Positions 1 to 64,000 of a DNA stretch of 64,000 bases are shown one piece after another. Where the stretch lies: the NCBI GenBank assembly GCA_956465555.1, contig OY101115.1, positions 1,736,001-1,800,000 of the forward strand. The letters run 5' to 3'. How positions within the stretch are numbered: the first letter of the stretch is position 1; each line of letters opens with the position of its first letter. A program made the translations under genes and the position numbers. The notes under the pieces were generated by a model, which saw only the letters and a list, made by a program, of their open reading frames with translations, made no database searches and was not told the DNA's origin. The DNA comes from Nitzschia sp. pyKryTriq1 (Eukaryota; Bacillariophyta; Bacillariophyceae; Bacillariales; Bacillariaceae).

Positions 1-381
1 TTCGCGCTTTTGGTACAGCCATACCTGGTACGGTACCGGTGCAATTGGTTGATGCGCGCTGAGGTGCGCATATATACGGTAGGTCTGCTACATGTAGTAC
101 TGGTAATGTACCGGTACATTACCACTACCGGTAGAAGTACCTGGTACTACGAGTACTGCACCCCGTACCCGATACGGTACGTGTACGCTCTACGCCGTAC
201 GCCGAGCGTGACGAGTACCCGTACCTGGTACGAGGTACAGTACAGGTACTGGTACTTGTAGCGTACCGGTACCAGTACAGGTACCGGTGTATCGGCACAG
301 TGGCACCGACCGCTCCCGGTATTATGTGACAGGTTCGTACCGGTAGACATAACTTGTATTATTCGTACTGGTACTCATACG
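1..381. repeat. GTAC/ACCGGT-rich intergenic sequence upstream of TM9SF gene
   Basis: Nearly the whole stretch is built from short palindromic words: GTAC, GGTACC, ACCGGT and TACCGGTA recur every few bases from about 20 to 375. Open frames here are only repeated Tyr/Arg/Val codons (TAC, CGG, GTA) and are not genes. It lies directly 5' of the TM9SF start codon, so it covers the promoter and 5' UTR. No other element is visible. Confidence 0.7.
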
Positions 382-2595
382 ATGAGTCGTCTGTTGCAGA
401 TGTTGAAGAAACTAAGCCTTCTGGGTATCTTTTGGTCATTGACCTCGACTGAAGCTGTCAAGGTGAAGAGGGTCAAGGCTGGGAAATTCTACAAGGAGCA
501 TGACCCCGTGCACATTGTCGTGAACAAAGTCGGGTGAGTTTTTATGACCGGTTTTGCCGTACAATTTCTACGTGAAATTGCCTAGCGGTGGAATCCAATG
601 CGACGACATGCGGCACGGGCGCATCGATACGATGTGCAAGTCCCGGTATCTTCTATCTTTGGCATCCTTCTCTCTTACGCTTGTGCCTTCCGTTCCCTTG
701 CCTTGCAGCCCCTTCAACAACCCCACCGAAACCTACCGGTACTACTCCCTTCCTTTCTGCCACGAGCACTCAACTGAAGAGGAGGAGGAGGAAGCGGCCC
801 AGGAGGAAAATATCGACCTGCCGGAACGCGAGAAAGAAAAACGTGAAGGTGCTGTGCGACACCGCCAGCGTCTCGGAGAGTCCATTGTCGGGGATCGACG
901 GGAGACATCGCCGTACGAAATCTCGTACGGCGACAGTGTGGAATGGCGCCTTCTTTGCAAGAAACACCTTTCGACCAAGGACCTGATGGCTCTCAAGGAC
1001 GCCATCCACAATGAATACTTCTTCGAAATGTTCGTGGAGGATCTTCCAATGTGGGGATACATTGGCGACACCGCTGACGAGGATCTGATTGTTGGCGAAA
1101 CGGAGGGGAGCAAGACTTATCTCTTCACGCATCTTCATTTCTATATCGGCCAGAATCGGAATCAAATTGTCGCTGCCAAGGTCACCACAGATGTAAGCGT
1201 TTGTCAAGTCGTGTTTGTACTGCGGCGCGGATCAAATGTCTCACTGCTTTTGCCTCTCCTACGTAGATGGATCGAAGGGTCGACATTACTGATGTAACTT
1301 CTCCGAAAGCAATTCAATTTTCCTACTCTGTGGAGTGGTACGATGAACCAGACTTGGTGTGGAAGAATCGCATGTCCCGCTATGCGGAGTCCAGATTTTT
1401 GCCGAGCTCCTTCGAGATTCATTGGTTGTCGATCATCAATTCCTTCGTTTTGGTCTTGCTCTTGACGGCTTTCTTGACAATTATTCTTTTGCGAGTTCTG
1501 AAGAACGACTTCTCTCGTTACATGGAACTCGACGATGATGCGATGGAAGAGGAAGAGGTTAGTGCTCCACCCACGTCGCATTCCATTTATGAGATTTTTC
1601 CTGACCATTCATTTCTTCCAATGCTATAGTCGGGTTGGAAGCTCATCCACGGTGACGTCTTCCGCTTTCCCAAAGCTCCGGGGGTTTTCTGCGCTGCCGT
1701 TGGTACTGGAAACCAACTCATTGTGTTGACTTTCTGCCACCTTTGCTTGGCACTCACTGGTATGATTTCGACAACCAGACGCGGATCCATTCTAGCTGGT
1801 GTAGTCGTTTTGTACTGCCTTACATCTTTTGTGGCTGGATACACATCTGTACGCCTATACAGGCAGATGAACGAAAAGAACTGGGTTCGATGCATATTGT
1901 TGACTGCTACCCTCTTTCCAGCACCTATTGTAGGAGTTTTCATTTGGGTGAATTCAGTTGCCATCGCACATGGATCTACAAGTGCCCTACCTTTTACGAC
2001 TATATTGACTGTCACTGCGCTATACATCTTCCTCGCATTCCCTCTGACTGTCTTCGGTGGTATCATGGCGAAGAATTACTCCAGCCCAGATTTCAATGCC
2101 CCAACTCGCACCACGAAGGTGGCAAGGGAAATCCCGACTGAGATTCCGTGGTACAGATCCAGACCATTCCAGGTGTTGATTGCAGGATTCCTGCCCTTCT
2201 CGGCGATCTACATCGAATTACATTACATCTTTGCATCAATGTGGGGGCACCAAATCTACACTCTATTTGGCATTCTGCTGTTAGCTTTCGTCCTTTTGGT
2301 GATCGTGACCTCCTTTATCACCGTTGCCTTGCTTTATTTCCAACTGGCTCGGGAGGATCATCGTTGGTGGTGGGCTTCATACATCAATGGAGGAATGACA
2401 GGGCTTTTTATCTACGCATATTCGTTCTACTACTATTTCCATCGAAGTGGAATGAGCGGTGTCCTACAAACGTCGTTCTACTTCGGCTACATGGCAATCG
2501 TGTCATTTGCCTTCTTCCTCATGCTCGGAGCAGCAGGCTTTCAATTCAGTTTGATCTTTGTCAAGTACATATATTCTCGAGTGAAGTGCGACTGA
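382..2595 (+). CDS. TM9SF/EMP70 (nonaspanin) endomembrane protein, 4 exons
   Basis: Exons 382-533, 709-1192, 1267-1557 and 1630-2595 join in phase to 630 aa, the normal size for the family. Nonaspanins are nine-pass Golgi/endosome proteins involved in sorting of membrane proteins. The N-terminus is a signal peptide (hydrophobic about residues 11-22). A lumenal domain with the family stretch NNPTETYRYYSLPFC follows, spanning the exon 1-2 junction. SGWKLIHGDVFR, another family hallmark, opens exon 4, and eight or more hydrophobic segments follow. The protein ends K-C-D, matching the KxD-type C-terminal Golgi signal of this family. Introns are 175, 74 and 72 bp, all GT-AG. An acidic E/A-rich insert follows the first conserved block. 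The 3' neighbour converges, 144 bp away. Confidence 0.93.
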
Positions 2596-2739
2596 ATAAT
2601 TTTAAAAATGTTCTCCCATCAACCTTTTCCTGCCGGCACCCTGACTAAATCGCAAGTCAATAATTTCTCATTGCATCCCTCACTCGTGGTGTGTTTTTAT
2701 TATGATATTTTGATAGAACTACTTATGGCTGTAGAAATC

Positions 2740-4104
2740 TTAGTTGGCTCGTGTTGAAACTGCGCCTTCTCGAGTGTGTCCATAGCTGGTATCTCCTCTT
2801 CCCTCGAAGACAGGTCTGTAATTGCTAGTAGGCGCAGCACCCATCGGGTGCTTACTGTCTTTGGGGCTGACCACTTGGGTAGGACTGATAGTGCCAGTGT
2901 CTTCTCCCGTTCCGCCACAATTCCAAATAGAGTGAAATCCGCGAGAAAAGCTCAAGGCTCCACCCCAGTCCCCATCGCGGCCACGATCATAGTCGTGAGG
3001 ATATCCACCATGCGAGTCCCGAAGTCGCGACTTGTCGTCCAACTTTCGGGTGCTTGGGCGGTCTCGCGGGTGCCCTTTCAGCTTAGGAGGCGCAGTCTGT
3101 GGTAGCCCCAAAGTGCGGGACTTGTTCGGGTTTGGGGGGCCACTGGCACGCTGGTTTGCCAAATAATTTGGAGACACTCGTTTCCTTGGGCTCAAAACAG
3201 AAGAGCTTGGAGTAGACCCACGGCCTCGATTAACGGAAAGGAGGAAGTCATCGGCCGAATCGGATGCTTCTCGGAGCTTTTTCGAACCATCTCGTACCAG
3301 GTACTTCATATCATCATATTCTCCCATGGTTACAAGAGACATCATGTTCGCTGGCTCATCGGAGTCGGGTGCCTGGAATACAAAGAATGTGAGTTAGTTG
3401 GGCCCCATCAATTTGAAAATAATGTATATTCTTCTTGCTTGTAGTATAACCCCGCCCCTTCTTACCTTGCCAGTCAAGATCGTTTCCTCGACGAGATCCT
3501 TTGCTTTCTCGATTTTTGTTGCCTGTCTCGACTTCTCCCCCTTTTTGCTCTTCGCTCCCCGGTTGCTTCGTGTAGCTCGAGCATTCTGCGACAATATGGT
3601 ACCATCCTTAGCAACAGTGATCCCGCGAAAGATCTTAGCAGTGTTGATTGCAATTTGTGTAGGGCTCATATCTTCAGATGAATCTTCACTGCTGCTATAC
3701 GTCAGAGGTGGAGGGAAGTCGGCGAACGGGCCCAAGAACACGTTTGCTTGGGGTGTGATATCTGAATCAAGATTTAACTTGTAGCAACGGGTGCGGGTAG
3801 CAATCTCCGGAGGCTGAGGGATTCCATCTCGACCTTCGTCCTCATCCATAGGTTCAGGACCCAAGGACACATGAGACTCGGGATTGCGTGATTGAGGCGC
3901 TCCTTGTTCCATCTGAGAATGTGGTGCCGATTGGTGCTGAGTCTGGACCTGAAGGGAGGAACCTCTCTTGCCAGTCGTCCTATGAGAATATTTGTCCTTG
4001 CTGCGATGAGAGACCGATGATTCCTCAGCTCTGAATGACGAATCGCTTCGTCTAGAAGATCTTGCAGTGCGGCCCTCTGTGGGCAGCGTCGAGCACTGCC
4101 CCAT
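2740..4104 (-). CDS. Unknown protein with N-terminal myristoylation/palmitoylation-type motif, 2 exons
   Basis: Exon 1 is 4104-3466 and exon 2 is 3372-2740; the 93-bp GT-AG intron joins in phase to 423 aa. I recognise no family. The protein starts M-G-Q-C-S, fitting N-myristoylation at Gly2 and palmitoylation at Cys4, so membrane tethering is plausible. Most of the chain is low-complexity, rich in Ser, Arg, Gln and Pro. One ordered-looking block, about residues 130-210, runs through SPTQIAINTAKIFRGI and a Lys-rich helix to LVEETILTGK; exon 2 then continues with an acidic start and long basic, Gly/Arg-rich sequence. It is convergent with the TM9SF gene. It could be a lineage-specific signalling or scaffold protein; function is unassigned. 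Confidence 0.75.
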
Positions 4105-4549
4105 AGCCGCCTGCAGGATGTAGCTCAGTGGAGTCGCCGTTTTTTCGGTTTTACTGTGATTGTCCGAGAAAGGAATCTCGAATCAATCACTCAAAATCGA
4201 AAGATACTTCCCCGTCACAAGGAATATATTTGCCGTAACAAGTAAGAGATGCTAGTGGGTCAACAGACGCAGATGCGTTCTTGGCAAACAGGTTTGGTGA
4301 AGGAGAGATTATTAGTGCGGGATTACTGCAGGGAAACCCAAAAAGACAATTTTACAATGGTCAAAAGAGAAATGTGGCATGAAGGACTCCAAGAGTTGGA
4401 GAGAGATGCAGATTATGGTTCCGCCTCCGATTTATGTGGGTGAGTTGGATATCGGCGGGAGACCTTGTCGCCGAGGTCGCCGATGAGCGATTTTTAGAGA
4501 GTGTCTTGTGCGTTGAGTGCCTAAATATCTTTCTGACAATAGGAACTAC

Positions 4550-4589
4550 GACAAATTTTGGTATGCAATTACTTAACCAAAAATTTGTC
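4550..4589. repeat. Inverted repeat, 13-bp stem
   Basis: GACAAATTTTGGT at 4550-4562 is matched by ACCAAAAATTTGTC at 4576-4589 with one extra A, separated by a 13-base loop. It is AT-rich and lies outside genes. It may be part of a decayed foldback element or a hairpin; nothing shows which. Confidence 0.6.
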
Positions 4590-4800
4590 TTCTTCCTAGA
4601 GGCTGAATATTATATTCGTGTCTTAGCCCGGAGGAGTATATCTCTTTATTCAATACCGTATGATATGATTTTTAAGAAGAGTCGGAGTCGGAACAGTCAC
4701 GTGTGTTCGTACGAGTCGTCGTCGCGCCGTCGTGCGTCGTCATCATTCATTCATCATCCTCATCATCATCATCATAATAAACCGCTCTGCGCAAAAGCGG

Positions 4801-4948
4801 GGCCACAAAAATATTTTTCGCCTTTTTCCGCTTTCTCCGCGCATTTGCGTGTTGAGCGTTTTACCAAAAAATGAAAATCGCGGTTTTGGTTTCACCGCGC
4901 AAATGCGCCTGGACAGCGGAAAAAGGTGAAAAATATTTTTGTGGGGCC
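4801..4948. mobile_element. Foldback/MITE-like element with long inverted ends
   Basis: The left arm (about 4801-4850: CCACAAAAATATTTTTCGCC, then TTTTTCCGCT and CGCGCATTTGCG) is the inverted match of the right arm (about 4898-4948: CGCAAATGCG, AGCGGAAAAAGG, then TGAAAAATATTTTTGTGG). A second short complementary pair, ACCAAAA and TTTTGGT, sits in the centre. The whole can fold into one hairpin of about 150 nt. There is no coding capacity. I see no clear target-site duplication, so 'MITE-like' is an inference. Confidence 0.6.
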
Positions 4949-5147
4949 TGTCCCAGGGCTCTACGTAGAGCTAATACACGTAAGGGATAGAGCGTAAATT
5001 ATGAGCTTATCCAGGCAATGAGGAGCAAAATCCATCGTCATCCTCGTGTCCCGTGTGTTAGAAAATTAGTCATCCATGAGAGGAAATAGGGTGTAGTCTG
5101 TACAATACCAGTAAGATGAGGAGTAGACCACCATTTCTGTTGTTCGT

Positions 5148-5675
5148 ATGTACCAGCTACGATGGGCCACCAGCAGTTCCACGGAAGCCGAGTTGTACGC
5201 TGCTGTCATTGCTGCCAAACAAGCCCGATATCTTCGCTCCATTCTTCTCACCGACATCGGTTTCCCACAACTCCACCCCCCCACCCCACTCTATTGCAAT
5301 AATAAGTCCGCTATCAACATGATCAATGCCAAGGTCCCCACCGAACGTTCTCGCCACATCGACATCCAATTCTTCTCCATTCAAGCTTGGAAAAACTCTG
5401 GCGACATTTTGATGTGCTACATTCCCGGTATCCTCGACCCATCCGATGACCTCACCAAACCACTTGGATGGGTCCTTCATTCTCGCCACGCTCGCCGCCT
5501 CATGTGCCACTACACTAGATTCATTTCACCACATAACAACATGATGGTCATTTCTGGGATCAATGATCAGGGGAAGGTGTCATCCGAATCTACGCACCAC
5601 AGACAGACGACTCACAAATTGAATCATGCACGAGTCGATTCATCATCCACTGCCGACGAACATTCAAAAGATTGA
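5148..5675 (+). pseudogene. Ty1/copia retrotransposon fragment: RNase H end of pol, 5' truncated
   Basis: A 175-codon open frame encodes the copia-type RNase H and pol C-terminus. It includes SSSTEAELYAA (acidic RNase H residue in TEAE), YCNNKSAINM, the SRHIDIQFFSI block, and the IPG..DPSDDLTKPL segment that closes copia pol. The frame begins inside the domain; no reverse transcriptase, integrase or gag lies upstream, so this is a 5'-truncated copy. An AAC triplet run (5695-5715) lies just past the stop. I could not delimit a flanking LTR. It is one of two unlike copia remnants in the window (the other is near 62.75-63.15 kb). Confidence 0.85.
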
Positions 5676-5694
5676 CAAGCTATTGCAAAACAAC

Positions 5695-5715
5695 CGCAAC
5701 AACAACAACAACAAT
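5695..5715. repeat. AAC/CAA trinucleotide microsatellite
   Basis: About seven AAC units follow the stop of the copia fragment, in the gap before the PTPS-family gene. It is a simple repeat with no evident role. Confidence 0.8.
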
Positions 5716-5963
5716 CTAAAATAGCTCACTCTTTTCACCGCACCTCTACTTTACTATTGTATTGTATCGGTACTGAAAGGACCACGACAGAGAAGGAGAG
5801 AGAGATTTGTCATTTATCTCCCCTTTGCGTTTCTGGCGCTGCTGCTGTCGGGCGGGCTGCGAAAATGTTTGCGAAATGTAGTGCGGTATTGTATACGTAC
5901 TATTTGTTTCAACTCTAAACTGAATGTTGGCACAGGCAAAAGTACTTTTCACTCTGAGAGCAA

Positions 5964-6734
5964 TCAAAGAAACGCCTCAAGATCCGTGAGTGTAATATTT
6001 TTCCCGTCTTTCAAGCCTGAAGAATTCAGAGCGTCTGCAACTCGCTGCAATTTCTCGGAAAATATCTTCTGGCATGATACGCATTGCGTGTCTTTGCATC
6101 CAGTGCCCGCTCCCTTCGCGTCTCCTGGAATCGAAACACATGGCATGGGGCGAACCTTGCCTTCCGTGATGAAGGTTCTAACATCTAGCAAGTTTTCACC
6201 AAGGCCTTCCTTGGGAATTTCGAGGCGAAAGGTCGCCTCCTGCCCGATGGCCTCAGCTACGACGACCTCAAGAGTGTGGACTCCTCGCTCTAGTAGCCAT
6301 TCTGCATTAAGACCTTGTAGTATACGCGACCAAAGATAAATTGCCAATTCTTCAGTCGTCGCGTGAACGATTGGAAGAAGAGCACAATCAGACTTTGGAA
6401 AAACGAAGCTTGAGCCATCTTGACACTTAAGGCTAACAGTCTGAGCTTCATCTGAAACGTCGATGTCGATTACATCAGAGAGCACGGGGCATAAGAAATG
6501 TTCGTTCAGTTCCTTGCAAACCTTTCGAGTGACTTTCTTGATATTTCCAAAGTCTATCACGTATCCATCGCTAGATATCTTTCGCGAACCATATACGCGC
6601 ACTCCCGCCTTGTAGTTGTGACCATGTAGCCGCTCTCGATATCCTTCAAACGCTACAAAGTGAGCTGCATGAAACTTGAAATCTTCCTTCGCGACGTAAA
6701 CTTCGAACGATGAGTTCAAGGGAGCGGTAGCCAT
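5964..6734 (-). CDS. 6-pyruvoyl-tetrahydropterin synthase family protein (PTPS-III-like), single exon
   Basis: This intronless gene encodes 256 aa. PTPS enzymes act on dihydroneopterin triphosphate in pterin/folate metabolism and bind Zn through three His. Here FHAAHF gives His25, and HGHNY gives His37 and His39. The later HATTEELA block corresponds to the family's P-T-x-E-N segment. In classical PTPS a catalytic Cys lies a few residues before HGH; here that stretch is FEGYRERLHGH with no Cys but Glu34. Replacement of Cys by Glu defines the PTPS-III type known to serve folate synthesis by bypassing the aldolase. The protein is longer than the usual 140-170 aa because of an insert and a C-terminal tail with CVSCQ. 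It could act in folate or in another pterin branch. Confidence 0.88.
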   Translation of the reverse strand: MATAPLNSSFEVYVAKEDFKFHAAHFVAFEGYRERLHGHNYKAGVRVYGSRKISSDGYVIDFGNIKKVTRKVCKELNEHFLCPVLSDVIDIDVSDEAQTVSLKCQDGSSFVFPKSDCALLPIVHATTEELAIYLWSRILQGLNAEWLLERGVHTLEVVVAEAIGQEATFRLEIPKEGLGENLLDVRTFITEGKVRPMPCVSIPGDAKGAGTGCKDTQCVSCQKIFSEKLQRVADALNSSGLKDGKNITLTDLEAFL

Positions 6735-7468
6735 TTCGCGAAAATTCTTCCTGGTTCCTGGTAAGCTTTTGAGCTCGACGAGAGGAGGTGCAGATGTGTT
6801 TTGTTGTTCGTTGTACTAATCCGTAATCAATCATCAAGCATGCTCGTTTCTCGTCTCTGCCGCCGTACAGTGTACAGTAATCGTCCCATGCGTCGTCCTT
6901 CCTGCGGTTGCTATGGGTGTGTGTTGGGTGTTGGGTTTTGGGGGAAATCTCCCTCGACTACAAGATGCGCCAACCCTCAAGCTACACGTGGAAAGACTTC
7001 ACAGACAGTCTGTCCATTGCGTGGGAGTGAGCGCGCAGGGACACCCGGGCGAACTACTACTTGTACGGTACAAGTACAGTACAGTATTATTCATACCGGT
7101 ACACGTACGTACTGTACATCATCGTTCGTCAACACCGCCGTCCGGCCGGGCGGGGAACGGCCGGCGGGAATGCAAATCGAAAATCTTCGTCAGCGAGGAA
7201 AACCAAAAAAGTATGCAGTTCCATTGTTCCATCGTCCATCGACTATCGCATTTTCTCGGTTCTTACTGCCTGTCTGACCATTATCATTATTGATACAAAT
7301 ATTGTAACAAGAGGACGGGTGCTAGCCTGACTAAAGATCGTCTACGAGCACTAAATTGACCAGAGGGAAGCGATTTTTTCGAATTCCACCAACTCGTTGT
7401 GCTCGACTGTTCTCTACGAGTACTCGTGGTACAGAGCAAATCTTTGCTTTCGTGGTTGACAAAGCAAA
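6735..7468. other. Divergent promoter region with GTAC words, no gene
   Basis: This 734-bp gap separates the 5' ends of the PTPS-family gene (minus) and the 467-aa membrane protein (plus). GTAC/ACCGGT words cluster at about 7060-7110, with a GC-rich GGCCGG patch at 7140-7170. Frames here have no conserved content. Confidence 0.6.
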
Positions 7469-8872
7469 ATGCGTGCACATTATTTTCGTGGATGGAGCTG
7501 GATGTTTTGGGCAAGCTGCGTATCGCTGATGGATTTTCCAGTGGTGTGTGACTGCTATATTGTCCGTCATGGGCAGAGAAGCATACGCTTAGAAGTTCGC
7601 AGCAAGCACCCTTCTTATCAATCTCTAAGAAGCAGCTTGTATGGGATCTCCACTCGACGGAGAAAGAAAATGGAAGAGAAGGCGGAATTAATGGGAACAA
7701 ATCCATGGAAAACCACATCTGGGATCTTCATAGCAGGCTTGATCATCGTTGGTTTGGCGGGGACTTCAGAAACACAAAACACCGATACTGTCCTCGGTGC
7801 ATTTCCCATCGTAACTGTGACCAATGTCATCGATGCAGCTGTTCCGAGCAGTTCTACAGATATTGTTGCCGTGTCTCTCGGTGAAGCTATGGCTGGAGTT
7901 ATTGGGGCGGTGCTGTCGGCTGTACTGAAAGGCCTAGCCTCCAACGACAGGAAACCGTTGGTGGCGGAAGCACTTGCAGACAGCGACTACTTCATTGCAC
8001 AGGCAGGTCTGGTGCCAACCCTTGAGGCGGTTGGAATTCCTCCTATCTTTGCTACTGTTGGTAGTGTCGTGGTTGCATCAGTACCATCTCAATTGATTAA
8101 ACTTGGCTCAAGAAAAAAGCAAAGACTGATCGAGGAAGAAAAGTCCCTGTCGGAACTTCTTGCTTCTGAACGCGAGCTGAAACAAAGGCGAAACAGAATC
8201 CGTGACAGTTTTACAGCAGTGCGACGAATAAGACCGCCCGTGCAAAAGTCCATCGAGCTAAGCATGCTTAGACCAATCATTGAAACGAAGACCGACTTTA
8301 TCGAAGTTTTTTCGGATGTCACAAGATGGCTAGGATACAGTGTTTTGATGTCCGACTTTGGCGATCTCCTGATCTGGAATGGAGTACCTGCTAGTCCGGG
8401 AATTGCTGGGGGTGTATTCGGCTTTGTTGCCGCTTTTTCGTCCAGGCTTTATGCAGACCTTCTCTACGGCGTTTTGCGCTACGGGCCAGAGGCGAAACAA
8501 ATAGAGGTACGCACGAGGCGGGCCGCTGATTGGGTCGCTTTATATGCGTCAAGCTCCATTTCTGCGGCAGCTTTATTTGGAGTCTACGAGCAGTCAAAGC
8601 GCCCCATAAGCCGCTGGATTCAAGGTGTACTGGCAGGAGGCTTTGATGGATGTCTGGGCTCAAATTCGTTTGAAACATGCTTCGACGCGTACATCGATGC
8701 CAATGCTCCAGAGCCTACACCAGAAGGACAACTTAGAGCCCTGGCAACCAATCTTTTCATGGTGGGGCAGCGTCTTCAAGACATTGCCGGTGACACAAAT
8801 GCTGATGACATCGCCAGATTAGTTCGAGCGTGGGCTGTCAGCGCCAACAGTTATATGCATTCATCTATGTAG
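7469..8872 (+). CDS. Unknown multi-pass membrane protein with signal-like N-terminus
   Basis: This single-exon gene encodes 467 aa; I recognise no family. The N-terminus (about residues 9-30) is hydrophobic and followed by a basic, Ser-rich stretch, like a signal peptide plus transit sequence. The next in-frame Met (residue 68) would drop this leader. Hydrophobic segments appear around residues 85-98, 135-155, 180-205 and 305-330, and in an Ala/Ser-rich stretch near 370. A charged helix (EEEKSLSELLASERELKQRR, about 222-241) looks like a short coiled coil. The C-terminal 70 residues are soluble. It could be a plastid-envelope or ER protein; this is inference from the leader only. Its stop is 105 bp from the stop of the convergent transporter gene. 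Confidence 0.75.
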   Translation: MRAHYFRGWSWMFWASCVSLMDFPVVCDCYIVRHGQRSIRLEVRSKHPSYQSLRSSLYGISTRRRKKMEEKAELMGTNPWKTTSGIFIAGLIIVGLAGTSETQNTDTVLGAFPIVTVTNVIDAAVPSSSTDIVAVSLGEAMAGVIGAVLSAVLKGLASNDRKPLVAEALADSDYFIAQAGLVPTLEAVGIPPIFATVGSVVVASVPSQLIKLGSRKKQRLIEEEKSLSELLASERELKQRRNRIRDSFTAVRRIRPPVQKSIELSMLRPIIETKTDFIEVFSDVTRWLGYSVLMSDFGDLLIWNGVPASPGIAGGVFGFVAAFSSRLYADLLYGVLRYGPEAKQIEVRTRRAADWVALYASSSISAAALFGVYEQSKRPISRWIQGVLAGGFDGCLGSNSFETCFDAYIDANAPEPTPEGQLRALATNLFMVGQRLQDIAGDTNADDIARLVRAWAVSANSYMHSSM

Positions 8873-8977
8873 AAATAAGGGTAACTTTGATTATTTTCTT
8901 AAAGGATGAAGAAAGCTCCCTTAAAAATAGAAGGTGGGCTCCTCACAAGTCACAAGAAACATGCAGAGTGAGCCAGT

Positions 8978-10519
8978 TTACTTTTTCAAAAGTCTTTTCG
9001 CATCGTCGTAAGAGTCTTGAGCTTCCTTGCGTGTCGGAACAAGAGAACTTAGGTCCCACGCGGTCTTGGCCCACGCGAAAGCAGCTATGTCACAGAAAAT
9101 AGAAAGCTGATGAAGACTGAAGTTGCCGAAGGCAGAGGTCAAAGCTGACAGTGATAACGACATTAACGATTTTCCCAGTCGGTAACCAAATACCCCAATG
9201 ATCTCTTTGCCCACAAACCGAGCTTCAAAGTCCAGTGGGACATAAACCATTTCGTCGAGCATTCTGCGGGCTGAATATTCCAGTACCTTCATGACAAGCA
9301 GCGATCCGCTGACAACGTATAGCGAGGGGTTCTCCTGGAATGCTTGGAATGAAGTGAATAACAACGAAAGCAGTGGTATGCATCGCCAAAGGTCCTTAGG
9401 TTCGATAACTTGCATCAAAAGAGGGAGCACACCAAACTGTAAAGCCATACTGATGAAGTTTATCAACGCATAGTAATTTCCGACCCAACCTGCCCTTTCG
9501 TTGTCGTTGCTAATAGAGGCAAGTACTTTCACGAAACATACATTTAAGAGCGTAGCGAGTCCTTGGGAAGCCAGAATCTCAAGAAACAGCGCTCTCAGGA
9601 CCGGAACTCGCGCAAAGAGTCGCGTCGCTTTTGATAGCAGCCCTTCGTTATCCTTTGAATACTTCTTCAGACCCTTCTGTTTCCCTTCTTTCTTGGAATG
9701 TTTCGTGGGAGCAAAACCATTTTTGTCTGCGATTGAGTATGCTCTCTCCGTAGCGAGGAGACTTGCACAGAGGGCTACACCTGTGCAGCCCAAGGTGCCC
9801 GCTAGACCGACTTTGGACGTTAGAAACCTCACAGCGATCCCTCCTACCGCTGATGCGATGCTTGTTAGTCCTGCAATTGGTGCAAACCACTTTGCACTCT
9901 GATCAGGAGTAAGCACAGAGGCCATGAAACTCCAGTATTGAGAAGTAAGAAGCTGCACATAGCTCTCGCGGAATACGAAGAGCGGGGCGGTGATGAACTT
10001 TGTGGCCGGTATGTCAAATACTGTGATGCCCGTTTCTTTGGCAATTGCAAGTCCCATTGATGCCAAGCAAATTCCAAATGCACAGCCTAGAGTGGATCTC
10101 TTCAGAGCCCCCCTCGGGCCATAGGAATCTAAAATCCGTCCATAACTCAGTAGGAGCAAAAGAGACATCGGACTCACAAATGCATTTGCAAGTGGAAACG
10201 CGAAATTGGAGTTCGGAAATCCTGTAGATGCCGATGTGAATAGCGCGATCGTAATTGATCGAGCGAAACTGTATCCCAAGTAATGCAAGGCCATCCCAGC
10301 GGCCATCCACGCCACCGATTTTCCTTCTACTGTCGAATACAAAGGAGAAGGTTTCTCAGTACCTTTTTCCTTTTTTACTGCCCCACCTCGAATGGAGAGA
10401 ACCCCCCTCTCAACGACGGCAGCTGCCGACGAACTTGCGGCCAGATATGCAGCACCTCGGATGACGTGTGCATTCGGGGCCAGCAAACTCGACAAGGACG
10501 TCGAGACAACACTTGACAT
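8978..10519 (-). CDS. NTT (ATP/ADP transporter)-like/MFS multi-pass transporter
   Basis: One exon encodes 513 aa with about 10-12 hydrophobic segments from residue 70 on. The layout recalls the nucleotide-transporter (TLC/NTT) branch of the MFS fold. A block near residues 190-225 (QLLTSQYWSFMASVLTPDQS, then KWFAPIAGL) resembles that family's first-half signature. The segment VGKEIIGVFGYRLGKSLMS near residue 450 resembles the K-x-x-I-D-x-x-x-Y-R-x-G segment of its second half. Residues 1-60 form a Ser/Ala-rich presequence containing SIRGGAVKK, so organelle targeting is possible. A central Lys-rich loop separates the two halves. Substrate cannot be read from sequence; a generic MFS carrier is the alternative. 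Confidence 0.7.
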   Translation of the reverse strand: MSSVVSTSLSSLLAPNAHVIRGAAYLAASSSAAAVVERGVLSIRGGAVKKEKGTEKPSPLYSTVEGKSVAWMAAGMALHYLGYSFARSITIALFTSASTGFPNSNFAFPLANAFVSPMSLLLLLSYGRILDSYGPRGALKRSTLGCAFGICLASMGLAIAKETGITVFDIPATKFITAPLFVFRESYVQLLTSQYWSFMASVLTPDQSAKWFAPIAGLTSIASAVGGIAVRFLTSKVGLAGTLGCTGVALCASLLATERAYSIADKNGFAPTKHSKKEGKQKGLKKYSKDNEGLLSKATRLFARVPVLRALFLEILASQGLATLLNVCFVKVLASISNDNERAGWVGNYYALINFISMALQFGVLPLLMQVIEPKDLWRCIPLLSLLFTSFQAFQENPSLYVVSGSLLVMKVLEYSARRMLDEMVYVPLDFEARFVGKEIIGVFGYRLGKSLMSLSLSALTSAFGNFSLHQLSIFCDIAAFAWAKTAWDLSSLVPTRKEAQDSYDDAKRLLKK

Positions 10520-11419
10520 TTTCTGCCTGTGTCTCGCAAGTTATGCTTTGTGTTTTCGTCAAGGAGGAAGGCAGAACTTTTGAGGCATCTTAATGATGAC
10601 AGTTAGTCGGCCATCAGTTTTCAGTTTCTTGGCCATCAGCCATCAGGATCGGTACCCTGTGGTACCGTCACGGTACCGTGTACCAGGTACTGTACCTGTA
10701 CTTGTACCGGTGTATACAAGAAAGTGGTATCGGATGACGGACTGGGCAGTTGCTCCGTCGACCACATGATTTTTGTCGGATCTTTCGGACCCTTCTGCGA
10801 ACACTTCCTTTGTCGCACTCTTTATCTATCGCCTGACGTACATACTGGTTTTGGGGTTTGGGGGGATTATTATCGGGACCAGGTTGTATGACAGCGGTTA
10901 TCCCCCAAGTTTTTAGTGCGTCTTGCCGTCAGCCGATAGTCTGCTGCAAGTTTTACATATCCAATGGATAGGCTATCATTCAGGATTCATTCCCCATTGA
11001 AATCCCAGGGTCAAAATTCGGAATTTGAAACCGTCGTGTTGCTTCACCTGTCCCCTTTTACTTTCCGCATGCCGAACAAAAAGTGTCCCGAACCCGAATC
11101 CCGATCCCGATCCCCCCAAAGAAAAACTTCAGTCTGTACGTCAGTCACTTGGAAGCCCGCGCTATTGCGCCAGAAGTCGCATAATTCGACTGCCTTCCTT
11201 GCTTTTGTTGAACCTCGACAACTTCGCGATCCAAACGAAAGGCCGCTTGGATACGTCACAACGCATTTGCCAGTGCAAACTACAGTAACTGGCTGGGCGG
11301 GCGGGGGGTTGTTGTTGGTTTTTGCTGAGCAACGAGAAACGATCGACGATAGGAATCCATCTCGCCTTCACCTTGCTTCGTCGCAGAGTCAACATTTAGC
11401 AGAATTAGATAATTGAACC
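10520..11419. other. Divergent promoter region (transporter/LHC gene), GTAC cluster
   Basis: This 900-bp gap lies between divergent genes. A dense GTAC/GGTACC run occupies 10650-10710. The remainder, including the frame at 10964-11416, has no conserved content. The LHC gene's promoter must lie near the right end; I cannot define a TATA or light-response site. Confidence 0.55.
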
Positions 11420-12211
11420 ATGATGCGATCGGCCATCCTCTCTTTCCTGGTTGCCAGTGCAACCGCTTTTGCGCCCGCTTCTCAGGTACGATTGGACATT
11501 CTTTTCCTTGGACGGCGTGTCGTTCGATTCGGTACTGCTGGTAGTCTCATCTGAAACATAGCAACTGACCCCAATCGCCATGCTCTGTATTATAGTCTGC
11601 TAGATCTGGAAGTGTGTCCTTGAACGCTGAAGAGATGTCCAAGGCCATCCCTTTCTTGGTGCGACCCGAGAAATTGGATGGATCCATGCCCGCCGACATG
11701 GGTTTCGATCCTATGCGTCTGTAAGTGCCCTTCCGGTAGCTTTGTCATCGGTTTGGTTGGGACTTTGAAAGCAATGTTTTCTCACCGTTCGCTTACAAAT
11801 AGGTCTGATATCCAGACTGACTTGAACTATGCTCGCTGGGCAGAAATCAAGCATGGCCGCATCTGCATGCTTGCCATTGTTGGCATGGTGATTCAGCAAG
11901 CGGGAATCCACCTTCCAGGTGCCCAATTCACAAACACCGATGTTTTCGGCGCTATTAGCTCGGTTGGCTTTGCTGGAAACCTTCAAGTTCTCCTTGCCAT
12001 TGGAATCGTCGAAGGAACAAACTTCAAGAAGCACTACGAGGATGGAACACCAGGCGACATTGGCTGGGGAAACGATGTCCTCTACAAGTTGTCATCTGAA
12101 CAACAGAAGGTTCGCCAAGAACAGGAGGTGGTTCACGGTCGCCTTGCAATGATTGCATTCACTGGGGCAATTGTCCAAACCCTTCTTTTCGACAAGCCGC
12201 TTCTAGGATAG
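11420..12211 (+). CDS. Fucoxanthin-chlorophyll a/c binding (LHC) antenna protein, 3 exons
   Basis: Exons 11420-11485, 11596-11720 and 11803-12211 join in phase to 199 aa, typical for diatom antenna proteins that harvest light in thylakoids. The 22-residue first exon is a signal peptide ending ATAFAPASQ, matching the diatom plastid-import motif (cleavage before Phe). Helix 1 carries [14 protein letters not shown] with the chlorophyll-binding E..HGR set. The middle hydrophobic helix contains LLAIGIVEG. Helix 3 carries [13 protein letters not shown], the second E..HGR set. The mature N-terminus [12 protein letters not shown] also fits the family. A tandem ATG ATG starts the frame. I cannot assign it safely to Lhcf, Lhcr, Lhcx or another class. 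Confidence 0.95.
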
Positions 12212-12396
12212 GTCTCCTATATTTGCGTTCCAACTGAGAAATGACTTTTCGGAATACGCCGGGAGTGCGAAGTAGGTACTTGGTGATCAGCTATTGCTAA
12301 TCACGTATCGTCCTCCTTGGATAACATGCCAGAGTGTGAATACAAAGATAAATGATGAGTCTCGCAAAGTTAAACTAGATATCCCTCAGATCTCGG

Positions 12397-13359
12397 CTAC
12401 TTGTAGATACTTTCATTTTGCCCACCAACTGCTAGATTTGCCAGGACCTCCGCAGCGCTGGATTTTTTCCGGAAGGAATTTTGGGACTCCTCTTGGGCAT
12501 GGAATATTTCCTCAGTGTCTCGAGGCGGACTACTACTTGCAGTGACAGTATGAAGTTCTTCCGGCTGAGTATAGGCCTTCGTTCTTATCGAAGCTCTCGT
12601 GATGGAGGGCTCCTCTCGAGATCCAGAGAGAAAAAGTTTGGAACATGTGTTCTTCATGGGTTCTTTCCAGGGGTTCCCGGCGTCTTGAGGCTGCCTTCCG
12701 AATAAATTCCTCTTTGTTCCAAGGGCATTTGTCTTGTCTCCTTGATAGTCAAATGTGGTCATAGCGACTAACCCGTCAATTCTTCTGCTAATCTCTTCCT
12801 CCAGCTCAGCTAAATTTCGCTTGTCACGAGCCAAATTTTGGCTGGAATGCCCACCCATTGCATCAAGAAGAGACTCAGACACGCTCCAATTCTGTTCTGC
12901 CGATTGACGCAACAAGGACGAACGCGAGGACAGCTCTATCATAAACTCGCATACAGTCCTTTGAATTACTTGGAGCGCAGGTAATGTCTGTTTCTCGAAT
13001 ATGCTTGCGATGACAGTGACTGTGCGCAAAGCAGGATTCTGGTATTCGTGAAAGTTGTGGTACAGCAGATGACAGCGCTTCCTTTGTAGCAGGATTTTCT
13101 CTGCCAACAACGCCAGAGCGTCCAAACCTTGGGCCAGAAGGTTGATCCTCATGAAGCACTGCCCTTCAGCTCGAGTGAGAAGAGGTTTTTCCTGTGTCTC
13201 GAGAAAAATGAACTCAGGAGGGACGAAAAGTATATTTTGAATTGAAATGTTCGATGCCTCGCAAGCTTGGTCCGTTTCAAGGCGCGGCCTTTTTGTAGGC
13301 GGTGCATAGTTGTCGGCGACGCCTTCAGTGGTGGAATGTATGAATTTGTTCAGGGGCAT
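12397..13359 (-). CDS. Unknown protein with possible nuclear localisation signal
   Basis: One exon encodes 320 aa of no family known to me. A basic PPTKRPRLE motif near residues 20-29 resembles an SV40-type nuclear localisation signal. Residues about 60-200 are predicted helical and rich in Leu, Gln and Arg. They include RTVTVIASIFEKQTLPALQV and a later RDKRNLAELEEEISRRIDGL segment that could form a coiled coil. The last third is Ser/Thr-rich and probably disordered. The stop lies 185 bp from that of the convergent LHC gene. Confidence 0.7.
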   Translation of the reverse strand: MPLNKFIHSTTEGVADNYAPPTKRPRLETDQACEASNISIQNILFVPPEFIFLETQEKPLLTRAEGQCFMRINLLAQGLDALALLAEKILLQRKRCHLLYHNFHEYQNPALRTVTVIASIFEKQTLPALQVIQRTVCEFMIELSSRSSLLRQSAEQNWSVSESLLDAMGGHSSQNLARDKRNLAELEEEISRRIDGLVAMTTFDYQGDKTNALGTKRNLFGRQPQDAGNPWKEPMKNTCSKLFLSGSREEPSITRASIRTKAYTQPEELHTVTASSSPPRDTEEIFHAQEESQNSFRKKSSAAEVLANLAVGGQNESIYK

Positions 13360-14425
13360 CGTTTCAAATACGAATCAGTGAGTGTCGGTTGATGTTCGAG
13401 AGAAAAGCAGGCGATTCAACTGCTTGAGCGATTCGGGCGGGTTTTGTAGAAACCACTGGAACTCCAACGTTATACTTTATGCGGCGCTTGTCCTCGACAG
13501 GACAAATATTCTTTGGAGTAGAAACTGTTGTTCAGAGTTGAAAGCCAACTACAAGTATTGGGATTGTAAGGCGTCATCCATCATTGTTGACGCCATTCTG
13601 GACTGGACAATACTCTTACCGGTAGGCAGAAGAAGTAGCTTTTGCTGGGTCGATCGCCTTGGAATGACCCCTGAGGAAGGAGCTGATATTAATAGTGGCA
13701 ATTAAGCATTAATTATTTCCAAAATGCGTTGGATATGCCCCAAATGAAAAATGAATTAAGGGGTATAGCGACTCATTTTCCAATACAATAACTCAAGTCT
13801 CTCACAACTACAGTACTGTACCTGGTACAAGTACAGTACAGACTACTTACAAAGAGCGTCGTACCAGGTAGTTGAGAGCTCGTTACATCTACTCTCTACT
13901 AGAGAAGTAGAGTGAGTACCGGTACGTCATATGAGTACAGGTAGAGCGTATTGAGTACTTGAAATCGTGGCTACTAGTAGAGATAGGGAGAAGAAAGTAA
14001 CCAAGCAAAATCAAAAATCAGCGTCGAGTGGCTTCTCGTCTAATCACGCCAGTGCGTACAGTACTGACTTGAAACATGGCATTATTTGCACCTGGGAATG
14101 TGCAAGTTTGCCGTCGGAATTGTGGAAGCGAGGAGCCTCAGAAGTGCAATTTTAAAAATGTCCACCCTGGCAAGTCTTTGCATATGAGGCGTCTACTCGA
14201 AAACCCGCAGCAAGGCTTCCTCTGTTCTCCAGAGCTCTAGAGCTAGGATTTTTGGGTGGAAGTGAAGGGTATTATTTTTACCCGGAGTAGACTAGTTAGC
14301 AGGCAGTGATCTACGCGAGCAAGTAGTCCACGAACACGCGATACTCGCCAAAACATGAGATGAATCCATCGAATAATCCCCAGCAACGACATGGACCATA
14401 CGTACTCAAAGTAGATTGGTTCTAG
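13360..14425. other. Intergenic region with GTAC and CTCTACTAGAG words, no gene
   Basis: This gap lies between two minus-strand genes. From about 13805 to 13975 it consists of GTAC, GGTACC and CTCTACTAGAG-type palindromes. The frame at 13382-13705 begins at GTG and shows nothing conserved. The rest is unremarkable. Confidence 0.55.
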
Positions 14426-17400
14426 CTAGAACTGTAGTTGCTTTGCTGGTCCACTCTCACCATCAACTGATATGTCTTCGCTACATTTTCTCTGGCGAAG
14501 CGGTTCTCCAAATTTAACTCTCTCGAGTATTCTTCCCGTTAGCAGACAGTAGTCTTGATGACCTTGTACAAGGTCGCTGACATCAATATTTTCAACGCCA
14601 GCTTCATTGACCTCGCAAGTCCCGCAAACCGGTTTCAAGATTGACTGAACTCCAGGAGAAAATCTTTTTGCTTGAAACATCAAGGAAAGAATCAAGTCCT
14701 TCGTGGAGTAGCAATTTACGAGGCGACCCGCGACTACGAGGCGACAAGCTTTCCAGGAGGGTAGACTCAAATGATTCGGCAACCCCATGATAACAGCATC
14801 TTCCACGACACTTGATGGCTCCCGCATTCCATTGAACTTCTTTGAAAGCTTCGAAAAGTGGTGTTCATCCACAGAGCTTCGTTTCTCTTCTTTTCTCTTC
14901 ATTTCTTGAAGATCTTCCCACTCATCTTGCAGTCTGGCAAGTTCTTTCAGGCATGCGTAGATGACGCGGGCACCAAACGAAAAACCCACCAATGTTACAG
15001 GTCTCTGCCCTGCTCGACTGAATAACAGTGTTCGTGCAAGTTCTTTTCCGGCCTCATCGGCGCGTTCAACAGCGAGCGTCCAATCACCGTCGATCATGTT
15101 GGCGACATTAAGGAGATATGATGGTAGAACTACTGCTGCTAGAAGAGTCGATAAGATCGTTGCCTTCAATATCTGTCTGGTCGCACCACTGACAACATCC
15201 ATCGCTAGATCCATGACACAGTCACATATGGTCTTCAGGAGAGTACTTTCCCATCGTACCGTGTAGAGCTCACCCCCATATGTGGTTGCATAATCCCAGA
15301 CGGTTGATAAATGCTTCGGCGGTTGGTAATCGCCCTCTTCTGATGCGTCGTTTTCTTCGTTTCTATCGTGGTCCATGGCGATGTCACCTCCTTCACGGGA
15401 GCTGCCCCTTTGTACATGGAAAGAGTTCCTCGACGGCCCATGCAAGGAGTCATATGTACCGGAGGGGTTGTGATTCATGGTCGATTTATCGTGCTGGTGC
15501 TCGTGCCAGCCCTCTCTCAGTCGTTCAAACGGAGTTTGTTGGTTCTTGTGAATTGGGTCTCTTGAGGGAGCAACACTGTTATACCCAAGTTCCACAAACA
15601 TCAAATCCAACACCTCTTCCTGATCAAGGGTCAGATTTCCTCTCAGCCTGGGTCCATCCGAAAGAGGAAAAAGATGATCTGGGTCCCGCCCGTATTTTTC
15701 CCGCAAAATGCCCCATAACCCACTTTCTTCACCTTTCCAACTGGACAAAATTCTGGTACAATTTGGCAGATAATCTGGTCGGAAGACTGAGTAGAATCGT
15801 TCCAGCAATTCCAACCGATCAACAAGTCTTGGTTTGTTGGGGTGAAGGCCCCACGGTCTTTGGTAGTCGTACTTGTCCCGTAGCCATCCAGAGATGCAAA
15901 TCGTAGTAAAAAGCTGGGCCTCTGGCTCCGACGAGGCGTTTCGTTGTTCTTTGCTTCCTCTACTCCTTGTTAGATCTGTTAGCTCCTTACGAAATTCAAA
16001 TTCAGTTAAGCCTTGGGTTCGCCGTTGCATCTTGTAAGCCGCAAGACTCCCGCCACCAACACCGAAGATTGTTGTTACAACTGCAGTACTCGTCAATGTT
16101 ACGACGGCAGCAGTAGCCGCAGCCGTCGATCCCGCAACAGCAGCCACTCCCGCGGCGATTCCTATATAAGAAAGCCAGTCAGCGCGAGGAGGAAAACACA
16201 AACAACAAATGAACGACAAAATGATCGAAATCTTACCAGGCGCTGCCAGCCCCCCAGTCAGTGCGAAAAGCGTGCCTGCAACAATGCCAGCAGAACCAAT
16301 CTTTACTCCTCGCATTAGCTTCTCTTTCGTGAAACCAACATCTTTGTTTCTCCCGTTGTCGCCCATGCCTACGCCATTATTCGTCTTCTTTCCTGGCTTC
16401 GTTTTTGAAAGACGAATGAGACGACGCGCGATACTGTGCTCCAGCGACTCAAACTTTCTTGCCGCATGAGTAAGCAATTCCTTGAAGCTCGAGCTATTTC
16501 CCTCATCGTTTCCATGCAGCAGCTCTTGTTCCACGGGATCATTACCCATGTCGTGAACCAGAACAAGGACCCCAAGTTTTTTCAACACATGACGTATTCT
16601 GGCATCGTATCCAACACTGCTTGTGAGAAGATGTTGCAGGAGCAACATAGATAAACATCTGAATCCACTTCCCGGCGTCAATGATTCTAGAAATGGTCGA
16701 AGGACGTCCTCTCTGTCCAATTCTTCTGCTTCGTAATCCAGTGTCCTTTCAGTGTCCTTGGGTGGACCTGTTTCAGTTCTCAATTCGACGGTTTCATAAC
16801 CATCAATCGTAAAGGACGAGCTAGCTTGCTTGGCAAGTTGGACTTTTTCAGCTGGTGATGACGGGGCCGAGTAACTCCCTACTCTATTCATACTCTGTGG
16901 TGGTAGGTTTCCTCTCGTATTTACTTTGCTTGGCTTGATTTTGGGGCGCGGAAACAGTATTTGCGACAACATCGGTAGAAAGCCTCGAGCCACACTCTTT
17001 TCTAGCAATAAAAGTTCCGCGCTTGTCATGAGAAGTTCGCAGCAAAGCTCATATCGCCTCCGCCTATTTCGTTGCCTGGCCCTTTCCTCTTTCTCCTTTG
17101 CGCTCTTTCCCCAGGTGGGTGGCCGAAGCGACCCCGTTGACATGTTTGAGCTTCTTTGTTTAGCCTTTTCCTGCCTTCTACCTTCAGAAGTCTCATCAAA
17201 CGCACTTCCAATATCCGACGAATCTTCGAAACTATAAGATATAGACGATCTCGCGTATCCAAACGACCTATCTCCGTCATTGTTTTGGTCTGCCTCGTCA
17301 TCCTCGACAAAATCTAAATACGCAAACGATCCCTTTGATGACGACTCAACATCCGACATTGTCTGACAGTCCGGTTCGTCGTAATCATAGGCAGACGCTA

Positions 17401-17884
17401 GTACCGCCGCCAAGCAACCCTTTGCATGAAAAGAAAAGAAATATGTAAGCATGAGAACAACCACGTGTGACGACGAAGATGGTTGCAGACGAAACAAGCG
17501 GTCAATAGTTGAACTTACGATAAATCTCTTTCGGTCTTGTGTATCAGGGATTGGAGGGAGACGCTCAATTTTTAGGGAATCCAAGGCCGGGGAAGAGGTA
17601 TACGAGTACCCAGAAGCGACAGGATCAACATCAACGAAGCTTCCCCCCTCGCTCCTGTCGTCCGAAACGATTGTGCTGGGTGTGGCGTCGTCTAGAACCG
17701 AACGGACTGCGGATTGAATAAGTGACGCTGACGGGGTGCGACTTTGGTAATGTGCGTGTGTTCTGTGCTCGCTGTTCGATGTCCCCGCCTGGCTGGCTGC
17801 TCTACCTGGACCGGTAGCATTTGAGCGAAGCGACGATCTTCCCACAGTGGACAGAGGATGGTCATCGGCGCTGACTCGCTCCAT
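14426..17884 (-). CDS. TMCO4/DUF726 alpha/beta-hydrolase-like membrane protein, 3 exons
   Basis: The frame stays open through two introns whose lengths are multiples of three, 17420-17518 (99 bp) and 16162-16236 (75 bp). Both have good GT-AG sites, and removing them gives 1094 aa from ATG 17884; the open frame extends further upstream but without an ATG. The N-terminal third is disordered and Ser/Asp-rich. The conserved part has LMRGVKIGSAGIVAGTLFAL, then an Ala/Val-rich membrane hairpin, then a catalytic-like domain. That domain has the nucleophile elbow GFSFGAR inside PVTLVGFSFGARVIYACL, a nearby VVEDAVIMGLP strand, and a late RLVNCYSTKDLIL segment. This is the layout of TMCO4 and yeast Mil1-type DUF726 proteins, whose enzymatic role is unsettled. 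Confidence 0.85.
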   Translation of the reverse strand: MERVSADDHPLSTVGRSSLRSNATGPGRAASQAGTSNSEHRTHAHYQSRTPSASLIQSAVRSVLDDATPSTIVSDDRSEGGSFVDVDPVASGYSYTSSPALDSLKIERLPPIPDTQDRKRFIVSSTIDRLFRLQPSSSSHVVVLMLTYFFSFHAKGCLAAVLASAYDYDEPDCQTMSDVESSSKGSFAYLDFVEDDEADQNNDGDRSFGYARSSISYSFEDSSDIGSAFDETSEGRRQEKAKQRSSNMSTGSLRPPTWGKSAKEKEERARQRNRRRRYELCCELLMTSAELLLLEKSVARGFLPMLSQILFPRPKIKPSKVNTRGNLPPQSMNRVGSYSAPSSPAEKVQLAKQASSSFTIDGYETVELRTETGPPKDTERTLDYEAEELDREDVLRPFLESLTPGSGFRCLSMLLLQHLLTSSVGYDARIRHVLKKLGVLVLVHDMGNDPVEQELLHGNDEGNSSSFKELLTHAARKFESLEHSIARRLIRLSKTKPGKKTNNGVGMGDNGRNKDVGFTKEKLMRGVKIGSAGIVAGTLFALTGGLAAPGKISIILSFICCLCFPPRADWLSYIGIAAGVAAVAGSTAAATAAVVTLTSTAVVTTIFGVGGGSLAAYKMQRRTQGLTEFEFRKELTDLTRSRGSKEQRNASSEPEAQLFTTICISGWLRDKYDYQRPWGLHPNKPRLVDRLELLERFYSVFRPDYLPNCTRILSSWKGEESGLWGILREKYGRDPDHLFPLSDGPRLRGNLTLDQEEVLDLMFVELGYNSVAPSRDPIHKNQQTPFERLREGWHEHQHDKSTMNHNPSGTYDSLHGPSRNSFHVQRGSSREGGDIAMDHDRNEENDASEEGDYQPPKHLSTVWDYATTYGGELYTVRWESTLLKTICDCVMDLAMDVVSGATRQILKATILSTLLAAVVLPSYLLNVANMIDGDWTLAVERADEAGKELARTLLFSRAGQRPVTLVGFSFGARVIYACLKELARLQDEWEDLQEMKRKEEKRSSVDEHHFSKLSKKFNGMREPSSVVEDAVIMGLPNHLSLPSWKACRLVVAGRLVNCYSTKDLILSLMFQAKRFSPGVQSILKPVCGTCEVNEAGVENIDVSDLVQGHQDYCLLTGRILERVKFGEPLRQRKCSEDISVDGESGPAKQLQF

Positions 17885-18912
17885 GGTGTCAATTTTCTGT
17901 TTTCTGAAGTGGGATCCAGAGTCAAAGTCTGTAGAATCGCAACTGTGTGCCCCGAACAACTACCTATCCCTTGCCCCTTGTACTCCCCCTGTCCTCAATA
18001 TACTTGCTCCTTTTCCGATTAGAGAGGTAGGCCTAGACTCCAATTCAGACAGAGGCGGGCGCGACTACTTGGGTGTCGGGCTAAGGAGGCTTTCGTCTCT
18101 GTTTCCTTGTTTGTGCGTTTTCGTTTTTTCGTTTCGTTTGTGTTCTTGCTTCTTGCGTTTTGTTTGTGCTTTGTGCTTCGTGTGCTTCATTTTTAGTGCT
18201 CTGCTTTCTGCTTCCGTGTTATTCTTGAATAAAAAATATTCGTCTGCCCCACCCCCTTGTGGCTGAAACAGCGAAGTACACGTACCACATACTGGTAAAG
18301 TTGCACAGATTTTCTGCATACAAAAGGGGGAATAGAAAGGAGGAAGAATTTTTTTGATAGGGGTCTGCTGAGTGGGAGTGAGCAGTCGTCGGTCGGGCAC
18401 GCACGTACAGTATGTGTATACCGGTACTATGATGATGCTATGATCAAGCTATGATGCTCCTTTGGCGATTTCCAATACCATCAGACTCACTCTAGACTAC
18501 TATTCTTCAATCGCTGTGGTGGCGATTCTTCATGCATTTTTTTTAAAAATAGGATTAGGAGAAATTACCTAGGCCCTACGACAATACTTGTACTTTGTAG
18601 ATCACGCATCTCCGCCGTGATGACCGAAACTTCACGAAACGCATCTGGCACGGGGTTGAAGAGCGCAAAACTGATGACTTACAATTGTCTCAGCCTCCAA
18701 TAGAAGAAATCCGAACATCCCCGTTTCCATTTTAGGAGTAGGCGGGGCAGGTACAGTACAATACTATAAAAGTGCTGTGTATAGTAACAGAAGTTCAAGT
18801 ATGGATATCGTCCTGCACTTGATCGGCAAAGTCTGTCGATGAATAGGAAAAAAGATTGACCTAAAATCAAACAAGCTCTCACCAATCACCAAGATAGTTT
18901 CGATTCAAGTTG
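17885..18912. other. Intergenic region, no gene seen
   Basis: This gap of about 1 kb follows the TMCO4-like start and precedes the 3' end of the next minus-strand gene. It has a T/C-rich stretch (18090-18230), AT-rich runs near 18535, and scattered GTAC words at 18400-18425. No frame shows conserved content. Confidence 0.5.
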
Positions 18913-19713
18913 TTATATCCGCAATATCCGTAATATTCGCCACCGTTCGTCATCGTTGTCATAACCATTGGAATCATCAATATACATGTCATCCGAGTAC
19001 GTTTGATTATCCCCGTAGGAGTAATGATCGTCCGTATTTTTCGAGACGTCGTCATCGTACGCGATTGCCACGTAAAAGTCGTCATCAACTGCGATCATCT
19101 GACCACTGTACGTATCAGTGGAATTGCTTGTCGAAGCACTCCTGTGGGCATTGGTCACATGAATAGAAGCCGCTATTACCATCCAAACGAAGCCTAGCAT
19201 CATGATTCCGATCAAAGAAAACTCGACCATTCGGCGAACACGTTTGGGTATACAACCACAAACAGGACAAGCGGCACCATACGCTGAATCTTCTGGAGTC
19301 CATTCCGATTTGCTGAAATCACCAATCGACGACTCTTCATCCGTCGAGACGGAAGAAATATTGCTATGTGCGAAACCTGCTTGTCCCCTCCGCCTGTCAC
19401 TGCGAAACCAATTTCTGTGATCCCTTTTGCCATTTTTCTTGGGAATAAGAGATTCATCAGCTTTCATCAGGCCACCATAATATCTGGGGCCCTCCGAACT
19501 TTCGAGGTCACGGGGAGAAGTACTTGGTGCTACTCCAACAAACCATGGCATCCCCAATCGCCAGTCTTGGTTGTTTTTCCGCGATGACACTCCTGCCGAC
19601 GAAGCTTCTTCAAGTTCAAAGGAGGAGACCTGGTGGGACTGGACCGACGATCCCATCAATGAAGCTGGTGATGGTAGATTTGTTTGTAAATCATCTTGAA
19701 CTTTGTTGCTCAT
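18913..19713 (-). CDS. Unknown single-pass membrane protein with acidic C-terminal tail
   Basis: The gene encodes 266 aa from ATG 19713 (the open frame continues upstream only to a TTG). Residues 1-145 are polar and Ser-rich. A CPVCGC motif followed by basic KRVRR precedes one strong hydrophobic segment (SLIGIMMLGFVWMVIAASI, about residues 165-183). The remaining 80 residues are very rich in Asp, Tyr and Ser, with repeated DDD and YDDD clusters, and end WRILRILRI. Basic residues on the N-terminal side suggest cytosolic N and lumenal or extracellular C. The acidic tail could bind Ca2+ or another cation, but no EF-hand is present. I recognise no family. Confidence 0.65.
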   Translation of the reverse strand: MSNKVQDDLQTNLPSPASLMGSSVQSHQVSSFELEEASSAGVSSRKNNQDWRLGMPWFVGVAPSTSPRDLESSEGPRYYGGLMKADESLIPKKNGKRDHRNWFRSDRRRGQAGFAHSNISSVSTDEESSIGDFSKSEWTPEDSAYGAACPVCGCIPKRVRRMVEFSLIGIMMLGFVWMVIAASIHVTNAHRSASTSNSTDTYSGQMIAVDDDFYVAIAYDDDVSKNTDDHYSYGDNQTYSDDMYIDDSNGYDNDDERWRILRILRI

Positions 19714-20946
19714 GATGAACCAGATGTGCGACAACTAGCCCTACTATCGCTGCTGTTTAGTTCGTCAATTGACAGTCCCGGCGTAGCTCAATGAATTCTC
19801 GCTGAAGGAATTGGTGTGTCTATAACTCTCTTCCTTCCATGACCAGGCTGCTTTTGTGAAGTGAGTGCGAGGCGAGGCTTATAGTTGAAATGTGCTACCG
19901 GTAGGTGCTAGAATATTTCTTGTGGCTTGGCAGTCGTTGTACTGTAGCCAACTTGTCGGCTATTCCTTCTCTGTTACTCCTGCTAGCAGTAGCGCTACTG
20001 TTTTGTGGTGTACAAAGTATTCGTACAGTACCGGTAGACAGAAAGAGAGCTGAGGGTGTACCGGTATGGTAGTATGTATGCAGTGATAATGATGTTGTGA
20101 TGATATTGGAAAAATAAATGTTGTGGTTGTGGTGTTGGTGTTTCTGGCTAAAAAAAGCGCGTTCGCAAGCCGCGTTGGCCGCCATGCTCGAGATTCTAAG
20201 CCGTTGGGAACACTGTGATATAAATATGTATGCATATCAGTATGTTTGTAAAAAGGTTTGGCATCCTCCTGTTGTATGTGCATGAATTCATGCTGGCGCG
20301 GCGATCTTGAGGGGGAATCATCATCATCCTCTGACCCAGCTCTCTACTCTCTACTACCGGTACTCAGTGTAGAGTAGAGCTCTAATCTCTCTACTAGTAG
20401 TAGAGAGAGCTCTAGAGAGCTCTAGTTAGAGAGTATGGCGTAGGAGAGAAGAGAGTAGAGAGTAGAGATCTCTACTAGTAGAGTAGTAGAGCGACCACAG
20501 CAGGTAGTATTAGGTACCAATACAATACTTGCATTCGTTCGTACGGGGGTCTTTTTGCTACAAGGAAGTCTTTATGACCCATGACGACTACTACAGTAAG
20601 TACAGTACGAGTACCAGGTACCGTAACATTCGCATGGTCGTCTCTCTATGTTCTACCATGTGCTGTACAATATTTGTACTGGGTACATAGCGGTAGAGAT
20701 GTGTTTTGTACTGGCTACTGTCGTTCCGGCGCAAGAGATTAATTGCTGTTGACCGTCAACATAGTAGCTAAATTAGACAGCATTTTTTCGCTGCTTTACG
20801 ATATACAGTAGCTCCTGGCGTAGTATAGAATGATGGTAGACTACGAAGTTATCGAGAGGCTGTACAATGCGTAGGAGGACGAAGGAGGAATTGCTAGTAG
20901 ATTTCACCATTGGGAATGATGACAAGAAGACACAACAAACGAGTGT
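19714..20946. other. Intergenic region dominated by palindromic repeats
   Basis: No gene is visible. ACCGGTAG/GTAC words appear at 19900, 20035 and 20060. A dense CTCTAC/GTAGAG palindrome cluster lies at 20337-20492, and more GTAC words lie at 20590-20700. The gap separates the 5' end of the single-pass protein gene from the 3' end of the SLC35F6-like gene. Confidence 0.55.
20337..20492. repeat. CTCTACTAGTAGAG palindrome cluster
   Basis: About 155 bp is made almost entirely of TCTCTAC and GTAGAGA words with AGAGCTCT and CTAGTAG centres, so most sub-stretches equal their own reverse complement. Similar, shorter clusters occur at 13880-13925, 29893-29971 and 32170-32206. It lies outside genes; origin unknown. 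Confidence 0.75.
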
Positions 20947-22657
20947 TTAAAGTTTGGCCGAAGCAAGACCTCGAAGTGCTTGAGTGTGGACCGAGATGTG
21001 AGGCGAGTGATCGCCATAAAATGATGACTCCGTTCTCTTCTTGAAAGTTGTCATTCGGTCTTGCCACTCCGCGTCCATATCCTGTTCCTCTTCTTCGGCC
21101 TCAATAGCCTTATACTCTTCACTGTAATTCAATCCGAAAGCAGACCATTGGCCCTCCAATCGAACCGAGCCAGGATTCGGTGCATTATACACCCCTGTAC
21201 CATACAACAGAACGAACATACCACCCACTTGTACCCAGCTCCACTTGGTCCATGGCTCGCCAAAGTCGCCCGAAGATGTGATCACATAGAAAATGAAAAG
21301 ATCCGTTACCCAGACAGTAATGGGTCTGAAATTGTCTAAGATCGCATGCCATACACTGTTGAGCAAAAAGGTGACCTGGTGACGCAAACATGCAAACAGA
21401 AGTAGGGTGAGAAATGTGATTTCCAATTCGGTTGTATTTCATTCCATTGGTCGGCTGAAGGAGCTTACCAGTACTGCGAAAAAGTTGTAAAGGAAAATGG
21501 CTGAAATAGAGTTCATACGGACAAAGCTGGTGAGTTTAGGTTGCGATATGAAGGGGCTAACTGAAATCTGATGGCGCTCACCGAAAAAGTAAACTACAAA
21601 GGAGGACTGAATCACACTGGAATGTGTCACCATGTGCCAAGTATTGTAGAAATCTTCGTAAGATCCATGATCGTCACCAGGGAGATAGTACGCAAGAGGG
21701 TAAACAAAGACAAGGCAGAGGATAGATCCCCACAAACCTTCCATTCCAATCAGCAGAAGTGGTGGCGATGGAATATCCATAGTCATGACCTTTTCCTCGA
21801 AGACGAACTGCATTGCTTGCACGACAGCACCTGACATGACCAAAACAACCCCTAAAAGAGCCTGACCCGATGTATCACTGTCACCGTCAGACTTAGCACT
21901 CTCGTTCAGGATCGCGGTTCCGCCCACTAGGACCACGCTAACGACATTCCAAAACACTCCAACCCATTGGAATCCGAAAAGTGAATCACCGAGTACATGT
22001 TGCTTCATCAGTGCCACAAAAATGATACCTGATCCCCGAAGCAGCTGGTAAATACTAACATCGATGTACTGGAGACCCATCATACAGAGAGCCGTAGCTC
22101 CCAGGTCGAAGACAGAAGGGATAGCCAAGAAAAAATACATCCAAACAGGGAGCGCTTGGGTGGGCGGTGTCTCGTCGTCTGCTTTTTGTGCAACAAGTAG
22201 TCTATCGGTTTCTGTGGCCCCCGAACCTTGGCTCTTCGCGCTTTTGTCGTTGCCCGCATTTTGTGCTGGGGTGTGGGTGTAGCCGGGGAATGGGATCTTA
22301 AAGAAGATCACAATGAAGTGCATGATGAGACCAAAAACCATTCCAACAAACATTCCGAATGTCTGGAAGATCGGTTTGCGGAATACTTCTATTTCTCCTG
22401 TGATCCCCTCCCCCTTGAGTTCCATCATTGTCTTTGAACCTGAATCATCGAGAGAAGTAATTATTTTTATTTTCATATAGCAGGAGAAGAGAGACATGGT
22501 GAGAAACGAGAAAGATTTCTTCAACCATGCAATTTATCATACGCGAGCCGTCGAATAACTCACAAATTGAGCAGGCAGTTCCCGAGATAATTGCTGCAAT
22601 AAAAATCAGCAGCTCGGTCAGCCCACATTTATTGTTGGAATCATGTCCTCCTCCCAT
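20947..22657 (-). CDS. SLC35F6-like drug/metabolite-transporter family protein, 4 exons including a 32-nt microexon
   Basis: Exons 22657-22564, 22439-21582, 21500-21469 and 21375-20947 join in phase to 470 aa with about ten membrane helices. The family is the DMT superfamily (SLC35F6-like), mostly carriers in endomembranes; the substrate is unknown here. Visible hallmarks are GLQYIDVSIYQLLRGSGIIF, the VVQAMQFVFEEKVM segment, and TFLLNSVWHAILDNFRPITV near the C-terminus. Exon 3 is only 32 nt and encodes IFLYNFFAVL inside a helix; leaving it out breaks the frame. The C-terminal 70 residues are acidic and cytosolic-looking. Its start faces the tandem ATP-grasp gene across a 1057-bp gap. Confidence 0.88.
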
Positions 22658-23714
22658 ATTAACAAGCTTTATTCAGAAGTTTAATCTGATCTGTATGCTT
22701 GCGTAGTAGCTAGCGGCAAGGATGTAAGAATAATGTCAAGAAGTCTTGAAGCGGATTGGAGGTGGTGGAGGTGTCGCGCTGTTCGTTGCTTTGTAGCTAC
22801 GGTCGGTACTCGTACAGTAGCAGATAGGGAGTGCACCGTATTTGGCAGTCATCTTGCCGATGGTTCTGTTGGCTGTCGGTCCCCGCGATGGTCCCTCCTG
22901 CGGTGGTAAAAAATCTTGGATCTTGGCGTCGTTCGATCGTCGATCGTCGGTCGTCGGGCGGTGTTCCCGAAGATGTGACGAGTTTTTAGTCAGTGACGCG
23001 GGTTGGATGCAAGTTCAGTAAGTCTCGCCTGCGCAGACGAGAGCCCAACCGCCGACCGCGAGAGGCGAAGGGCGAAGGTAGGAGGAGTCTCACACCTCTC
23101 CAGCGATCTGTTTACCAAAATGAACGATAAAGGTACTAACTCGAAAAAAAAATCTCCTTCGCCTGACGATCTTTCCCTGCTTTGAGGAGTGGGCGGAGCG
23201 AACTTCCAAATGTTCCCGACGATTTTGATTGGTTCAACGACATATGACCGTTACAATAGTGACATACGCACAGACTGGGCGAAATAACGTGAACTTTCAC
23301 GTCGTGCGATGATATCGGTACCAGTACGACGTGATACTCCTACTATCGCCCCCACAGCAGTATTACTTCGTCGCTGCTCGCTCGTCGGACGCAGACGAAA
23401 GACGACGATCTGGATCGACGATCCGATCTCGGGTTTTCGATACGAGAAAGTGCAGAAGTGGGAACTGCCACGACCGTCGTCCCAAAGTTGCGCATGATCA
23501 ATCGAGGATTACAAAAGAGAAGACTCGTTCACAACTTCTAGAATCTCTAATCTTGAAGACACAAAAGGTTTATTCGTCATCTATCTATCGACACTGCGGC
23601 AGCTGAACACTGAACCCTCATTCCAATTCCAATTCCAATTCTATTCTCCAAACAAGCGGAATCTTTGTAGGTTTGCGAACTCGAAGAACAACAAACAACA
23701 GACAACAAACAACA
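22658..23714. other. Divergent promoter and 5' UTR region (SLC35F6-like/ATP-grasp)
   Basis: No gene is supported. A CGATCGTCG-rich stretch lies near 22930-22965. A TTCCAA hexamer microsatellite (23621-23641) and a CAA/ACAACA-rich leader (23687-23714) come just before the ATP-grasp ATG. Such unstructured CAA-rich leaders suit efficient translation, which is an inference only. Confidence 0.5.
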
Positions 23715-26702
23715 ATGCCTCCTATTGAAAACATTCCGGAGTCCGGCTACCTAGCGGAAAAAAAGGCAGTCGTCATCGTAGACCCCTATTCCACAGCATG
23801 CATTGTGGCACAAGAAATTGCAAAGCGTGGCTATTTGGTCATCGCTTTGTGGACCAAGGGATTCAACGATGAAATGAAAACCCATGTTCCTGCGAGCTGT
23901 GGCTACATGGACTACTTTGCCGAAGTCGACGAAGCGGACTCTCTTGAAGAGACCAAGGCCTCAATCCTGACAGCTACTGCAGGCCATGAACTTGCCGCCT
24001 GCGTTGCTGGCGGTGAAGCTGGTGTGGACTTTGCAGATGTCTTGTCGGAATACCTTGGCCTCCTCACCAACGGCACGCAGATTCCAAACCGTCGCGACAA
24101 GAAGCTGCAACAAGAATTGATCAAGAAAATTGGCCTTCGATCTGTCCGACAAGCTGGAAGTGACAACTTCTCTGAGGTTGAGCCTTTTCTGAGAACCGAG
24201 CCCTTCCCCGTGGTTCTCAAGCCAGTGGAATCAGCCGGATCCGACGGGGTCAAGCTGTGCTACACATTTGACGAAGCCAAGGAACACTTCGACCTATTGA
24301 TGAGAAGTCAAATGGTCAACGGTGGTGGATGCCCTGCTGTCCTGTGTCAAGAGTTCTTGAAAGGAAAAGAATATGTCATTGATCACGTCTCACGTGATGG
24401 AGTCCACAAGACAATGATGGTGTGGGTTTACGACAAGCGGTAAGCCTGGTACTGACGTCTTTTCTCTTTTGACTTGATTGATTGATTCGCCTCTCGCTCA
24501 TTTTATATTTGATTTTCCGGTACACCCAACCCACTCAGTCATGCCAATGGAGCAGCTTTTGTGTACTATGGCATGGAACCTGTTGATATCTCCTCGCCCG
24601 AGGCCAAAATCCTCATCGCTTACACTAGACGTGTCCTAGATGCCATGGAAATCAAGCATGGTCCCACCCACGCCGAGGTCATGATGACTGCAGATGGCCC
24701 CTGCTTGGTTGAAATGAACTGCCGTGCCCATGGAGGTGATGGAAACTGGCGCCCCCTTGGTAGAGCTCTCACTGGGGGCTACTCTCAAGTCGAGGCAACT
24801 GTGGATGCCTTCCTTGACCCAGCTGCTTTCAAGAAAATTCCTGATGTTCCCCCTACCCCTTTCAAGGCATCGGGGCAGGAGGTAATTCTCGTTTCCTATT
24901 CACAAGGGAAAGTAAAGAGCATGCCTGGTTATGATGTGATGAAACAACTACCCTCTTTCGTGTGTCTTGAGACCGGCATCAAGAATGGGTCTACAATTGA
25001 TTTCACAATCGATTTGCTGACAGGGATCGGAAGCGTCATTTTGATGCACAAAGATAAGGAGGTGGTCAAGCGTGATATTGATTTCATTCGCTATATGGAG
25101 ACAATCAATGGTGTCTTCGTTTACGAAACAAAGCTGGAGAACTTGAAAAGACCGCACGCCGAAGATGTCGTCATGGGCCAGGTATCAGGTAGGATGCACA
25201 CCGGAAAGCCTCCTCGCCACCAGAGAGTGTTTTCTTCGGATGGTCCCTCCCTTATTCGACACTTGTCGAACGATCGACCAGAACTCCGTGGGCCTTTGGT
25301 GAAAAGAATGACGACTGTCGACAGCTCCAAGGAAGCCGTTATCATTGTTGACCCATACTCAACAGGCGCCGTCGTAGCTGAAGAAATTATGAAACGAGGT
25401 TTCAGCTGCATTGCCCTATGGACGCGTGGGTTTGCTCCTGAAATGAAGACGCATGTTCCTATCAGCTGCGGAATGCTCAATTATTTCGACGAAATTGACG
25501 AAGGAGAATCACTAGACGATACGATGAAAATTGTCTACAAGGCTGCAGGCCAGTTGCGAGTCGTTGCTTGCATTGCTGGAGGAGAGGCTGGGGTGGATCT
25601 TGCTGACATTCTGTCTGAGAAAATGAATCTCCGGACCAACGGGACGTCTATTCCGAACAGAAGAGACAAAAAAATCCAGCAAGAGCTTATCAAAAGCCAC
25701 GGTCTGCGATCGGTTCGTCAAGCTGGCGGTACCAAGTTTTCAGAAGTCGAAAAATTTCTCAGGACGGAACCCTATCCTGTTGTCTTAAAACCTGTTGAGT
25801 CTGCTGGATCGGATGGGGTGAAACTTTGCCATTCGTTCGATGAAGCAAAAGAGCACTTTGAAGTCCTCATGCGAAGTCAAATGGTAAATGGTGGTGATTG
25901 TCCAGCAGTTTTGTGTCAAGAATTTCTGCGCGGAAAGGAGTATGTGGTGGATCATGTGTCCCGTGATGGTGAGCATAAGGCTGTCATGCTCTGGGTTTAT
26001 GACAAGCGGCCCATGCACGGCAGCGCCTTTGTCTATTTTGGATGCATCCCGGTTGACAGTGAATCTCCCGAGGCAAAGATTTTGATCCCCTACGTTCGAG
26101 GTGTCCTTGATGCCTTAGAATTCAAGAACGGGCCTTCGCATGGAGAGGTTATGATGACACCGGATGGACCGTGCTTGGTGGAGATGAATTGCCGTGCACA
26201 CGGAGGAGACGCAAACTGGCGCCCGTTGTGTCGCGCCTTGACAGGTGGATACTCTCAAGTGGAGGCAACGGTTGATTCTTATTTGGATAAAGCTGAATTC
26301 TCCCGGTTACCGAGCAAACCCGTAAGCCCATTCAAGGCAGCTGGCCAAGAAGTCATCCTGGTCTCATGCGCAAGAGGAGTTGTTCGGTCAACTCCAGGCT
26401 TCGAGGAGATAAAAAATCTCCAGAGTTTTGTGTACTTGGAAACAGGTGTAAAACCTGGCACGCACGTGGACTATACCATTGACTTGTTCACCGGCATTGG
26501 TAGCGTGATCCTTATGCATCATGACACGTCCGTTTTGGAGGCCGACGTTGAGCGAATCAGACAAATGGAGAGGGAGAACCAACTGTTTACTTTCGAACAT
26601 CAAGTCGGCCTTTTGAGTTCACCATCGATCCAGAACCTTGATTTGAATGCCGGGCCTAAACACAATCGTACTATTTCTGTCGACCGATTCGACATGTATT
26701 AG
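23715..26702 (+). CDS. Tandem ATP-grasp ligase-like protein: two complete modules in one chain, 2 exons
   Basis: Exons 23715-24439 and 24539-26702 join in phase to 962 aa. The chain holds two homologous modules, about residues 18-485 and 508-945. Each starts with IVDPYST and a pre-ATP-grasp fold. Each then shows the ATP-binding strand VVLKPVESAGSDGVKLC, the CQEFL.GKEYV.DHVSRDG stretch, and the metal-binding end DGPCLVEMNCRAHGGD.N. That pattern matches carboxylate-amine ligases of the BacD/carnosine-synthase type, which form amide bonds via acyl-phosphates. Both modules keep these residues, so both may be active. The modules are joined by a polar linker of about 20 residues. The single intron lies in module 1 at YDKR|H; module 2 lacks one at that place. 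The substrates are unknown. An AATAAA lies 27 bp past the stop. Confidence 0.88.
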
Positions 26703-26864
26703 AAAAAGTATTTCTTGAAGACAACGAAAATAAAGAGTCTTGTTTAACTTTCAAACCCGAGTACGATGCACTTCTTTAGAGCGATGTCTCGCTCTCTGCT
26801 CTTCCTACTGGTAGTACTGGTGCATGAAAATGTTACAGGATTCGTGTGCCTATACGGCAGTCTA

Positions 26865-29042
26865 CTATAGACTGTCTTGACGCTTTATTCCTTTGCCTCC
26901 AGTAAGCCGTCCAGCCGTCAACGGCTTACCATCGGCGCTGGTCACCACCCTCGGGGCACTTGGCTTTGTTCGGTATAGTTTACTGAGCAATGATTTTTTC
27001 ACCTTTTTCTCTTTCTTGTTTGCATCGCGCTGGCTCATCGATGGACCGGCACGCATGGAACCTTGCTTGTAGAGAACAGGACCACTTCCGTACTTCAAGT
27101 ACGCCTGGTGCCGCTTCGATCGCAACAAAGGCGACTCTTCGTCAGATGAGTAATCCGTTGAAGGCTTCCTTCGGTGCCGTGATGGTCGCTTCATGACAGG
27201 TGTTTTCACCATTTCAGTTGCTTTTTCTTCGATTGTTGCAACATAATCCCTTACAGATGGGAGCAGATTGATAAAAACTCCTAACATAGCTATTCCAAGG
27301 AGGACCCAAAAATAGGAGTCAATTTTGGCAGTGACATAATCTTCGATTCGGTGAATGCTCGGAGTTCCCCGTGCGTTCTGAAACCACTTTTTGCACCCTT
27401 GATAAAGAAAGATACACAAAACATTGGGCAGTCCACCCACGCAAAAAAGATTGACGGCACTTGCCAGTACTTTGGCATCCGGTGGAGCTGCCGTGAAGGC
27501 GGCTTCGTAGGCCGCTGAAACAGCAAAGATTTCCCCTGCTCCGATGAGAACATACGCCAAGGACTGCCACAAGATGTTCACCCTTCCACCGGTTGCCTCA
27601 AAGGTCGCACGGATCTTGTATTCCATAAAGATAGCCCAGCCGACAGCCAAAACTCCAAGGATGGATCCAAGCGCAAATTTGTATGTGGTCGGAATCTTAA
27701 TTCCTCTAGTGGCTAAGGCTGGGTAGCCATAGGTGCCCACCATGTATCCAAAGAATAACACACTGACAGCGTCGGCATTATTCATGCTAGCAGCATCGAT
27801 GAATCCAAACGCCTTTTCCATGACTGTTCCTTGCACAATGAAAGTGGTAGCCATTTGGGAATAAGCAATATTGAAGGGAATGATCAAAAGCGAGATACGT
27901 AGCACCGATCCCAGGCTAACTACCGAATTATCTCCGCCATTCGTTACTTTGGGCGCGGCGGCGAAGAGTTCTCCAGAAGGACTGTGAACTACATATCGTT
28001 TGCTACCTAGAAGGAACAGCGCCACTCCAATACACATCATGCCTACGGGATACGAATACGCCAGAGTGACATCCGATTGTGCCATGATCGGAACAACGAT
28101 TCCACCAATCAATGCCCCAATGTTGATGCACACTGTAGAAATGGGAAGGATAAAAAGAGTTGTGTGAGAAAGCGAATCACAACAGGACTGGTTCTGTACA
28201 AGAACAAGTACCATGTCTGCGCGCAGCTTTTACTTACTGTAAAAATTGACGTAATAGGACTCGATCAGAGAGGACTGTAACAGAGGATGAAATTGCTTGG
28301 CACCAAAGACGTTGACGATGGACTTGACGACTCCCGTCCCTGTGGGCCACAGCAACAATAGGCCAAATGACATGGCAGCTTTGTTGAAGGTATCACCCAG
28401 CAGATATGGCACAGTAGAGAGCATGATCAAAATAAGTCCAGGTAGGTACAGGGCGACTGCGCCAAAGAGAATAGCGAAGAAGTCCCCCATCAATGCGTCG
28501 GCAAGATATGCTCCCACAAACGGCATCGTGTAAGCTACGGCAGTTGCAATCGACACATAAGAGGACGCCCCCACAGCTGTCATTCCAGCGTTCCAGCTGT
28601 GATCGTAAGCTCCGGTGAGATAGGATGTCTGGGTGTACTGGATTCCATAGAAGGAAAATCTCTCGAGCAGTTCCACGAGAAGAATGAAGATGACCGAATA
28701 GAACATGGGCTGCAAAGCGTACGTGGAAACGTCGCCCTTCTCGTTGACGTGGCGAAGAGGTCGTTCCTTGTTGCCGCTGAGACAAAAGTCGGGTAGACTA
28801 GGCAACTGTTCCTCCGATGAGATGTTTGTCGGCAGGTCGTCGTCTGGGTATTGATCCTGCGAGGATCCGAACTCCGGGGACGACGATCGACTGTACGTGG
28901 ACGGGGACGGCTTGGGAGAGGGTCCAGAAGATATCGCGGTCAGCACGATCTTCTGCTGACCACCTCCTGTCGACGAAGGTCTAGGAGGGCCCGGCGATGC
29001 GGGAACTCCAGACAGAGTCAATCTTTGAGTCTCGTCCGTCAT
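26865..29042 (-). CDS. POT/PTR family proton-coupled peptide transporter, 2 exons
   Basis: Exons 29042-28238 and 28132-26865 (intron 105 bp) join in phase to 690 aa. POT/PTR carriers import di- and tripeptides, or nitrate in some branches, with protons. The proton-coupling signature is present as ELLERFSFYGI (ExxERF.YYG type) in helix 1. About 12 hydrophobic segments follow, with FGAKQFHPLL and the family-like junction YYVNFYMCINIG across the intron. The first 95 residues are a Ser/Pro-rich cytosolic extension. The C-terminal 100 residues are basic and contain SDEESPLLRSKR, a possible dileucine (ESPLL) sorting signal. It is convergent with the tandem ATP-grasp gene, with 162 bp between stops. 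Confidence 0.9.
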
Positions 29043-30962
29043 TTCTCAATGTGTAGTAAATATATGAATATTCCAATCTGTTTTTCCGTCAGCCCTTGAC
29101 ACTTGACACTTGGCACTGACTTGACACTGTCAATGGTCTACCGGTACTGGTAGTCTACTTGAAGCAACAGACACAACCGAACAAAAACAAAAGTCAAAAG
29201 TGGAGGCAAGGCCTGGATGCAAAAATCTGTATTGGTATTGGTTAATACAAGTTGAAAGTAGTAGAGTACTCGTATCGTACATGCATTTCCTGCCTGACCT
29301 ACTGGATGGAGGTAGACTAGTAGACTTCTGGACGAGTTCTGGAGAGCAAACAAAAGTAAAATAAATGCTCGTACAGTACTTGTGGTACATACAGTCAAAC
29401 ATCAAACAACAAACAACCGTGACCGACCGTGACCGTGCGTGGGGGTGCATCCATTATCATTACAGTATCTGCATTGTTGACGAGATACTGTATGTATGGC
29501 GAATGGCGACGCCCGATTCCGCTCTTCGTGATGTACAGTACAAGTATTTACTGTTCGAATACTACTACCGGTAGACTACCAGTACTCATCACTCGTACAC
29601 AAAAAAATGCGGTCGTCGGTCGCCGGGAGGCACAGGACGGAGAACCGTTGGGTACACGTACTGGTATGTGGTTCTCTGGGAGAACCAAACCATATGCGCG
29701 TCGAAGTGCGCATCTGGTACGCATGCTCTCGTCATACATATCTCTTGCGTCAGAGGTCGGAGGGGCAATGACGAGCGACGACTGACGACGACTGACACTC
29801 GTCCTCCCTCCCCCCTCCCCCTCATCTCAGACGAAGCAAGAACAAGCTCTATGCAGTACTACCGGGGGTAGTATCATACCTGGTAGCACATATGCTCTAC
29901 TCTCTCTCTACTAAAGTAGAGTAGAGTAGAGTACTGTACTTGTAGTCTAGTAGTAGCTCTCTAGTAGTAGCGAGGAAATGAGAGAGGAGCAGGACGTACG
30001 GGTATATAGTACATACCGGTACAACAAGCAGAGCAGTATACCGGAGCCATAATGCTCTCATCACCACTAGTCTCATAAATCTACTAAGCTCCTCTTATTG
30101 ATTTACTTCACACGTAGTGACAGTGCAGCCACGGGCGACAAAACCCAACTCCGGAGAAAACTCCACTACCTCTACCGCCCCTGTAGTTGGAGCAAATCCG
30201 TTTCCGCTTTCACAAATGTTCTTGTTACAATGACAGTAACAAGTGTAGGAAGTGTCTAAGGTGTAGCCTTAGTAGTATTGGCAAAAATTAAAGCTGCTAC
30301 ACTTGCCACGTGTAGGGCCGACTACGACGACTATTCTATCTACACTGTAGTACTCGTACACATACGAATACATACACCCCGGTAGAGGGCTCCCTCCTGG
30401 GACTAACTACTGTACGAGTACTTCGAAGGGAGACCTCTCGAGTCAGTCACGAGTACTGGTACCTACCGGTACCGGTACGCGGGTACGGTACCAGGAGGTA
30501 TGTACTCTACTGTACTCGTACAGTACTGAGTACTACTCTCTATACTAGAGATGACCGGTCGAGAGAGAGACAGGGCGAAGGGGAGAGGAGGAGGAGTCCA
30601 ATATGTTCTAAACAACAGGTATATTGGATACTTCGTATGGTACTTCTAGAGATGCCCCCTATTTACTTTCTTGGGACTGTTTATTTTTAAAAGTCCCGAC
30701 TCTGATTTGGTGTGGGTCCCTCTCTACCGGTAGCTGAGATTTGTCTTTAGAGAACAACACAAAAAAGATATAGGGAGAGTGTACCAGCAGTCTGTCAGTA
30801 CAGTAGTATACTTGTTCGAGGGTGCAGGAAGTTGTAAGTTGCAAGTACAACAACAAGGGCACTACTCTTCTTTCACATCGTCCGGTACCACCAGACGATC
30901 ATAGCACCAGTTTCAGAAAATGCATTTGACACTTTGTGATTAGCAAGGAAAAGAAAAGCGCC
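29043..30962. repeat. 1.9-kb intergenic repeat field (GTAC and GTAGAG words), no gene
   Basis: This is the longest gene-free gap of the first 50 kb. GTAC/ACCGGT words recur through 29140-29160, 29360-29400, 29535-29600, 29860-30040 and 30340-30540. A CTCTAC/GTAGAG palindrome cluster lies at 29893-29971. Frames here are short, arginine-rich and without motifs. It sits 5' of the PTR gene and 3' of the YqgF gene. Confidence 0.6.
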
Positions 30963-31868
30963 TCATCGCTTCCTTTGCCTTTTCTTTTTCTTCTTCTTTC
31001 TAATGTCTTCAGACAGTTCTGACTCAAAAAGTCTATCCCGCTCCATAGCTTCTTTCCTCCATTGAAGTCTAGACGCCCGATCTTCTATCGCAGCCTGTGT
31101 CAATGCTTCTTCTTCCTTCCTTTGCTGCTCACGAATTTCTTCATACTTTCGCAATGCTGCATCGGTAACTTCAACCCGTTCTGCACCCTCCCCGCTGTCT
31201 TCATAGAAATTCTCCAAAATGATGCAAGCAGCTTCTGCATCGATGGTACCATAAAGAAAACGACCTGGATTTTTACTGTGAGCACGAGCAGCAGCTTCTT
31301 TTGACGTATATCGTTCGTCCCACATATAAACGGGGCAATCCGGACCAAATTCATAGAGCACTTTATGTGCCAGCTCGGACGCAAATATCCGGGTAAGATT
31401 GGTTTGCTCGGCTTCTGTCCCGTTCTTGTGCAGAGGTAAACCTACAATCACTTGTCTAGCCTGTTCGGCACGGCAAATCTCCACCACACGGTCACAAGCT
31501 TCGGTGTTGTTCAAATCCGTCAATATTTCTAGCGGTTTGGGATTGTAGCCCACCGTTACCGCCACGCCAGTGCGCACCAAGCCGTAGTCGACTCCCACTG
31601 ATTTCACTCCCAGAAGTGGACAATTGTTCCGAGTTATTGAGGCGGCAGCTTGAAGCACTGTTTGTGAATAAGATGAACCATCTTCATTATCAAGCAAATA
31701 AGAACCTGTAGAAGACGTTGCAAAGGGAAAATCTTTACTCCCCGCGAAGAGTCTCGACACTAAGGTGACTGGTCGCGCGATGAAAAAAGCTTCCGAACCA
31801 ACCAGAAATATGAACAAGAAGAATGCGGGTACTCCCGGCATGTGAAGTGATGATCCCTTCTCCCTCAT
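30963..31868 (-). CDS. yqgF: YqgF/RuvX-like RNase H-fold nuclease, probably plastid
   Basis: The gene encodes 301 aa from ATG 31868; the frame is open further upstream but only from TTG. Bacterial YqgF (RuvX) is an RNase H-fold nuclease linked to pre-16S rRNA 5' maturation and once proposed as a Holliday-junction resolvase. Visible hallmarks are SVGVDYGLVRTGVA (catalytic Asp94), RQVIVGLPLHKNGTE, WDERYTSKEA (second acidic site) and IDAEAACIIL with the last Asp. Residues about 13-24 form a signal peptide ending SEA|FF, which fits the diatom plastid-import rule. A plastid rRNA-maturation role is therefore likely. The C-terminal 60 residues are a charged helix ending in a Lys/Arg run, an extension not found in bacterial forms. 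Confidence 0.88.
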   Translation of the reverse strand: MREKGSSLHMPGVPAFFLFIFLVGSEAFFIARPVTLVSRLFAGSKDFPFATSSTGSYLLDNEDGSSYSQTVLQAAASITRNNCPLLGVKSVGVDYGLVRTGVAVTVGYNPKPLEILTDLNNTEACDRVVEICRAEQARQVIVGLPLHKNGTEAEQTNLTRIFASELAHKVLYEFGPDCPVYMWDERYTSKEAAARAHSKNPGRFLYGTIDAEAACIILENFYEDSGEGAERVEVTDAALRKYEEIREQQRKEEEALTQAAIEDRASRLQWRKEAMERDRLFESELSEDIRKKKKKKRQRKR

Positions 31869-32523
31869 GGTAGTTTGCTCGTATATGTACTGGTAAGACG
31901 ACGGCTCCGCCGAGAAATAATGGAAAGGACACTTTTGGCGGGTCAATGATGTGAGTGCTTTTGTTTTTTGTTCTTTTTAGACCGTGAATGTTGAATGATG
32001 TGTTGATGTTATTGTGTGTGTGCGTTGCGTTGGATGGTTCCAGCCGCGCGTTCACCCCCGGTCCGATATTCGATGTTCCTGTGGTGATGGCCAGACGGAA
32101 ATAAGCAACAATACAGATACATATATACACGTTCGAGGAGACTGGTTAAGTCGTCTACCTCCTTTTCCCTCTCTACTACAGACTACTAGCTAGTAGAGAG
32201 AGTACAAGTAGCCTCCGTCTTGATACCCGTGGCGAGATTGTAAAAAAAAGAAGAAAGTACGAAGTACTGTCTGTACGTCACGTACACATACATAGAGGTC
32301 CATTCTCTATCTCATTGCATTTTATTTTACGGTATCCATACAGAACTCTTCATCTTTTCTCTCTTTTTATCGACACATCACACATACCGGTACCGGAAGT
32401 ACAAGCCATCATCTAAAATCTAAAAACATCACACACATCACGCAATTCATCATAAATACCAATACAGTCAGTATCATTGCTTCCTCGAGGTCCAAGTGAC
32501 AAGTGATATCATCCCTAGAAACC
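31869..32523. other. Divergent promoter region (YqgF/chymotrypsin-fold gene)
   Basis: No gene is seen in this 655-bp gap. A CTCTACTAGTAGAG-type cluster lies at 32170-32206 and ACCGGTACCGG at about 32385-32396. The C/A-rich stretch 32370-32460 probably belongs to the 5' UTR of the plus-strand gene. Confidence 0.5.
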
Positions 32524-34032
32524 ATGAGATTGACAGCAGTACTGTACAAAGCCGCCCGAACGCCAAAACGGAATGTTAAATCGCTCGCTTTGAGTGTCTA
32601 CTTCAAGCAGCCTGACTTTGGGATGAAAGACTACGAAATCTTGAGCCGAGCGTCCGCCTTTCTCTTGGCGGTGGATCCTCCCGAGCCAAAGGTGGAAGAG
32701 GGGCCGTATGGGCATTTGGAAAAAAATGAGCGAGAACGGAAAATGAAAATGTATCGTCAAGAACACAAGTATACTCCTGCCGGCGGACCGGAACGCGAAT
32801 TGAAAGACCTGGGGTGGTTGGAGTTTGCGCCTCGAGAAGTCCGCCCCACTGTGCATTGTGTATGCTCAAGCCACGTGCTGGCGCCATTTCTTTGGAAAGA
32901 TTACTATCCACAAGACTGGCTTGGGAAAGTCAAGCAAGAACACTGGTAAGTTCCATTTCGATTGCGAAGCCGGGTAGTATTCTAGACTGCCACTGGTCCA
33001 TCTCATGATAGTGCTCACATGCGACGAAATGAATCGTTGGTTAGTAAATACTCTCTTGAAATTTTGGATCCTGACAATCCGGAAGAGTCGCTTGGGAAAT
33101 TCGCATTGAACCCTTATCCTATCCACCATCCTGAAGGGAGAGACGTGGCATTCATTCATTTAAATCGAGAAGACGCAGCTTTGAAGCTTATGCAGGAGCT
33201 AGGTGTAGAGGTGTTATACCTTAAAGATCTGGAGGAGATTTATGAAAAAGGAGACGAAGTTACCTTTGATGGTTATGTGGTGGCCGAATCCAATACTGCA
33301 GATCGGGAGAAATTCGCAGACAACAACGAAAGCAAAAAAGCAGATGATGAGAAAGATAGTCGGGTTTTTTACCCTTACCAGGAGACCGGAAGTCTAGCCT
33401 TCCACACCCGCGACCGATTCTTTGCCACGACACCCGAACCATTACCAGAAGGATTGTGTGGAGGACCAGTTCTCGATAAGAATGGAAGAGTATGCGGGAT
33501 TGTGGAGGGTATCGTACCAAAGAATCATTCGAACCCTGAGATTGCTGGTAGCGCTGCCTTCATGCCCAATTACATCATGGCGCCGTTTATCGATTTTGCG
33601 GAACGGTTTATGCTGCAAAGAATACTTCCTAAAGGGCTTTTTCAGAAGGCTGTAACGGCCAAGACCACAAATACTCTTGGGGGTGGTATCTTTCAGAAAG
33701 ATAAACAAGGGCGATATCAACCTGGGAGCCATGCAGCATGGGAAGAAGCCTTTGACCGCGCCGTAGACCAGCTCAAGCAAAATCACAGTCCCGAAGAAGT
33801 TGAAGCTATTTTGAACACTATTCAACGTGAGCGCCGGGAAGTTCTTGAAATCATGGATAAAGAAGGCGGGGATCTCGACGAAGTAGCCGAACGAGTGAGA
33901 AGTAGAACTATCCAGATCCGGGAAATGATACACGAGGAATACCGTCTCGGTCAAGCTAAAGAGGATGGAAAGGATTCTATTGTCGAAGCTGAGGTCATTG
34001 ACGAGAGAGAGAGTGACAATGTCATGAAATAG
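32524..34032 (+). CDS. Chymotrypsin-fold protein with Cys at the nucleophile position, 2 exons
   Basis: Exons 32524-32945 and 33012-34032 (66-bp intron) join in phase to 480 aa. The order and spacing of a trypsin-like domain are visible. His117 lies in CVCSSHVLAPF (the catalytic His region) and Asp185 in GRDVAFIHL (the D-x-A-x-x-x-L strand). Cys290 lies in EGLCGGPVLDKNGRVCGIVEG, where ordinary S1 and Deg proteases read G-x-S-G-G-P. The site is thus H-D-C rather than H-D-S. A C-terminal helical region (about 355-465) is charged and may be a coiled coil. The first 30 residues are basic without acidic residues, hinting at mitochondrial import. Either a cysteine endopeptidase of chymotrypsin fold or an inactive relative is possible. 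The gene is convergent with the ABCC gene. Confidence 0.72.
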
Positions 34033-34247
34033 AAAATTCGCTAATCTTTGCCTTCGTGATAGAGAGGAGAGGTCTTTTGCTAAGGCCCGGCGTCTCCTAC
34101 TCGCATCTGTATGAGTAATAGATTCCCCTCTTGTCGATGCAGCTTATTTCTACCCAGAGAGTTCTATAGAGCCTACTTCGTACATAGTTATGTAGTACTT
34201 TCTGATCTCTACTATGAAGCTCAAAGCAATACCGGTAGGTATTCTTA

Positions 34248-37200
34248 CTAGTAAAAGTCCTGGGATGATGCGGCGCGTACGAGATCGCGGAACATACCAC
34301 CCTTTGACAACAATGCCTTCGGGGTATCAAACTCCTCCGCCCGCCCGTCGCCCATGACCAGGACTAAATCGCAGTCCATGATTGTGTTGAGCCGGTGCGC
34401 GACCGTGATGCAAGTAGCACCTGCAAATTCGGAACGCATCACTTTCTGGATTCGAGCATCTGTGTCTGCATCCACGGCAGCAGTCGCTTCGTCCATGATC
34501 ACAATCGCAGCCCCACAAAGCAAAGCACGAGCAATCACCAATAGCTGTCGCTCCCCTACACTAAAGTTGCCTCCCCCCTCCTTGACAGAGTCGTTCAGAG
34601 ACTGAACACCACCACTCAGCGACAGGGAAGACAGACTCGAGGAGGATGCAGATGTGCTAGCAAGAAGACCCACTCTGGTTAGGCAGTCCACGAGGGTTTC
34701 ATCTGAATATTCGTTGAATGGGTCCAGATTGTTTCGAATTGTACCCGAAAAAAGTACAGGGTCTTGTGGAATGACGGCGATCTTACTTCTCACTTTGGTA
34801 AGCCCAAGAGTCCGGATGTCGACACCATCGATCAGAATCTTACCAGAGTCAAGCTCAACCACTCTCATGAGGGCAAGCATAAGAGTTGACTTTCCTGTGG
34901 TTGCAGACATTGAACAAAAACAAGATTTGTGAGTCAGATAATAACACCAACGAAATATGATGCATACAGATCGGCCACTTGCCTGCACCAGTTCGACCAA
35001 CGACTCCAACTTTTGCTCTCTCTGGTATTTCGATGTCAAGTCCTTTGAGTACCAAAGGAAGCCCTGGACGATATCGCAACTTGGTCCCCTGAAATGAAAT
35101 TCGTCCCCCTGATGGCCATGATGGCGATAACTTGGCATCCTCGGGGGTCCAATGTGCTGCCTCGGTCTCGACTTTGCAATATTCTCTAACACGCTCCACT
35201 GCAACCATTCCGGCCTCGAGGTCAGACGCCATTCGTACACTCCAATTCAGAGACTGTGTGACTGACAAAGCAAAAGAGATTGACAACCCAGCTAAACCAG
35301 CAAATGTAGCGTCTCCTCCACGGAACGGATGCTGGACGACGCAGCATATACAGGCCAGACTGATGATAACGGTACCAACAAGCTCAAGTCTGACTGCCAG
35401 CCAGCACTGAGCAACGCACAAGAGATAGTACGCATTCTGAAAAAGGAACATGAGCACCTTTCATTTCACAAGTTGGAGGTTGTCAATTTCAAGTCCAATT
35501 GGCTTACCTGTTGTAAATCGACCATGGCTGTGAGTCGGCGGATCAAAGACTTCTCAGCTGAATAAGCTCTGATGGTGGCCACACCGTCGATAGTCTCGCC
35601 AAGCAGCGCATAGATTGGGCTTCTGTTGACCGAATCCAGCCGCTTTAGTTCTCTATACGTCATCTGTTTCGAATCGACAAAATCAAGTGAGCAACAGTAA
35701 TAAAATGCGTAGGTAGAAACTGCCAGACACTTACTGTAAAAAAGCTTTGTTGATAGCCGTAATAGATGATAATTGGAATGAGGCAGAGAGTGAAAACCGG
35801 AGTTACCACAGAAACTACAACTATCGTCGAGAATACAGCCATGACAGTAGAAAGATAACTTCGAAGGGCCATCATCAGTTGCTCATCAACAGTGTAAATA
35901 TCTGGACACAAACGGATGAGAGCAGACATGAATGAAAGAATCGCACCATCCTAGTGCAGGCTTACCTTTGCTGAAGCGATTGACAATACGGCCTATTGGG
36001 GTTGTGTCAAAGAAAGACATGGGCGCGTGTAGTATGACCTGAAGAAGCTCGTTGAAAAGCTAAAAGAAAACGTGAGAGAACCAAACAGGCTCAAGATTGT
36101 ACGGCTATTCTCTCAATTACCTGGCGTGAAGCACGAAGGCCACAGAGCATCAAGAAGAGAAGCCTCAGAAATATGGCGACAATGGATACAAGATTGATGG
36201 CCTGTTCGGGGTTGGATGGTGTGTGAGCATCAGAAGGAAAAGTGGCACCACAAATCAACTTATTTCATACTCACTGCATATATCGAAAGGAAAAAGATTT
36301 GAGTATCAACAGTCGCATGCTCTGACCAGTATGTAAGCCACCATTTGCTGGCTACTTGAATACATTCAACCGCCCCGTAAAGCACAACAAGTGCAGCGGG
36401 TAGCCATGCCCCACCCGCAGCAGTAGCCCATGAAAGGTAAACCGAAAAGCTGACGTGACCTTGAGATCGCTCTTCCACTGTCATCAGTCGAGACCCTTGG
36501 GACTCGCCTTTTGGTTTGAAACTTTCCTTATCTTCTGGTGACTCTTTGTCCAATGCTTTTCTCTGCTCTTCTTCGGGCCCCTTGCCCTCGTGTTCATCCA
36601 TGTCTGGGATATCATGACTTGACACTCCTGTTTTGTCTAAGACAGCCAAAAATCTTGAAAACATCGAAGTCTTGTCCTTGGAAAGCTCCGAGTACGTACC
36701 CAGCTCCACAATTCGTCCATCATGCACCACAACGATTCTGGATACTCCAGGATGGCTCAGGTGTTGTAGAGCATTGGTGGCGAGGAGCACGGCTTGTTTT
36801 CCATTAGCGCCCCCCATTAGTTCTTTGACAATACATTCTTCGAAAAGATGCTTGGCCACATGGGCATCTACCGCAGAGAGAGCGTCGTCGATTAGAGAGA
36901 TATCAGGGCTGTGATAGACTGCTCTAGCTAAAGCAAGACGTGCCTTTTGTCCTCCGCTCAAAGTAATTCCCTTTTCGCCTATTTCAGTTTGATCGCCTGC
37001 GGGTAGAGCAGCTGTTGGGGAGAACAACTGTGAGTTCGTACTGTCCTACAACAAATCACAGGATGTGCAAAACAACCGAAGGAGATAGACTGCGTACCAA
37101 TATCTGGGTTGAGAGCGCAGCACTCCAGCGCCCTTTGGTACTTCTTCTCGTCCACATGTTCGTCGACGTGACTGAACAGAATGTTTGCCTTCAAAGTTGC

Positions 37201-39070
37201 ATTGAGCACAAAGGGTGTCTGAGAGAAAAAGGCAAGCTTTCCCTGAACTTCGGTTCTCCCTGAAAGTTCCTTCACTTCTCCGAGTATTGCGTTCAGAAGT
37301 GAACTTTTCCCGCAACCCACACTTCCAACAACAGCAATCAATTCTCCTGGCTTGACTTCCAAATTGATTCGTTTCAGACAAAGTAGACTCCCAGTAACAT
37401 TCACTTGGGACTCCGTTCCTTCTCCTTCGCTGTTGCGCTCGGAGGTTTCCAGCTCATGAATTTTCACAGTTGCCTCCTCGAGCTGCGATTTCAGCAAGGA
37501 CAACTCCCAGTTCTTTTCGAGTAGTTCCTTGGCTAACGGATTGGGATTTCGTTCCTCGAGGTGGGGCTTTTTACTTTCGTACGCACTGGACATGTTTGTC
37601 ATTTTGATCCCAATTCCGGCAAGTTCCCCTCTCTCGATGCTTTTGTGGTCCTCACAAAGCAAGAACGATCTGACGCGCGCGAGGGAAATGCCGGCTTCGA
37701 CCATGCGATTGATGATGCCCGGTAACATGTTCAGTGGAAATCGTAGCAAGTCGAAAAGAGCTAGAGCTGTCAAGGCTCTGGATACTTCCAAATCGTGCCC
37801 TGCAAGAACATATGTGGCAAAGACGGCGAGAGCGACTGACCAGCGAGAAGAGGGTACGAGTGAGTATTTGTACCTGGGCATTGTACGATCAGACGAGCAC
37901 CTTCCAAATATGTATAGACCTAGTCCCTCTGCAACGCTAAACACGCCTGAGGACGACCGCACGAGGATTAGACTTACCAGACAAAGGCACCGCACTCCAA
38001 AGCATGATCGACAAGCAGTTGGCAATAATATAGTCTCGCAAACGAAGGAGCTCCTCTTCACGCAGCTTAGTGATCCGTTCTAAAAAGGGTCCCTCCCATG
38101 CTTGCAATTTGATGATTTTCATTGCACCAAGTACTTCACTGTTCAATTCTACGCGCTGATCTTTGGCAGTCATCAAGCGCTTTTGTAGAGATCCCATCCA
38201 TCTTGCAACCCTTTTGGTCACCGGCATCATGACAAAAATTACAAGAACACCACCAAGACAGCTCGGACCCAACTGTTGCCACAAGAAGTAGAGAGCGAGT
38301 GCAATTTGATAGAAACTATACCACACTGCGTGCAGATAGGTTGTCAGTTCCTGAAGGCGTTCGGCATCAATGCTCATAAGATTTGTGATCTCTCCCAAGC
38401 TTCTTGTGTATCGCTCTCCTGCACTGAGGACCAAGGCTTTTTTGTAGACTGCCACCACCACGGCCGTACGAATTCGCAGTCCAAACTTGTAGCATTTAAA
38501 AAAATAATGCCTCAAACACAGGGACATTACCACTTGTGAAATAGTCACTGCGAAGGTCAACCACAATCCCCGGGAGAGAGGCGCATTCTCGTCTTGGAGG
38601 AAGTGCATGATCCCGTTGAGGACTTGTGGCCCAACGAAAAGTGCCGAGTCGTGGATTAATTTGAGACAGAATCCGCCCACTACAAAATCGAAGCCAAAGG
38701 CTTGAAAGAGTGCCCTCGCCAAAGAGGGACTGGACTTCTTAAGCTCCTCTTCCCAGGCCTTTTCGAAGCCTTGCGAAAGTACGTCTGTGGTACACGATTC
38801 GGGCAACGGAAATTCCTTCAAGTCGTCGTCGTCCAACCTTTTTTTGCCGTTTCCTCGGTGCAAGAGAACAGAAATCCAGCCAAAGAAAAGCTTCGACCAA
38901 AACCCGGACGTTTCTTGATTCAAAAGTGGAGTTGGCTCTTCTGGTGTCGATGCTTGTACGTCTTGTATCAGCCTAGTGCTCTCGTCTGTTGGCGCGGCCG
39001 ATGACGATGATGATTCTTCATTTCCAGGACCCTTTCGTGCATTGGCAACAGAGCCGTAATCGTAGGACAT
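34248..39070 (-). CDS. ABCC (MRP-type) ABC transporter, 9 exons
   Basis: Exons 39070-37978, 37835-37098, 37011-36275, 36201-36121, 36059-35966, 35901-35735, 35663-35508, 35436-34983 and 34894-34248 join in phase to 1388 aa. The product is a full TMD1-NBD1-TMD2-NBD2 exporter without the extra TMD0. ABCC proteins pump conjugates and organic anions across the vacuolar or plasma membrane. NBD1 has Walker [10 protein letters not shown] (about residue 535), signature LSGGQKA and [11 protein letters not shown], with Asp in place of the catalytic Glu as is usual in this class. NBD2 has Walker A GRTGAGKS (1169-1176), degenerate signature FSVGERQ and [14 protein letters not shown]2 should therefore carry the hydrolysis-competent site. 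The intron that splits NBD2 Walker A is GC-AG. A Glu-rich linker precedes NBD1. Confidence 0.92.
34895..34982 (-). other. GC-AG intron inside the NBD2 Walker A codon set
   Basis: The exon before ends GGT GCA G and is followed by GCAAGT, not GTAAGT; the next exon starts GA AAG TCA after CCACAG. Splicing at GC restores G-A-G-K-S-T in frame, and no nearby GT gives the motif. The other introns joined in this window are GT-AG. Confidence 0.8.
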
Positions 39071-40556
39071 ACTATAGTGATGATGGATCAGTGTACAAGT
39101 ACGAGTAGCATGATATGTTCTGTTCTTTTGTTGCCGAGATGAGAGATGTAGGAGGTAGGAGGAGGAGTCGCCCTCTCCGCCCTCGCGCTTCGTCTTTTGT
39201 TGGATGATGCTACAGTACTGCCTCCTGCATCGATGATGATAAGCGCCGCCTCTCATTTTTTCATTCCGCACCCGCGCCACCAAGCCACAAAGCCAAGATG
39301 GGATCGATCAAGTCAACTCACCAGTCAAGTCACGGATGCCTACGTTAACACGTTGCTGTAACCCTTGTGTACTGAAAAGAGAGTCTTCGGAATCAATTCC
39401 TCAAGAGGCTTTAGGCACAGCAAGACCTCGGTACTGCCAAGTTCTACTCGGACAACGAGAGCATCTCTCACAAGTCAACCTTTCGACTTTGATGCAAGAG
39501 GCTGGAAGCATTAATCCCCTTCCGGTCATTTTGCAACTCACACTATTGATTGTTGATTTTCTTCTTCCACTGTCACGCAATTGCATAATCTACTACTAGT
39601 AGTAGACATCATCGCACTCTTCTTGTAGTCTATTGTACATAATTGGGTCTGATAAACCGTTAAAGCATACAGGGAGTGGCCCTCAGAGGGCCACGGATAC
39701 AAAGAAAAAAAGGGATGTAGTAACAAACACATTATGATACAAGGAGCATTATGGGCGCACATGTGCGCACTACCGGATGGCGCACAGGCCTGGAATCATC
39801 CGGAATCACTACTTCACTAAACAAACGCCAGTACCAGGCCGTACACCAGAGGCTACAGTAGATACAGTACCAGGTACCAGCACTCCCCCAGTACAGTATG
39901 GATACCATGGAATTGGTACTGTACCTGTGGCGTGGGGAGTGGGGAGATCTTCACGCGCTCGACAGGCGGGCAGGCGGCGGCCTGGAGAGCTCGCTCGCGG
40001 GTCACAGATAGAGCAGAGGGAGACATCACAAATCACAACAAAAACCCCCTTCAATTTTTTCAATCGGTGGGTACAGTACATACAGTGTAGGTCTTCGTAC
40101 CGGTACGAACTGAGTAAATACGTGTACGAGTGCAGTGCAGTACACAGTGGGAGTATAGTGACACAGTTGAAGTGAGCAGTGAGGCAGTGAGGTTCAAAGT
40201 TGATCCGCTCATCGTTTCACATCAAAGATCAAAGGAGCAAAGGACTCTAGTATATTCTATCAAAGCTACAGTACTCTTGGGGTTCCCTAACTTCGCCGGG
40301 CCTCCTCCATAGTTGCCACAGTTAGATAAACATAGTGTCAAGTTTCTGGTTGTTCCCGAGCCGGAAAATCTTCACTTGAAGCTTGAAGGGCGTTGGAAGT
40401 GCAGTACTCTTGGCTGTAGGGCAGAGCGAGATATACTGTACGAGTACAGCATACGGGACGTTTGTTATCGGGGAAGATACAAGCGCTGCCATTCCTGTTG
40501 CTGTTTCAGGGTTTGCAGCTACACTATTGATATCGAGTTGAATTGATATATTTAAA
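39071..40556. other. Divergent promoter region (ABCC/unknown), palindromes, no gene
   Basis: This 1.5-kb gap has a perfect hairpin GTGGCCCTCAGAGGGCCAC at 39677-39695 and the palindrome GCGCACATGTGCGC at 39755-39768. GTAC/GGTACC words cluster at 39828-39925 and 40075-40145. No coding frame is convincing. Confidence 0.5.
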
Positions 40557-41549
40557 ATGGGAGACGACGGGGGTGCCCGCGAACGGAAAGTTCGTTTTCA
40601 TGGCCGCGTTCAATTCAAAACGATTCGACATGTATCCGATTTCTCGGACGAAGAAATTCAAGAGGGGTGGTACCGCAAAAAGGACTTTATGCGCATGTCC
40701 GAAGAGGTGAGCGAAATTGCGCAGCTAGTAGCACAGGGCAAAGAGTCCCACAACGGAGAAGAATTATCGATTCGCGGCCTGGAACATTTAGTGGAGGAAG
40801 ACGTAGCAGATTACCGTGCGGAGAAGATGATTGCTTCAATAGATGCTGTTTTGGATGAGCAAGATGAACAGCGGGATGAGGACATCAATGATCCAGAGAT
40901 TATCGCGAAATTATATACGGAGATCGCGACTCCGTTACTACGGGAGGCCTACTTAGTGGGATTGAGAGATGCCAAAGAGGCGATGGCAGCAGCAGAGCAA
41001 ATGCCTGATATTATACCAACGCCGCAGCCGAAGGCTGTGCTACCCAAGGAAGACATAGAAGAGGACACCTCTATGGAGGTTGATCCTCCTGCTAAGAGTG
41101 TGCCAAAGAAAAAGGCTCCAGCTCCAGCTCCAGCTCCGAAAAAGAAAGCTACCTCAAAGATCAAGAAACCCCCGAAGAAAGCCGCGAAACCAGCTGCACC
41201 AATATCGGTGCCTAGTGCCCCGTCGGCAGAAGAAGGAGAAGAAATGTTGAACATGGGAGATGAAAATGATGACAATGAATTGGAAAAGAAAGCAACAGTC
41301 AAAAAGCCACACCTTACCGCAGCAGAACGCAAGGCGGCCGCGGAAGAGAGAAGAAATAGAATTCGATCGGGGATTGGTTCGGAAATGTCACCGTTGATAC
41401 GGCGACGGGACGGATCATTTGCCTTTCGAAACAAGGAGTTGGATCATGCCCAGGCAGAACTGAAGAAAGAGCGTCAAAATGCCGTCCGCGATTCACTCTT
41501 CAAATTCCTTGATAACCCCGATCCTTCCTCTTCGTTTGGAATCAGATGA
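40557..41549 (+). CDS. Unknown protein: WY-type N-terminal domain plus histone H1-like Lys/Ala/Pro segment
   Basis: One exon encodes 330 aa. Residues about 10-150 look like a small domain that I recall as recurrent in diatom proteins but cannot name. It has KVRFHGRVQFKTIRHVSDFS, then EIQEGWYRKKDF, then the SIRGLEHLVEED segment and a helical end. Residues about 180-215 are a Lys/Ala/Pro run (PKKKAPAPAPAPKKK and similar) like a histone H1 tail. An acidic stretch and a basic helix follow, and the chain ends SSFGIR. The basic Pro/Ala segment suggests chromatin or nucleic-acid contact, which is an inference. It is divergent from the ABCC gene and convergent with the rhomboid-like gene. Confidence 0.72.
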   Translation: MGDDGGARERKVRFHGRVQFKTIRHVSDFSDEEIQEGWYRKKDFMRMSEEVSEIAQLVAQGKESHNGEELSIRGLEHLVEEDVADYRAEKMIASIDAVLDEQDEQRDEDINDPEIIAKLYTEIATPLLREAYLVGLRDAKEAMAAAEQMPDIIPTPQPKAVLPKEDIEEDTSMEVDPPAKSVPKKKAPAPAPAPKKKATSKIKKPPKKAAKPAAPISVPSAPSAEEGEEMLNMGDENDDNELEKKATVKKPHLTAAERKAAAEERRNRIRSGIGSEMSPLIRRRDGSFAFRNKELDHAQAELKKERQNAVRDSLFKFLDNPDPSSSFGIR

Positions 41550-41772
41550 AATCAGTTTTGTTTGTTCACGGCCGTATTATGCTATCATTGACAAACGTGA
41601 TGCCGCGGTGAGAGAGAGAGAGAGTCGCAGACTTATGGCTAATTTTCTGCTTTTAATGTTGTGAAGTAAAAAAGCTGAATTGAGTTCAAAAGTAATCTGG
41701 TGACTAGAGGTGGCAGTACAAATTACTACCTCTAGAGGTGTATATGCGATTTTCGCCATTGAAGTATTCAGC

Positions 41773-42843
41773 TCAGACCCTATCCTCGTTGTTATTGTTG
41801 TTGCTCTGTGAAGCTCCTAATCGTCGTTCGAGTGCCTCTAGTCGTGCCTGCCGTGGGTCAGAGGGTGGGGCCCGCCTTGATGCGGTTCCCAGCTGACGAC
41901 CCCCGCCCTCCGGAAAGGCTGCTTTGGTCGGAGAAGTAGACGTTGAATTGGCACCGGTGTGGATTGCACGCCCTGGCCGTGGGTCTCCCAGTGGATTCCC
42001 CCCAGCATCACTTGTTGTACTTGACCGCCCCTGTGCTTGGTGGGGCTGCAAAAGCCTTGAAAAAAGCCCTAGACCCCCAGCTGATGAAGATGATTCATCT
42101 TGGCTCCAGTCCCCCAACCCGGAAGCGTCGTTAGAGACCCAACCCTCTCGATTTACGCAGCTTTCTAGTATCGTTTGTTCCCATCTCTGAATTCGGATAT
42201 TGTCTACTTTCAAGGCATCCAAGTAGCCTTGTTGATACAAGACTCCCAATCCAATTGATAATAAAAAAGCAAGTTGGAATCCACCCAAGAAAGAGAAGAG
42301 TACCAGCAATGCAAGAGGATAGTACCTGGTCGGGACGGTGACCAAGAAAAGTCGCCTCATGGAAGTCGCTGGCGCTTGCGAGCATTCAATGCTCAAGAGT
42401 CCAAATATTATAATCCAGAGCCCGGCACAATGTAGAAAAAGCCACGACGGACTTCCTGTGATGGCGTTAAGAAGGAAGCATAGCAAAATGTGGAGTACGT
42501 TGACCAAGATTCCCAGCGTCAGTATCAGCGACCCAAAGGCAGTCGAGCCCATTGTGTGTTCCATCCGGCGCCCATTGTCTGCGAAACTGATGTACGCAAA
42601 AACTAGAGACATTAGATTTTGGCAAATGAAAGGGCTGAGGACAATTCGATAGATTTCGAATTTGAAAATGGTGAAGTGAGGAACATTGCCCACCGCCAAG
42701 GAGAGATCTATGAAGAAGGAAAGAACCCAGGTGATTGCCTGAGACTGCAATAGGAATCTTGTTACCAATGGAGTCTGACGGACAAAGGACTCGTAAGCCT
42801 TTAAAATGGGGTTGTCGTCGGGAGGCGGTGGGGCGTCTGCCAT
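41773..42843 (-). CDS. Rhomboid-like membrane protein lacking catalytic serine motif
   Basis: The gene encodes 356 aa from ATG 42843 (the upstream extension starts at TTG). Residues about 25-220 contain five or six hydrophobic segments arranged as in rhomboid/derlin-like proteins. FEIYRIVLSPFICQNLMSL resembles the 'W/YR..T.F' first-loop region and FADNGRRMEHTMGS resembles the E-x-x-x-G-S region. Where active rhomboids have G-x-S-G, this protein has HCAGLW, so it is probably a pseudoprotease. UBAC2-type rhomboid pseudoproteases and TMEM115 are the nearest ideas; both act in ER/Golgi quality control. The C-terminal 140 residues are Ser/Gly/Pro-rich, ending in RQARLEALERRLG, a short helix. A TGATAC microsatellite lies in its 5' UTR. 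Confidence 0.72.
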   Translation of the reverse strand: MADAPPPPDDNPILKAYESFVRQTPLVTRFLLQSQAITWVLSFFIDLSLAVGNVPHFTIFKFEIYRIVLSPFICQNLMSLVFAYISFADNGRRMEHTMGSTAFGSLILTLGILVNVLHILLCFLLNAITGSPSWLFLHCAGLWIIIFGLLSIECSQAPATSMRRLFLVTVPTRYYPLALLVLFSFLGGFQLAFLLSIGLGVLYQQGYLDALKVDNIRIQRWEQTILESCVNREGWVSNDASGLGDWSQDESSSSAGGLGLFSRLLQPHQAQGRSSTTSDAGGNPLGDPRPGRAIHTGANSTSTSPTKAAFPEGGGRQLGTASRRAPPSDPRQARLEALERRLGASQSNNNNNEDRV

Positions 42844-43417
42844 TTTGTTCTTTGTTTCTTGCGTCAATCGTCAATCCTGATACTGATACTGATACTGATA
42901 CTGATACTGATACAGTACCAGTAGACTAGCGACTAGAGAGGTTGCTCTCTTCGTACGTGTACAGTACTCTCTCTAATGGTGCGAATAGAGAGAACGGACC
43001 GTGTGCAACTAGTACTTGGACGAGTTCTACGAAAGCCGGCGAAAAGTGGTACTGTACCGGTACTTGTAGTGGGATGATAGCCATCATCGAATCATCATCA
43101 TCATCATCAAGTGACGAGAGGCTGCTATCTTTGCTTTTCCTGGATGAAAATAAAAAGGCAATATTTGATCAGTTCGACCAAAAAATCGGGGTCGCTGGCA
43201 CAGTAATAGTGCCCCCCCCCCCCCCCCTCTTTTCATTTTTTTGCTTTCCTCGCATCCTCATCGTATTTACATGTAGAAGTGCCCAAATCCGATTTGAGAT
43301 TTTCGGTCCATTCTCCCATTGAGAGGTGTACTTGTACAGTACCGGTATGCATGTATAAGTATCTAAAGTCTAAAGGCAGGCCAAAGCTCGACATCTTGTT
43401 GTGACTTGAGATCAAAC
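42844..43417. other. Divergent promoter region with simple repeats
   Basis: This gap between the rhomboid-like and NELF-C/D genes holds six TGATAC units (about 42878-42913), GTAC words at 42915-42965 and 43045-43065, a CAT run (about 43083-43110) and 16 consecutive C at 43212-43227. No gene is seen. Confidence 0.65.
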
Positions 43418-46184
43418 ATGAGTGCAGATGACGACGAGGTTCCAGAGAGAGAGAGCAACGACGGGAGCGAAGTTGACGCCCAGGAAGGCGGGGTTCATGA
43501 ATGGTCCGCTTTCTATGACGACGATGGGAGGATCTACTATTATAACAGCACCAGTGGCGAGAGTTCCTGGGACCCACCGGAAAAATACAACCCTCCGCCC
43601 GACGAGCAAGCACAGGAAGGTTCCACGGAGGAAGCTGCCGCCGACAAGGCAGCGGATTCTGAGCCTCAAGGGGAGACCGCCACTAGCGGCAGCGATGCGT
43701 GGGTAGTCTACCGTGATGACGAGGGCCGGGAGTACTTTTTCAACACAGTGACGGAAGAGACTACATGGGAAAAACCAGAAGGCTTTGAACCACCGTCGAG
43801 TACGGCAGATGGAGAAGAGCCGGAAGAAGGAGCAGTTTCGCCCGTGAGGGCAGCAAGTCCAATTGCGATGGACGATGAACCATCGACCCCCGAGCAAGAC
43901 GAGCCTGCTCCTATGGAAACGCGAGAAGAACAAGCGCCCGAGCAGGAACCAGAAGAATCGATAGATCCAGCATTAAAACGACTAGAAGATGCTCGGGCGG
44001 CTCTCAAGCAGACTGACGCTATTATGGAGCCAGGTGAGTCCCTTTCTCTCGTGCATATACATTTCAAACAATTTCATCATCGCAAAATCTTCTCCATTGC
44101 TAAATTGCTTTGATCCATTGGTTCCAGGGGTGTTGGCTCATGTTACTGAAGTCGTGACGAGCGAAGGTGGTAAGCCGCTGGCAGCTATCGAGGCTCTCAG
44201 CGAGAGTTACTTCGGTGAAACGGCAGCTTGTGGGCTCTTGGGACGTTGGTTGGCCGACTTGAAATCTCAATCGGCGGCATCGGATGCTACAGAACAAGAA
44301 AAATCATTTTCCCTCGCAGCAGATGCAATCCGAGAAACGGTGCAGGACGTCATCAATCGTATGAGCAAGGAACGGTTCACGCAGACTGGAGGTGATAGCA
44401 TTCTTAGGCTATCCAAATCGGAGGCTGCATTTCTGGCGGAAATGATGATTTCGAGTCGGTGGAGAAAATTGTTGATCGATTTGTCAGCATCCAACAAAGA
44501 CAGTCCGCTCCTTATGTATTGTCTGGAGCAAATCTCGAAACAGGGGCATCATAGAGAGATTGCGCGGAGAATCAATCAATCGGACCATTTTACGGTTTTC
44601 AATGCTATGCTGGGCTCTGAGCTTTCTGTGATTGGAAAAATTGCTGTTTCCTCCTGTAAGGGGACAGACACTTCTATTAGTATAGGGGAGCTTGTCAGCG
44701 ATCTCCAGCGGACTTGCACCAGTACTGCTTACACGTAAGTATTTTTGGCATGTCTCACAGTTGCATATCATAGAAGGCTAACGGCTTCCATTTTCACCAG
44801 CTACATCTATGCCGTCGAGGTACTGAGACAGCTCATAGTTACTGCAAAGCAGAAAAAATTGTCGGAACCCGACTTTCAGAGCACTCTCTTTTCCCGGGCG
44901 ATTCGGAAATGGGAAAGGCTCAACGAGGACTTGCAAAGCACCATTGTTGACCCATCCGTTGCCGCTGGTTCCACACCACTTTTTCGAAAGCGACGTTTGG
45001 ATGTTGCTGTCACGATAAGTGAGCTACATCAACGCCAGAGACGACGCATCATGCCGTCCGACGATGGACTTGTAGTCGCAGACCGGGCAGATCACGATGA
45101 TCGTCGGGCCAAAGTAGAAAGTGCTGTTTTGGAGTTCCTTCGCAGGTATTCCCTTGGAACGCGCGTGGACGATCGCATATTGGATAAAATGCTGCCGGAG
45201 GGACTTACTGGGGACTCTACAAATCTTGTCGGGCAGCTCATGATCAAGCGGCCTCTAACTGTCAAGGCCCTATTGGGATATATGTACAGACCTGGCAGTC
45301 AGAGAGTGACAGATGTCGTGACGAAAAACAAATGTGCTCGGTTGGTTTCCTTTGCGGTGCATGCCGCTGAAGACGAAGCCTTTGTCGAGGCGAAACAGTT
45401 GGACGACTCGTTATCACCCCTGGACCATGACGAACTAGCGTTGACCCGGATGTTGTTGGAAGGAAGTCGGTTGTGTGAAACTCTGGAAAACATGGTTTCC
45501 TTCATTGTTACGGGTCCAGGGGTAAAGAGTGATCTGCCCAACTCTCCTGGTCAGCAACTGTGCTCCTTGGCAGTGAAGTGCACGCCTGTAGCCCAAGGGG
45601 TGGCGATCTGGGCTCGTGAAGTCACCAAAGGGAGTGAATTCGTCTCATCAGCATCGTATCCAACCTTATCCCCGAGTATTCTGTCCCTTATGAGAGTTCT
45701 GTTCGTAAAGCATCCATTTATCCGAGATGATGCCTTGGAGGTCGCACTTTGCTTCCTCAAACATTCCAATTCAGAGATTTCCTATCAGAAGATGAATGAG
45801 ATCAAAGAACAAAGTCTTCGGCTTCTCCTGTTTCTCTGCACAAGAGGAGAGGCGCCTACCGTACTCGGTCAAATCCTAAGGCTACTGACGCAGCCAGGGG
45901 CATCTCACTTGGACGCGTCCTTGATCCGCTACTTCGTGTCTGGATTGTTGGAGATTGTTAGGGCCCCCTTTTCCATCCCCTTCGTACGCCTCGTATGCGC
46001 TTTGCTGAAAGCGCCAGGTACCGTGGAGGCTGTCAAAACCAACTACTTTGACGAAGCGAGCAGGAAAGAGCTGAATCGGGTCCTTCGCTACTTGGAGGGT
46101 CTAGAAACGAATGGTACCCACGGCAAATTGACGCCAGAAGATGCCAGTCTTTTCAAGTCAGTCGCGTCTGTATATGCTAGCTAG
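43418..46184 (+). CDS. NELFCD: NELF-C/D (TH1) subunit with two N-terminal WW domains, 3 exons
   Basis: Exons 43418-44033, 44128-44734 and 44801-46184 join in phase to 868 aa. NELF-C/D is the scaffold subunit of the negative elongation factor that pauses RNA polymerase II. The TH1 region (about residue 195 to the end) shows family blocks recalled from the animal protein. These are AIMEPGVL, then AIEALSESYFGETA..LLGRWL, then a MISSRWRKLLIDL segment and SLIRYFVSGLLEIV..PF near the end. Before it lie two WW domains, residues 28-57 (W29, W51, P54) and 94-123 (W95, W117, P120). They sit in an acidic Pro/Glu-rich stretch. WW domains bind proline-rich or phospho-CTD peptides. Animal NELF-C/D lacks them as far as I know. 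The frame is continuous across the fusion in exon 1. Confidence 0.88.
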
Positions 46185-46670
46185 CTGATACGGTAAAATG
46201 TAATTAGTAGGCTTCGTATATAGCTGACTTCATTCTTTCTTTCTAGTTGCTGGGTGTCTCATTGATATTATTTGCGGGTGGTACTGTTTTTTTAAAAAAG
46301 TAGCGAAGGACGTGCGTCTGTGTATCGGCCGATGGGAGATGGGAGGAGGAGATACAGTGCTGTACTGTAGGAGATACTGGTACAGTACCGGTACATACGT
46401 ACTTGTACTGTGGGGTACCCCCCGTACCGGTACCTTGTACTTCGTACAGTGAACGTAATAGCAAGCGTTGTTCACCCGCCTCTATGAACCCTCATTCATA
46501 GCTAGCTAGTCATAGTAGAGTTTGAGACAAGGCAAACCCGCACGTGCCTTGGATAAGAGTTCACAAGGTGATTCCAGTGCCAAGAATAGCACGAATCATC
46601 AAAAATCAAACCGAAAGGGTGATCAGCTGTGCTGGGTCGTGAAGAAGGCCGAGGCACAATCACTGATTCA
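46185..46670. other. Convergent 3' gap with GTAC words
   Basis: This gap separates the stops of the NELF-C/D and Prp5 genes. GTAC/GGTACC words fill 46350-46445. No gene is supported. Confidence 0.55.
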
Positions 46671-49600
46671 TTAGAGGACATTGTACTTGTGACTACTTGT
46701 GCCTGATGCCGCGCGAGATCCGACACGGATCGTCTCTTCGTTCAGAAGCCGTTTAATCTCCAAAACGCAATTCTGCAAGACACGTTCACTAGTCGCCTCG
46801 AGGTGCAAATAAAGCTTCCTTTCCCCTTCGCCTGCGGTCCGACCGGGGCCGAAGAATTCTCCCTTTAGCGTTACTGCAGTTTGGAATTCGTCTTGAAGCC
46901 GCGACGTGGTTTCTTTCTGGGTCACTTTCCATCGTGCCTCTCGTGGGTAGTCATTGATCTCGAATTCCTGCACAAAGTGGTTCGAGCCCATCTGGACGGG
47001 ACGACCAAGTGTAGGATCGTCCTCGGTCTCTTTGACAATGCCTGCTCGACGCAAGATAGCGTCCTTCATCCCAGGTAGGGCAAGCAACTCAGGAGTTAGC
47101 TTCGTCTGCAGATCTAGTGCCTTCTCCGCTTCGCTATCATTCTTCTTGTCGTCATCAAGAGAGAAAGTAGAACCATTTGCTTCGGAATCGTTCTTGGCTT
47201 TCGATTCGCCGGTTAATGGATCCTCCTCGTCTGGATCCAAAAGTCCGGCTTCGATAAGCGCTTGTCGTTTTTCCATTTGCGCGACCTTTTGGGACTCGTT
47301 CATTTCCGACGCATCGTACGAGTAGCCTTTGCCCTTGAAACCAGATCCGGCCCATTTCGCCTCACCCCTCTTTACTTTCTCTTTAAACTGGTCGGATAAT
47401 TCCTTCAAAGCTGGTGCAATATTCTCGGATTGTCCTGCTTCGCTCAAGGCCCGGACAATATTGGGTGCGAACTTGGCCTCGTCGGCCGAATTCACCATGG
47501 TATATGCTACCCCTTTGTTGCCGGCTCTCCCAGTTCGGCCAACTTGATGAACATATGCTTCCAGATGGTTTGGGCAGGAGTAGTTGATAACGCATGCACA
47601 GGATGTTACGTCCAGTCCGCGACCTGCGACCCCTGTTGCGACTAGGACGCTGGGGCCATCTTTTCGCTTGAAATCCGAGATAGTGGAATCACGATCTTCT
47701 TGCTCTTTCCCCCCATGCAGAGATAGTGACATGTACCCATTCCTTAGCAGCTGCTCAAAAAGGCTATCTGCTCTGACCTGGGTGTCGACAAAAACTATCG
47801 CCTTCTTGTTTTCATCCACGTTCTCACCCAACAGCTGTAGCAAGCGAAGAAATTTGTCTTCCTCTTCCACGAGTTCAGCATGTTGTGTGATGTTGTCGGA
47901 TGCAACTGATCGACCACCCACAATTACTTCAACAGGGTATGTAAGAGACTTCCTGGCAAGAGTTTCAACCGCCTTGGGGAAAGTTGCCGAGAACAGAACC
48001 ACTTGTCGATCTGGTCGGATGGCAGCAAGAATGGCACTTATTTGGGGTGCAAACCCCATGTCATACATTCTATCCGCCTCGTCCATTACGACGTACGATA
48101 CTCGTTGGAGCGAAAGCAATTTACCCGACTGCATAGTCAAAATGTCGATTAATCTGCCGGGCGTGGCAACGCATATGTGTGTTCCGCGCTTCAAATCACC
48201 AATCTGCTCCGCAACACCTGCTCCACCATAGACAGCTGTGGACCTAAGGAATGGGCAGAAAGAAAGAATTAGAGGATATATGCGTGAGATAAAGCATGAC
48301 TTCAGTAGCATACAAAAACTCCAAATGAATCAAACGAAGTACAAATATTCTTCTTCCTGGGGAAGGCATTTGCGTTAGCACCCAAAGTGCAGAAAAATTC
48401 CATAGAAACACATGGCAAAATCACTTACTTGAGCCCCAATTGTTTGGTGAACACTTTGCACACCATATGAATTTGGTAAGCAAGTTCACGGGCTGGTGCC
48501 AGAACAAGACCAATCGGACCTGATTCATTGGGTCCCAAAGGTGGTTGGTCCATGATATGTCTCAGCATCGGCAAAAGGTAAGCCAGAGTTTTCCCGCTTC
48601 CCGTCTTGGCAATACCGATCGTGTCTCGGCCAGCCATGATACAGGGGAGACACTGTGCCTGAACGGGGAAAGGTGTTGTAATTTTTTGTTTTTCCATCAC
48701 TTTCAATATCCGCTCTGAGAGCCCACACTGTTCAAAAGAAGTAACTGGCGCAGGTGCCCCATGCCCCCGAACTTTGACCTTCAGCTTCCCTCGCACATCT
48801 GCAATTTCGTCACTTGAGAGTTTCGCCAAACTACGCGGAACAATATATAAATTCTTTTTGAAAGGGATGTAGTCGACCTCGTCATGGTCGACCGCTTTGA
48901 GTTCTTTCTTTTTATTGAGCTCTGCAAGAACCTGAAGTGCATCTGGAGCTGCCATGGCTGCGTCCAAGTTTCGCTCTGCCTCTTCCATAACACCGCCTTC
49001 GCTATCATTGTAAAGTCGTCCAAGCGACGGTGCCGCCGCTGATTGCGCCAAAAGCCGGGCTTCTTGGGCCTCTTTCTCTAGATCCCGTAATCGCTGTTCT
49101 CTTCGCTGTTTCTCGCTTCTAACTTCGGCCGCTAGTCTCGGCTGATCTATTTCATCATCTTCGTTTTCTTCTGCGGGACCAGGTACTGATTTCAAGGCTT
49201 CTATAAAAGCTCGTCTAGCATTCTCTTCCTCTTCATCTTCGGTTTCAGTCTGCAGCAAAAATACAACGCGGACACAAATCCATGAGTACAGTACTTCGAA
49301 CCGATTCACATCCTCTAAGCAACAGACAAGAACGAGACATATCGACTTACCCCACTAGCCCCGTCACCAGTTTGTTCATCGCTCTCCCAGTCACTTGCCG
49401 TATATAGCGCATCGGGGTCTGTCGCCTTTGCCTTCGAGATCGCAATGGTAGATGACATCTTTTCAAGCTGTTCGGACGTGATAACTCCACCTGATAAGGG
49501 AGAGGGTTGGGCTTGTTTCAGCTTGGGAACACGCATCATGCTCCCCCCAACATCGATCGAGAGCATCTCCGTTCCAGTTGACTCTGACACCTGCGTCGCG

Positions 49601-50100
49601 ACACTGCCCAGAGCTCCGGCCTGCAATTTGTCCATGAACTTTTCAAGGGTATCATCAAGAGATTTCTCCATAGCAGCATCGCTCTTCGAAGTAGCGTCGG
49701 CATTGTTTGCAGACTTGGTTTGCTCACCTCCTGGACCGGAGTCCCAGCGTCCTCTTCGCCGCTTGCTGGGGCGCTCTTCCGTCGAGACTTTCTCCTGGTC
49801 GAAATCGTCCGTCAGCGAGAAACCTAAACCCAAAGAAAGCTTCCTTTTCTTTTTCCCCTCATCTTCGGAATCATCGTCTTCATTGTCATCATCTATGGCA
49901 CCAAAAGGATTGATTGGTTTGGACGGAGGAGGGACAATCTTTTTCTTGCGAGCTGGCTGCTTGGCACTCACGTTAAGGGAAAGAGACACTTTCACAGCGG
50001 GCGGCGGAGGAGGTGCTGTCGGTGCCGCTTGCTGTCTCCGTCGTTTCCATTCTTCCAAACGCTTTCGTTTCCGCTCGGCAGCGGAGTCTTCGCTAGTCAT
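46671..50100 (-). CDS. DDX46/PRP5: DEAD-box RNA helicase Prp5/DDX46, 3 exons
   Basis: Exons 50100-49351, 49249-48429 and 48243-46671 join in phase to 1047 aa, the size of human DDX46. Prp5 proofreads branch-site recognition by U2 snRNP in prespliceosome assembly. The N-terminal 250 residues are charged, with KRKRLEEWKRRRQQ and acidic patches typical of this protein. The helicase core begins after the Prp5-typical DEVDYIPFKKNLYIVP. Walker A is AKTGSGKT (464-471), and other motifs are PGRLID, VMDEADRMYDMGF, SATF, the ARGLDV segment and HQVGRTGRAG. The C-terminal domain has NHFVQEFEINDYPREARWKV, again as in DDX46, and ends in a KH-like region. Introns are 101 and 185 bp. It is divergent from the [2Fe-2S] protein gene. 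Confidence 0.95.
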
Positions 50101-50583
50101 CCTCGTTCCAAGAAACAATAGGTGATCTACTCTACGATATCTAACAATAACAATACTACCGGTATGGTAATAGGTAATAGCAAGACGTGTGGTCGTGGTC
50201 GTTGGTCGTGGTGGATCGAGTTTTGGGGAATAACGTGGCTTCATTCCTGCAGACGACGACTCATCCTCCTCCTCCACTACCTGGTACGGTACTTGTACCG
50301 GTACTGGTACTGGTACTCTCTCACGCGCGCATTGTTCTCCGCACTTCCACGTGGAATACCTCATCTCCATGAGCTATCTATTACGGTACGGTACAAGTAC
50401 CAGGTAGAGACAAGTCCCTTGAGAGCTCTGTGCTCTCTGCTTTCTCTCTTCCTTTCAAAGTTCTGGATCACACCTGGTAGACTACTAACTCGGCACTTCT
50501 ATTGTGCAGATTGTGCTGATGCCGACGAACGACTAGCAACTAACACCCCGACCAGGTTTCTACAGAATCAAGCCCTTGTCAGA
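50101..50583. other. Divergent promoter region (Prp5/[2Fe-2S] protein)
   Basis: This 483-bp gap contains GTAC/ACCGGTAC words at 50155-50165, 50280-50320 and 50382-50406. No gene is seen, and no core promoter element can be named. Confidence 0.5.
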
Positions 50584-51399
50584 ATGAATTCTGGTGCGAA
50601 ATCACGCCGGGAATCCCTTTTCTGGCTATTTGATTTTCTGTTCTTTAGTCGTATCGCGGATTCATTTATTCCAAGCACGAGGATACCAGTTTGTCGCCGC
50701 CAGTCAACATTCCAGGCTCGCAGAGAAACCAGTCCCGGCGAAGTCACAATGCCCGATGGATTATTTTCCACCCCTGCCCTGGAAGACTCAGCATCAAAAT
50801 TCAAAATTCTGACTTGTATGAGCACCAGCTGTGCCAAGAGGCGAAAAGATTTGGGTATGGATTCCTTCTCTACTTTCGCGGCATTCTTTACTCGCTCGCA
50901 GGGTGACGGTGACGGCGAAGAGCTAACGATAGCAGTCGAAGAGGCGCCTTGTCTAGGAGCGTGCAAAATGGCTCCTTGTGTAGCCGTGGAACACCAAGAC
51001 TTTGTGGGAACGGTCTCATTGGAAGGAATGACGGATAACGAATTTGTAGATCGAGTGTAAGTTTGTTGGTTTTGTGGGCATTCTGCGACAACATCAATTA
51101 TCGAATATTCAAAATAAATGATCGAATGTGAATACCGGTAGCAGTGTGCTAATCTTCTGTCTCTTTGTCTTCCCCACCGATGTTCGGTATCTTATAGGTT
51201 TCACAAGTAAGGAATCAATCACTTCCTGAAAACATTGGACGATCTTCTCCAGCGTTGTAAATAACGGCCCACACCTCACCGCCCTGTTTCCATTTTATTT
51301 TACTTCAGTATTGTTACAGAAGAAGACGCCGACAGAGTTTGGTCAAGTGTTATCGACGCAGTCAAAATTATGGCGGAGGAAGAAGAAGCTGAAATATAG
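50584..51399 (+). CDS. Thioredoxin-like [2Fe-2S] ferredoxin, probably plastid-targeted, 2 exons
   Basis: Exons 50584-51056 and 51309-51399 (252-bp intron) join in phase to 187 aa. The C-terminal half has Cys78 and Cys83 (C-x4-C), then Cys123 and Cys127 (C-x3-C). That is the cluster pattern of thioredoxin-like [2Fe-2S] proteins such as NuoE and Shethna-type ferredoxins; a fifth Cys132 follows. The N-terminus is hydrophobic (LFWLFDFLFF) and ends ADSF|IP, compatible with a diatom signal peptide and plastid-import site, then a basic Ser/Arg-rich transit-like stretch. It should carry one [2Fe-2S] cluster and transfer electrons; the partner is unknown. The stop is 101 bp from that of the convergent U1-70K gene. 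Confidence 0.8.
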
Positions 51400-51500
51400 G
51401 AGGTGATCAACGTACGAGCTTCTGGAATTTCATTTTTGCAACCATCTACGATGCTTTTGATTCGATTTTTCCCTCAATTATTATGATTTTTTGTTTTCTA

Positions 51501-52570
51501 CTAGTATCGTGGTCTGGGTTGATATCGTCCTCGATCCGGACTGCGACTGCGAGAGCGACGACGCCGGCGTCCATCGCTTGAAACGCTACCTCCACCCCAG
51601 TCACGTCGAGGTGGTGGGCCACCACCGCCATATCCGGGAGGACCACCATATCCTGGAGGAGGACCATCCCGGAATCCTCCATACGGCCCACCGCGACCAT
51701 CATAACTAGGTCCACCGTACATCGGTGGACCTTGCCCACGGTCCATTCCTCCGGGAGGCCCCTCCATCATTGGGGGTGGACGTGACTCTGGCCGACTTGG
51801 ATCAAATCTACCTGGGGTGCGGATATTCTTTTCCTGTCCACCAAGTCTGTTTAAAGCAGCAGGGCAATGAGGAAACATAGAAGATATAGATACTTATTCA
51901 TAATGCAGTTTTGTTCGTACCTTGTCCCACCGAGGCCCCCACCCAGTCTACGCGGCAGCCAAGTTGGAACCGTGTGGCCTCTTTCCACATCCGCCACAAT
52001 TTCTCGTCCTTCGATTCTCATTCCATCTGCCGCTCTATAAGCACGCTTCATGTCCTCTTCGTTCTCGTATTCAACAAAACCGTATCCTTTTGACTTCCCG
52101 TCTTTGTCTGTGACAAGCTTGATATCACGGACAGGTCCAAAAGCCTCCATTTCTCGCAAAAGCTTCCGCTCCGTGACTTCGTAGGCCAGTCTTCCTATGT
52201 AAAGAGTATTGTAGCAATTCATTCCCTGATACTTTCCTTCGCAATCGCGTTGTTCTTGTCGATACTTTTCGATCAGAGGTATCAATTTCTCCTGATGTTG
52301 CTGTTCCCGCTGCTTCAGTTTCTGTTCCTTAACAACTTTCGGGATGGGTTGCACCACCCGCTCTTTCGGCTCCGTGGTTTCGAATTTATTCATAAAGTCC
52401 ATAATTCCCGTGATGGGATGCTTGCGTCGATTCTTGATCGGTGGGATGGCTTTCAAAGGAGGCGGTGGCATAAAGGTGGCACGAATATGTGGCGGCATCA
52501 GCATAACCGCAGGCCCCGAGGTGTTTCCCCGAGTCATCTGACCCCGTGGGGTAATCTTGCGTCCACTCAT
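51501..52570 (-). CDS. SNRNP70: U1 snRNP 70-kDa protein, 2 exons
   Basis: Exons 52570-51921 and 51846-51501 (74-bp intron) join in phase to 331 aa. U1-70K binds stem-loop I of U1 snRNA and helps recognise 5' splice sites. The N-terminal U1-70K region has HIRATFMPPPPLKAIPP followed by a charged helix. The RRM carries RNP2 TLYIGRLAY and RNP1 KSKGYGFVEY, followed by RRLGGGLGGTR. The tail is Gly/Pro-rich, then has an Arg/Ser run (RRRRRSRSRSPDRGR), an RS-type domain for SR-protein contact. It is shorter than the human protein (about 437 aa), mainly in the tail. Confidence 0.95.
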
Positions 52571-53148
52571 CAGTCGTCTCTCTTTGAAAGAAAAAAATCT
52601 CCGCTTGGCACGAATCGATCTCTCTAGATGTTGATTAGATGTGCTGATGGCAAGTCTTGGGATGTAGGAGTAGGTTGTCGGTTGTCACCATCAATCATCA
52701 CCATTCATCGTCATTCATCACCTACCGGTACGGTATCACCTCCTTTATCTTCCTCACGCACTCTGCTCCCTGCTCCTCGCTGCCCTCTATCTGGATCGGC
52801 GTTTGGGGATCCGTCTGTGAAATCTCAGTGTACCAGGGTACCAGGTACCGTACCTGGTACCGGTACTGTAGTGTTCAGACCCCCAACGAAAGACGGACAG
52901 ACCAGAAGTCGACCAGAGCTCGCATAGAATTGGAGATCAACTAACCGACCGACGAGAGACGACCGATGATCACACAAGATCATCGATCGAAGGAACATCA
53001 CTTCGACTTCCAGTTACCAGTAAGAATAGGTTTAAAAAGAACTTTTCAAATCTTTCAATGGCCAACCCGAAGTGGAGTGAGTTCCTTGATGAAGGGACGA
53101 AAAAGACCAGAACATCTGAGGCGCAGAATCTCCAGGATGGCGGATCTG

Positions 53149-53340
53149 TTCTCCAGGGGATTCTCCAGGGGATTCTCCATGGTCTCCTTAGAGATTCTCC
53201 TAGGAGAAAGGTCATACGTTCTTCCTTTACATCCAATTGCCGAATTCACCAGCCGAATTCACCTGCCGAACCCACCTGCCTGAATTTGCGCAGAAAAATT
53301 CTCCAGACAAATTCTCCAGACAAATTCTTCCTAAGAATTT
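53149..53340. repeat. TTCTCCAG-bearing short tandem repeats
   Basis: Twelve-bp units of the type TTCTCCAGGGGA repeat from 53149 to about 53180. AATTCTCCAGAC units recur near 53298-53325, with CCGAATTCACC repeats between (about 53240-53275). All share a TTCTCCAG or AATTC core, and the flanking 117-bp repeat begins with the same core. Confidence 0.65.
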
Positions 53341-53344
53341 GATG

Positions 53345-53577
53345 GGGCTTTCTCCAGACCCAATCACCCCATTTGCTTTACATCGAGCATACATCTAAGA
53401 CAACATTGGCCGATAGTACCCATCCAAACCGCTACTTATTATTATTATCACATTAGACTTTGGGCTTTCTCCAGACCCAATCACCCCATTTGCTTTACAT
53501 CGAGCATACATCTAAGACAACATTGGCAGATAATACCCATCCAAACCGCTACTTATTATTATTATCACATTAGACTT
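53345..53577. repeat. 117-bp tandem direct repeat, two copies
   Basis: GGGCTTTCTCCAGACCCAAT begins copy 1 at 53345 and copy 2 at 53462. The copies match almost base for base through the TTATTATTATTATCACATTAGACTT end; the visible differences are GCCGATAGT versus GCAGATAAT and the last bases. The near-identity points to a recent duplication. It has no coding content. Confidence 0.85.
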
Positions 53578-53672
53578 GGACCATTTCCAAGGTAATTTTC
53601 CTCCCAGCTAACACGCACAATAAACTTTGACACAATTTCTCCATAGTAATCAAGTGATAGTAAAATTGATCC

Positions 53673-53751
53673 AGTAGTTCCAAAATAGCAATTCATGATT
53701 TCTTGCTCATAATTTTCACTTTCAATCATTCTTGTCGACTACCTCGTGCAT
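53673..53751. repeat. Dispersed repeat, copy A
   Basis: From AGTAGTTCCAAAATA to GACTACCTCGTGCAT this 79-bp stretch recurs in the same orientation at 63585-63656, including the identical 35-base end that starts CACTTTCAATC. Such a pair 10 kb apart suggests a fragment of a transposon or LTR. Confidence 0.8.
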
Positions 53752-54087
53752 GGGGGATGGGGGCAGCAAGGCCAGCCTGGCCCGCGCATCACAGGCAGGG
53801 GCAGGCCGACCGCAAGCTACCTGTACAAGTACCGTACGTACTTTTAGTCTACTGGTACAAACACAGTCTACCCCCCCCCCCGGTAGGCGGGCGGGGTGCG
53901 CGTGGGAATATTCGCACTGTACAGTCCCGGTAAAGGTAGACTGCAGTACGAGTACATCATAGTAGGGCGGGCCTACCTGGCGGGCGCGCACACGACGCGT
54001 GCGTATCATGCTACTGTATTATTTGTACATACGGACCTGTATTTTTTTGCAGTCATCGATTGATCCGCCCCCCCCCCCGCCCCCGCG

Positions 54088-54105
54088 ACGGCCGCCGGCG
54101 GCCGT
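54088..54105. repeat. Perfect 18-bp GC palindrome
   Basis: ACGGCCGCCGGCGGCCGT equals its own reverse complement. It follows a C-rich run and lies about 185 bp upstream of the Ggamma-candidate start. It could be a binding site or a cruciform; nothing in the sequence decides. Confidence 0.8.
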
Positions 54106-54290
54106 TCCGATGAATATTTTTAGGACCTTTGGCTCTCGTCTCTCGTCTCAGTTGTAAATAATACTGTACCATACGTGCCATAGAGCTCCTCTCCCGGTGG
54201 TCATAGAGAGATTCCAGTGTTCACCAAGCATATCTTTTCAAAGGAGTTTGTCGATTGCGCCGTTTTTTCGAAGCCGAGCTGTACGGGAAC

Positions 54291-54533
54291 ATGTCGGAGA
54301 TTGGAGGGATCACAGAGCTTCAACTGTTGGAGGCAGAAGTCAAACTTCTGAATAAGAAGTTGGAGGTGGCCAAAGGTGCCGACAAGACATCAATGGGTTG
54401 CTCAAGAATAGTGTCATCTATTCAGGGGTGGCAGAACAAAGACGGATTCGTTGTGGCGGAAGGAGGCGCTCCCAACATATTTCACACCGCTGCCGGAACA
54501 GCGGGCGAAACGGGGTGCTGCGTTGTATCCTAG
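54291..54533 (+). CDS. Small CaaX protein resembling a heterotrimeric G-protein gamma subunit
   Basis: The gene encodes 80 aa from ATG 54291, in good context. The frame is open upstream only from a TTG. The layout matches Ggamma subunits. It has an N-terminal amphipathic coiled-coil helix (ELQLLEAEVKLLNKKLEVAK, about 8-27), then a segment TSMGCSRIVSSIQ like the second helix of plant Ggamma. A loop follows, and the chain ends G-C-C-V-V-S. Its last four residues are a prenylation CaaX box (CVVS), with an adjacent Cys for possible palmitoylation. Ggamma pairs with a WD40 Gbeta at the membrane. Sequence identity in such short proteins is low, so an unrelated prenylated coiled-coil protein is possible. 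Confidence 0.62.
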   Translation: MSEIGGITELQLLEAEVKLLNKKLEVAKGADKTSMGCSRIVSSIQGWQNKDGFVVAEGGAPNIFHTAAGTAGETGCCVVS

Positions 54534-54759
54534 CAGTCTCGCAGAAACCTCGCGATATTGGCAACAAGTTCCTTTCGATGAATTGCGGCTAGATCTGCGG
54601 GGAACGGTCCTTCAGTATTGAGCCGAGGATAGTATGTCAAATTTCTGTACGTGTAGAGTCCAAGCTAAGTTAAGGGGACGAGTATACATACGAAGGATTC
54701 GCGTCCATGATCTATGCTTGGAGGGCTACAACTAGGAGTCTAAGCAGCAGTTGAATATT

Positions 54760-57700
54760 CTAGCTTAGTGTGGAACCAGAGGCAGCTCCTAGCTCTTCCA
54801 CGTCACCTTGGTTTGTATTTCGCTCCTCCATCAACCTATAGTCGCGGAGACTTCGTATTCTTTCCTTACATTCGTCGGCCAGTGGATCTGGTTGCTCCCA
54901 CCGATAAGGTCTTGGAAACATTGGTCCTTGTGTGAGAACAGGTTGCCGGTAGGAGTTCTTGTCAAACTGTACGCGACGCCCCTCGATTCCAAATTCCACC
55001 TCTCGAGCCTCCTCGTCCAATTCGTCCATGCGGGCAGAAATCTTGTTCATGGCCAGAATCTCGCTGATACGATCATACTCTCTCGCACGCTCCAAACTCA
55101 ACCTGGTGGATGGCTCTGGGATTGTGGGGAAACAGCATGGTTAGTACACAGTAAAAAGATCCTAACCGAGGCAAGCGGGCACCCGCACGTCTACTTACTG
55201 GCATAATGTCGGCTGAAATAGCCGGTTCCCCAGATGGTAGCCACAGGGAGAGGCAAAAGGAAGATAGGCTGATGATAGAAGCCCCTGGTAAACAGGTATC
55301 CGATCATTGTGAGTTGACCGCAGAACAACCCAAAAAGGGTTCTTTGTAATGCAGTCGGAAACATAGCCCCACCGCTCTCGTAGACGGGTTGATAGACATA
55401 GAGAACTTGTTTCTTGTACACAATCAGAGCAAAGCAGAAGAACGTAGTACCGACGGGAAGGATCAAAGGACAAATGATCGCATATGTAAATACAATCATG
55501 ATCACAAGGAGTTGAGTAGGAAACTCCCAGCCATACTGTACATTCTCTGGCCGGTAGATTTCATCCAGCTCACGCTGACTGAGCCTAGCTTCTTGTGGTG
55601 TAAGAGAACGCAGAAGCATCATCCTCGACAGAGCCCCCACTCTCAAAAAGACAGTCGGTAAACCTGCAAGAATCTTTGTCAAGAGCAACGCGACAAAGTA
55701 CCCAACCATGGATGGTAGAGAAGAACCCAGAAGTTCCAGTAAACTCGAAGGATGATCAAGAATTTCAGAAAGTGATCTCCACAGACTACCAGCAGTAACT
55801 GTGATGTACAGGTTCAGAACTTGATAGTAGAAGTATCTGTCCATCATGGAGGCTTGCACGTCGGAGACTGTCTTTCTTCGCTCATATCTTCTTGCAATTA
55901 CCTCAAACATGAGGGGTAGGATACAAATGAGAATTAGCAAGGCAACGACGGGCATGTAACCGTTGACAAACTTCGAAACACTTCCTCCTCCGGCTGTCAG
56001 AATCCATTCCATACCAGGAATCCTGGCAATGTACTCTGCTTTGGCAAACGCCTGAATCGCAGCCAACGGAAATATCCAGAAAAAGCCACCAATAAAGAGG
56101 AGAAAATTGACAATTCTTTCCCTTCCCTGAATTTCTTTAGCGGAGACATGCGCGTTAGCCCAAATGATATCCCGGGGTTCGGGAGCAACGGAGACATCAA
56201 GGATCTGAGGTTTACTCGTCAAGGGAGTCGTTGCAGCACAAGTAACAGAAGTCAGATCGAGGAATGTGACAAACCCTGTCGATGACATCGTCGCTCCAAT
56301 CGCACCCTCCATCGCATGATCTAAGAATAGCAATAATGTTAGGTGAGCTGACGGCTGAATAGAAAAAAGAGCAGGATACAGGTTTCCCACGTACCGAGTT
56401 GCCTGTTCGCAAACTTGATTCCTGCCACAACAAAATCCAAACCGATTCTCCCGGCCATTCGCATGAAAAAGTTCCTCTGGTCCAAAACATCGCCCGGGGC
56501 GTTATATTTCCTTTTGTTGGGCGACTCGGATCCGGAATGCTGCAGTGATAACAATATGATATAGTGTGAGATTCAGTCGACAATCATTTCAACATGAAAA
56601 ATTGGATACAGCTACGCACCAACAATTGTTCTGACGATGCCGTCTTTGGGGGGACATGCTTTTCCTCGTCACTGCTACTACCGTCCTCGATGGGCGCAAG
56701 CTGTGTACTTCCTGTTAATGATCCTTCGTTTCTCTGCAGGGAGTTTTTCTTGTAGCGCTTCGCATAGGGGACACATTGAGTCGTTCGCGGACTCATACCA
56801 CTAATTTTGTGACCAAACGATCCGTAGTGCGACGCCATCAGCTCTGCCTGCGGTATGGGTACACCAAACCTGTCATCAAAAGATTTGTAGTTTGCACGAA
56901 GAGCATTATCGACCGCCGAATCGACCATAATTTGGTCCGCAATTTCATTAGCCGAGATCATGAGTCGCGAAAGCCAATTGTCCACATCGTAGGACGAGTT
57001 ACCAGTAAGCGCGATTTCCGCTTTGCGTTGTTGCATGGTATACATGTTTTTGTTACAATCTGCGAGATCATAAGTATAGTAAGAAATAGAGTCCACGTGG
57101 GTACCGCGGGCCGGTCGTTGATTGACTGATCGATTGTCCACGTAGGCAACACTAGAATAACAACAGGAGAAATGTGAGCACTCCAATTGCAGCTATACTG
57201 CACTCGCACAGGTACTGCATAGTTGTTGACCAACAACAAATTGATCACTTACTCCGGATAGGCACCACAAGAAAAGTCAAAAGGAGCTAGATCAACTCCT
57301 AGAATGCTGATTCTGGGACTTCCCACGTTGTGCGTGGGCCGGGTTCCGGTGGCGTGCCAGTATGCTATGGACTTTTCCAATCTTCGACAAACGCGAAGAC
57401 AACGCGCTTTGACAGCTTCCAAATCCGGCAGATTGAGCACCACACTTGCACTATGTATTTTCTCAGGAAAGAGTTTGTCGAAATAGTCGTACAATGCTTG
57501 CTCGCTTCGCAGGTCGTGTGGAATGTTCTCCACAAGAAGGGAATAGTGGTGCTGTGGATGCACATGGCTGGACCCTCGAGCCAGAAAGTCCATTCTCAGC
57601 TCAAGAAAGTGCCGATACTCTTGTTTCATGACAAAGAAGATGAAGCCCGAGAACAAATAGGCGAAGATACTGGGGACCCACATTCGCCAACTACCCTTGG

Positions 57701-58379
57701 TCACATTTGCAACCGAGACATGATACCACCCCTCCTCTCCGTTTTGATTGGCCCCGGTTGCATAGAGAGGAACTAAAATCAGAAGCGCCCAGAAAGATGC
57801 GACGGCGCATATTCGCAGATTCATTCGGATATATCTAAGGAAAAAGTATCCGTCCATTCCGGAGTATTTTCGGACGGTTGTCCAGGACACGTTGAAGACG
57901 GACTGGACCCAGTTGAAAGAAATCACGTCTGGCAGCGTTTTGTCCAGGGAAGCCAGTGACGGCGTACGGCCAAAGGCCGCCGAAAAAGAAGGCATTTGGC
58001 TAATTTTCTGATCGAAAGAGTCTTGATCGGCCTCGCCGTGTGGTAGCCCAGCTTTGTATCGGCGCTTGATTTGGGAGGAATAGACAGCAGGAAACGACCT
58101 TCTTAAGATTTCGTAAGAAGCCATGAGTATCACAAAGGCCATGGCATTCAAGTACAGCGATGTGAGAACAGTATCCACAGAAATGTCCTGGGCGGCGTTG
58201 AAGTTTGCCGTGAAATCGTCACCGTCGTATAAGTCACCCGTAGCGTTGTAGTTGTAGGAGGTCTCGTTGGTACCGCTACTCGAACTACTAGCATACTCGA
58301 CAAGCCTGCGTAGACATTGAATATGAAGAGGTTCCGACCCAGCCTCAGGCTCGTCGTGAAAGTACGACGATGCCGACAT
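54760..58379 (-). CDS. OSCA/CSC1/TMEM63-type channel (DUF221), 5 exons
   Basis: Exons 58379-57253, 57151-56620, 56539-56395, 56320-55199 and 55115-54760 join in phase to 1093 aa. These are mechanosensitive or hyperosmolality-gated cation channels of plasma and endomembranes. The N-terminal part has three hydrophobic segments, and the linker has HHYSLLVENIPHDLRSEQAL, the family's RRM-like cytosolic fold. The channel core in exon 4 includes EPRDIIWAN, then a string of helices with YFYYQVLNLYITVTAGSLW, a later RRPENV-like RPENVQYGWEFPTQLLV segment, and ICPLILPVGT. The last exon is a cytosolic tail of about 118 residues. A glycosylation-rich Asn/Ser stretch lies near the N-terminus. Four introns are 74-101 bp, all GT-AG. 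It is divergent from the DUF6824 gene. Confidence 0.92.
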
Positions 58380-59321
58380 TGCCGAAATCGCGCTTGGCTG
58401 TTCGGGCAGAGCGCTTTTACTAGAGAGTTCGGGCAGTTTCGAGCACGTTCAACGCGTGTGAATTGTGAATGGCGGTAACTTCTATTGCATGAGCGTTGCG
58501 TCTTGCGATCAAATTTATAGATTCTTCTAGGGGGTGCCGGGCTTCAAGCACTGTGTCTCTCTCCCTCGTCAAGCAGGTGAAGATTGTCGCAGATGAGTTA
58601 CAAGTAATGTATTAATAGTGTCAATAGTCAATGGTTATCAATGAAACAAGAACTTCGTATTGCCGCTTCCGAGAGCCGAGAGCAGGCAGCAAGCAGTAAA
58701 AATTGCGAGTAGTACAACCGTTCAGTAGGAGCAGTTTACTGGTACGAATTTCAATCGGTTGTTTCCCACCTGGACCGATGACAGCCGATACCGGTACGAG
58801 GAGTACTGTACTGGTATTGTCCAAACGCACGCATGGCCCCCATCGCGCTAAGTGGCGGGAAAAACGACGTGGCGCGCTCGCTTTACATGAGAATTCTTCG
58901 GCTTTCCCTAATCCGTTGGTGGCTAAATATTTCGACCGATGGAACTGGGTTAGAATTTTTCGCATCATGCGGCATCGATCGTCGGTCATCATCATCTCCG
59001 AACGAAACACAAAACATCACCCATCGTCTGGCCCCCGCCCGGTCATCTTGGCGCTTGGCGAAGCGCCCGGATGAGAGCAGGCGGGGAGCGGACGGAGAAA
59101 GTAAAACGTGCATGCCAGTTGCCAGTCGTGTATTTTCGGTGCGTCGTGCGCGGCGTTGAAGAATGAAGTTGGTCGATGTTGTGTGCAAATCAAAGTGCAG
59201 AGTGCAGAATGCAAGAAGACATGCCGGTACAGTGCACAACGGACATTCTTCAGCTACTACTTCCATCTTTCATACCGGTAGACTACTTCATTCCAAGACC
59301 ACCAAGAAGCACGGAAGCACC
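58380..59321. other. Divergent promoter region (OSCA-like/DUF6824)
   Basis: No gene is supported in this 942-bp gap. ACCGGTAC/GTAC words lie at 58785-58825 and ACCGGTAG at about 59274. The frame open from 59163 upstream of the DUF6824 start has an in-frame ATG but no conserved residues, so I treat it as probable 5' UTR. Confidence 0.5.
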
Positions 59322-60688
59322 ATGAGCTCGAATGATAGTGCCTCGGAAACAGCTAGCCGCTCCAAGATTTTCTCAACTCAAGAATTCATGGATTTCTTGG
59401 CCAAGCAAGCCGATGAGATCACAGCGCTACAAGTCACGACCAAATCGGGGGATCGCATTAGTGCCTCATTCAATTCGAGTGGGACCGGAGCAACCAGTGG
59501 GAAAGACGAGGCCTTCAAGTCATTAGACGCCATGAAGGCGTTTTTCTCGGAGGACTCTACCGGGGAAACCGCTTCTGCTGTTACTGGTACTGGATTGGGA
59601 GGTTCTGCGACAGCCAAATCCAAGGGGCCAGGAAAGGATTTCCTGACCTCCAAAGACTGGTCGCTGGATTATGCCAAGAGCCATGTCGATGTGACGTACG
59701 ATAAATGTTTCACTGATGGGAGTGGGAATGCGAGCGCAAACAAGAATGGGGTACCACCGGCACTTGAAGAGACTTCACTGCCTCCCAAGAAGCGCACGGG
59801 GAAAACAGATTGGAATGCCATGTACAACAATGCTCTCTCTCCCCTCGTGGAAGCAGCAGCTCGGGCACAACCCCAACCACTCCAACATGAAAACGAAACT
59901 TCCCAGTCGAAAACTTCATCGCGGACATCAACAAAGCCCAAGGTGGAAAGTGACAAGAAACGCAAGTCTAGAAAGATTATCCCCGCCAAGATGGAATTCG
60001 TGGATGATTACACTGATCGAGGTACGTACCATTAACGTGTCATCGAACTTTGATTTTGCCCCATGTCTCAACAGACATACCTATTTCTTGCCAATTATTC
60101 TCGCCAATAGATGTTCTCTTCGGAAGAGGCGGAAGGTACGTCTTATTGAAAGCAATCAATCACCGATGTTGGGAAATCGACATCCGTCTCACCACCCGCG
60201 CCACTCTTGTCTTTCTACGACATGACAGGTCCAATCACCACCTTGGGAATAAGTTATATCGTGAGCTCGTCACCGAAAGGCAATCCTTTTATAGAGACTG
60301 TGACAAGAATGAAAAAACAAAAGTAGCTCAGGCCATCGTTGACGCAGTACAGAAGGACCAAAAGGGAAGATTCCTAGAACGCGACACAGCTACAAGGCGA
60401 TACTACATGGTACCCAATCTTATGGCCAGAAGAAAGGTCGGGCAAGCGCTGAGGGAAAACAATACAGAACTGGCTCGCGCAGCTAAACGAGAGAAATACG
60501 GACAGGGCAAATTGAAAAACGATCAGTGTTCCGAAGGAGACAGTGTTAGTGCCAGTGTTGGTGCCAGTGTTAGTGCCAGTGTTGGTGCCAGTGTTAGTGC
60601 CAGTGGTACGAGTGTGCCCACCTCGGCGCTTTCGTCCAGCGCACCGACGATCGTGCCCCAGCCCGCAACCTCTGCGCAAGCCATTTAG
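59322..60688 (+). CDS. DUF6824-domain protein (diatom GRGG/NHH type), 3 exons with a 25-nt microexon
   Basis: Exons 59322-60021, 60111-60135 and 60229-60688 join in phase to 394 aa. An alternative upstream start at 59163 would add 53 residues. The DUF6824 domain, expanded in diatoms and of unknown molecular role, spans about residues 234-315. It reads DVLFGRGGRSNHHLGNKLYR, then RQSFY, KTKVAQAIVDAV, a GRFLERD...RYYMVP stretch and ARRKVGQALREN. The signature GRGGR|SNHH is built across the junction of the 25-nt exon 2. Residues 1-230 are Ser/Thr-rich with a basic KKRKSRK nuclear-signal-like patch. After the domain comes an SVSASVGA repeat. A DNA-binding or regulatory role has been guessed for such proteins; here it is only inference. 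Confidence 0.85.
60541..60605 (+). repeat. 24-bp coding minisatellite in DUF6824 gene
   Basis: AGTGTTAGTGCCAGTGTTGG-type units of 24 bp (two 12-bp halves differing at one base) run for about 2.7 copies inside the last exon. They encode SVSASVGA repeats. Length change by multiples of 12 keeps the frame. Confidence 0.85.
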
Positions 60689-61042
60689 ATGGTGTTCGGG
60701 GGACCTGAATGTTTCTGTACCGGTACATTATATATTGCACTTACATGAATGTGGGCATCGAAAGCACGGCGTCCAGAATCAAGAATAGGAAGAAGTACGA
60801 GTAAGAATCGTTTGACAGTGTATTTTGATTTATTGATATGTTGCTGCAAGAATGCGATTGTACTCCATTCTTTGCTCTGTTCTACTGTGGAGCTACTCGT
60901 ATTGTAGCTCTAGAAGACCTACTGTACCAACGTCGTTGTAGTCTAGTTGGGGATCAATAAAGGGACATAATTCTAATTCAATTAATGACGATATGGTAGA
61001 GTGAATCATCGACCCATGTTGGTATAGGAGAAAAGCAACGGT
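60689..61042. other. Convergent 3' gap, no gene
   Basis: This 354-bp gap between the DUF6824 and DUF1269-like genes has one ACCGGTAC at about 60719 and AT-rich sequence (60820-60990) suitable for 3' ends. Nothing else is seen. Confidence 0.5.
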
Positions 61043-62135
61043 TTAGTTCTCCAACTTTTTGGTCGTTTCGATACTGACGGATTCGGCAGAATAGGCCATG
61101 CCGCTGTCGGTGATGACCGCATGTTCGGAACTGGTCTCCAATAAATTTTCCGTGACGTGGGCAGATCCAGCATCATAACGAAATCCCTCCTCATCATCGA
61201 CAGAGACTTCGTACGCCACCACCGAGCTGGTCAAAAGGGTACGCGCCCGAGTGACCGTATCGGGCGTCACAACCAGCTTGTCCGTGGCGACTCGACCGCT
61301 GCTGGTCATCGTCGCCTGGTTGACCAATAACGAGTCTTGTCCCAGGACAATGTCGCGAACCTGCTTCGCTTTCTTTCCTTCGATGGTCCGAGTAGCAGCG
61401 ATGGCACCATTTTCCATAACGATATGATACGCAATATCATTGCCCTTCGCTAGGTTTTCTTTGATTTTGGCCGAGATGATGTCGACCATGCCTTCGGTGC
61501 CCTCCTTGTGTCCCTGCATTTTTTCATCGTAATCGGTGGTCTTGACCAGCACTTCATCAAAGAACAAGACAATGCACGATGTTCCAGGTTGCAATGCACC
61601 TCCCAACTTCGCGAGACGATCCTTGTCCATGCCTTGAAGTTGCTTCTGGGCCACTTTGACCAATGCCGAGGAACGTCGCTGCTTGGGAACACGGGCATCG
61701 CTATCCTTGTTGTACGTGGCATCCACATACTTCGCCGCCCTGGAGACGGCCTGGTCCGAGCCAATCATGAGTCGACTCTGGTGAAACGATTGATTGGAGA
61801 TTAATTGAATCATCGTGTGAGAAAAAAGAATGTCGTAGGAAACATGTTGACACGCCAAATTTCAAACAAACAATGACGCAATAACTTACCATGCTTCCTA
61901 GCAAGCCTTCCAGCATGGCAGAAGAGACGGCAGCTTCCATGGCTTCGGGATTGCCAAGTTCTCGAATGCGGGTTTTGCCGGCAATGTCGCATCGGGCAAT
62001 GGCCATGTTGGTGCAAATCACGGAATGAGAATCAAACTCTTCTTCCGTCACAAGCCGCTCGATTTCCGATGCTGTTTCGACACCCTGAAATGCGCCAATA
62101 TAAACTTGGGTGGGGAGACGTTTGAGTTTATCCAT
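61043..62135 (-). CDS. DUF1269-like protein, 2 exons
   Basis: Exons 62135-61890 and 61777-61043 (112-bp intron) join in phase to 326 aa. The N-terminal part (YIGAFQGVETASEIERLVTE) looks like the ferredoxin-like start of bacterial DUF1269 proteins. The LAKLGGALQPGTSCIVLFFD segment near residues 155-175 matches that family's 'LKPGTSALFVL' block. The Gly/Ala-rich membrane hairpin normally found between them is replaced by polar sequence, so this version is probably soluble. The C-terminal half is polar with many Val/Thr/Asp and matches nothing I know. The exon 1-2 join rests on splice-site quality alone. The molecular role is unknown. Confidence 0.65.
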
Positions 62136-62749
62136 GATGATAAAGAGGAGGATATAGCTTTTGCTTATACTGCAATGCGAATTAATGAATCAGGAACTGA
62201 AGGAGAAGAAATTGAATGAGCAATACTCGCACAGCAATCGTATGTACCGGTACCGGCGGTAGAGGACAACTGTCCGGAAAGTGCAATGCCGCATGCTGCG
62301 AGGAAGGAGGAAGCAGGACGACAGGATCCAAAGAGAAGCTCACTCTACTCTACCGTCCGTAGTACAACGTACCAGGTCTACGACCAGTGGTGAGTGGTGT
62401 ACAGTACCCAGCAAAGTACAACGAATGAAGAATCAATCCCATCATCACAACATCATTATCATCGATATGAGATTTTGGGCTTCGCTGAACGGAGTATCAT
62501 CCTATTCATACCGCTATGTACCAGTACTTTAGTGCTGTGGGCAACTTGCGTGCTAAAAAAACCCATCGCGCCATAATTACATAAAAGATTCATGTCCCTC
62601 CGCCACCCGTGTAAATGACCAACTCGATCCTCAAGAAGTGTGCGTCGACCATTCTGTACTGTACCGGTACGGTAGTTGTACGGAACGGCTGTAGTGGAAT
62701 AGTGGAGTGCTGCCATGATCAGCAAAGGCAAGTAGGAGGGCCTGGCTAG
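62136..62749. other. Intergenic region with GTAC words, no gene
   Basis: ACCGGTACCGG lies at about 62247 and further GTAC words at 62395-62420, 62515-62525 and 62655-62680. Frames are short and without motifs. The region leads into the copia remnant. Confidence 0.5.
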
Positions 62750-63147
62750 TCGTGGAAGACTTCTTGGCAGGCCGGGCTACTGATGAGATAACCAAAAATC
62801 AACAAACCATTCTCCTCTGTGGCAACTGCCCCCAACGGCCTTTGGACCATTCCCATTCCTCCCCGCTACCTCAAGCCAATTTCACCATCCATGACGCCAT
62901 TGTCTGCCAAATTGCTCGCTTCCTTACCATTGGCTCCGCGATCGTGAAGCAGAACAGCAATTCAAATTCACCTGGCAAGCAGCACCAAAAAATCTTGCAG
63001 ACTACTTCACGAAACACTATCCACCTTCCACCACCAAACCGTCGGACCAATCTACATATCACTATGTCAACACCTCTTCCGCCACAAAACTCACGTTCAT
63101 CCTTCCAACAATCTGCCTTATCTCCATCCATTGTGAGGGTGTGTTGA
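62750..63147 (+). pseudogene. Degenerate Ty1/copia RNase H end of pol, second family
   Basis: Read across at least one frame change, the stretch 62870-63080 recalls the last part of copia pol. LPQANFTIHD occupies the 'QTDNSTA' position, HWLRDREAEQQFKFTW follows at about 62930-62980, and then comes ...KNLADYFTKHYPPS, the ADYFTKH-type ending of one diatom copia group. Stops and frame breaks show decay. It differs clearly from the remnant at 5148-5675, so two lineages are represented. No LTR could be delimited. Confidence 0.7.
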
Positions 63148-64000
63148 TCCAACTCTAGCATCCAGCACACAGGAAACAGCAGCCAGACCATTGCAATACA
63201 CACGGTCTACGCGACTCGTACGACCATAGTCTGCCCGTCGTCGGTAGATAATGTCCTGAAGGATCTTCCACGCTAGTGCGCGCCGTGCATGCGCAGACGC
63301 CCTAGCCACGACCAGTCGATGACGTGGTCGGCCCGTAATGACTCGGGTGCGTGTGAGACGCGCGACGTACGACTGGCCCCCGTCCGTTGCTAAGACTCAA
63401 CAGAAACTACAAGTCTATGTACTAGACTGCAACTGCCAAACAGGCACCGAAAATAGCTCATCACATAAAATGAGATTCAAACCACATGAAATAGATTCAT
63501 CTGGTCAACCATGTGAAAGTCATGCAAGATTAATATTTCGCCAAGTCAGCGCAATATCTTTTCTCAACAATTGATTTTGAAACAAGTAGTTCCAAAATAA
63601 CCATTCATTGCTTATAATTTACACTTTCAATCATTCTTGTCGACTACCTCGTGCATAGGGCACCATCGTCCATTGGCGCACCGGGCTGGCAGAAAGCCGG
63701 CCAACTTTGCCAATTCACATTCAATACAATGACTCCAATGTTACCAACCAAATAATGCTTATTATTTAGTAATCTCACGTTTCTCGTCACCTTTTTCTCA
63801 TTCTGACATTGGCAGGGATATCATTATTTTTTTCAGTCCATCCACCCGTCCGTCGCCCAATGAAGGTCCGTCCTGCGCACAGCCATCACGACTTAAAAAA
63901 ATTAAATAATGAAAATCAGCGAGCGCCACGCGTTGTTTTTGTTGAATTGCAAGGAATAGAAGTGAACCCCAGACGTGCATCGAGCCCCGAGACCTGGGAG
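63148..64000. other. Repeat-derived flank, no gene
   Basis: No coding frame with conserved content is present. A dispersed-repeat copy lies at 63585-63656. The last 60 bp have a short tRNA-like look but no complete tRNA can be folded before the window ends. Confidence 0.45.
63585..63656. repeat. Dispersed repeat, copy B
   Basis: This 72-bp stretch repeats 53673-53751 in the same orientation, with a short gap in the middle and an identical end (CACTTTCAATC to CTCGTGCAT). It lies about 440 bp past the second copia remnant, so a link to that element is possible. Confidence 0.8.

What the first reader, a model, noticed from the sequence alone, without database searches (positions are those of the whole stretch)
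43418..46184. Fusion of two WW domains to the NELF-C/D (TH1) pausing factor
One frame in exon 1 carries two well-formed WW domains (W29/W51/P54 and W95/W117/P120) and then enters the TH1 region. NELF is known mainly from animals and some protists and is absent from yeast and land plants as far as I know; the animal subunit has no WW domain. WW domains that bind phospho-CTD or proline-rich partners would tether NELF-C/D to polymerase or to splicing factors, suggesting a distinct diatom pausing complex.
Basis: partly seen in the sequence, partly recalled or inferred. Interest (0 to 1): 0.75.

Follow-up and report, generated by a model that had tools for sequence, protein, structure and literature searches.

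The report
WW-domain NELF-C/D pausing factor in diatoms
In diatoms, a subunit of the machinery that pauses RNA polymerase II is joined to small protein-binding modules (WW domains) of a type best known from splicing and elongation factors; the joining is shared by distantly related diatoms, but what it does has not been tested.

Summary
Exons 43418-44033, 44128-44734 and 44801-46184 join into an open 868-residue frame with two WW domains (68.7 bits, cut-off 26.9) and TH1 (121.9 bits, cut-off 24). A profile of 55 relatives matches solved NELF-C/D colinearly (3.6e-37). It is no artefact: 96 of 98 full-length members (this one included) carry WW domains, one to nine each, in raphid, araphid and centric diatoms; 6 of 7 transcript-labelled relatives hold both parts. 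First and second WW are separate conserved orthologues.

The WWs resemble TCERG1, Prp40 and PRPF40A, a type that binds proline-rich tails, and their loops are acidic. That favours a tail like that of the SF1-like protein of this genome over phospho-CTD, which is not excluded.

NELF-B, NELF-A and HEXIM were not detected, but a similar search missed a CTD that exists, so absence is not shown. Ligand and pausing role are inference. New variant of a known kind: an old fusion across diatoms, present in databases, not found in print.

The parts
43418..44033 (+). Exon 1: start codon, both WW domains, acidic linkers and the first conserved TH1 residues (about 181-205)
   Evidence: splice; Pfam; conservation rises again from residue 181
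43499..43582 (+). WW1, residues 28-55
   Evidence: best PDB matches TCERG1 3.1e-12 and Prp40 2.6e-11
43589..43600 (+). NPPP motif (residues 58-61) just behind WW1; a like motif in 27 of 96 members
   Evidence: any function is inference
43700..43783 (+). WW2, residues 95-122
   Evidence: best PDB match PRPF40A 3.1e-14
44034..44127 (+). Intron 1, 94 nt, GT..AG, with an in-frame stop at 44111-44113 if retained
44128..44734 (+). Exon 2: N-terminal TH1 region
44735..44800 (+). Intron 2, 66 nt, GT..AG
44801..46184 (+). Exon 3: middle and C-terminal TH1 region, with stop codon

Best explanation
It is the diatom NELF-C/D, a core subunit of the Pol II pausing factor, carrying upstream of everything that aligns to the human protein a flexible acidic arm with two WW domains of the PRP40/FBP11/TCERG1 type (group II/III). 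Shown by sequence: the gene, both domain types, their order, conservation across diatoms and later multiplication of the WWs. Inferred: the TH1 part sits in a NELF core on early Pol II-DSIF, and the WW arm grips proline-rich tails of co-transcriptional partners (LPPPP-type tails such as that of the SF1-like protein first), so that early splicing or processing factors are held at, or sensed by, the early elongation complex. More WW copies would raise avidity.
For: NELF-C/D identity: Pfam 4.3e-35, profile against PDB 3.6e-37 over chain residues 23-249 and 321-562. Fusion kept in 96 of 98 full-length members, with WW segments conserved and linkers not. First and second WW stay distinct: 52 of 55 and 55 of 55 two-WW members. 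WW type: TCERG1, Prp40 and PRPF40A are the best PDB matches; the positions listed as ligand contacts of PRPF40A (PMC11079029, passages) are aromatic here (F32, Y40, Y42, W51; Y98, Y106, F108, W117), and both WWs have Asp (D35, D101) where PRPF40A WW1 has Pro152 and WW2, which takes PPPP, has Asp193. The SF1-like protein of the same genome has four LPPPP and six PPPP starts in its tail and no PPLP.
Against: No ligand, localisation or pausing data exist here. Human RNA-binding patches 2 and 3 are mostly not kept. NELF-B and NELF-A were not detected, though without a working control. WW matches are common in this genome (45), one protein with a Sec16 domain having 20 WW stretches, so WW arms may have other jobs, and proline-rich tails are common too. 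No family N-terminus and no SF1 tail here holds PPLP.
Confidence: 0.55

Rival explanations
1. The WW arm works inside the protein or its complex: it binds its own NPPP motif or a proline-rich stretch of another NELF subunit, as a clamp or an autoinhibitory filter.
For: NPPP-like motif behind the first WW in 27 of 96 members, and PPP somewhere in the N-terminal part of 50 of 96. PRPF40A WWs are autoinhibited by their own proline-rich stretch (PMC11079029, passages).
Against: 69 of 96 lack the motif behind the first WW. Arrays of up to nine WWs are more than one clamp needs.
Confidence: 0.2
2. The WW arm binds the phosphorylated Pol II CTD itself and so anchors NELF-C/D on the polymerase.
For: RPB1 of this genome has 23 YSPTSP heptads, so the ligand exists. 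Yeast Prp40 WWs are said to bind phospho-CTD (recalled, from no call).
Against: Acidic loop I in most family WWs, where Pin1 has basic residues (recalled). Pin1 and ESS1 match weakly (0.0038 and 4.9e-4, against 3.1e-14 for PRPF40A). Passages of PMC11079029 give CTD recognition to the FF domains of PRPF40A.
Confidence: 0.15
3. The fusion is an artefact of the gene model, or the main product is WW-only: two reading units wrongly joined, or intron 1 kept in the mRNA.
For: Intron 1 is 94 nt with an in-frame stop. 2 of 98 full-length members and 22 of 23 shorter ones show no WW, and 1 of 7 transcript-labelled ORFs has none.
Against: Same order in 96 of 98 members and in 6 of 7 transcript-labelled ORFs. 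Exon 1 itself holds WW and the first TH1 residues. 19 of the 23 shorter ones begin within 6 aa of the TH1 start or inside it, as cut gene models would.
Confidence: 0.03

Closest known systems
Human NELF-C/D (NELFCD, TH1L; PDB 8w8e, 7ycx, 5l3x)
   Same: TH1 over almost the whole length, colinear, 3.6e-37 with the family profile
   Different: No WW in the human protein; the WW arm lies before everything that aligns. Lysines of patches 2 and 3 mostly not kept
PRP40 / PRPF40A (FBP11)
   Same: Tandem WWs; best PDB match of WW2 (3.1e-14); aromatic contact positions kept
   Different: Body is TH1, not FF domains; the two WWs lie 66 residues apart (Trp to Trp), against about 41 in PRPF40A (from residue numbers)
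TCERG1 (CA150)
   Same: Best PDB match of WW1 (3.1e-12); WW domains on an elongation factor
   Different: No FF domains here; Pfam's own TCERG1 WW model stays far under its cut-off (23.4 of 70 bits)
Records of diatom proteins named 'TH1 protein/WW domain' or 'negative elongation factor C/D' (JGI) and 'TH1 protein' (NCBI)
   Same: Same architecture and family
   Different: Automatic names only; no study of them was found

Membership tests
NELF-C/D (TH1) | TH1 domain over the curated cut-off | tested here: met
   121.9 bits, cut-off 24
NELF-C/D (TH1) | Colinear match to solved NELF-C/D over most of its length | tested here: met
   3.6e-37, chain residues 23-249 and 321-562 of 584
NELF-C/D (TH1) | Basic nucleic-acid patches of human NELF-C (listed in PMC4940160) | tested here: inconclusive
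   Share of K/R in family columns (n 111-120): K371 0.01, K372 0.35, K374 0.02, K384 0.06, K388 0.02, R419 0.65, R506 0.57; the two patch-1 residues fall in an unaligned part. The paper calls the patches well conserved in metazoans, partly in Dictyostelium
NELF-C/D (TH1) | Partner NELF-B (COBRA1) and NELF-A in the same genome | tested here: inconclusive
   No match for PF06209 and PF23553, but nothing rang in any control genome
NELF-C/D (TH1) | Part of a complex that pauses Pol II | not testable with these tools
   Needs biochemistry or PRO-seq
WW domain, group II/III (PRP40/FBP11/TCERG1 type) | WW fold signature with aromatic ligand positions | tested here: met
   contact positions from passages of PMC11079029
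WW domain, group II/III (PRP40/FBP11/TCERG1 type) | Binds PPLP or polyproline | not testable with these tools
   Needs binding assays
PRP40 / TCERG1 proteins | FF domains | tested here: not met
   No FF in the 868-aa protein at E <= 0.001: only the WW type is shared
Pin1-like phospho-Ser/Thr-Pro WW (group IV) | Basic phosphate-binding loop I (rule recalled) | tested here: not met
   Loop I is DDDGR and DDEGR, acidic in most of 271 family WWs

The most novel reading that the evidence does not exclude
Early in diatom history NELF was rebuilt: with no recognisable NELF-E or HDAg-type NELF-A, NELF-C/D took on a WW array, so that the pause is coupled to splicing-factor tails instead of an RNA-binding arm and P-TEFb sequestration, with the number of WWs (one to nine) tuning it lineage by lineage.
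Probability: 0.12. Interest if true: 0.85.

Novelty: new variant of a known kind. Interest (0 to 1): 0.5.

Why it matters
Core NELF (B and C/D) is proposed to be ancestral in eukaryotes, with pausing strengthened by subunits added towards animals (PMC11482795, passages). A separate lineage that joined a splicing-type WW arm to the same core subunit, kept it from centric to raphid diatoms and multiplied it to nine copies would be an independent way of wiring the pause to RNA processing, and it can be tested in diatoms that are grown and edited in laboratories.

Tried and rejected
Chance or gene-model artefact: rejected by the family. WW-less members as a real second state: of 121 aligned sequences (120 listed of 167 found, plus the window's) 23 were set aside as short (under 60 aa before or under 600 aa after the TH1 start); 22 of those have no WW and 19 begin within 6 aa of the TH1 start or inside it, so I did not count them either way. 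The two full-length ones without WW (P0011, P0079) have N-termini that look like read-through of other frame or intron sequence (read by eye). Over all 218 proteins fetched, fragments included, 126 have a WW. WW counts use a model that I built from the family's own WWs.

Relatives outside diatoms: three protein searches gave no hit named as a non-diatom. Searches were capped (120 listed of 167 and of 144).

Own-genome searches for NELF-B, NELF-A_N, HEXIM and CTD heptads gave nothing; the heptads were then found by reading RPB1, so such negatives are weak. NELF-E was not searched for. Papers: 0 for NELF + WW domain + diatom and for negative elongation factor + diatom; the listings (15 of 393; 15 of 507; 4 of 4) held nothing on this by title. 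Supplements were not seen.

Full report
Observation. ATG 43418 follows an in-frame TAA at 43364. Pfam gives two WW stretches (68.7 bits, cut-off 26.9) and TH1 (121.9 bits, cut-off 24). The window lies in an assembly of 40.65 Mb in 20 contigs in which TH1 gave two matches, both in this gene. Exon 1 ends after residue 205, inside the conserved start of TH1, so it already links WW and TH1 sequence.

It is NELF-C/D. The single sequence matches PDB chains of NELF-C/D at 1.6e-15; a profile of 55 relatives matches at 3.6e-37, colinear over chain residues 23-249 and 321-562 of 584. The WW arm lies upstream of everything that aligns. PMC4940160 (passages) reports NELF-C homologues in single-celled organisms (Chlorella variabilis, Dictyostelium) and crosslinks of lysines 66 and 125 of the human N-terminal region to NELF-E, so in the human complex the N-terminal part of NELF-C lies near that subunit.

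The fusion is real and old. The first protein search found 167 relatives, 120 listed. Those with an organism name are diatoms: Nitzschia inconspicua and Nitzschia sp. Nitz4, Cylindrotheca closterium and C. fusiformis, a Bacillariaceae sp., Seminavis robusta, Epithemia clementina, Psemu1 (Pseudo-nitzschia, recalled), Fragilaria crotonensis, Skeletonema potamos and S. dohrnii, Discostella pseudostelligera. Look-ups place Seminavis in Bacillariophyceae, Fragilaria in Fragilariophyceae, Skeletonema and Discostella in Thalassiosirophyceae; the other placements are recalled. Of 121 aligned sequences 98 pass a length rule and 96 of these have a WW: 12 have one, 55 two, 29 three to nine. Among 55 two-WW members the first WW is on average closer to other firsts in 52 and the second to other seconds in 55. 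Larger arrays are in part products of later duplication: in P0003 6 of 9 WWs, in P0006, P0010 and P0037 5 of 7 each, and in P0008 5 of 8 are closer to a sibling than to any WW of proteins under 75% TH1 identity; but in 8 of the 24 arrays of four or more, none is. I found no named non-diatom relative, but the searches could not settle that (see Tried and rejected).

What the WWs are like. WW1 matches TCERG1 and Prp40 best (3.1e-12, 2.6e-11), WW2 PRPF40A (3.1e-14); PPxY-type WWs such as Itchy are weaker (0.0048 and 2.2e-6). Positions that PMC11079029 (passages) lists as contacts in PRPF40A are aromatic here: F32, Y40, Y42, W51 and Y98, Y106, F108, W117 (placed by hand from the printed alignments). 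At the loop position where PRPF40A WW1 has Pro152 and WW2 Asp193, both WWs here have Asp (D35, D101), like the PRPF40A WW that takes PPPP. Loop I is acidic in most of 271 family WWs, which speaks against a Pin1-like phosphate site (rule recalled). Passages of the same paper say that the WWs bind proline-rich SF1 and SF3A1 tails and that the FF domains recognise the phosphorylated CTD; WW-TH1 has no FF. Outside the WWs the arm is 30% Asp/Glu in this protein.

Possible partners in the same genome. An SF1-like gene (KH-BBP domain 80.4 bits, cut-off 30; SF1-HH below its cut-off) ends in a proline-rich tail with four LPPPP and six PPPP starts and no PPLP. RPB1 has 23 YSPTSP heptads, 18 with Ala at position 7. 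Spt5-NGN is present. A PRP40-like protein (WW and FF) has weak WWs: Pfam gives one stretch (29.4 bits), whose second Trp is Tyr. NELF-B, NELF-A_N and HEXIM were not found, without positive controls; the CTD-heptad family was missed in the same way although the heptads are there. Among six WW-bearing loci of this genome compared (not all of the 45 WW matches), the closest WW to WW2 is the second one of the PRP40-like protein (56%), to WW1 one of L011 (54%): too little to name a donor.

Mechanism. Shown: domains, order, conservation, multiplication. Inferred: TH1 in a NELF core on Pol II-DSIF, the arm holding proline-rich tails. I put 0.55 on this, 0.2 on a clamp inside the protein or complex (NPPP-like motif behind the first WW in 27 of 96), 0.15 on phospho-CTD and 0.03 on artefact. 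Results against a simply human-like NELF: of the lysines of patches 2 and 3, four of five are K/R in at most 6% of members and one in 35%; the two NELF-C residues of patch 4 are K/R in 65% and 57%.

Known or new. JGI records already name some relatives 'TH1 protein/WW domain' or 'negative elongation factor C/D', so the architecture is in databases. No paper on it was found with the terms in an open-licence library. The main text of PMC11482795, which traces NELF subunits across eukaryotes, has no occurrence of diatom, stramenopile, Phaeodactylum or SAR; its supplement was not seen. I rate this a new variant of a known kind, interest 0.5: solid and old, with the function untested.

Noticed in passing
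L013:485-9256, minus strand (G000:C5, about 524484-533255): A 2924-residue open frame carries 20 WW stretches followed by a Sec16 Sec23-binding domain (100.5 bits, cut-off 22): a WW array joined to a COPII coat-assembly factor. No paper held Sec16, WW domain and diatom together.
   Followed up: partly
L003:1333-3048, minus strand (G000:C4): The PRP40-like protein has poor WW domains: in the first the second Trp is Tyr, while those of NELF-C/D are intact. Whether other diatoms share this was not checked.
   Followed up: partly
window 41773-42867 (-) and 46671-48311 (-): Neighbours of the gene: a DUF1751/rhomboid-like membrane protein and a DEAD-box helicase with a KH-like domain; no link to pausing seen.
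   Followed up: partly
window about 43050-43070, 43335-43350, 46380-46440; also the start of L005: Intergenic stretches hold repeated palindromic GTACCGGTAC-like words (read by eye).
   Followed up: no
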